This document shows positions 1 to 27,470 of a stretch of DNA of 27,470 bases, one piece after another. This DNA is from a virus: positions 1 to 27,470 of IMG/VR virus record IMGVR_UViG_3300042691_020527, one strand, 5' to 3'. The position numbers and the translations under genes were made by a program. Within the stretch, counting starts at the first letter, position 1. Every line of letters starts with the position of its first letter. The notes under the pieces were generated by a model. That model did no database searches and had not been told where the DNA came from. It saw only the letters and a list, made by a program, of their open reading frames with translations.

Positions 1-1
1 C

Positions 2-76
2 TCCGGTGAGCAGCTTGCTGCGAGAGTGAGCATCTGGGCGAAGCCTAGTGCGAACGGCAACACGAAGCAAGAGTAA
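2..76 (+). CDS. Possible C-terminal end of a plus-strand gene cut by the left edge
   Basis: Frame 2 is open from the window start for 24 codons and stops with TAA at 74-76. The peptide is mixed in composition and protein-like (it contains AARVSIWAKPS) and is read in the same direction as the 1478-4027 gene set. It is too short to identify. Stop codons close the minus-strand frames quickly after about position 45. An open frame of this length can occur by chance, so this is only a candidate. Confidence 0.25.
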   Translation, partial: SGEQLAARVSIWAKPSANGNTKQE

Positions 77-137
77 GGGAAAGTCACTAGAGAAGGGGAA
101 TATCACTAGTGAGTAAGAACTTGATAACTGAGTAAGC
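71..137. repeat. Short direct repeats GAGTAAG (x3) and TCACTAG (x2)
   Basis: GAGTAAG occurs at 71-77, 111-117 and 131-137. TCACTAG occurs at 84-90 and again at 103-109, where it is part of the perfect palindrome TCACTAGTGA (103-112). The stretch lies just downstream of the minus-strand gene ending at 145. It could be a protein-binding or termination region; nothing identifies its function. Confidence 0.35.
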
Positions 138-143
138 ACTCAG
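128..143 (-). terminator. Weak hairpin after the leftmost minus-strand genes
   Basis: CTGAGT (128-133) and ACTCAG (138-143) form a perfect 6-bp stem with a 4-nt loop, directly after the stop codon at 145. On the minus strand it is followed by only a short, broken T-rich stretch, so it is a weak intrinsic terminator at best. Confidence 0.3.
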
Positions 144-144
144 C

Positions 145-348
145 TTAAGAACAGATAATCCAAAGTATCGCTAGCTCAAACGTGTTAAGCTGCATCTCTT
201 GCGCGTTCACCAGGCTTAAGCACCACTTAAGCGCGATATGCAGAACATAACCTGCGCTTAATGCGAACATAAGCGACTTAAGCTTGCACTTAAGCTTCTC
301 AAGCTTGTCATATACCGCCAACTTGTCCTTAAGCGTCATCTTATGCAT
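145..348 (-). CDS. Small predicted membrane protein, 67 aa
   Basis: This gene is not recognised. The N-terminal 25 residues are lysine and leucine rich and probably helical (KLEKLKCKLK). A hydrophobic stretch follows at about residues 25-48, and the C-terminus (57-66, ending AILWIICS) is hydrophobic too. It would be a small inner-membrane protein with a basic cytoplasmic N-terminus. Its start overlaps the end of the upstream gene (336-740) by 13 nt, so the two are probably co-transcribed. An ATG three codons later is an alternative start. No Shine-Dalgarno sequence is visible. The gene is unusually dense in CTTAAG and AAGCTT hexamers, which encode the Leu-Lys repeats. Confidence 0.6.
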   Translation of the reverse strand: MHKMTLKDKLAVYDKLEKLKCKLKSLMFALSAGYVLHIALKWCLSLVNAQEMQLNTFELAILWIICS

Positions 349-740
349 AGCGTCTTGTTCTTAACCCAAATTTGCTGACCCTGCCGAAAGTTGAGCCCCT
401 TCATACCGACGAATACCATATCCTCCACGTCTGTGCGTACCCACCGCTTGTTGGGGTACAAGTACACGATCCTTTGCTGCACACTCTCGTTGTGTATCGG
501 TATGTAGCGAGGTTCCGTAACAGCCGGCACGTCCACCGTGAGCGGCTTCTCCGTGTATGTGTCAGCCTCGGCCACTTCACCGGGCAGCGTACCATCCAAC
601 AGGTCGCTCCGATAGATCCGCTTGAAGCTGCGAAAGCATTTCCGCTCGATGTAGTCCTCCCCGAGCTTGTATGACGTAGGCCGATACGCCGTCCCCAGAT
701 GCTGCTTAACCGTCTTTTCGCTTAGTGTGTACTTGGTCAT
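336..740 (-). CDS. Unknown basic protein, 134 aa
   Basis: This gene is not recognised. The start is set at the ATG at 738-740 (MTKYTLSEKTVKQH). The frame is open further upstream, but that part reads as low-quality sequence extending into the control region. The protein is soluble and basic, with a Lys/Arg-rich N-terminal third (IERKCFRSFKRIYR), a Pro/Glu-rich middle and a C-terminal part rich in aromatic and beta-type residues. It has no membrane segment and no cysteine motif. It is the first gene of the leftward unit facing the 741-1477 intergenic region. An inverted repeat at 772-790 lies about 30 nt upstream of its start and could control it. No Shine-Dalgarno sequence is visible. Confidence 0.65.
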   Translation of the reverse strand: MTKYTLSEKTVKQHLGTAYRPTSYKLGEDYIERKCFRSFKRIYRSDLLDGTLPGEVAEADTYTEKPLTVDVPAVTEPRYIPIHNESVQQRIVYLYPNKRWVRTDVEDMVFVGMKGLNFRQGQQIWVKNKTLCIR

Positions 741-771
741 ATTACCAGCGACGGTACACTGAGTCGGCCAA

Positions 772-790
772 CTACACAAGCAAGGTGTAG
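772..790. promoter_or_regulatory. Inverted repeat CTACAC-N7-GTGTAG, candidate operator
   Basis: Perfect 6-bp arms, CTACAC (772-777) and GTGTAG (785-790), are separated by 7 nt. The site lies about 30 nt upstream of the leftward gene starting at 740, which suits a dimeric repressor or a leader hairpin. No matching protein can be named. Confidence 0.3.
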
Positions 791-942
791 CATAGCATGG
801 CGACGGGTGCGCGAGCCGGTGCGCGAAGGGGGCCAGTTGGCGAAAAAAAGTCTGAGGGGGGTAATGCGTCGTCGTCGCCGTCGTATATCCAGGTCGCACC
901 CCCCTCCCCCCCTATTGCCGGTTTTCTCTGTAGATTCGCGCT

Positions 943-972
943 TTTACTCTGTAAAAAGCCACTCCATATAAC
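943..972 (+). promoter_or_regulatory. Sigma70-like promoter candidate
   Basis: TTTACT (943-948) and TATAAC (967-972) are separated by 18 nt. They match the -35 and -10 consensus boxes at 4/6 and 5/6 positions. The promoter would read rightward into the repeat region and toward the 1478 gene, leaving a leader of about 500 nt, which is long. It may instead serve an RNA or origin transcript. The match is moderate. Confidence 0.25.
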
Positions 973-1137
973 TATGTTTGTATTGTGTTATTGGCAAGGC
1001 ACTGCGGCGCAACAGCTTGCAAAGGCCGTCCAAACCAAGTGGGTAAGACCACCGAATTGGTGCTCCGGAGAGCGTCCGAAAGACGGTGCCAGCACGCTTG
1101 CGAGGGGCGCTGGCCAGCACACGGGAGCGCGCGCGGT

Positions 1138-1151
1138 GATTGTATACAATC
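1138..1151. promoter_or_regulatory. Perfect 14-bp palindrome GATTGTATACAATC, candidate operator
   Basis: GATTGTATACAATC equals its own reverse complement over all 14 bases. It stands out as A+T rich inside a G+C-rich non-coding segment, just before the CGCAC array. Such sites usually bind dimeric HTH repressors or initiators. HTH proteins in this window (11718-11897, 12885-13142, 4465-5046) are possible partners by inference only. Confidence 0.4.
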
Positions 1152-1194
1152 TAAGGGCTGTAACGCATTTCCTTCGTACACGAACTATCTCAGC

Positions 1195-1369
1195 CGCACG
1201 CACGCACGCCCGCACTCCGCATCACGCTTCGACCGGATCGCCGTCTGCACATCCTCCGCACTCCGCACATTCGCTCCGCACATTGCGCACGCACCGTACC
1301 ACAGTCGCGACACTCGTGCACCCCACGAGCTACGCACGCACTGCACTCACGCACGCTCAGGGCACGCAC
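1195..1369 (+). repeat. CGCAC direct-repeat array (13 copies in 175 bp), candidate iterons
   Basis: CGCAC starts at 1195, 1199, 1203, 1211, 1257, 1264, 1277, 1286, 1290, 1333, 1337, 1350 and 1365, always in the plus orientation. Several copies sit in longer related units such as CTCCGCACATT and CACGCACTGCACT. The plus strand here is rich in C and A and poor in G outside the repeat unit. The copies are clustered, directional and non-coding, which suits iterons of a replication origin or multiple binding sites. A low-complexity drift is the alternative. Confidence 0.55.
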
Positions 1370-1477
1370 TGCACTGCACGCTTTTCTTTGCTCATCCTCT
1401 CTTTTTTATTGCGCACTTATCAGCAAGCGCTAGTCTCGCCCTTGTCAGTTCAACCTTAACTCAACTCAACTCAGCTT

Positions 1478-1621
1478 ATGAACCCAAACGATATGAACGC
1501 CTTAGAGTACGCCGCCTACGTCCGCTTGTGCCTTTTCCTGCTAATGGGAGGCTGCGCAATCATCACCGCATCGCTCTGGCTGTCAGTCTATTGCGACTAT
1601 CGCAAAAGTAACCGCAAGTAA
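1478..1621 (+). CDS. Small single-pass membrane protein, 47 aa
   Basis: ATG at 1478-1480 and TAA at 1619-1621 enclose 47 codons. The protein has a polar N-terminus (MNPNDMNALEYAAYVR), one strong hydrophobic segment at residues 17-38 and a basic C-terminus (CDYRKSNRK). Positive-inside logic places the C-terminus in the cytoplasm. It is the first gene of the rightward set and its leader is G-poor without a Shine-Dalgarno sequence (AACTCAACTCAACTCAGCTT before the ATG). No family is recognised. A small early membrane protein or holin-like role is possible but unproven. Confidence 0.6.
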   Translation: MNPNDMNALEYAAYVRLCLFLLMGGCAIITASLWLSVYCDYRKSNRK

Positions 1622-1647
1622 ACCCAACCTAACCTAACACACTACAA

Positions 1648-1875
1648 ATGAACACTATAAAGAAAATGATGTTTAGTATTGAAGCGGTCATCCACAACGA
1701 AAGCGGCACAAAGGCCATTCAGGGTGGCACTTGGACGTTTTTCCGCCCCTATTGCGCCAAAACTCCAACCCATCGTGGTGCGGCGCGTATGGTAGCCCAA
1801 TCATGCGACAGCAGGCCATCGCCTAAGGACATATCAATTATCCGCATCCAATCGCATGTTTGCGAGTCTTGCTAG
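1648..1875 (+). CDS. Unknown small protein, 75 aa
   Basis: This gene is not recognised. The predicted protein is soluble, with an N-terminal half that looks like beta strands (MMFSIEAVIHNESGTKAIQG) and a Cys-containing C-terminus ending HVCESC. The leader from 1622 to 1647 has no G and no Shine-Dalgarno sequence, like most genes of this set. Starts seven or eight codons later (MM) are possible. The gene lies between the 47-aa membrane protein and a structured intergenic element at 1874-1932. It is probably part of the early rightward operon. Confidence 0.55.
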   Translation: MNTIKKMMFSIEAVIHNESGTKAIQGGTWTFFRPYCAKTPTHRGAARMVAQSCDSRPSPKDISIIRIQSHVCESC

Positions 1876-1932
1876 CCTAGGCTCCCGAGTTGGTCATCCT
1901 GCGGGGTGGCCAGAGGGGAGCAGAGACGCTCC
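1874..1932 (+). promoter_or_regulatory. Structured intergenic element: palindrome plus two RNA hairpins
   Basis: The element begins with the 10-bp palindrome AGCCTAGGCT (1874-1883). Next is an 8-bp stem with two G-U pairs and a TGCG tetraloop (1892-1911), then a 5-bp GGAGC/GCTCC stem with a 6-nt loop (1917-1932). No T-run follows, so it is not a classical terminator. The G-rich structured sequence contrasts with the G-free leaders around it. It lies 20 nt before the next start codon, so RNA processing, attenuation or translational control are possible. Confidence 0.4.
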
Positions 1933-1951
1933 ACACAAACACAATACAAAA

Positions 1952-2218
1952 ATGAATACACCACAAAACACGATCGCAATCCTAGTTAACTACGTTGGCG
2001 CAACCAATACCAAAGGCGCGCGCATCAAGCTAAGTCTTCCGCTTTGGGAAAAGCGCGCTTGGTTATCCTATAACTACGAGGAGCGTGATGCTGAAGCTGG
2101 CGCGCTCCGTTGGTTTGCAGAGGCTAACCTTCACCCGATTGCCCGCGCTTGCAACGGCTCGCAGGTGATCCTTCTTTTCTCGTTTGATAACGCTGAATCA
2201 ATTCGCGGACTGTTCTAA
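1952..2218 (+). CDS. Conserved-type phage protein, 88 aa, of unknown function
   Basis: The start is the ATG at 1952 (MNTPQNTIAILVNYVGATNT). The frame is open upstream through the hairpin element, but that part does not look coding. The pattern of hydrophobic strand, then GATNTKGARIKLSL, then YNYEERDAEAGALRW resembles a small phage/bacterial family I associate with the phrase YLGPTNTRGSR; no function is known to me. The protein is predicted to be soluble alpha/beta. The leader (CACACAAACACAATACAAAA) contains no G. It sits in the early rightward operon. Confidence 0.7.
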   Translation: MNTPQNTIAILVNYVGATNTKGARIKLSLPLWEKRAWLSYNYEERDAEAGALRWFAEANLHPIARACNGSQVILLFSFDNAESIRGLF

Positions 2219-2232
2219 CCAACGCTAATCCC

Positions 2233-2445
2233 ATGAACTACAAAATCCAAACTGCCGCCTGCTATGGTTGGGCAGACCTTAAAGCATGCGACAATGATTC
2301 TGACATCTATGCTGCGTGCACATTCGCAACCAGAGCAGAAGCTGAATCCGAGCTTGCAGACATCCTAGATGGTTGCGACGGCTTGCCCGACGATTGGCGT
2401 ATCGTACCCGTTGAAATGCCTGCTGATTGCGACATATACGAATAA
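2233..2445 (+). CDS. Small acidic protein, 70 aa, related to the next gene
   Basis: The N-terminal pattern MNYKIQTAACYGWADLK, followed by a Thr-X-X-Glu-Ala-Glu helix and a V-P-V-E end, matches a small phage family of unknown function that I recognise only by its pattern. It is acidic and has no membrane segment. The following gene begins with a similar pattern (MYYRIQT), so the two may be diverged paralogues. The gap to the upstream gene is 14 nt and to the downstream gene 4 nt, indicating one transcript. There is no Shine-Dalgarno sequence. Confidence 0.7.
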   Translation: MNYKIQTAACYGWADLKACDNDSDIYAACTFATRAEAESELADILDGCDGLPDDWRIVPVEMPADCDIYE

Positions 2446-2449
2446 CCTC

Positions 2450-2722
2450 ATGTACTACCGTATCCAAACCCCAGAAGGACTTACTCCAGAAATCTACCGT
2501 ACACCATCGTCGGCGCACTATGACGCTCGCAAGGTGTGGGAAGATCACGAGTATAGCGTTGTCCCCTACACGCTGCTGGAACGCCTAGAATCGGCCCTGT
2601 CACGCTTGTGGCGAGCCGATGCAAATGGAGCTGCCTGTGCTATGACGGATCTTTATGATGGTTATAACCAAGAATTGCTCGCCGATGAAATAGAGCGATC
2701 ACTCGCCAACATGGAGGCTTAA
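2450..2722 (+). CDS. Small protein, 90 aa, probable paralogue of the preceding gene
   Basis: The start is set at the ATG at 2450, 4 nt after the previous stop. Upstream in-frame starts would overlap that gene extensively. MYYRIQTPEGLTPEIYRT matches the N-terminal fold pattern of the 2233-2445 protein, and YSVVP parallels its WRIVPVE segment. A helical, acidic C-terminal extension (residues 45-90) is unique to this copy. It is the last gene before the strong terminator at 2728-2762. Function is unknown. Confidence 0.7.
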   Translation: MYYRIQTPEGLTPEIYRTPSSAHYDARKVWEDHEYSVVPYTLLERLESALSRLWRADANGAACAMTDLYDGYNQELLADEIERSLANMEA

Positions 2723-2727
2723 CCAAA

Positions 2728-2762
2728 GCGCCCCTAGGTTTCGCGCCTAGGGGCTTTCTTTT
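2728..2762 (+). terminator. Rho-independent terminator of the first rightward gene set
   Basis: A perfect 9-bp G+C-rich stem, GCCCCTAGG (2730-2738) with CCTAGGGGC (2746-2754), encloses the 7-nt loop TTTCGCG. The T-rich tract TTTCTTTT (2755-2762) follows directly. It begins six bases after the stop codon of the 2450-2722 gene. This is a classical intrinsic terminator. Confidence 0.88.
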
Positions 2763-3041
2763 GCCTTCGCGCTTCACTTAACCTACTCCCCTTCAGTCTT
2801 TTCGGCTCTTTTTGCGCCGATTTGCGCCCCTTTTTGACGCTTTTTCACCCCCATATTCGCGTCCACACCCGCATCGTCGCATCACCCAGGCCGTTTTCGG
2901 CTTTCGATTCCCCAGGCTAAAAACCTTTTTTGAAATTTGAAATTTGAAAACCAATTTTGATTTTGAAATCCGAGTTTAGAATTTGAATTTGAAATTTGAA
3001 TTTGAAATTCGGATAAGCAAAACCAAAACTAAAACACACAT
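2763..3041. other. 279-bp intergenic region, pyrimidine-rich then repeat-bearing
   Basis: No gene is supported here. Positions 2763-2930 are strongly C+T rich on the plus strand, with iterated T-runs and GCGCC blocks (TTTTTGCGCCGATTTGCGCC). Positions 2931-3011 hold the AAATTTG-type repeat. A promoter for the genes starting at 3042 is expected because a strong terminator lies upstream, but no convincing -35/-10 pair is visible. Confidence 0.5.
2931..3011. repeat. AAATTTG/GAATTTG repeat, copy A (intergenic)
   Basis: About 80 bp consist of TGAAATTTG- and GAATTTG-type units and contain ATTTGAATTTGAAATTTGAA. Copy B at 4352-4411 shares a 22-bp identical stretch of this type, and a shorter version occurs at 5196-5233. 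The A+T content is far above the surroundings. Similar TTTGAAATTTG repeats are, from memory, abundant in Verrucomicrobia and Planctomycetes chromosomes. Here the copy lies just before the start of the second rightward gene set. Confidence 0.8.
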
Positions 3042-3338
3042 ATGAAAACAGAAACCATCATGGAAACCATCAACGCACTTCCTCGCGGCGCAGCACTTTG
3101 CGACCACTGGGCTTACCTGTTTCTCGACGACGACATGGAGCTGGAAGACCGAAAGCTGCGCGTAGACATCCTCGCTTGGCGCACCCGCTCGCAAGCGGAT
3201 GAAGATGCCAGGTGGAACGACCTCGGCGACCTTTGTCACGCAATCGAGAATCTGCCTGACGTCGCTGGCTTAAATCAAATCGGCGACATTGACCATGAAA
3301 ACGGTCGTGGATGGACGTACGAAGTGACGCTCGCTTAA
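3042..3338 (+). CDS. Unknown acidic protein, 98 aa
   Basis: This gene is not recognised. It is predicted soluble and acidic (LDDDMELEDRK, ADEDARWNDLGD) with mixed helices and no membrane segment. The leader is G-free just before the start (CAAAACTAAAACACACAT) and matches the leaders of the next two genes. An in-frame ATG six codons later (METINALPRG) is an alternative start. It is the first gene after the AAATTTG repeat and probably heads the 3042-4027 operon. Confidence 0.65.
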   Translation: MKTETIMETINALPRGAALCDHWAYLFLDDDMELEDRKLRVDILAWRTRSQADEDARWNDLGDLCHAIENLPDVAGLNQIGDIDHENGRGWTYEVTLA

Positions 3339-3364
3339 ACAAACCAACCAAAACCAAAACACAC

Positions 3365-3736
3365 ATGACAATCATCAACCTACTACCCTACGTCAAAGAA
3401 ACTCGCCGCTTTGGTGTCACCTACGTCCACGCCGCCGTGCGTAAAGCCATTCACGGCTGGGATGGCCTTACCGGCACCCTGGACGGTCGCCCGGTTCGCG
3501 CCACCTATTGCGGCTGGGGACGCTCGCTACAGACTGCGCGTGGCCACAAGTACAAGGCGCACCTGCGCTACACTGACACGGGCAAGCCGGTGCCAAGCAA
3601 GCTCATCAACCGGGTGCAACCTGCGCCGCTCTGCCCTCACTGCGCTGGTGAGCCGCCATACAACCCTATGTGGGGCTGCACCTGCGGTATGTCGGATGCC
3701 GAGTTCAATGAGATGTGGAGTGCAATTGTGGATTAA
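3365..3736 (+). CDS. Unknown protein with C-terminal zinc-binding motif, 123 aa
   Basis: The start is the ATG at 3365, preceded by CCAAAACCAAAACACAC. The N-terminal 80 residues are basic and alpha/beta (RRFGVTYVHAAVRKAIHGW), consistent with nucleic-acid binding. Residues 90-107 carry CPHC and CTC (C90, C93, C105, C107), a likely four-cysteine zinc site. A short acidic helix ends the protein. No family name can be given. An overlapping open frame on the same strand is a lower-quality shadow. Confidence 0.7.
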   Translation: MTIINLLPYVKETRRFGVTYVHAAVRKAIHGWDGLTGTLDGRPVRATYCGWGRSLQTARGHKYKAHLRYTDTGKPVPSKLINRVQPAPLCPHCAGEPPYNPMWGCTCGMSDAEFNEMWSAIVD

Positions 3737-3754
3737 CCGCTAACCAAAACACAC

Positions 3755-4027
3755 ATGAAAAACCGATACCCCGCAAACTGCAGCGAATGCTGCACCACCG
3801 TGCCCGCTCAAGCCGGCACTCTCTCCCGTGCCCGCCGTGGATGGACCGTCCTCTGTCCTGACTGCACCGCTGGTGCTGGGCCATCCAGCGACGTCAACGA
3901 GGCACTCGCCTGGTCGCGCGGCAACGCAATATCCTACGGCGTCGTCACGTCCTCAGGCTGGCGTGGCATCCGCAACCGGGCTGGGCGCTGTGAGGACGCG
4001 CCATGCTGTGGGTGCTGCACGTTCTAA
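3755..4027 (+). CDS. Cysteine-rich zinc-ribbon-like protein, 90 aa
   Basis: An N-terminal CSEC-type knuckle (C9, C12/C13) and CPDC (C34, C37) form a probable zinc ribbon of about 30 residues. A second cysteine cluster is at the extreme C-terminus (CEDAPCCGCC). The middle contains a short helix (VNEALAWSRG). The leader CTAACCAAAACACAC is the same type as in the two upstream genes. It is the last rightward gene and its stop codon forms the left end of the palindrome shared with the convergent gene. Role unknown; nucleic-acid or protein binding is inferred. Confidence 0.65.
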   Translation: MKNRYPANCSECCTTVPAQAGTLSRARRGWTVLCPDCTAGAGPSSDVNEALAWSRGNAISYGVVTSSGWRGIRNRAGRCEDAPCCGCCTF

Positions 4028-4050
4028 TCCCGTCGAATTCCACGGGGTTA
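4025..4050. terminator. Convergent stop-to-stop palindrome, candidate bidirectional terminator
   Basis: TAATCCCGT (4025-4033) pairs with ACGGGGTTA (4042-4050) around an 8-nt loop, giving 9 pairs of which one is G-U. The outer triplets are the TAA stop of the rightward gene and, on the other strand, the TAA stop of the leftward gene. The convergent position suits a two-way terminator. T-runs are short (GTTAATT), so efficiency is uncertain. Confidence 0.5.
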
Positions 4051-4230
4051 ATTCCTACCCATCCCGCGCACCTCGCTAGCAACCTGGCGCAGACTCTGGA
4101 GCAGCACCCGGAGCCTCTGCGCCAGCGCCATTTCACGCTTATGTGACACCTCGCACATCGCCTTCCATCGCGCACACTCCTGCGCATAAAACTCCGCTTC
4201 TTCCTCTAGCGCGGCGCAGTCTTCGCACAT
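4048..4230 (-). CDS. Small helical protein, 60 aa
   Basis: The start is the ATG at 4228-4230. The protein is almost entirely predicted helix, with heptad-like Leu/Ala spacing (MALAQRLRVLLQSLRQVA) and an N-terminal CEDC pair. It overlaps the upstream gene (4206-4490) by 25 nt, as is common in this leftward unit. It is the last gene of the long leftward block. No family is recognised. Confidence 0.55.
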   Translation of the reverse strand: MCEDCAALEEEAEFYAQECARWKAMCEVSHKREMALAQRLRVLLQSLRQVASEVRGMGRN

Positions 4231-4490
4231 AGTTCGCTTTCGAGCCGTGCGATCCTGACGTGCTGCGCCTGGATGACGCGCCAGTACCGCTCGGTCAAAT
4301 CGCGCAGGTCGAGAACCTCGTTGGCTAAGTCGGGTTGCTCTCGTGAAACCAGTTTTGAAATTTGATTTTCAATTTTGAAATTTGAATTTGAAATTTGAAT
4401 TCCAGATTCAACCTTGCAATTTGGAAGTCTGTCTTCCATTTTCCAACCCAATCTGGCAAGGGCGTCACTCGTTTTCAATCGTTCCAACAT
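4206..4490 (-). CDS. Coiled-coil-like protein with an embedded AAATTTG repeat, 94 aa
   Basis: The start is set at the ATG at 4488-4490 (MLERLKTSDALARLGWK), overlapping the upstream stop by 26 nt. A longer upstream reading runs through the neighbouring gene and is rejected. Residues 27-46 (VESGIQISNSNFKIENQISK) are encoded by repeat copy B. The C-terminal half is helical and charged (DLTERYWRVIQAQHVRIARL). The repeat keeps the frame open and supplies polar linker sequence between two helical parts. Function unknown. Confidence 0.6.
   Translation of the reverse strand: MLERLKTSDALARLGWKMEDRLPNCKVESGIQISNSNFKIENQISKLVSREQPDLANEVLDLRDLTERYWRVIQAQHVRIARLESELCAKTAPR
4352..4411. repeat. AAATTTG/GAATTTG repeat, copy B (inside a gene)
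   Basis: This 60-bp A+T-rich stretch contains TTTGAAATTTG and ATTTGAATTTGAAATTTGAA, identical over about 22 bp to copy A. It lies wholly inside the leftward gene 4206-4490, where it is translated in frame as a polar Asn/Ser/Ile/Lys segment. Confidence 0.8.
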
Positions 4491-5046
4491 GGTCTTGAGC
4501 TTTCGGCGGCTTAAGGGCCGCCATGAAAGCGGCAGAGATGTCCTGGTTGGTGTGCAGGTGAACGTGCTGGTGCAGCGCATCCGGGGTCTTGTTCTTCTCC
4601 AGATTAGCATACTTGTCCAACGTGATTCCCAGTGCCAGCACAGCGTCCTTCGCGGACATCTCCGGCATCAGCTCCATGACACGCTGTGCAGCGCCATCGA
4701 TCACGGACTGTAGCTTCGCCTTCAGGTTCGTGTTGAAGAACGCATTGCGGAACTGCGAGTCCATATCAAGCGCACTCACCTTGATCTCATCCACGCTTCG
4801 CTCACTGATGCCAAGCTGCATCGCTATGGCTCGGCTGTGCTGGCCAGTCACAAATAGATCGAGCACCTTCTTCTGTATCTCAGGCGGTATGCCGGCCAGC
4901 GCCCCTAATCCGTTCACCTTCTCTTGAATCACCCCAGGCACATGCTTCTCTATCTTCACGCCACTCAGCCCGGCAAGCTGCCTCGCACGGGACTCTGGAC
5001 TACGATAAACTGCGTTGCGCTTCTTGCGCTTAGGTGCGTCGCTCAT
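4465..5046 (-). CDS. Helix-turn-helix protein, possible terminase small subunit or regulator, 193 aa
   Basis: A basic N-terminus (KRKKRNAVYRSPESRAR) precedes an HTH at about residues 58-92 (QKKVLDLFVTGQHSRAIAMQ, then LGISERSVDEIK), the homeodomain/resolvase type. The C-terminal half (Q104-N150) is helical and resembles the oligomerising part of phage proteins variously annotated as small terminase or HTH protein (AKDAVLALGITLDKYANL). DNA binding is well supported; packaging versus regulation cannot be decided, and no large terminase is in view. It overlaps the upstream gene by ATGA at 5043-5046. No Shine-Dalgarno sequence is visible. Confidence 0.8.
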   Translation of the reverse strand: MSDAPKRKKRNAVYRSPESRARQLAGLSGVKIEKHVPGVIQEKVNGLGALAGIPPEIQKKVLDLFVTGQHSRAIAMQLGISERSVDEIKVSALDMDSQFRNAFFNTNLKAKLQSVIDGAAQRVMELMPEMSAKDAVLALGITLDKYANLEKNKTPDALHQHVHLHTNQDISAAFMAALKPPKAQDHVGTIENE

Positions 5047-5288
5047 TCTCGTTCGCTCATAAACGACAGGTCTTCCGCCGTGATCCCGGAGATGTCACCG
5101 AAAGCTGACTCTCGGATGGCCTGAAGCTGCATGTAGTACTTGTCAGCCTTGAGCGCAATCTTGAGCTGAATATCAGCCTCAATTTCACGTTCCTTTTTCA
5201 AAATTTGAATTTCGGATTTCAATCTTGAAATCTCCTGCTCAGCCTGAAGCAGGAGCATCTCGGCAGCGATAGCGTTCTCTGGTGTCAT
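5043..5288 (-). CDS. Coiled-coil protein with an embedded repeat, 81 aa
   Basis: A strongly heptad-patterned helix covers about residues 8-60 (AEMLLLQAEQEISRLKSEIQ and onward), followed by a short acidic tail. Residues 19-31 are encoded by repeat copy C (5196-5233) and lie within the coiled coil. It overlaps both neighbours by four bases (ATGA type), so it is translationally coupled. The leader TTAAACAAAA has no Shine-Dalgarno sequence. No family is recognised; it may be a partner of the adjacent HTH protein. Confidence 0.7.
   Translation of the reverse strand: MTPENAIAAEMLLLQAEQEISRLKSEIQILKKEREIEADIQLKIALKADKYYMQLQAIRESAFGDISGITAEDLSFMSERE
5196..5233. repeat. AAATTTG-type repeat, copy C (inside a coiled-coil gene)
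   Basis: The stretch AAAATTTGAATTTCGGATTT and its continuation are related to the ends of copies A and B; copy A also ends in GAAATTCGGAT. It is translated in frame within the gene 5043-5288. It is shorter and more diverged than the other copies, so chance A+T-rich similarity cannot be excluded. Confidence 0.55.
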
Positions 5289-5584
5289 TTTTGTTTAATA
5301 TACTCTATTCCTGCCGCGTCGAGAAGCGCATACAGCCGCTTGGCTTCTACCTTCCACGTCACCCGCTTGGGTGGCACCGTCATGCCGGCGAGCGCCTTCA
5401 GCTTATCCAGCGTACCAACGCCGATACCCTGCACGCGCCCCGGTGTGGTGAACGACCAGCGCAGGTCTTGCATGTTGCTGATGTTCATTAGCTCGATATA
5501 CCGTGCCATCTTAAAGTCGAGGGGCGCAATGCCGCTACGAGTCTCAACCTGACGTATCCAAAGTTGCCTGCGGGTAAGGTTCAT
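5285..5584 (-). CDS. Small protein with a helix-hairpin-helix-like motif, 99 aa
   Basis: The start is set at the ATG at 5582-5584 because AAAGGAGG lies seven bases upstream. The protein is basic, with MNLTRRQLWIRQVETRSG at the N-terminus. Residues 53-67 (GIGVGTLDKLKALAG) fit a helix-hairpin-helix DNA-binding motif. A C-terminal helix follows (AKRLYALLDAAGIEYIK). It overlaps the preceding stop (TAATG) and the following start, so it is tightly coupled. Non-specific DNA binding is the likely activity; a role in replication or packaging is inference. Confidence 0.75.
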   Translation of the reverse strand: MNLTRRQLWIRQVETRSGIAPLDFKMARYIELMNISNMQDLRWSFTTPGRVQGIGVGTLDKLKALAGMTVPPKRVTWKVEAKRLYALLDAAGIEYIKQK

Positions 5585-5790
5585 TATTGAGCCTCCTTTC
5601 GCAGTCGTTGCGTAAATTTGCAAATGTCGTGGTAGTACGAAACATACTCTTCCATTGCATAGATTTTGTAGTATTCATTCCACCCCTCGATAAGACTGGC
5701 GGCCTTTAGCAATAATGGTTGCATTTGCTCGATCTTCTCCTTTGCCTTTGCAAGCTCGCTCGCCACATCTTCGACTAACATGCCACTCAC
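5584..5790 (-). CDS. Small helical protein, 68 aa, GTG start
   Basis: GTG at 5788-5790 is chosen because GGAGGTGCAGAA precedes it at ideal spacing and because it overlaps the upstream stop as GTGA. An ATG three codons later would be 16 bases from the GGAGG. The protein is mostly helix (EDVASELAKAKEKIEQMQPL) with an aromatic, tyrosine-rich C-terminal half (WNEYYKIYAMEEYVSYYHDI). No family is recognised. Confidence 0.7.
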   Translation of the reverse strand: MSGMLVEDVASELAKAKEKIEQMQPLLLKAASLIEGWNEYYKIYAMEEYVSYYHDICKFTQRLRKEAQ

Positions 5791-6131
5791 TTCTGCACCT
5801 CCATTTCGGTGCGCTCACCAGATTGGTCCCATTTGTCTAGCGTCCGCAGAAACGCCTCTGCGCGTTGGCGAGCCGTTGCATGAATATGCTCAAAACATCC
5901 AAAATGCTTTGAGTCAGTAACATTTAACAGCTCTAGTCTAAACCCGTTCCGGCAATCTTCATCCAGAATTGATTCCGCTTGATGCATTGCGTTGAGGTCG
6001 GTGCAGTAGTCTGGAATCCGAATGTACCCGCGCGTTGGGCTTTTCAGCCCATAGCACCCATCCGTTGTGTTTTGGATTTCAGTCCATCCGCACACCTCGG
6101 CAATCGCCGCGTTGATTTGTTTGTCGGTCAT
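5787..6131 (-). CDS. Phage ABA-sandwich domain protein, 114 aa
   Basis: The start is the ATG at 6129-6131, preceded by AAGGAGG and overlapping the upstream stop as ATGA. The pattern MTDKQINAAIAEVCGW, then a short variable piece, IPDYCTDLNAMHQAE, then a C-terminal RAEAFLRTLDKW helix is typical of the small phage ABA-sandwich family (Phage_ABA_S). That family is common in accessory regions of phages and has no established function. A longer upstream reading is rejected because of the clear ribosome binding site. Confidence 0.8.
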   Translation of the reverse strand: MTDKQINAAIAEVCGWTEIQNTTDGCYGLKSPTRGYIRIPDYCTDLNAMHQAESILDEDCRNGFRLELLNVTDSKHFGCFEHIHATARQRAEAFLRTLDKWDQSGERTEMEVQK

Positions 6132-6382
6132 CTCCCCTCCTTCAGGTTCATCCTGTAGCACTCACTAAGCACCAGATCGGCGTCGAGCAGGATCGTGCGG
6201 TCGTTCGGGAATGCACTGTCGTTGTCATTTGTACGCAGCACCCGGTGCTTGAGTGACTCGATGACCTCAGCGGCTTGCAAGCAGAAGTGTTTGTACTGCC
6301 TGAGCTGGTTGCGAAGCTGAGTGATAGTCTCAACCTGCTTGTTGTGCGCCTCTTGATACTGTCTTAATTGTACTTCTTCCAT
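6128..6382 (-). CDS. Small coiled-coil phage protein, 84 aa
   Basis: The N-terminal 35 residues form a Gln-rich amphipathic helix (QVETITQLRNQLRQYKHF), followed by another helix (CLQAAEVIESLKHRV) and a short globular end. This layout is common among small accessory proteins of lytic phages. The gene ends by overlapping the next start as ATGA and its own start overlaps the end of the 6364-6618 gene by 19 nt. No Shine-Dalgarno sequence is visible (AAATCAAAATACAAA before the ATG). Function unknown. Confidence 0.7.
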   Translation of the reverse strand: MEEVQLRQYQEAHNKQVETITQLRNQLRQYKHFCLQAAEVIESLKHRVLRTNDNDSAFPNDRTILLDADLVLSECYRMNLKEGR

Positions 6383-6618
6383 TTTGTATTTTGATTTACG
6401 TTCATCCGGCGTAGTGCCGTCCTTTCTTCGTACCCGATGCTAATCAGCGCATCAACCATTTCCTCAGTCGGAGGCCACATTTCTTTGCGGAAAGTGCAGG
6501 GATGTGCACAGAGCCACAGGTCAAGCTCAGGCCAACGGTTCGGCACCGTCTTGTCGCCGAAGTAGTCCCACCACACGATCTGCGCCACAAATACCTGTAG
6601 CTTCACCGGAAGTTCCAT
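6364..6618 (-). CDS. Tryptophan-rich small protein, 84 aa
   Basis: The start is set at the ATG at 6616-6618 (MELPVKLQVFVAQIVWWDYF), with GGAGATTGCGGATC upstream. A start at 6705 would extend the N-terminus with a very arginine-rich stretch that looks like a shadow of the neighbouring frame. The protein has seven tryptophans and a conserved-looking middle (VPNRWPELDLWLCAHPCTFR), with no membrane segment. It overlaps the 6527-6778 gene by 92 nt in another frame, far more than the usual 4-25 nt here. Family unknown. Confidence 0.6.
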   Translation of the reverse strand: MELPVKLQVFVAQIVWWDYFGDKTVPNRWPELDLWLCAHPCTFRKEMWPPTEEMVDALISIGYEERTALRRMNVNQNTKWKKYN

Positions 6619-6778
6619 GATCCGCAATCTCCACTCCCGTGGATCGACCCTCCGCAACCTGGCGACCCAGCCGTTCGATTGTCTTTGCCTGTTTCTGATT
6701 CTCATCTGTTAGTCGTTTGTTTTCTGTTGTTAGTACATGGATCTTCTCCATGAGTGTGTCGATTAATTGTGCGCTCAT
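6527..6778 (-). CDS. Coiled-coil protein overlapping the next gene, 83 aa
   Basis: The N-terminal 40 residues are a leucine-zipper-like coiled coil (LMEKIHVLTTENKRLTDENQ). The remaining 40 residues are Gly-rich and read over the start region of the 6364-6618 gene, so they may be only the tail left by a shared sequence. The start overlaps the upstream stop as ATGA, which supports real translation. No Shine-Dalgarno sequence is seen. Family unknown. Confidence 0.55.
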   Translation of the reverse strand: MSAQLIDTLMEKIHVLTTENKRLTDENQKQAKTIERLGRQVAEGRSTGVEIADHGTSGEATGICGADRVVGLLRRQDGAEPLA

Positions 6779-6960
6779 TCCCGGTCGAGTGCGTAACCGA
6801 TTGCAAAAGCTAAGATGCTCAGCAGTGCAATGATCAGTTGTAGTTTCGGTGGATTCTTCATCTTCTCGGCTTCACATTCGTCGCAAAACCAGTCTCCAAA
6901 GAAGTCTCGTACCAATTGCGCCCCGCAGTCTTTGCAGACTCGTTTCACCGGCCCTTCCAT
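6775..6960 (-). CDS. Zinc-ribbon membrane-anchored small protein, 61 aa
   Basis: The start is set at the ATG at 6958-6960 (MEGPVKRVCKDCGAQLVRDF); the upstream in-frame stretch overlaps another gene. Residues 9-29 hold CxxC...CxxC (C9, C12, C26, C29), a compact zinc ribbon. Residues 41-57 (QLIIALLSILAFAIGYA) are one transmembrane helix. The topology suggests a cytoplasmic zinc domain tethered to the inner membrane. It overlaps the upstream gene by 16 nt. Role unknown. Confidence 0.65.
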   Translation of the reverse strand: MEGPVKRVCKDCGAQLVRDFFGDWFCDECEAEKMKNPPKLQLIIALLSILAFAIGYALDRE

Positions 6961-7160
6961 TCCTCCATCGCTGAGGCTGCAAACAGTGCGCTTGCCCAGA
7001 ACAGAATGAGCAGCACGATGGCTTCCCACAGCTCTTCGGCAAACCAAGCGATAGCGAGACCGTCAAAGACGGCCAGAGTGGCAAAGCCCCACAGGTAGGG
7101 TACGGCTTTGTTGGAGTTGTCAGGTTCAATTTTCATGTAACTTTGGTAGTGTTTATTCAT
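6945..7160 (-). CDS. Small two-helix membrane protein, 71 aa
   Basis: Two hydrophobic helices at about residues 20-40 and 46-64 (LWEAIVLLILFWASALFAAS) are joined by a short acidic turn (AEELWE). The start at 7158-7160 overlaps the helicase C-part stop by 8 nt; an ATG eight codons later (MKIEPDNSNK) is an equally possible start. No Shine-Dalgarno sequence is obvious. It neighbours a second small membrane protein (6775-6960), so the pair may act together at the membrane. Family unknown. Confidence 0.6.
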   Translation of the reverse strand: MNKHYQSYMKIEPDNSNKAVPYLWGFATLAVFDGLAIAWFAEELWEAIVLLILFWASALFAASAMEEWKGR

Positions 7161-7737
7161 TGTGGAAGGTTGCAGTTTTGCCATGGAATCGCAGATTTGC
7201 ACTGACGCCACACGGCCCGTTGCGTTGGATGGGGATGCTAATCTCGCGGAACTCCGCCTCATCGGAGAGCTTCACAACCATCACGGCTGTAGCGTCTTGT
7301 CCGATTGCGCGGCTTTCGCGAGCCTTGCCCTGCTCATTTAGTTGCGTAATTGAGATGACTAAGCAACCTAATTCGATGCCGAGCAGTCGCAAACTACGGC
7401 TGACCTCAGCCACCTCACGCTCACGGCTGCTGTCCTTGCCTAGGTCGCACCTGACCAACTGGATATAGTCTACAAACAGCACACCAAGGCCATCCGGGGA
7501 CTTAGCCATAGCCCGTGCCGTGGCGCAGATGTTGGCGATATCGTACAGGTCGTCGCGCACAACCAAACGGCTGCTATTGAGCTTCTGGATGGCACTGTGG
7601 ACGCCCCTGATGTCACGCTCCAGCTTGGCTCCTTCAGCGAGGGTGCGTAGGCTGACGCTGCCTAGCCGGGCGACGAGCCGGTCGATGATCTGATTCGCTG
7701 GCATCTCAAGCGAGATGACGAGGATTCCTTTGTTCAT
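7153..7737 (-). CDS. dnaB: C-terminal part of a split DnaB-type replicative helicase, 194 aa
   Basis: The protein begins directly at the H1a region (ILVISLEM, residues 5-12). It then contains Walker B (VLFVDYIQLV, 86-95), the H3 segment (ELGCLVISITQLNEQGK, 122-138), the H4 segment (RESRAIGQDATAVMVV, 140-155) and the arginine-finger region (QRNGPCG, 171-177). The N-terminal domain and Walker A are absent; these lie in the separate gene 10115-10828. The two products together (237 + 194 aa) equal one normal DnaB in length and motif order. The start is fixed: a TAA immediately precedes the ATG in frame. It overlaps the methyltransferase frame by 32 nt. Alone it could not bind ATP normally, so it must act with the N-part, or be inactive. 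Confidence 0.85.
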   Translation of the reverse strand: MNKGILVISLEMPANQIIDRLVARLGSVSLRTLAEGAKLERDIRGVHSAIQKLNSSRLVVRDDLYDIANICATARAMAKSPDGLGVLFVDYIQLVRCDLGKDSSREREVAEVSRSLRLLGIELGCLVISITQLNEQGKARESRAIGQDATAVMVVKLSDEAEFREISIPIQRNGPCGVSANLRFHGKTATFHNE

Positions 7738-8497
7738 TTAGTAGTGTGGTAAACGCTAAAGCTGCTGTGACTGGGACGACTCCGTTTCCGAGGAGGCGCA
7801 TCCTGTCCACCCAATTGGCACCCCCGTCAGCCATTCGCACCAGGATGGGTTCAGTCGTCCCGTCTGACCAGTCCGTTCTTGGGCGACCGCATCCAGATAA
7901 AACTTGCTGACTCGATAAATGTGACTCTTGCTGCCAAGCGGACCACATCCTTTGTACTCGCTCGCTCTGATCGTCGGCCAAGATAAACACTCGTTTGCGC
8001 TGGTGAACAGCACCGCATTCAGCCGCGCTAAATATGCCCCACGACACTTTGTAACCCATTTCTTCCAGATCGCTAATGACGCTGGAGAGTCCCAACGAGA
8101 TGTGTCCTTCGACGTTCTCGAAGAAGCAGACTCTGGGTCGCATGGCAGCAATTCCATCTGCGATCCAAGGCCACAAGTGTCTTGGGTCGTCCTTACCGGC
8201 TCGCTTGCCTGCTGCACTGAATGGCTGGCAGGGATAACCACCAGTAAGGATGTCCACTCGGTCTCGAAAACTTTCCCAAGGGAAGGTTTTAAGATCCGTC
8301 CAAACAGGTGCTGCGTCCATGAGTCCCGCTTCCATTTTTGCAACCAAGTTCGCAATGGCGAAGGCTTCGATCTCACAAAGAGCGACTGAGCGCAAAGCTG
8401 GGAGGACTCGTTTAAGTCCAAGTTCAATGCCTCCGTAGCCTGCACAGAGGCCAACGTGTGTAATTGTTTTGGCAGTATCCACATTAGCGTGTTCCAT
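7706..8497 (-). CDS. dcm: DNA (cytosine-5)-methyltransferase, 263 aa
   Basis: It transfers a methyl group from S-adenosylmethionine to C5 of cytosine. Visible motifs are I (GLCAGYGGIELGL, 17-29), IV with catalytic C90 (GGYPCQPFSAAGK), VI (ENVEGH, 127-132), VIII (QRKRVFI, 166-172) and X (RLLGNGVVPVTAA, 234-246). It is short for the family, with only about 65 residues for target recognition. The start is the ATG at 8495-8497, overlapping the upstream stop by 14 nt. No restriction enzyme gene is adjacent, so it is an orphan enzyme, probably protecting phage DNA or altering regulation. The 3' part is also open and protein-like in the +1 frame (7756-7989). The gene ends inside the helicase C-part. 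Confidence 0.93.
   Translation of the reverse strand: MEHANVDTAKTITHVGLCAGYGGIELGLKRVLPALRSVALCEIEAFAIANLVAKMEAGLMDAAPVWTDLKTFPWESFRDRVDILTGGYPCQPFSAAGKRAGKDDPRHLWPWIADGIAAMRPRVCFFENVEGHISLGLSSVISDLEEMGYKVSWGIFSAAECGAVHQRKRVFILADDQSERVQRMWSAWQQESHLSSQQVLSGCGRPRTDWSDGTTEPILVRMADGGANWVDRMRLLGNGVVPVTAALAFTTLLNEQRNPRHLA
7756..7989 (-). other. Overprinted alternative C-terminus in the methyltransferase gene (+1 frame)
   Basis: In the +1 frame relative to the methyltransferase, 77 codons ending at TAG (7756-7758) read SWPTIRASEYKGCGPLGSKS, then RLNPSWCEWLTGVPIGWTG, then SSETESS. This strongly resembles the C-terminus typical of many phage cytosine methyltransferases and small companions (WPTP..A..YKG, LNPxWVEWLMGxPxGWT, SETxSS). 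The frame is open back to 8484. It could be translated by a +1 frameshift after motif VIII, from an internal start, or be a relic. Its stop lies 18 nt before the helicase C-part start, so there is no overlap with that gene. The family assignment is from memory. Confidence 0.5.
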
Positions 8498-8726
8498 TAC
8501 CAGGCCGTGCCGAAGTGTGCGAGTGCTGGCCAGTGTACGGCTCAAGCACATACTTCACCTCGATAAGATCCGTCGATTGATTCTCCGGCAGTAGCATGAG
8601 TGCCTCCATCTTGGAGCCGAGTGCGTCTTTCGGGCCAACACAGATGATGTCCTGCGTGCGCTTGGGGCGGGGCAGCTCCACGTCTTGCAGGACGTTTGTA
8701 CGGCGGATGAGTACCCAGTCGCTCAT
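8484..8726 (-). CDS. Unknown small protein, 80 aa
   Basis: The start is the ATG at 8724-8726, preceded by GGGAGGACTAAC, one of the better Shine-Dalgarno sequences in the window. The N-terminus (MSDWVLIRRTNVLQDVELPR) is beta-type and a short hydrophobic helix follows (KMEALMLLPEN). The C-terminus (TGQHSHTSARPGNGTR) is polar and overlaps the methyltransferase start. It sits in the block that separates the two helicase genes. No family is recognised and no endonuclease motif (LAGLIDADG, GIY-YIG, HNH) is visible. Confidence 0.65.
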   Translation of the reverse strand: MSDWVLIRRTNVLQDVELPRPKRTQDIICVGPKDALGSKMEALMLLPENQSTDLIEVKYVLEPYTGQHSHTSARPGNGTR

Positions 8727-8727
8727 G

Positions 8728-9036
8728 TTAGTCCTCCCATCTGTTGTATGAGTTTTTCTTTTGTTCTGCGTCGCGCAAACGAAAGAAGGCGGCACTCTCA
8801 AACCAGTTCAGCAAAAACAATCCGATTCCAGAAACTCTACGTTTCTTGTGTCTTGCTGCATGTGAAAGCAACCACTTATCTGCCTTCAGCATCTCTTTGT
8901 AAACAGTCTCTTCTCCGTATCTGTTGATGGCAAGATCAAGAATGTCTTTTGGGCAGCGAGTGCATCCATCAGTCATTAAAAACTCCATCCCGTAAATCTG
9001 ATCTCGCAATGTTGCGTCACTTAGTTCGTTGCTCAT
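8728..9036 (-). CDS. Phage protein with a W-A-x-RRK-GM-RFL-NW-type C-terminal motif, 102 aa
   Basis: The start is the ATG at 9034-9036 with GGGAGGAAGC upstream. The core INRYGEETVYKEMLKADKWL, then RHKKRRVSGIGLFLLNWFES matches the C-terminal domain of the 10806-11363 protein (IIYGEKTVEQELWKAHAWIE, then HRRKTARGMGRFLNGWLSRA). Such ends occur in phage replication-associated and DNA-binding proteins, from general familiarity. A CTRC pair lies at residues 25-28. It overlaps the exonuclease stop by four bases. A basic DNA- or protein-binding module is inferred. Confidence 0.7.
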   Translation of the reverse strand: MSNELSDATLRDQIYGMEFLMTDGCTRCPKDILDLAINRYGEETVYKEMLKADKWLLSHAARHKKRRVSGIGLFLLNWFESAAFFRLRDAEQKKNSYNRWED

Positions 9037-9812
9037 GCTTCCTCCCATCTACGCGGCAGCATCACGCGCATCGTTGGTGGACCAGGCCACACGTTTTGGT
9101 CGAGGCACAGCTTGTACTGCGACAGTGTCACGTCGAGCTGCTGGTTAGCAATGTCGATGAGTTCGCTCGACGCCTTCACCCACTGCGAGAGATGGGGCGC
9201 TTGCATATCGACGACGAGGAAGTAGAAGTCGATGTCCTCTTGGCCGGTGATCTGCTCAAGACCGTAGGTGTACCAAGCGGCCTGCTTGTCGTAGCCAAAC
9301 CCAAAGAACTTGTGGTCGAACTTAGACCAGTCGCTGGTCGTCTTAAGGTCAACGATAGCCGGACGACCCTTGATCTCGGTTATCATGTCCGGCCTGCCCT
9401 TGCACTGCACGCCGTCGCGCTCCCAGAACATGGACGCTTCGATCACCTTCGCTGCTGTCACCATCTCAAGGAGCGGCTCCACGGCAGCACAGGCACCCTC
9501 TACACGCGCCCCTTCATCCTCGTTGAGAATGACCTTGCCAATGTTAGCCTGGCAAAAGTTCTCCCAGATGAGCTTGCCTTCTTTCGTGCGACGGTCGCAC
9601 GCTGGAGCGATAGCGTAGTCACAGCGCCCCTCCAGCGCCAGGCTATGGACGAGTGTGCCAAGTTCCATCTCGCGGGATGGCTTCCACTCTTGGCTCTCCT
9701 TCCACTTGTAGTACGAGGGACACACAGCAAATGCGTCGAGGCTGTGTTTACTCAGGCCGTGCATCGCACGGTAAGTTGTCATTTCGAGGTTTTGTAATAG
9801 CTCTGTTTTCAT
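9033..9812 (-). CDS. RecE/RecB-like PD-(D/E)XK exonuclease, 259 aa
   Basis: The start is set at the ATG at 9810-9812 (MKTELLQNLEMTTYRAMHGL); the reading upstream is a shadow. Conserved nuclease features are GTLVH (52-56), GRPDMI (139-144), VDLKTT (154-159, with catalytic Asp and Lys) and the downstream Gln motif YDKQAAWY (174-181). This is the exodeoxyribonuclease VIII / PDDEXK nuclease layout used for 5'-3' resection before single-strand annealing. Length is normal for a free-standing phage enzyme. With the SSB-like protein and resolvase it forms a recombination set. No RecT/Beta-type annealase gene is visible in the window. Confidence 0.88.
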   Translation of the reverse strand: MKTELLQNLEMTTYRAMHGLSKHSLDAFAVCPSYYKWKESQEWKPSREMELGTLVHSLALEGRCDYAIAPACDRRTKEGKLIWENFCQANIGKVILNEDEGARVEGACAAVEPLLEMVTAAKVIEASMFWERDGVQCKGRPDMITEIKGRPAIVDLKTTSDWSKFDHKFFGFGYDKQAAWYTYGLEQITGQEDIDFYFLVVDMQAPHLSQWVKASSELIDIANQQLDVTLSQYKLCLDQNVWPGPPTMRVMLPRRWEEA

Positions 9813-9816
9813 ATTG

Positions 9817-10128
9817 TTATGGGTTGATTTCAAGCGCACCGCAGCCAACGATTCTGCCGGCTCCGTCACGGATGAGTTTTGTTGGACTAGCCAAATCTGT
9901 TCTGGCTGGCAACGCCGTTCTGACGTATGCCGGGACGATGTACAGTATCCCGTCCATAGGGTCAGGCAGGTTGGAGACTTTGCTCTCTTTGCAGCACATG
10001 ATCGGCACACCGTCAGCGTCTGCCACTTTGGACAAGTGACTATGCACTTTGACGGACTGTCCGCTTGGTTCCACGATCCCGTAGCCAGTGATGGCTATGT
10101 CGTGAGGAGTAAGGTTAATTAGTTTCAT
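9817..10128 (-). CDS. Conserved phage protein of the MKLINLTPHxI family, 103 aa
   Basis: The N-terminus MKLINLTPHDIAITGYG, the middle LPDPMDGILYIVPAYVRTAL and the C-terminus LIRDGAGRIVGCGAL fit a widespread small phage and actinobacterial family of unknown function. It is predicted all-beta and cytoplasmic. Its ATG lies inside the last codons of the helicase N-part (14-nt overlap), so it occupies the position where the helicase C-terminal half would normally follow. No catalytic motif is known. Confidence 0.8.
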   Translation of the reverse strand: MKLINLTPHDIAITGYGIVEPSGQSVKVHSHLSKVADADGVPIMCCKESKVSNLPDPMDGILYIVPAYVRTALPARTDLASPTKLIRDGAGRIVGCGALEINP

Positions 10129-10828
10129 TTATTAAGTTTGCAATTATGTTGAGTGCCAGCATGGTTTTGCCCGATTTGGTTTCACCACCGATGACGACAA
10201 AGTCTCCGTATCTGATCGGGCAGATGTTGTCGATAGCAGAGTAGCCAGTCTTTATCCGCATCGACTCGTCATCGCCTGTTTCGTAGCGGTTGAGCGCATT
10301 AAGCAGGAGTGCCTTCGTGTCCATCACTTTCGGTGGAGCAAGCTCCCGCGACAGACTCTCCACCTTCATCACGACATCGCTCAGTAGCTCAGGCGTCTGC
10401 ACGGTTGAGTCGCCAATCGCCATGAGCACCTCATGTGCGACATGTTGCAAGGTGCGCCGCTTCGCCGTGGACTTGACGATCTCGATAAGCTCGCCAATCG
10501 CGCCGGCAATAGGCATGATGGTGTATAGGTCGCTTAGTTCATGGAACTGGGTTGTTGGCAGCGTCTCCCGGCACTTCTCAAAAACCACACGAATTTCTGA
10601 CGAAGCGTTGCGGCTCTGCTGCTGTAGAATGATCTCGCATACCCGGTGACTGAGCGGATCAAAGATGTCTGCCACCTTGAAGTTCTTCTCGCTAATGTGG
10701 TGAAGGAACACCTCAGGATGGTTGAGCGCAATCGACGCTATCCCACGTTCAGCCTCGGTTGCAGTCGGCACCACCGTGTCAGGCGGCAACTCCACCGGCC
10801 TGCGCCTACCAGCTTTCTTGGGTTCCAT
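10115..10828 (-). CDS. dnaB: N-terminal part of a split DnaB-type replicative helicase, 237 aa
   Basis: Residues 20-130 match the helical DnaB N-terminal (primase-interacting) domain (TEAERGIASIALNHPEVFLH, then DIFDPLSHRVCEII). A linker and the start of the RecA-like domain follow (IKTGYSAIDNICPIRYGDFV). Walker A is GETKSGKT (215-222), and the protein stops 15 residues later, after LNIIANLINETN. Walker B and everything beyond is missing and is found in the gene 7153-7737. TAA at 10115-10117 is a clean stop overlapped by the next gene. The start overlaps the upstream gene by 23 nt; the leader TTACTGACTACAA lacks a Shine-Dalgarno sequence. Function as a helicase would require both halves to assemble. 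Confidence 0.87.
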   Translation of the reverse strand: MEPKKAGRRRPVELPPDTVVPTATEAERGIASIALNHPEVFLHHISEKNFKVADIFDPLSHRVCEIILQQQSRNASSEIRVVFEKCRETLPTTQFHELSDLYTIMPIAGAIGELIEIVKSTAKRRTLQHVAHEVLMAIGDSTVQTPELLSDVVMKVESLSRELAPPKVMDTKALLLNALNRYETGDDESMRIKTGYSAIDNICPIRYGDFVVIGGETKSGKTMLALNIIANLINETN

Positions 10829-11363
10829 TTGTAGTCAGTAAAGAGTCGCGTTTAAGCAGGGTCTTGATCGGCGTCCGCACCATCGACGATGCACGGGATA
10901 GCCACCCGTTGAGGAAGCGCCCCATGCCGCGAGCGGTCTTGCGACGGTGGATGTCAGCTTCGATCCAGGCGTGGGCCTTCCACAGCTCTTGCTCGACGGT
11001 CTTCTCCCCGTAGATGATGATCAAGTCTTTCATCAAGCCGGGTGGCACCTTCCACTCTTTACCGTCCTGAGTGACGTAGGTGATGTCGTACAGGCTCATC
11101 GTCTTGCCTGACTCAGGGTCTTGCTTAAGCTCATCGACCATCTCTTGCACGGACGTGTACCGTCTGCCGGATGGCTTGAGCAATTCACGCTCCTCGTCGG
11201 TAAGCACGGGGATGCCCGCCATCGCGTCAGCCAAGTCCTGCGCGGGTTGCACAGGCGTCACAGGTGACTCTGGCTGGCTGACGATCTGGCATGGCTCCTC
11301 AAGTGGGACAACCAGTTCGACTTTAGTGCCAGATGTATATGTTATATTGATGCTGATGTTCAT
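10806..11363 (-). CDS. Replication-module protein with a C-terminal RRK-GM-RFL-GWL domain, 185 aa
   Basis: The N-terminal 60 residues are beta-type and then a Pro/Gln-rich linker. Residues 85-110 look like a small beta unit (YDITYVTQDGKEWKVPPGLM). Residues 111-160 are a helical basic domain (WIEADIHRRKTARGMGRFLN) that is shared with the 8728-9036 protein. The gene directly precedes and overlaps the helicase N-part, a position often taken by helicase loaders or initiator accessory proteins. No ATPase motif is present, so a loader of the DnaC type is not supported. Function is inferred from context only. Confidence 0.7.
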   Translation of the reverse strand: MNISINITYTSGTKVELVVPLEEPCQIVSQPESPVTPVQPAQDLADAMAGIPVLTDEERELLKPSGRRYTSVQEMVDELKQDPESGKTMSLYDITYVTQDGKEWKVPPGLMKDLIIIYGEKTVEQELWKAHAWIEADIHRRKTARGMGRFLNGWLSRASSMVRTPIKTLLKRDSLLTTNGTQESW

Positions 11364-11370
11364 AAAGTGT

Positions 11371-11405
11371 GCGCGTTGTGCAGTCGCGCCCCTGCATTGG
11401 TGCAG
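11371..11405 (-). promoter_or_regulatory. Tandem short hairpins in the 44-nt gap before the 10806-11363 gene
   Basis: GCGCG (11371-11375) pairs with CGCGC (11385-11389), and CTGCA (11392-11396) pairs with TGCAG (11401-11405) around a 4-nt loop. Both fall in one of the few real gaps of the leftward block, just upstream of a gene start. They may mark an mRNA processing site, an attenuator or a promoter region; no T-run supports termination. Confidence 0.35.
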
Positions 11406-11407
11406 AA

Positions 11408-11740
11408 TTATTTCAGGCCATCCATCCCATCCCTAAGCAGCCGGAAGAACAACTCAGCGTTCATCGTGACTAACCAGGGAGTACGGTTCTTCTTGTGAGC
11501 AACGATCCACGGCTTGCCAGCGCCGTCACGTTCTGCCTGCTCAGTGGCCTTGATGAGATTAAGATTCTCCACGAACTTCACCTCTTGGTGGAGTCCACGC
11601 AGCTCTTCGCAGATCACATCCGGGCTGTCGCCACCTCCGGCGAACTGCTGCCCACGACGGGCCGTAAAGCCCGCCGCACGCAACTCGTCGCGCCAGAGAC
11701 GCTCGCCTCGGCAGCCTTTAGCTCTGCTGTTTATTGGCAT
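11408..11740 (-). CDS. Hjc-like Holliday junction resolvase / PD-(D/E)XK endonuclease, 110 aa
   Basis: The start is set at the ATG at 11738-11740 (MPINSRAKGCRGERLWRDEL). Key residues are E13 in KGCRGER, D41 in SPDV and E53-V-K55 in HQEVKFVENL, the metal-binding PD-(D/E)XK set of archaeal-type Holliday resolvases. Length is typical for the compact family. It would cut branched recombination or replication intermediates before packaging. It overlaps the small HTH gene upstream by 23 nt. A longer reading from further upstream is the shadow of that HTH gene. Confidence 0.85.
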   Translation of the reverse strand: MPINSRAKGCRGERLWRDELRAAGFTARRGQQFAGGGDSPDVICEELRGLHQEVKFVENLNLIKATEQAERDGAGKPWIVAHKKNRTPWLVTMNAELFFRLLRDGMDGLK

Positions 11741-11897
11741 CGCGTTTAGCTTGGAGCCAGGCGTTGACCTCTTCCACTGAGAACCGCAGGCAGCGTGCGC
11801 TGATACGGTGATGCGGGATCTTGTTCTCACGCGCCCACTTCAAGACAGTCTGGAGTGTGACGCCGCACAATACGGAGATGTCGCGTGCTTTTACCAT
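11718..11897 (-). CDS. Excisionase-like helix-turn-helix protein, 59 aa
   Basis: ATG at 11895-11897 and TAA at 11718-11720 enclose 59 codons. MVKARDISVLCGVTLQTVLK is a MerR/Xis-type HTH (HTH_17), and RFSVEEVNAWLQAK is the characteristic second element. This family includes phage excisionases and small regulators. AGGAGG lies ten bases upstream of the start, inside the SSB-like gene. The start overlaps that stop as ATGGTAA. No integrase is visible in the window, so a regulatory or architectural role is at least as likely as excision. Confidence 0.8.
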   Translation of the reverse strand: MVKARDISVLCGVTLQTVLKWARENKIPHHRISARCLRFSVEEVNAWLQAKRDANKQQS

Positions 11898-12532
11898 TTG
11901 AGATCGTCCTCCTCAAGTTCAACGGGTTCGTCTTTCTTGACTGGCTTAGTCTGCGCCGATGGGAATGCTTTGGCAAAGCCCGCGCGATCTGCGGAGATAA
12001 ACAAGCTGGTAGCGATAGCCTGCAACTGCTCTGGCGTAACCTGCGCCTGCGAGCCAACCCACTCGGCTGCCTTGATGGCCTCGGCCATCAATTGAGCTGC
12101 TTGGAAGAGCGCACGCTTGGCGTCTGCCACCGTCAATGAGATCGGGTCGCTGGCCTTAACCGGCTTGCGTGGGCCTGCTGCTGCGACTGCTGCGCCGGCG
12201 TCGTCGATGATGGCACACTGATCGGTGATCTTCAGCTCGTTCTCGCCACTGTGGGTCGAGTGCTTCACGCTGATGCCCTGAAGCCCCTTCTTACCAGCTT
12301 GGCTTTTAAGAGTCACCATCTGACCCTTGAGGTCACCCATCTCATCTGGCACCCAGAACGATGCTCGGCACTCGCCAGTGCTATCTTGAAGGATCGCGTT
12401 CTGCACGCGCCAAGGACCAAACTTGCCTTCACCTGTCTTTGGCGGGAACGTCGCTTTGATCGTCACCCGCATTTCCCCGATGACGCTGCCATCGGCCAAG
12501 TTCGCTAAGTCGCTAATTTGTGCTACTTTCAT
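11891..12532 (-). CDS. SSB-like OB-fold protein with acidic tail, 213 aa
   Basis: Residues 1-95 read as an OB fold (GSVIGEMRVTIKATFPPK, then GPWRVQNAILQDSTGECRAS and MVTLKSQAGKKGLQG). This form is commonly seen in phage single-strand binding or OB nucleic-acid-binding proteins. Residues 96-190 are an Ala-rich helical region. The last residues (PVELEEDDLKW) are acidic with a terminal aromatic, like the protein-interaction tails of SSBs. It lies beside resolvase, exonuclease and helicase genes. It would coat ssDNA and recruit the replication and recombination proteins; this is inferred, since bacterial SSB sequence similarity is low. Confidence 0.75.
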   Translation of the reverse strand: MKVAQISDLANLADGSVIGEMRVTIKATFPPKTGEGKFGPWRVQNAILQDSTGECRASFWVPDEMGDLKGQMVTLKSQAGKKGLQGISVKHSTHSGENELKITDQCAIIDDAGAAVAAAGPRKPVKASDPISLTVADAKRALFQAAQLMAEAIKAAEWVGSQAQVTPEQLQAIATSLFISADRAGFAKAFPSAQTKPVKKDEPVELEEDDLKW

Positions 12533-12547
12533 TTTTGTAAGGTTTCA

Positions 12548-12566
12548 TCAGCAGACCATCTGCTGA
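12548..12566 (-). promoter_or_regulatory. Perfect hairpin 15 nt before the SSB-like gene
   Basis: TCAGCAGA (12548-12555) and TCTGCTGA (12559-12566) form an 8-bp perfect stem with a 3-nt loop. The site lies in the 74-nt gap between the 12607-12888 gene and the SSB-like gene start at 12532. SSB genes are often autoregulated, so a translational operator is a reasonable guess. No T-run follows, so termination is unlikely. Confidence 0.4.
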
Positions 12567-12606
12567 ATGCCGTGCAAGCTACACGTTGTTTGTCTACGCG
12601 CAACTA

Positions 12607-12888
12607 TTATTTTGCTTTTATTTTGTCATCCTCATCGTCGTCCTCGTCATCGTCTTCATCCCCACACTCTTCCGTCCAAGAGTGTTCGACCACTCGATCT
12701 TGATAAACAAGGTGGATGTGCCTATCTCGGGCAAAACGGTTGCCCCAGCCAGTCTCGTAGCGGTTCGTATTGTCGCTATCCAGCTCATCCTGTGCTTGAA
12801 CAAGGATCTCGCCACACTCAAAGTGTTCGGAAAGAATGTCCTTTGCGCGTTGAATGATGGCCTGGCGTTCCTTTTCCTCGGGGGTCAT
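12607..12888 (-). CDS. Small protein with a poly-acidic tail, 93 aa
   Basis: An N-terminal charged helix (PEEKERQAIIQRAKDILSEH) precedes a mixed domain (YETGWGNRFARDRHIHLVYQ). Residues 76-89 are nearly all Asp/Glu (GDEDDDEDDDEDDK), followed by a lysine-containing end. The acidic block is encoded by a run of GAT/GAC/GAG codons seen as TCATCGTC repeats on the plus strand, so it may have grown by slippage. DNA mimicry is conceivable but not shown. The ATG overlaps the upstream stop as ATGA. Family unknown. Confidence 0.6.
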   Translation of the reverse strand: MTPEEKERQAIIQRAKDILSEHFECGEILVQAQDELDSDNTNRYETGWGNRFARDRHIHLVYQDRVVEHSWTEECGDEDDDEDDDEDDKIKAK

Positions 12889-13142
12889 AGCTTGTAGTGT
12901 AACGTCGGAATGATTCTGCCGTCTTGAGTCTTATGGTAGAACTTTTGCCGCATAGCCTTCTTTTCAAGAAGGATTCTTCTTGTGGCAGTCCTCCCAATCT
13001 TTAGATGTTGAGCGATTTGGCTCAGCGTATACCACCCTGGAGGTGCCGGCTGTAGCTCCAAGTTCTCCGCAAGTTGTGTAAGCCAGTCCCCCTCTACAGG
13101 GGCAGCTTGAATGTCCCGTCCTTTAGTTCTTTTGTTAGCCAT
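12885..13142 (-). CDS. Winged-helix-type DNA-binding protein, 85 aa
   Basis: Residues 35-63 read as an HTH (GWYTLSQIAQHLKIGRTATR, RILLEKKAM), followed by a wing-like beta end (QKFYHKTQDGRIIPTLHYKL). The N-terminus is basic and Pro-rich. It overlaps the metallophosphoesterase gene by 49 nt in another frame. It may be a regulator of the leftward block or of the nearby hairpin and operator-like sites; the target is unknown. No Shine-Dalgarno sequence is visible. Confidence 0.7.
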   Translation of the reverse strand: MANKRTKGRDIQAAPVEGDWLTQLAENLELQPAPPGWYTLSQIAQHLKIGRTATRRILLEKKAMRQKFYHKTQDGRIIPTLHYKL

Positions 13143-13846
13143 ACAATTGTCTCGTTGTCAGTATATTCGCCCCACGCCCAGCCTCTGCTCCAAGCGGTGG
13201 TTGCAATCCTATTTTCCGCGTAGCCAGCCATTTCGGGATCTCCGAGCCACCCAACAGAGTAACCGGTCACCCCTTTAATGCGCCTGCCTTCAGCGATTTG
13301 TACACGGTGGATGTGCCCCATGACAAGTTTTGTGTACCGTCCGTGGCACATGCGCTCCGCAGAATCACGCAGCGCGTTCTCGCTGTGCAGGTAGCCATGC
13401 TGGAAGAGAGCGTCACCAAGGCCAACGAAGCCAGTCTTGAGCTTGTAGTCGTACACCTTGCACCTAATCGACTTAGCCCGGTCGTGGATCTGATGATAGA
13501 CGCGGGTCGCCAGAGCCGAGATAATCGCCTTGGGGTGACTCATCAGTGTCACCAACCGGGCCTCATGGTTGCCAAGCAGGTAATGCTGGGGGCGCAGCGC
13601 GGAGATGAACGCCAGACCGTCGTTCAGGTCAGCCTCGGGATCTACCGTAGCGTCGTGACTGTCGTTAGTGATAGCGCCACTACGCAAGCAGGTCATGTCG
13701 ATGGCATCGCCCAGATGCAGCACCGTATCCGGCTTCCAGCGATCACGAAAGCGGAGGACTTCCTTGAGTACAGCCTGGTCGGCCATGAAGCCGTGGCTGC
13801 ATGAGACTGCAAGGAAGCGTTTCCACTTCCGTGTTATGTTTGCCAT
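13094..13846 (-). CDS. Calcineurin-like metallophosphoesterase, 250 aa
   Basis: The signature blocks are in order: SCSHG (15-19), HLGDAID (44-50), LLGNHE (90-95), FQHGY (148-152) and VMGHIH (175-180). These are the metal-binding and catalytic residues of two-metal phosphoesterases. The usual first Asp (DxH) is replaced by Cys16, which may weaken one metal site. Length is normal for phage enzymes of this type. Substrate is unknown; nucleic-acid or nucleotide phosphate diesters are likely. It sits at the boundary between the replication block and the virion genes. Its start follows the 46-aa gene by 3 nt. Confidence 0.9.
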   Translation of the reverse strand: MANITRKWKRFLAVSCSHGFMADQAVLKEVLRFRDRWKPDTVLHLGDAIDMTCLRSGAITNDSHDATVDPEADLNDGLAFISALRPQHYLLGNHEARLVTLMSHPKAIISALATRVYHQIHDRAKSIRCKVYDYKLKTGFVGLGDALFQHGYLHSENALRDSAERMCHGRYTKLVMGHIHRVQIAEGRRIKGVTGYSVGWLGDPEMAGYAENRIATTAWSRGWAWGEYTDNETIVWLTKELKDGTFKLPL

Positions 13847-13849
13847 AGG

Positions 13850-13990
13850 CTATTTCTTGCGCTTAGTAGCGGCAGCCTTCTGCACGGAGTATGCGATGGC
13901 TACAGCCTGCTTAGGCGGCTTACCGTGCTTGATCTCAGTCTTGATGTTCTGGACAAACGCCTTTTCGCTTGCGGATTTCTTTAGTGGCAT
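13850..13990 (-). CDS. Small basic phage protein (MPLKK-GKPxKQAVAIAYS family), 46 aa
   Basis: The start is the ATG at 13988-13990. MPLKKSASEKAFVQNIKTEI followed by KHGKPPKQAVAIAYSVQKAA is a common tiny phage protein recognised by the phrase GKPxKQAxAIA. It is highly basic with a Lys-rich end. Function is not established; it occurs near structural genes in many phages, so a minor virion or DNA-compaction role is possible. It lies 4 nt after the large ejection-protein gene. Confidence 0.75.
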   Translation of the reverse strand: MPLKKSASEKAFVQNIKTEIKHGKPPKQAVAIAYSVQKAAATKRKK

Positions 13991-13994
13991 AGTG

Positions 13995-16214
13995 TTATTT
14001 GGCCTGCTTGAGTTCTCGCTTAATTCTGCTGACAACTTCTTTGGTTGCCTTGTCTTTAGCTTCTTGTTCCGTGGCAAAAACGCCAACCAACCTACCACTG
14101 CCGTCAAACAGCTTGTGCGATGCTTTATCTCGGCTGACAATCTTCATGCCATTCACGCCATCAGACAGTACATACCCGTTGCCAAGAGCCTCACGGTTGC
14201 TCGCCTTATCCATGAATGCTAGTGGCATCTTCTTACGCTCGATGTCGCTAATAGCCTGTTCTTGTGCCGTAGACTGCATTGTTTGAGTAATGCGCTTGGA
14301 TATAGCAAACTCTTCAGGTGACCCGGCGCTGAACCTTGACATCTGGAGCAGTAACTTACGGACGCTTGGAGTTTCGTACAAGCGGCCAAACCCATAAGTT
14401 CCTATTGCCGTAGCCACTGAGCCAATAAATCCAAGTGCGCCTCCAGCGCCACCAAGAAGCAGGGGAATTAAATTTCTTTGCCCCGTAGCTGGGTCATAAT
14501 TAAATTCACCAGCCCTTTTAGTAAGGTTTAAGTGGCGAACTGCTGCATCAAGGACATCTTTATCTGGGCCTTTAAAAAACACGCCAGTTTGTTTTTCTGC
14601 TCTGCCAAGATTTGCAAGAAACTGCACAGTAGAAAGTTGCTTTGTTTTATCATCTAAAGACCTACTTGCAATGTCTTCGAGAATTGCTGCGCGTGCGTTG
14701 GCTTTCCCTGCATCGTTAAGGTTTCTGTACAGCAATTGAACTTCACTTTTTCTTTTGCTGAGCAGTAAATTTCCAGCAAGTTCTGGAGTTACGGTTCCTT
14801 TATTTAAAGCGGCCTTAAGCGCAGAATTTTGCAGCTCGTTATAGGCGTCATGTAATACTTTATTGGCGGTGGTCCATCCAGCTCTGTCCATTCCTTGAGC
14901 TTCAATAAAATCGCCAAGGTCCTCCCTCATTGCAGAATAAACATTTTTTGTTAAAGGAGCAGCATCAGTTTTAACAGCCGCTAATGCTGGATCTTCCAGC
15001 ATGTCTCCAACAAGACGCAAGTTTCCGCTTACTTGAGATGCGTTTTTGTTTTGGATTTGCAGCTTAGTTTGCTCAAGTTGCGAAATTACTTTTTCATAAG
15101 CAACAGGATTAATTCCTTTTAGTTTGCTTACTGCATCATCAATCGCGGCAATAGACTTAGGAGTTGCTACAGGAATTCCGGTGCTATCCAAAGAGGAAAG
15201 AATATTTTTAACAAAATCTTTATTGGTCTTGATTTCAAGTGCTCTAGTTTCTCTTAAACTAGCGGCCACATCATTGATTGCACTGCCGCCAACGCTTGCT
15301 CCAAAATTGCCAAGTGTAGCTTGAACCAATTGTGCGTTTTGTTCGGCTTGCTTAACTAACGCCTCTCTACCACCAACAGCTTCGCGAATATCTTGCATCC
15401 GCTTAGAGATTGGTCCACCAGGCCGAATTACATCCGAGGTGCGAACAAGTCTTCCTGCCGCTTCAGCGTCTGCTACTGCCTGTGCGGTTTCCGCAGCAGT
15501 CATGCCTGCAACTGCTGGAGTCGAAAGTGGCCCTCGATTAAAGCCCGCAAGCTTGCTGCCAGTCATGCCACCGGCAACGCCACCAACCGCAGCCGCCAAA
15601 ATCTGCCCACCTGTGCCAGCGCCCATTTCCTCAGCAAGGTACCTTGCCCCTTCAGCCGTAGCTCCACCAGCAGCGGCAGCGGCAAGCTGTTGCAGCGGCT
15701 TCTCTGCCAACACAGCGCCAATCTTACGAGCGGTTGCCGATGCAGCACCCATAAGTCGTTGACCAATGCCGATACCAGCTGCTGTAGACGCCACAGAGCT
15801 CCCAACCGATTCCGCGATGCGGCCTGCTTCTGTGCTAGTAGGATCAAGGCCAAGCTGAGTGAACAGCTCGCCAAAAAGCTCCGTAGGAGTCCTTAGGTTA
15901 GTGCCCATGAAGTGGTTTAACCCAAGCACCAGCGGATCACCAATAAGCTGTCCTGCCGCAACAGCAGTTGCTCCCATTGCTGCACCACCGGGAATAGGAG
16001 TAAGCAATCCAGCAGCAGCGCCCATGGCGACTGGCCCCATGCCGCGAGCTAGTCCACGAGCAACATCGGCAGTCTCACTGGTTGGCTCCTGTGCAGCCAC
16101 AGGCTGACGAGAGCTTTGAGCGTACTGGTTTACGGCCTGAGTGATTTGCTCAGCAGTCGCTTGGTCTGGAAACTCCAGTATGGTGCCGTCAGGTAGTACA
16201 GCTTCTTGTGGCAT
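13995..16214 (-). CDS. Large internal virion / DNA-ejection protein, 739 aa
   Basis: The N-terminus has the short module VLPDGTILEFPDQATAEQIT, common at the start of phage virion-associated proteins. Residues 45-225 are Gly/Ala-rich hydrophobic stretches (VAMGAAAGLLTPIPGGAAMG; ILAAAVGGVAGGMTG) able to enter a membrane. Residues 250-560 are long charged helices, another hydrophobic patch is at about 575-600 (LLLGGAGGALGFIGSVATAI), and a basic end follows. Position after two helical virion genes parallels gp16 of T7, which forms the ejection conduit. No lytic transglycosylase motif is evident. The region from about 14480 to 15320 is more A+T rich than its flanks. Confidence 0.75.
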   Translation of the reverse strand: MPQEAVLPDGTILEFPDQATAEQITQAVNQYAQSSRQPVAAQEPTSETADVARGLARGMGPVAMGAAAGLLTPIPGGAAMGATAVAAGQLIGDPLVLGLNHFMGTNLRTPTELFGELFTQLGLDPTSTEAGRIAESVGSSVASTAAGIGIGQRLMGAASATARKIGAVLAEKPLQQLAAAAAGGATAEGARYLAEEMGAGTGGQILAAAVGGVAGGMTGSKLAGFNRGPLSTPAVAGMTAAETAQAVADAEAAGRLVRTSDVIRPGGPISKRMQDIREAVGGREALVKQAEQNAQLVQATLGNFGASVGGSAINDVAASLRETRALEIKTNKDFVKNILSSLDSTGIPVATPKSIAAIDDAVSKLKGINPVAYEKVISQLEQTKLQIQNKNASQVSGNLRLVGDMLEDPALAAVKTDAAPLTKNVYSAMREDLGDFIEAQGMDRAGWTTANKVLHDAYNELQNSALKAALNKGTVTPELAGNLLLSKRKSEVQLLYRNLNDAGKANARAAILEDIASRSLDDKTKQLSTVQFLANLGRAEKQTGVFFKGPDKDVLDAAVRHLNLTKRAGEFNYDPATGQRNLIPLLLGGAGGALGFIGSVATAIGTYGFGRLYETPSVRKLLLQMSRFSAGSPEEFAISKRITQTMQSTAQEQAISDIERKKMPLAFMDKASNREALGNGYVLSDGVNGMKIVSRDKASHKLFDGSGRLVGVFATEQEAKDKATKEVVSRIKRELKQAK

Positions 16215-16216
16215 AA

Positions 16217-17554
16217 TTAAGGGTTTATAGGCACCATTGCGCCATCTTTCATCTCAAAACGAATACGCTTAGGGCCAGAGCTTACTGAAGGAGTTGGTTC
16301 GCCCCTTGTTTGAGACTCTTCCTTTTCCATTGCTGCAAATGTTTTAATTGGCTGAATTCCCCAGCTTGCGGCAACTCTAGGGCTTGTTGGCGTTATAATT
16401 CTTTTTTGCGCTGCTTTGTTGTGTGCTTCCGCAACGCTATCGTGAATGTCTTTCATTTTTCTAATCGCCGAATCGGGATTAGTTGAAAATGCATTTCCTA
16501 TTGATTTTAACAGCCCAACAGAACCTTCTTGGGTAGCAAGCTTTGAGCGAAATGTAGTTGGGTTAAACTCTCCTTTTCCCATTAATGCTGCGTATTCTGG
16601 AGAAGACAAAAGCTCTGGAAATTTATACATTAACTCTGTTCCAGTTACGGCATCAGCAGAGATAATGTTGTTTACAACTTTGACTGCATTAGCAAGCAAG
16701 TACCTAGATTTTTCTTGTGGATTTGCGTACCTTTCTGCGTTGTTAATTTCTTGCTGTAAAACATCAATCAGTTCTGACTTTTTTGTGAAGTCATTAGAAT
16801 ATGCAAACTCTTGCGCTTTTTTGTAGTTTGCAGTTTCTTCAAAAGGTTTAAGCTGATCCTTAAACCGCTCAACTTTGTCTTTGAGCATATTTGTCAGCAA
16901 TTGAGACTGATCTGGATTTTGTTGAATTGCAGAATAGGTTAACTGACTTGCTTTGCTGATACGGTCCTGCAATGACCTCCGCGTTAATTCCCACTGCTCT
17001 TCTGGGTACTGAGGTGCCTGTGCTTGTTTTTGTGCTGCTTCAGCTTTGATTGCCGCTTGTTCTTGTGGAGTTAATTCCACAACGCGCCTTGGGGCGGCTT
17101 GGACTGGCTCTTCTGCGTCAAAGTCTGCGCCTGAACCACTGTAGCTTGTATCGACAACATCTGGACGCACAGCAGGCTGAGATGTTGCCATTTCTGCCGG
17201 GGTTAATGGAACAACACGGCGCGGAGATGCCTGCGCGTACATAGCCTCCTCTTGAGGCGTAAGCGGATAGCCCATGCGATCTACTGCCGGCAGCACCCTA
17301 CGTCCGCCCATAGCTTCTTCTGGCCATCCAGTAAACGGAGCTTGGCCTGCATTAGCCCTCGACGCATTTATTGCAGAAAGATATTGCTCGCCAGCAACAA
17401 ACTTAGCTTTCTGTGCCTCTTGTAAGGCATCACGATAAGCAGCAAGGTTTTGATTCAACCCCTGCAAGCGGTTGATGTCAGCCTCTGCATTCATGTAATC
17501 GCCATAAGCGATATCACTCTGCATTCTGTTTGGAAGAATATCTCGAAAAGCCAT
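16217..17554 (-). CDS. Internal virion protein, gp15-like by position, 445 aa
   Basis: The N-terminal 60 residues are helical (MNAEADINRLQGLNQNLAAY), then residues 70-180 are Pro/Gln/Ala-rich with a repeated phrase RRVVPLTPAEMA and RRVVELTPQEQAA. A long charged helical region follows (about 185-340, for example LKDKVERFKDQLKPFEETAN). It lies between the 219-aa and 739-aa virion genes with 2-3 nt gaps. No enzymatic motif is seen. A core or ejection role is inferred from order and composition. Part of the gene (about 16300-16980) is A+T richer than the rest. Confidence 0.7.
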   Translation of the reverse strand: MAFRDILPNRMQSDIAYGDYMNAEADINRLQGLNQNLAAYRDALQEAQKAKFVAGEQYLSAINASRANAGQAPFTGWPEEAMGGRRVLPAVDRMGYPLTPQEEAMYAQASPRRVVPLTPAEMATSQPAVRPDVVDTSYSGSGADFDAEEPVQAAPRRVVELTPQEQAAIKAEAAQKQAQAPQYPEEQWELTRRSLQDRISKASQLTYSAIQQNPDQSQLLTNMLKDKVERFKDQLKPFEETANYKKAQEFAYSNDFTKKSELIDVLQQEINNAERYANPQEKSRYLLANAVKVVNNIISADAVTGTELMYKFPELLSSPEYAALMGKGEFNPTTFRSKLATQEGSVGLLKSIGNAFSTNPDSAIRKMKDIHDSVAEAHNKAAQKRIITPTSPRVAASWGIQPIKTFAAMEKEESQTRGEPTPSVSSGPKRIRFEMKDGAMVPINP

Positions 17555-17557
17555 ATG

Positions 17558-18217
17558 TTATTGACCTGTTAGTGCATTCCATTCAGCCATTAGCGCAGGT
17601 GGTATTGCGCCTGGCCCCCTCCATCCGCGCTGCCTTAAAAACTCAGAAAGAGTCATGGCTGGAGTTGTTGCATCTTGAGCTGCGTATTGTGGCTGTGCCT
17701 GTGGTGGCGTCACTGGTTGAGGCGAAAAACCGTCGTCACTCAAATTCAAAATATCATCTATTCCTTTTTCTATAGACCCAAGGTTTGTTGGCATTCTTTT
17801 GGGGCCATGTGCCGCATTAACCAACTGCAACTTATTCTGCTGCTGTAGCCTTCCACCAACGGCCAAGTTGAGGAAGTCGTTGCCGGCGCGGATGCCGCCA
17901 TCCATCGAAAGCTTTCTTGCCTCACCAATCAACTGCTGTGACTGCTCTGGAGTGTATCCAAGCATTGATTGCCCAACCTTATTGTTAAGGAAGTTCTCGT
18001 AGGACTTATTCTGCGATTCAAGCTGCTTCGCCTCTTTCATGTAGCTGGCCACTGACGACGCCGCACTCGTAAGCCCCTGCGCGATGCCCTGGCCCATTGC
18101 CATCATGCCCTTCCCCTCGATCTCCCCGGCTCTAGCGTAAGCGTCTGCAATTCCCTGCCCCATCATGCTCATCGCCTGAGGAGCTGGCGTATTAAAAAGT
18201 TCACGGGGTTTTGCCAT
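17558..18217 (-). CDS. Ala/Gly/Met-rich virion-associated protein, 219 aa
   Basis: The N-terminal 60 residues are Ala/Gly/Met-rich amphipathic helix (APQAMSMMGQGIADAYARAG, MGQGIAQGLTSAASSVA), typical of small internal core proteins. A charged helix and a Pro/Gln linker (QPVTPPQAQPQYAAQDATT) follow. A compact C-terminal motif ends the protein (MTLSEFLRQRGWRGPGAIPP). It neighbours other internal virion genes and overlaps the YkgJ-like stop by 17 nt. The function is inferred from position only. Confidence 0.65.
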   Translation of the reverse strand: MAKPRELFNTPAPQAMSMMGQGIADAYARAGEIEGKGMMAMGQGIAQGLTSAASSVASYMKEAKQLESQNKSYENFLNNKVGQSMLGYTPEQSQQLIGEARKLSMDGGIRAGNDFLNLAVGGRLQQQNKLQLVNAAHGPKRMPTNLGSIEKGIDDILNLSDDGFSPQPVTPPQAQPQYAAQDATTPAMTLSEFLRQRGWRGPGAIPPALMAEWNALTGQ

Positions 18218-18533
18218 AAAATTTAGTTCTAGCTTCTAGGCAGAGAGGACTGCCCTTTTCAAACTTCTTGCAGGCCAATGGCCTATGTTCATAGATTGTA
18301 CACGAAACTTCCTGCCCCACAACCCCAGATAACGCCACACAGCGCGTTCCAACGCACTTAAGCAGTGGCAAATCATCTCGGATAAACTCAGGTGGGATAT
18401 TGACTGCATCTGATCTATCCTTTCGCAGAATCGGCCAACTGGCCTTGTGGCTGCAACACGCCCCGCACTTTTGGCAATCCAGTTCGCATGTTGCAGTATT
18501 CAAACTTTGGCTCTTCGTGGAGGACATGCTCAT
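18201..18533 (-). CDS. YkgJ-family cysteine-cluster protein, 110 aa
   Basis: The cysteine pattern is CELDCQKCGACC (C16, C20, C23, C26, C27), C60/C65, C78, then YEHRPLAC (C88) and C98. This is the YkgJ/zinc- or Fe-S-binding cluster layout, including the RPxxC phrase. The protein is cytoplasmic with no signal peptide. Because the first cysteines are needed, it must overlap the sulfur-gene frame by at least 74 nt, and by 119 nt from the ATG at 18533. An ATG two codons later is an alternative start. Pairing with a PAPS-reductase-family gene suggests a shared metal or sulfur task. Its exact chemistry is unknown. Confidence 0.8.
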   Translation of the reverse strand: MSMSSTKSQSLNTATCELDCQKCGACCSHKASWPILRKDRSDAVNIPPEFIRDDLPLLKCVGTRCVALSGVVGQEVSCTIYEHRPLACKKFEKGSPLCLEARTKFYGKTP

Positions 18534-19257
18534 GCAGGTTCTCTACGTCGATCTGTAGCTTTGGGCAATGCACAAATTTGGATTCCCGGCGGTCGATGCA
18601 CCGAAAACAGGCATGAACATAGTCACTGTTCATGTGCTTGTCTGGCTTGGACACAACATCGGTGTCGTACCTGTTTTGGTCGTACTTGACGTTGTTTGAA
18701 GTGATATACAGCGAGATGTCTGCGTCAGTCCATTCCCGCAGCGGAAACCACATCTCGGTGCCAATTTCCAGCAGTTTCATGTCTAGCATCAGCGGCACTG
18801 CACCAGTAAGTGGATCTTCATCACTGCTCTTGTGGCCGCACAGCAAAACATCAAAGTTGCTTGCAATGTGCGCCTTAGGACGATTAAGCCACTCCTTACC
18901 GCATACCCACGGTTTGGTAAGATCCACAACCTCCGTCCCCCTCATCACCTTCAGTGTTCCTGTCCCAATCGAATATGTTTCACAAACGTCAATCCGGTTC
19001 TTTCCGTGAGTTAAAGCAATCGACATTGGCACCCAGTCGTGGACTGTGAGCTTAAGCTCCTCTTGCACTTCATGGTGATGCTTATACTTGTGAGATAGAA
19101 ACGGCAGTTTGAAGTGGATGACTTCTATGTCTGGTCGAATCTTTAGAGCCAGATCCAACAGCACGGTGGAGTCTTTACCTCCACTCCAAAGCACGGCAGG
19201 CCGTTTGGCGTGTTTAAGCGCCTTGTTGATTATGGTTATGGCAGATGCAGTGTTCAT
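18415..19257 (-). CDS. PAPS reductase / adenine-nucleotide alpha-hydrolase family protein, 280 aa
   Basis: The PP-loop SGGKDS (25-30, within AVLWSGGKDSTVLLDLAL) binds and adenylates or cleaves the alpha-beta phosphate. WFPLREWTDADISLYI (170-185) is the family's conserved distal block. A CxxC plus C group (C217, C220, C231) may hold a metal or Fe-S cluster. Related proteins include sulfate-assimilation reductases, DndC-type DNA sulfur-modification enzymes and tRNA thiolation enzymes; the phage substrate is not determined. No dndB/D/E genes are nearby. The gene lies between two virion genes, as a cargo gene. Its ATG touches the 19257 stop of the upstream gene. Confidence 0.85.
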   Translation of the reverse strand: MNTASAITIINKALKHAKRPAVLWSGGKDSTVLLDLALKIRPDIEVIHFKLPFLSHKYKHHHEVQEELKLTVHDWVPMSIALTHGKNRIDVCETYSIGTGTLKVMRGTEVVDLTKPWVCGKEWLNRPKAHIASNFDVLLCGHKSSDEDPLTGAVPLMLDMKLLEIGTEMWFPLREWTDADISLYITSNNVKYDQNRYDTDVVSKPDKHMNSDYVHACFRCIDRRESKFVHCPKLQIDVENLHEHVLHEEPKFEYCNMRTGLPKVRGVLQPQGQLADSAKG

Positions 19258-20132
19258 TATAAAATGGCTGCTCCACCAAGCATGCCTCCCGCGCCAATGA
19301 CTGCACCGCCAAGCGAACCGATCATGCCCATCTTGCCAGCACTCTTCGCCGCATTAGCTTGAGCCATCCCAGCGGCGTATTGCATTTGTGAGTTATACGC
19401 ACCATAGATCGACCCCATGCCAGTCTGTGACTCTGGGTTGAAGTATTGCGGACCAGCCTGCTGCTGCGCCATCATCGCGTTCTGTGCAGCCTGTCCACCA
19501 AACGAACCTGCGTACATCGGTTGCTGATAGAACGACGTAAGTGCCGGCGCAGACTGCTGTGCAAAGTAACCGCCAAGGCCAGTGCCAAGAGCGACAAGCT
19601 GCTGTTCCCGAGCCTGACGAGCGTTATAACGGTTGAGCACCTCGGCAAGGTTGGACTGTCCGCCAAGCGCCGTTCCCCGAGCCGCAAAGCCTGCGCGGGT
19701 CTGCTGCTCGATGGCGCGTTGTTCTTGCGGTGAAATGTTTGTTCCGTCAACCTGTAATCCAGCGAGCTTTTGCTGGGTGTACTGCTGGAGAGCTTGGTTG
19801 ATTCCACCAACACCTTGAGCTTCTTGAAACGCTTGAACGTACCCTGGCGCACGCTCCTGCAAGCCGCGCAATTGCGCCGCCTGCTGGTCCTTCATGTATG
19901 CTTCTTCTAGCTGCGAATACTGAGGCTGAAGTCCACGGTACAGGGAAATCTGGCTTTCAGCAGCCTGTTTGGCAAGCTGATCTTGTAAGGCTTGATACTT
20001 AGGTTGTAGTGCAGCCTCTTGAGCATACACTTGTGGAGCCAGATCAATTTGCGCTTGTAGAATCGACCGCATCGACTCCTGATAATTCGGAGCTGGCGGT
20101 GGTGCCGGGGCTGCTGATTTTCCTCCTCCCAT
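19257..20132 (-). CDS. Gln/Ala-rich internal virion protein, gp14-like by position, 291 aa
   Basis: The N-terminus MGGGKSAAPAPPPAPNYQES is a common start for phage internal core proteins. Residues 20-130 are helical and Gln/Ala-rich (LQPKYQALQDQLAKQAAESQ), a Gly/Gln-rich part follows, and the C-terminus is a hydrophobic Gly/Ala/Met-rich stretch (MGMIGSLGGAVIGAGGMLGG) that could insert in a membrane. Its start overlaps the 20044-20517 gene by 89 nt in another frame. A role in the inner core or in forming the ejection channel is inferred. Confidence 0.7.
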   Translation of the reverse strand: MGGGKSAAPAPPPAPNYQESMRSILQAQIDLAPQVYAQEAALQPKYQALQDQLAKQAAESQISLYRGLQPQYSQLEEAYMKDQQAAQLRGLQERAPGYVQAFQEAQGVGGINQALQQYTQQKLAGLQVDGTNISPQEQRAIEQQTRAGFAARGTALGGQSNLAEVLNRYNARQAREQQLVALGTGLGGYFAQQSAPALTSFYQQPMYAGSFGGQAAQNAMMAQQQAGPQYFNPESQTGMGSIYGAYNSQMQYAAGMAQANAAKSAGKMGMIGSLGGAVIGAGGMLGGAAIL

Positions 20133-20517
20133 ATAAAAGTCTTTCTAGTTTTGTTGCAGTGATTGGAACAGCATGGTCGCATCTCCATGCCCAAATCTGA
20201 GTAATTAAGGGTTCTCTTTGAAAAAACTGGTTAAACATGTCTGGTACAGCTTCTGGCTCACTGGCCCATGCCAAGTGAATCGTCCAGATGCCGTTTCGTC
20301 TTCGCCATTTCCAATTAAAGTCACTGACTCCTGGATGGCCCGTTGAAATGCCTGTAATAACGCCGTTGCGCTTATAGAAATAAACACTGTTATGGACGCC
20401 ATAAAAACTAAGATAACCATCAACGTCATCTCTGGATACCTGTCCCAGAAGCTGTAAATGGTTTCGGCATTGTTCATATAACGTATCGACAAGTTGTTCC
20501 CATTCTTGGATGGTCAT
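20044..20517 (-). CDS. Virion-region protein, gp13-like by position, 157 aa
   Basis: The protein is a compact alpha/beta domain (IQEWEQLVDTLYEQCRNHLQ; GYLSFYGVHNSVYFYKRNGV; DFNWKWRRRNGIWTIHLAWA) of the type found in small phage internal-virion or acyltransferase-like proteins. I do not recognise an exact family. The last 25-30 residues, in the overlap with the next gene, are Ser/Thr-rich and may be dispensable. It ends 89 nt inside the following gene. Between nozzle/fibre genes and a gp14-like gene its position matches T7 gp13, a virion assembly protein. A nested +1 frame with a hydrophobic segment is regarded as a shadow. Confidence 0.65.
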   Translation of the reverse strand: MTIQEWEQLVDTLYEQCRNHLQLLGQVSRDDVDGYLSFYGVHNSVYFYKRNGVITGISTGHPGVSDFNWKWRRRNGIWTIHLAWASEPEAVPDMFNQFFQREPLITQIWAWRCDHAVPITATKLERLLYGRRKISSPGTTASSELSGVDAVDSTSAN

Positions 20518-21278
20518 TAGGTCTTAACAATAAACATAAGCGCCACATTGCGTGGACGGGTTTCGGCTGTGCCGGTGGAGCTTGTTGCCGCAACGCTATA
20601 TATTATAGATGGACTTGAGGTTGACGTTGTTGATAAACCGCTACCTGATGTCACAAATTGCAAACTTGCTTTTTGATAAGTGTGCGTGTGTGGTTGAACG
20701 TCCTGCGCTTGAGCAGATCTGATTACGCGGCCCGGATCTACATTTCTAGCTGGAATGCTATCCCATCCACGGACAAACTCACCTCGTAAATCGGGAACAT
20801 TGGTGCCAAATAACTCGATTAGGTTGGGGTAGCCAGCCGTAGACTGACCGTTGCATTCAATCCACCCAGCAGGAGGCACAGACGTGCCCCACATGACAAT
20901 TGCCCCAGAGAGCACTGTGGCTGCTGCTGTAGCGTCAACGTACCCCTTACTGGCCGCTGTAGCCGCCGTGGCGGGGTTGCTGTTGTTAAGGATAAGCGCA
21001 CCTGTCATGGTGCCGCCAGAAGTGGGCAAGAACCCGTTTACGATGGTTGCAAAAAGCTCCTTAACACTCTGAATGGTATACTTAAAGAGCGCCCCTGTGC
21101 GTTCAGCGATGATATAGTCACCCTCTTCAGGCGTGCCGCTTGTCTGTGCCGAGATTGCGCCAGGCAACAAAATAGCGTTATCGACATGGTCGTTTAGGTT
21201 CTCGGCAGTCACCTGCGAAGCGCCAACTGTCGGATAGTTGACGTAGGTCGTTCCTTTTTGGATTTGTTGGCCGGGCAT
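20517..21278 (-). CDS. Tail fibre / tail-collar domain protein, 253 aa
   Basis: Residues 80-115 carry the fibre repeat phrase LPTSGGTMTGALILN ... KGYVD. Residues 124-180 are a phage tail-collar domain (SGAIVMWGTSVPPAGWIECN, then VPDLRGEFVRGWD). The C-terminus (DVQPHTHTY ... ETRPRNVALMFIVKT) is the usual metal-binding HxH and end of such fibres. AGGAG lies six bases upstream of the start. It is likely a trimeric receptor-binding or accessory fibre. It lies immediately after the nozzle-like gene. Confidence 0.88.
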   Translation of the reverse strand: MPGQQIQKGTTYVNYPTVGASQVTAENLNDHVDNAILLPGAISAQTSGTPEEGDYIIAERTGALFKYTIQSVKELFATIVNGFLPTSGGTMTGALILNNSNPATAATAASKGYVDATAAATVLSGAIVMWGTSVPPAGWIECNGQSTAGYPNLIELFGTNVPDLRGEFVRGWDSIPARNVDPGRVIRSAQAQDVQPHTHTYQKASLQFVTSGSGLSTTSTSSPSIIYSVAATSSTGTAETRPRNVALMFIVKT

Positions 21279-21281
21279 AAA

Positions 21282-23213
21282 TTACTCCTGCGAAATCATT
21301 GGTCTACTAGCGGCTATAGCATAAACAGCCGTACTTTTCAAGGATGGTCTTCCAATAACGAAACTTATGGTACACGCAATTGACGTTCCCCGAGCTGCTA
21401 TTCGTGGGCGTAGCGTCCCGTCGGTTGTGCCGCTAAAGCTGTACTCAAGCACCGTTTCGGTCGCATCCGGGTCGTAAGTGGTCGCGTCAATACGCACAAA
21501 GTCGTTCTGCACGTTGTTGAAACTAAACTCGCCCCTGCTGTACCGCTTCTCGGAAGTACCGCCAAACGTGTATTCCCGAGTCTTTACAGAAGCCGGAATG
21601 TGAACGAAGTTTTGGGTGCTAGGGATCAGCGTCGATGGCGTGATCTGAGACGATTGCGGGAACAGGTTGAATGGTAGCACTGGCAGTGCGTTGGACGTGT
21701 TAAACTCGTCACCCTCGACCTGCTCCTCCGAAAGGAACACGCCGCCGTATTGGCCTGCTCCAGCAAAGTTGGTAATGATCATCAACCGGCGTTGATTGAT
21801 ATATGCTGAGAGGATCAAGTTATCTGAGAACAATCCAGTCGGATAATAGTCAATCGACTCCCATGCTTGGTTCAGCGTGTTGTAGACCAAGATCTTGTCA
21901 TTCCTAGTTGCGCTGCCAGTAGGCATGGCAATGTAGAAGCGATTGTTATAGTAGGTAGCCACCGAGTTTTGAACGGCATCGAAGTTGACGGTGTCAAAGA
22001 AATCTGCAATCGGCTCGCTCAGCGGCAGCGTGTTACCTAGTAGCTTGAGGTCAAGCTGTGGCGTCAGCATGTGGACGCCGTTGGCCGAAAGGAAGAACAC
22101 GAACTGACCGGCTGCTACAATAGACCGTCTAGCCAAGCAGCCAATCTCGGTCGTTACTACTGTCGTGCTGCTCTGCGCCCCTGGAGGCGAGTCAGCGGCA
22201 AAGTTGTCTGTCTCGACGTAAACAACGTAGATGCTGTTGGTCATAAAGACCAAGAACTGGTCCTGCACCCACGGCAGCACGCCTACAATCGAGTCGTTCC
22301 CGCCGGTATTGATAACAAAGTTGTTGAGCGTCGTATCGCACTGCTCACTCAAGATGTCACTTACCAGCATCTGGTAGTCGCCGAACTTAAGGATAAGCCT
22401 GTTCTGAAAGTACAATCCAAAGTCAGCGCAGGGTACAGACTGGGTGATGCCCGTGACCGTAGTGCCGTCGATAACAAACTTCTGCTGTGCAAACGCAACC
22501 GCTGCTAGACCGTCCTCCCATATCAACGGGGGCAACCCACGGCGAGCCGTCCAGCCTGTCTGTGTGGGCCGAGCGGCATAAGTGACGCCAGTGTTGTTCG
22601 TGTACTGGAATGTAAAGCTGTTCGTGCCGGTCACCGCAATAACATAGCTGCCAGTGACATCCTGTCCCGCCGTGTCTGAGCCGTCTGTGCGCCCAATGGT
22701 GACCTCGTCGCCTGTGGCGTAACCATGCGGAAGGACCGTTGTGATTGTGATCGTTCCAGTGTCGCCGTCGAGGATGTCCGAGTTTGACTCGGTTGCAACA
22801 AACGTTGTCTTGTCGTACTTCCCACGGAAAATGTAGATCTTGTTGAGTGCCGTGACTACGTCGCAGATGCCGCCAACGTCTATGGTGCGATCAGCGGGGA
22901 ACATGTACGGCCCAATCAAGTCCTCGACATCCAGCCCCTGAGCTGGCTTGTACAAATACATGCGGTCTGTAAAGACCATTACGATGTTGTCATGACCGTC
23001 GGCGTCAACGTACAGGCCCGAGCCAACCATCGTCAGTCCGATCAGTTCCGTCTCGGTAAGACGCTTAGTTCCCTTGCGAGGTTGAGCAATCCCGCGCTGC
23101 AAACGGACGTTAAAGCTCGATTGCAAGATCCCGGGCTTTAGGTTGGCAGGGTCGAGCCTGCTGGCAAAGCCAGTGAACATGTCGTCACCTTCAGCCTGGA
23201 TCTCTTGTGCCAT
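21282..23213 (-). CDS. Beta-propeller tail nozzle-like protein (T7 gp12-type), 643 aa
   Basis: The N-terminal phrase MFTGFASRLDPANLKPGILQ with IAQPRKGTKRL and repeated blades (NKIYIFRGKYD; FQNRLILKFGDYQML; ATYYNNRFYIAMPTG; DKILVYNTLNQAWESIDYYP) fits the family of podovirus nozzle or tail-tubular proteins. Residues 145-210 are an inserted beta domain (LPHGYATGDEVTI ... GTNSFTFQYTNN) that resembles a small Ig/carbohydrate-type module. The protein would form the distal tube end and gate DNA. It overlaps the following zinc-ribbon gene by one base, and a 3-nt gap separates it from the fibre gene. Confidence 0.8.
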   Translation of the reverse strand: MAQEIQAEGDDMFTGFASRLDPANLKPGILQSSFNVRLQRGIAQPRKGTKRLTETELIGLTMVGSGLYVDADGHDNIVMVFTDRMYLYKPAQGLDVEDLIGPYMFPADRTIDVGGICDVVTALNKIYIFRGKYDKTTFVATESNSDILDGDTGTITITTVLPHGYATGDEVTIGRTDGSDTAGQDVTGSYVIAVTGTNSFTFQYTNNTGVTYAARPTQTGWTARRGLPPLIWEDGLAAVAFAQQKFVIDGTTVTGITQSVPCADFGLYFQNRLILKFGDYQMLVSDILSEQCDTTLNNFVINTGGNDSIVGVLPWVQDQFLVFMTNSIYVVYVETDNFAADSPPGAQSSTTVVTTEIGCLARRSIVAAGQFVFFLSANGVHMLTPQLDLKLLGNTLPLSEPIADFFDTVNFDAVQNSVATYYNNRFYIAMPTGSATRNDKILVYNTLNQAWESIDYYPTGLFSDNLILSAYINQRRLMIITNFAGAGQYGGVFLSEEQVEGDEFNTSNALPVLPFNLFPQSSQITPSTLIPSTQNFVHIPASVKTREYTFGGTSEKRYSRGEFSFNNVQNDFVRIDATTYDPDATETVLEYSFSGTTDGTLRPRIAARGTSIACTISFVIGRPSLKSTAVYAIAASRPMISQE

Positions 23214-23464
23214 TAGGAAATGAGCTTACTGAGCTTGTCCACGACACGCTGGAGATCGTCGCGAATCTCGACCATGCGCTCCATGTGCCCGTCATCTTCA
23301 CCTTCTTCTTCGCCCTCGCCCTCGTACTCCTCCTCTTCACCGTATCCGCACTCGGAACAGGTGCCGTCGGACTCCATAGGAGAGTCGCACTCAGGACAGG
23401 AACGGCTTTTGCCGCCCATAGGGCCACCAAGGATGGCCAGCATTGCATTCATTGACTTTGGCAT
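23213..23464 (-). CDS. Zinc-ribbon protein with acidic linker, 83 aa
   Basis: Residues 23-40 contain CPECDSPMESDGTCSECGYG, a four-cysteine zinc ribbon. An extremely acidic linker (EEEEYEGEGEEEGEDDG) joins it to a C-terminal helix (VEIRDDLQRVVDKLSKLIS) that may oligomerise. The layout recalls small scaffold or adaptor proteins near phage tail genes. It lies between endolysin and nozzle genes and its stop overlaps the next start by one base. Function unknown. Confidence 0.65.
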   Translation of the reverse strand: MPKSMNAMLAILGGPMGGKSRSCPECDSPMESDGTCSECGYGEEEEYEGEGEEEGEDDGHMERMVEIRDDLQRVVDKLSKLIS

Positions 23465-23468
23465 AAGA

Positions 23469-23948
23469 TTAAGCGATTAAGGATTGTCCCTTGGCCCAGC
23501 GAACACGCAGATCAGCAAGAGAATAAGGAATATCATACTCAAAATGAGGCGCATCGTATAGCTTCTTGAATTTGCCGCCCCAGCGCAGCTTGTGCTTGGC
23601 GCAGAGTGTTGAGGCGTGTTTATGCATAAGGTCAGCGATCTGTGCGTCAGCGGGTGTGCTGCCATCCATGTACACCTTGCCCTTGAACACCCCGCAGTCG
23701 ATGGCGAGTCCAAAGTTGTGCATCGATGATCCTGGCTTGGCATTGGTCACCTTTGGTCCCGGTGCAGTGCGCCCCTTGGCGTACAGTGCAGCCTGCTCTT
23801 CCCAAGACCGAGTGCCGCAGATGACCTTGTAGTCCAAGCCGTCTTTAGCCGCCAGTTCTTTAGCATCTAGCAAGAAGGCCGTAAATGCGCCCTGTACTTC
23901 AGGGAGCAGCGTTAAGATGTGCTTGGCTGATCGCTCGTCAATCGTCAC
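23469..23948 (-). CDS. Endolysin, M15-family peptidoglycan peptidase, 159 aa
   Basis: The GTG at 23946-23948 is chosen as start because it overlaps the holin stop as GTGA. The zinc site is SMHNFGLAID (H77, D84) plus H135 in DAPHFEY, with D132 in the DxxH motif. This is the D-Ala-D-Ala carboxypeptidase / L-alanyl-D-glutamate endopeptidase fold (VanY/M15C), a common phage endolysin type. No signal peptide or cell-wall-binding domain is present, so release depends on the holin. It is the final gene of the lysis set. Confidence 0.92.
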   Translation of the reverse strand: MTIDERSAKHILTLLPEVQGAFTAFLLDAKELAAKDGLDYKVICGTRSWEEQAALYAKGRTAPGPKVTNAKPGSSMHNFGLAIDCGVFKGKVYMDGSTPADAQIADLMHKHASTLCAKHKLRWGGKFKKLYDAPHFEYDIPYSLADLRVRWAKGQSLIA

Positions 23949-24100
23949 AGTTTCTCGTTGCGGATTACGTCAATAATGCCAAAGATTGCCATAACGCCCT
24001 GTGCGATTGCTCCACCAATGCCGGTGCTGTACAGGCCGATAGCCGTGCCAAGTTTGACGATGCCGAGCCAGGTAGATGGTTGTTTGAGGTATTCTTTCAT
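23945..24100 (-). CDS. Holin-like small membrane protein, 51 aa
   Basis: ATG at 24098-24100 and TGA at 23945-23947 enclose 51 codons. MKEYLKQPSTWLGIVKLGTA and a Gly/Ala-rich hydrophobic stretch (residues 11-44, with GIGGAIAQGVMAIFGIIDVI) suggest one or two short transmembrane helices. The basic ends (MKEYLK; IRNEKL) suit a small holin that releases the adjacent endolysin. It overlaps the endolysin start as GTGA, and the coupling supports a joint lysis role. The family is not certain. Confidence 0.75.
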   Translation of the reverse strand: MKEYLKQPSTWLGIVKLGTAIGLYSTGIGGAIAQGVMAIFGIIDVIRNEKL

Positions 24101-24101
24101 A

Positions 24102-24281
24102 TCAGTCGTGGAGTTGAGCGATTCGTTCCCAGAGCTTAAGCCGGTCTTGCTCGCACTCGGAGATCTTCACTTCTAGTTTGTTTAGTTTACTGTGCAGGTA
24201 ATACAGCGCCAGTGCCAGTAGGGATACAGTTAAGCCTTGATCGAAGATGTGGGTAAGCACCTTGCCGATAAACTCGTCCAT
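24102..24281 (-). CDS. Spanin-like or second lysis membrane protein, 59 aa
   Basis: ATG at 24279-24281 and TGA at 24102-24104 enclose 59 codons. A single hydrophobic helix (TVSLLALALYYL, about residues 18-30) is followed by a coiled-coil tail (KLNKLEVKISECEQDRLKLW). This shape fits an inner-membrane spanin (Rz-like) or an auxiliary holin, though it is short for an i-spanin. No lipoprotein o-spanin is seen nested. It directly precedes the holin-like gene in transcription order with no gap beyond one base. Confidence 0.65.
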   Translation of the reverse strand: MDEFIGKVLTHIFDQGLTVSLLALALYYLHSKLNKLEVKISECEQDRLKLWERIAQLHD

Positions 24282-24283
24282 AC

Positions 24284-24430
24284 CTACTTCTTCTTGGCGG
24301 TCTTGGCAGCCTGCCGAAACGCCCTTGCTGTCGGGGCGCCCTTAGTGCCGGGTTTACGCATCTTCTCTTTGCTGCCAGCAGCGATACGCTCGCGCTTAGC
24401 GTGGATGTTGGCGTAGAGTCCTCGTTTCAT
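24284..24430 (-). CDS. Small basic phage protein (GLYANIHAKRxRI family), 48 aa
   Basis: ATG at 24428-24430 and TAG at 24284-24286. The sequence MKRGLYANIHAKRERIAAGS followed by EKMRKPGTKGAPTARAF is a very recognisable tiny phage protein family. It is highly basic, unstructured-looking and Lys-rich at the C-terminus. It often occurs near other short basic proteins in tail and lysis regions. Function is unknown; DNA or RNA binding in the virion is a guess. Confidence 0.8.
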   Translation of the reverse strand: MKRGLYANIHAKRERIAAGSKEKMRKPGTKGAPTARAFRQAAKTAKKK

Positions 24431-24434
24431 AAAG

Positions 24435-24695
24435 TTAGCACTTCCAGCGTCTCATGCTTGCCCTGGCTCGTTCAGCCGGCCCTTTAGCCTTGGCGACAAC
24501 GCCTGCCATCCTAGCGCAGAATGACTTTTTCCTGCCAGCGTCGGCCTTTGTTTTTGGGTTTGGCGCAGGAGCCTTCAGGTTGCTCCCCATCTCGCGGTTG
24601 TACTTGGCGCGTCCCTTGGCCGTTAGCCCAGCTCCACGCGATACAGGCAGCTTCTCGCCTCTGCCCACTGCTAGTGATACGGATTTTCTTGGCAT
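24435..24695 (-). CDS. Small basic phage protein (DUF6321-like), 86 aa
   Basis: VSLAVGRGEKLPVSRGAGLT and AKGRAKYNREMGSNLKAPAP, then KKSFCARMAGVV and an ERARASMRRWKC end, form a well-conserved small phage family (DUF6321, name from memory). It is strongly basic, so nucleic-acid binding is plausible. It lies between the large fibre gene and the 48-aa basic gene. The close spacing (4 nt each side) marks one operon. Function unknown. Confidence 0.8.
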   Translation of the reverse strand: MPRKSVSLAVGRGEKLPVSRGAGLTAKGRAKYNREMGSNLKAPAPNPKTKADAGRKKSFCARMAGVVAKAKGPAERARASMRRWKC

Positions 24696-24699
24696 AAGG

Positions 24700-26955
24700 T
24701 TATCGAGCTAGAGCGTACTTGCTTGGGTTCTCTGCGAAGGCTGCGAAAATGTAGGTGTCTCCACTTGCGCCATTAAAATCTCCACCAGTAGTTCTTAGTT
24801 TAAATCCGTTTGATAGCGCATCTAGTCGCACTATAGATGTTTCAAAATCGCCTAAGTTTGCATACAAATTGTCACTCGCGGCATTAAATAATGATCTTGA
24901 AGAATCAATTAGCGCCCAATTTCCAGTTGTGTTTGTTCGTTTAATCATCACAAACCTCGGCCTGAACCCACAGAACACAAACGGCCCGTCGGGCAGTCCA
25001 TTTGCCGTGTAGCTGCCAAAGCGGGAGAAGCCTGCGATCTCAGCGAAGCAGTAGGCGACGTAACTAACACCAGAAGCGTTGACATCTGCGGATGTGCCAA
25101 CAGTAAACACGCTTGATGTTGGAGCAGTACTAGCCCACACCGTCGTGGCAGCGGCAGCTTGGTTTGGCAGGTTAAGTTGAATGCTGTTTGCAACCGGAAT
25201 TGACGTGTGGCGCACCTGCCAGTTGCTTGTAGCGCCAGTCTGCGACCGCTTCACGATGATCATCGCAGGAGCAACGCCCAAGTTGTGTGCAACCGTCCTG
25301 TCCACGCCTGTGCCGGCGTAGCTCACCACATCCAGCCCAGCGGTGATGCTTTCCCTCCACTGCCAAGCAATGTACGAGTTCGCATTCGCGTTGACTATCG
25401 TCGTGTCCGTGCCGAGGCTAAAGCCATCGCCGTTAAATGCTGTCAGCGTGCTTGCGTCGGTCGTCTCAGCAGACGTTGTGCTAGATGATAAATACTTGCC
25501 GGTTCCCCGCACAGAGTCGAACAGCGCATGATTCGTAGCGCCCGGTGTCCGTGACTTAATCCACACCAGATCCGGCTGGAACGACACACTGTTCACCGCA
25601 TTCGACAGTGACCGTGCAGCAGCGTTGCCCGTGTAGGTCGTCGCCGCCATGAAGTTCGCACCATTCACAATCGACGGTGTCGGCAGGTTGTTCGTGTTCA
25701 GTGCGCGGAAACCGGCGGGGGGCGTGTATGCGAAGGGGCGTTGGCCGAAGTTGGGCCGAAAGTTTGTGCTGCCGCTGGCATTGGTGCAAAACGCCGGAAC
25801 AAACTCTCCAGACAATCCGGTGTATGCGACACCCTGACTCACGTTGTTCTTGTAGAACTCAATCGTCCCCGCGTCAGCATTAAATGCAATGCCGATGGTA
25901 TCTGCCAGCCCGAATGCCGCGCCATACGCAACACCGCTTCCGCTGTTGGCTTTTAAACCAACAGACAAATAGCCATAGCCAGTCGCGGAAAGGGTAAATA
26001 CATCAACATCAGCAGGACGGCATACACCAACAATTACGGAGTCAAGAAATGGGGTTACAAAATTGCACTCCCAATACCACTTTCCACTTGACACTGCAAT
26101 GGTAGCTTTTCGCCCCATATTTGCGTTGAATCCGACGCTTAGGTTTCCATCAAGCGGCCCAGTGGAAGACGATCCAAGAAGCGGATTCAGCACCGCATAA
26201 TTCCCCCTACCATTCCCGCCGTCACTGTAGTTCACCGGGACATCGATCATGCTGTCGTATGTTGCCCCAGCCGTCAGTGACACGTTGTTCACCGTCCAGG
26301 TGTTGTTATTCCCCGAGCTATCGTTGCCCAGTGCCGCCACAGACGATGTGTTGGCAAACTTGAGGTAGAAGCCGTTCGCGCCGTAAGTGCCGCTGTACGG
26401 CCTCGGAGCCCACACGCCGGTGGACGAGTCAATCGCGCCAAACGAGGCTGGCGTCAGTGCCTGGCCGTCGATGAAGTGGACTTCTGTGAGGTAGCCGTCA
26501 ACAAAGTTATCTATACCTCGATTGGAAAAAATGTAATGTGTAGCGGCAGAATTTATTGCGGGAATAGTTCCTGTGTATGATAGAACTTCTAAGTTATTTA
26601 CAAATCCTTTAATGTTTGTACCGTTACTTCTAACAACTAAATGATAATAAGCAGACGGATCTCGAAATACAGCAGTGCTTGTTGCTACTTCTACATTTCC
26701 AAGTGCAAAAATTAAATTGTTTGTTGGGCTAAACGCAAACGCATTTCCACCTGGCGCAGAGCTGAATATTGAATTCCAAACGCCTAATCCTCCACGCTTT
26801 ACCCATCCAGACCATGTCCATGTTGTATTGCTTGTTGGTGTAATAAACGTCCTGCTCAAGTAGGCAGACGCACTCGACCGAAACCGAAGTGAGTTCGTGA
26901 TGAAACTTGACCCGCCTCTGATACTGCCGAGTAGTGATAACATAGAAGAGAACAT
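24700..26955 (-). CDS. Large tail fibre/spike with LamG-, SPRY- and DUF7483-like domains, 751 aa
   Basis: Residues 20-165 resemble a LamG/concanavalin-type fold (WTWSGWVKRGGLGVWNSIFS; YYHLVVRSNGTNIKGFVNNL; VDGYLTEVHFIDGQAL). Residues 250-420 resemble a SPRY/B30.2 domain (SGKWYWECNFV; DTIGIAFNADAGTIEFYKNN). Residues 430-751 contain repeated blocks of a DUF7483-like type (FQPDLVWIKSRTP; VAPAMIIVKRSQTGATSNWQ; FRPRFVMIKRTNTTGNWALI). The combination suits a receptor-binding or surface-adhesion tail protein. The sequence encoding the first third (about 26480-26955) is A+T richer than the rest, a mosaic sign. The short basic/hydrophobic N-terminus probably attaches it to the tail. Confidence 0.82.
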   Translation of the reverse strand: MFSSMLSLLGSIRGGSSFITNSLRFRSSASAYLSRTFITPTSNTTWTWSGWVKRGGLGVWNSIFSSAPGGNAFAFSPTNNLIFALGNVEVATSTAVFRDPSAYYHLVVRSNGTNIKGFVNNLEVLSYTGTIPAINSAATHYIFSNRGIDNFVDGYLTEVHFIDGQALTPASFGAIDSSTGVWAPRPYSGTYGANGFYLKFANTSSVAALGNDSSGNNNTWTVNNVSLTAGATYDSMIDVPVNYSDGGNGRGNYAVLNPLLGSSSTGPLDGNLSVGFNANMGRKATIAVSSGKWYWECNFVTPFLDSVIVGVCRPADVDVFTLSATGYGYLSVGLKANSGSGVAYGAAFGLADTIGIAFNADAGTIEFYKNNVSQGVAYTGLSGEFVPAFCTNASGSTNFRPNFGQRPFAYTPPAGFRALNTNNLPTPSIVNGANFMAATTYTGNAAARSLSNAVNSVSFQPDLVWIKSRTPGATNHALFDSVRGTGKYLSSSTTSAETTDASTLTAFNGDGFSLGTDTTIVNANANSYIAWQWRESITAGLDVVSYAGTGVDRTVAHNLGVAPAMIIVKRSQTGATSNWQVRHTSIPVANSIQLNLPNQAAAATTVWASTAPTSSVFTVGTSADVNASGVSYVAYCFAEIAGFSRFGSYTANGLPDGPFVFCGFRPRFVMIKRTNTTGNWALIDSSRSLFNAASDNLYANLGDFETSIVRLDALSNGFKLRTTGGDFNGASGDTYIFAAFAENPSKYALAR

Positions 26956-26958
26956 AAA

Positions 26959-27470
26959 TTACGTTGTTGCATCGCCACCAACGACCCATTGGTTTGCCGC
27001 TATTTTGATTAGCGAAATGAGCGCATGTTGACCAGCGGTTTTTGTTCCGCTACGGCTGACAATCGTCACGCCAACCGCCCCGGACACTGTCACCTGACCC
27101 GCGCCAAGCTGCATCAGCAGAAGCTGTGTGCCAACAGGGAAGTCAGTCGTAGCATCAGCGGCGATTGTGACAGCGATTGCACTGGGGTTGCTAAGTGTGA
27201 TCAGCCTTCCAGCGTCAGTCAAAGCAGGGGCGAACGTTGTGCCAGTCTGCGTGTTGATAAGCACTGTTGCGGTCGCAATCGGGTTGCGGTTAAGTAGTGC
27301 AAACTGGCTTGATGCCGTGATGTAGAGCTGCGTGTTGTCCCACTCAAGAGCGCCAAGCTGGCGGGTTGACAAAAGTGCAGCAGCGGCTGTGCTTAAGCTG
27401 ATTGGGTTTTGTGTCGTGTTGTTAACCGCGTATGTTTGACGACTGCCAAATGTGTTTGTGCCAAGTGTGG
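26959..27470 (-). CDS. Tail-associated protein, C-terminal part only (5' end outside the window)
   Basis: The frame remains open to the right edge, so no start is present. The visible part reads TFGSRQTYAVNNTTQNPISL, then LSTRQLGALEWDNTQLYITA, then an Ala/Thr/Val-rich beta region (AIAVTIAADATTDFPVGTQL; AGQVTVSGAVGVTIVSRSG) and ends ANQWVVGGDATT. The phrase LGALEWDxxxLYIT is common in phage tail-fibre and virion proteins. The last 80 residues look like a beta-sandwich C-terminal domain. A gene start at the TTG at 27372 is not favoured because the upstream reading continues well. Confidence 0.8.
   Translation of the reverse strand, partial: TLGTNTFGSRQTYAVNNTTQNPISLSTAAAALLSTRQLGALEWDNTQLYITASSQFALLNRNPIATATVLINTQTGTTFAPALTDAGRLITLSNPSAIAVTIAADATTDFPVGTQLLLMQLGAGQVTVSGAVGVTIVSRSGTKTAGQHALISLIKIAANQWVVGGDATT

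What the first reader, a model, noticed from the sequence alone, without database searches (positions are those of the whole stretch)
7153..10828. Replicative DnaB-type helicase split into two genes separated by 2.4 kb
The 10115-10828 product carries the DnaB N-terminal domain and Walker A (GETKSGKT) and stops 15 residues later. The 7153-7737 product begins at the next strand (ILVISLEM) and holds Walker B, H3, H4 and the arginine-finger region. Together they make about 431 residues, one normal DnaB, and the break falls in a surface loop, where split proteins tolerate cuts. Five intact overlapping genes lie between. No intein or intron sequence is visible at either end. TTCATTTA occurs at both break points (10124-10131 and 7733-7740) with 10 of 11 bases matching over a longer stretch. 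Joining at this repeat puts the halves out of frame by one base, and both copies include a start codon, so it may only be start context. A two-protein helicase assembling in trans would be unusual.
Basis: partly seen in the sequence, partly recalled or inferred. Interest (0 to 1): 0.92.

Follow-up and report, generated by a model that had tools for sequence, protein, structure and literature searches.

The report
Phage replicative helicase in two pieces
A large family of uncultivated phages makes its DNA-unwinding ring enzyme (a DnaB-type helicase) as two separate proteins, cut through the middle of the ATP-burning domain, so the active site can only form when the two pieces come together.

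Summary
The protein at 10115-10828(-) carries the DnaB N-terminal domain and Walker A and stops 15 residues after GKT. The protein at 7153-7737(-) starts at the next strand and carries every remaining DnaB motif. Profiles meet almost exactly at the break (DnaB_C 2-45 and 49-255; Geobacillus DnaB residues 10-229 and 233-440).

It is not a local accident. I recovered 84 distinct pairs from viral contigs and one bacterial MAG contig. All are split here and none is intact, down to 34% identity in the N-half. In 72 complete pairs the C-half always starts with ATG, 8 residues before SLEM. Both halves are under strong purifying selection (dN/dS about 0.05 and 0.04) and diverge together (r=0.97). All 32 records searched, three with circular end overlaps, hold these two halves and no other DnaB.

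No intein, intron or homing-enzyme signature explains the split. Best reading: one ancient gene fission, with two polypeptides assembling into a DnaB-like ring whose ATPase site is built from both. Phage genes-in-pieces are known (T4-like topoisomerase, RNR, polymerase); I found no report for a replicative helicase without an intein. Assembly and activity are inferred.

The parts
10115..10828 (-). N-half of the DnaB helicase: N-terminal domain, linker, first core strand, Walker A (GETKSGKT) and the following helix; 237 aa
   Evidence: phrog_19 155-377, DnaB_C 2-45; aligns to 2r6a residues 10-229; Foldseek best hits DnaB
7153..7737 (-). C-half of the DnaB helicase: SLEM (catalytic Glu), Walker B (FVDYIQL), H3 (ITQLNE), H4 (RESRAIGQDA), arginine finger (QRNGPCG); 194 aa
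   Evidence: DnaB_C 49-255, phrog_19 381-580; aligns to 2r6a residues 233-440; Foldseek best hits DnaB
10115..10131 (-). End of the N-half, overlapping the start of the next gene (ATAAATGAAACTAATTAA)
   Evidence: sequence; tail variable among relatives, 11-37 aa after GKT
7733..7740 (-). Start of the C-half (CTAAATGAAC), inside the end of the methyltransferase ORF
   Evidence: sequence; ATG at the homologous position in 72/72 complete pairs
9817..10128 (-). Small conserved gene (MKLINLTPHDIAI...), function unknown, next to the N-half in most relatives
   Evidence: phrog_30542; cluster 2
9033..9812 (-). RecE/exonuclease VIII-like PDDEXK nuclease, between the halves in all 71 surveyed loci
   Evidence: phrog_412 6e-56, PF12684 9e-23; cluster 0
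8728..9048 (-). Small ORF of unknown function between the halves
   Evidence: no Pfam or PHROG match at the limits used
8484..8726 (-). Small ORF of unknown function between the halves
   Evidence: no Pfam or PHROG match; related ORFs in most loci (cluster 1)
7706..8551 (-). Cytosine-5 DNA methyltransferase, variable cargo just upstream of the C-half
   Evidence: PF00145 4e-33, phrog_363 3e-56; in 18 loci of the survey, replaced by a Mom-like gene in 6

Best explanation
This is the phage's replicative helicase, a DnaB (SF4) enzyme encoded by two genes after a single ancient gene fission. The cut lies in the loop between the helix after Walker A and the next beta strand of the RecA-like ATPase core. 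SHOWN: two separate ORFs, conserved split, catalytic residues conserved in both halves, purifying selection, co-divergence, and no other DnaB in the records searched. INFERRED: both proteins come from one polycistronic message. The N-half supplies the N-terminal collar, strand 1, the P-loop and its helix; the C-half supplies the rest of the core. They fold together into one DnaB-like protomer and six such pairs form the ring, so every ATP site needs both polypeptides of a protomer plus the arginine finger of the neighbour's C-half. Variable cargo (methyltransferase, Mom-like gene, one HNH gene) has accumulated between the halves beside a fixed exonuclease gene.
For: Complementary profile coverage with about 3 residues missing. 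84 distinct pairs split, 0 intact. In 72 complete pairs: ATG start 72/72; Walker A, SLEM, Walker B, H4 and arginine finger in 72/72; 8 residues from start to SLEM in 72/72, and 13+8=21 equals the GKT-to-SLEM spacing of six intact phage DnaBs. dN/dS about 0.05 and 0.04, distance correlation 0.97. Only two DnaB_C matches in each of 32 records. Split family monophyletic, 100/100. Both AlphaFold models match DnaB best, and the P-loop segment of the N-half is poorly formed alone.
Against: No direct evidence of complex formation, helicase activity or even expression. Distance correlation is expected for any two linked vertically inherited genes. The C-half start lacks a Shine-Dalgarno in 65 of 72 loci, though most genes checked in the window also lack one. 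N-half tails of up to 37 residues after GKT occur in some lineages and their role is unknown.
Confidence: 0.84

Rival explanations
1. The halves act through the host DnaB: one or both join, recruit or poison the host's helicase ring as adaptors instead of forming a ring of their own.
For: The N-half has an intact DnaB N-terminal domain, which in other systems mediates ring and primase contacts (established knowledge). The one fully scanned genome showed no polymerase or primase, so the phage must use host replication proteins.
Against: An adaptor would not need Walker A in one half and the catalytic Glu, Walker B, H3, H4 and arginine finger in the other, all conserved in 72/72 pairs under dN/dS about 0.05. 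Both halves always occur together where the contig covers both.
Confidence: 0.08
2. The two coding parts are joined at the RNA level, by cis- or trans-splicing of an intron whose interior holds the intervening genes.
For: Co-directional genes, and a joined product would have the spacing of an intact DnaB.
Against: No Rfam intron in the window or in eight relatives. Mean nucleotide identity between lineages drops from 72% inside the C-half start to 34% just upstream, and is 32% after the N-half stop, so there are no conserved intron ends. Unrelated genes abut the C-half in different loci. The C-half has its own ATG in 72/72.
Confidence: 0.03
3. The chains are joined after translation by a split intein or another ligation.
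For: gp41 helicase genes broken by split inteins are known (PMC10882715).
Against: The N-half ends 11-37 residues after GKT and the C-half starts 8 residues before SLEM: no space for intein halves. Flanking ORFs match other families or nothing.
Confidence: 0.02
4. The gene is a decaying remnant, or the split is an assembly artefact, and the phage uses host DnaB.
For: Broken genes occur in phages; one relative (L353) shows a frame change inside the N-half.
Against: The same split in 84 distinct pairs from many samples with N-half distances up to 0.66; strong purifying selection on both halves.
Confidence: 0.03

Closest known systems
DnaB / phage Ban-type replicative helicase (SF4; PF00772 + PF03796, phrog_19; PDB 2r6a, 4esv, 7t20)
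   Same: N-terminal domain, Walker A, SLEM, Walker B, H3, H4 and arginine finger in the same order with the same spacing across the break
   Different: Two polypeptides from two genes 1.3-3.8 kb apart, cut between Walker A and the catalytic Glu; no intact relative within the family
Phage genes-in-pieces: Aeh1 NrdA, T4 topoisomerase gp39/gp60, gene 43A/43B of T4-like Aeromonas phages (PMC2988022)
   Same: A replication-related phage enzyme split into separately translated pieces with no intein; for NrdA and gene 43 the pieces are reported to give a functional enzyme
   Different: Different enzyme; those splits are isolated cases linked to homing endonucleases or an untranslated insert, here the split is family-wide and only one relative has an HNH gene in the gap
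Fractured genes with split inteins, e.g. gp41-1 from a gp41 DNA helicase (PMC10882715)
   Same: A phage DnaB-like helicase gene broken into separated pieces
   Different: Those pieces carry trans-splicing intein halves; none is present here

Membership tests
DnaB-type (SF4) replicative helicase | DnaB N-terminal domain | tested here: met
   phrog_19 from position 155; 2r6a residues 10-229; Foldseek match to isolated DnaB N-terminal domains 2r5u, TM 0.77-0.83 by target; Pfam DnaB below cut-off (15.4 vs 23 bits)
DnaB-type (SF4) replicative helicase | Walker A, catalytic Glu, Walker B, H3, H4 and arginine finger | tested here: met
   Walker A in N-half and the other motifs in C-half; Walker A, SLEM, Walker B, H4 and arginine finger in 72/72 pairs, H3 as [SG]ITQLNE in 63 and AITQLNE in the sequences read of the deepest clade
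DnaB-type (SF4) replicative helicase | RecA-like core on one continuous chain (usual, not part of the sequence definition) | tested here: not met
   84/84 distinct pairs split; C-half has its own ATG
DnaB-type (SF4) replicative helicase | Hexameric ring and 5'-3' unwinding | not testable with these tools
   No multimer prediction or experiment available
Phage genes-in-pieces | One ancestral gene now two ORFs, both kept under selection | tested here: met
Phage genes-in-pieces | Pieces reassemble to an active enzyme | not testable with these tools
   Needs biochemistry
Phage genes-in-pieces | Homing endonuclease gene between the pieces (typical, not required) | tested here: not met
   HNH only in L025 among gap ORF representatives
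Split-intein fractured gene | Intein halves fused to the pieces | tested here: not met
   Tails of 11-37 aa and start 8 aa before SLEM leave no space
Intron-split gene (group I/II) | Catalytic intron RNA with conserved ends | tested here: not met
   No Rfam match; no conserved flanks

The most novel reading that the evidence does not exclude
A ring helicase that is an obligate 6+6 assembly of two polypeptides with composite ATPase sites: P-loop from one gene, catalytic Glu and Walker B from the other. Such a design could act as a switch on replication, since no helicase exists until both genes, separated by variable cargo, are expressed.
Probability: 0.6. Interest if true: 0.85.

Novelty: new variant of a known kind. 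Interest (0 to 1): 0.76.

Why it matters
DnaB-family rings drive replication in bacteria and many phages, and I found no reported natural example cut inside the RecA-like ATPase core without an intein. A family-wide, long-lived natural split would show that the core tolerates a break between Walker A and the catalytic glutamate. It would give a ready-made two-part helicase for studying ring assembly, loading and control, and a naturally tested cut site. It also warns that automated annotation will list these phages as having partial or missing helicases.

Tried and rejected
Intact relatives were sought with C-half, N-half and exonuclease profiles in IMG/VR (7 protein scans), in GTDB genomes (1 scan; one hit, also split) and in named phages; the nearest intact enzymes are only about 27-36% identical. 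Each scan returns at most its best 80 loci, so weaker intact relatives could have been missed. The TTCATTTA repeat was rejected as a recombination scar (not conserved). Missing Shine-Dalgarno at the C-half start was not taken as evidence against translation because most genes checked in the window lack one too. Origin by a homing endonuclease was not supported, though an ancient, since-lost one cannot be excluded. Two-chain structure prediction was not possible with the tools. Papers: no report of a split replicative helicase without intein, but the library lacks most subscription papers, including the two primary papers on split NrdA and fractured genes.

Full report
OBSERVATION. The two ORFs exist as described. 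Read separately, each matches a complementary part of DnaB: Pfam DnaB_C columns 2-45 in the N-half and 49-255 in the C-half; PHROG 19 (DnaB-like replicative helicase) positions 155-377 and 381-580. Profile searches of solved structures place the N-half on residues 10-229 and the C-half on residues 233-440 of Geobacillus DnaB 2r6a. Only about three residues are missing, in the loop between the helix after Walker A and the next strand (predicted helix 220-236 in the N-half, strand 4-8 in the C-half).

CONSERVATION. Searches with either half in IMG/VR gave 100 or more stretches each. Wider searches extended the family to lineages whose N-halves differ by up to 0.66 and C-halves by up to 0.38 in protein distance. 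Pooling all fetched loci gave 84 distinct pairs, every one split and none intact; two intact phage helicases (HU1, TCUAN1) were correctly recognised as one ORF by the same procedure. In 72 complete pairs the C-half begins with ATG at the homologous residue in 72/72, while the N-half runs on for 11-37 residues after GKT. SLEM lies exactly 8 residues from the start in 72/72. Six intact phage DnaBs all have 21 residues between GKT and this motif, and the commonest split arrangement (13 + 8) also sums to 21. This is the geometry of a clean fission of one gene.

SELECTION AND CO-DIVERGENCE. Median dN/dS is 0.052 for the N-half and 0.039 for the C-half; protein distances of the two halves correlate at 0.97, although linked, vertically inherited genes would also correlate. 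Walker A is in all N-halves; SLEM, Walker B, H4 and the arginine-finger motif are in all C-halves. From established knowledge of this fold, neither half alone could hydrolyse ATP, since Walker A is on one chain and the catalytic glutamate, Walker B and arginine finger on the other. Keeping all of them makes sense mainly if the chains meet.

ONLY DnaB. In 24 records (the window and 23 relatives of 37-44 kb; PF03796 and PHROG 19) and 8 further records including the deepest clade (PF03796), each has exactly two matches, the two halves. Of six relatives whose ends were compared, three (41,887, 39,882 and 42,822 bases) carry exact end overlaps of 123-127 bases and so look circularly complete; in two of them the helicase locus spans the contig ends. 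A PHROG scan of 40 ORFs of the 41,887-base genome showed no other helicase among the families listed and no polymerase or stand-alone primase (the two longest ORFs were left out, and 25 of 29 matched families are shown).

WHAT LIES BETWEEN. The gap ranges from 1.3 to 3.8 kb. A RecE-like exonuclease gene lies between the halves in all 71 surveyed loci, usually with the small INLTPH gene and a small unknown gene; deeper lineages also have a deoxynucleoside monophosphate kinase. A variable slot just before the C-half holds a cytosine methyltransferase in 18 loci (as here) and a Mom-like DNA-modification gene in 6. Only L025 has an HNH endonuclease, so splitting by a homing endonuclease, the route discussed for T4-like phages, is not visible today.

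JOINING MECHANISMS. There is no space for intein halves. Rfam finds no intron in the window or in eight relatives. Between lineages, nucleotide identity is 72% just inside the C-half start but 34% just outside it and 32% after the N-half stop. Several unrelated upstream sequences precede the C-half. A splicing element would need conserved ends. In 68 of 72 loci an upstream ORF ends close to the C-half ATG, consistent with translational coupling (inference).

HISTORY. In a tree of 23 split representatives and 6 intact phage DnaBs, the split family is one side of a single branch with 100/100 support. The joining branch is very long, so no close intact relative is known. One fission followed by vertical inheritance is the simplest reading.

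STRUCTURE. AlphaFold2 models of each half match DnaB best in the PDB. The N-terminal domain of the N-half is confident (about 80-93 pLDDT), but its core segment alone is not (44-59 in most of residues 185-237), as expected of a fragment whose partner strands are on another chain; the shallow alignment may contribute.

MECHANISM AND NOVELTY. I conclude that the halves assemble in trans into a DnaB-like ring (confidence 0.84; assembly and activity not shown). Phage genes-in-pieces that reassemble are established for ribonucleotide reductase and DNA polymerase and inferred for T4 topoisomerase (PMC2988022), and split inteins from gp41 helicase genes are known (PMC10882715). A replicative helicase naturally cut inside its P-loop core, family-wide and without intein, was not found in the literature held. 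I call it a new variant of a known kind.

Noticed in passing
7706-8551 (-), and L041:7267-8004: A cargo slot just upstream of the C-half holds alternative DNA-modification genes: a cytosine-5 methyltransferase in 18 surveyed loci, a Mom-like gene (PF25680) in 6, another methyltransferase in L133. This looks like exchange of anti-restriction cargo at a fixed site.
   Followed up: partly
L025:6382-6804: An HNH endonuclease with a helix-turn-helix sits in the gap of one close relative only.
   Followed up: partly
L217 (JAFMIZ010000069.1): The only hit in bacterial genomes is a 13 kb contig of a Pedosphaera MAG, also split; a weak hint at a verrucomicrobial host, but it may be a mis-binned phage contig.
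   Followed up: no
18415-19257 (-) and 18201-18533 (-): A PAPS-reductase-domain protein overlaps a CxxCxxCC zinc/iron-chelating protein among the structural genes; role unknown.
   Followed up: no
whole window, - strand genes: Most of the genes checked lack a Shine-Dalgarno-like motif, as does the C-half start in 65 of 72 loci; the host may initiate translation mostly without it.
   Followed up: partly
24700-26955 (-): A 751-aa protein with a SPRY domain and DUF7483, likely virion or tail-associated.
   Followed up: no
L353:3-660: The N-half is interrupted by a frame change in this one contig; it may be a sequencing error or real decay.
   Followed up: no
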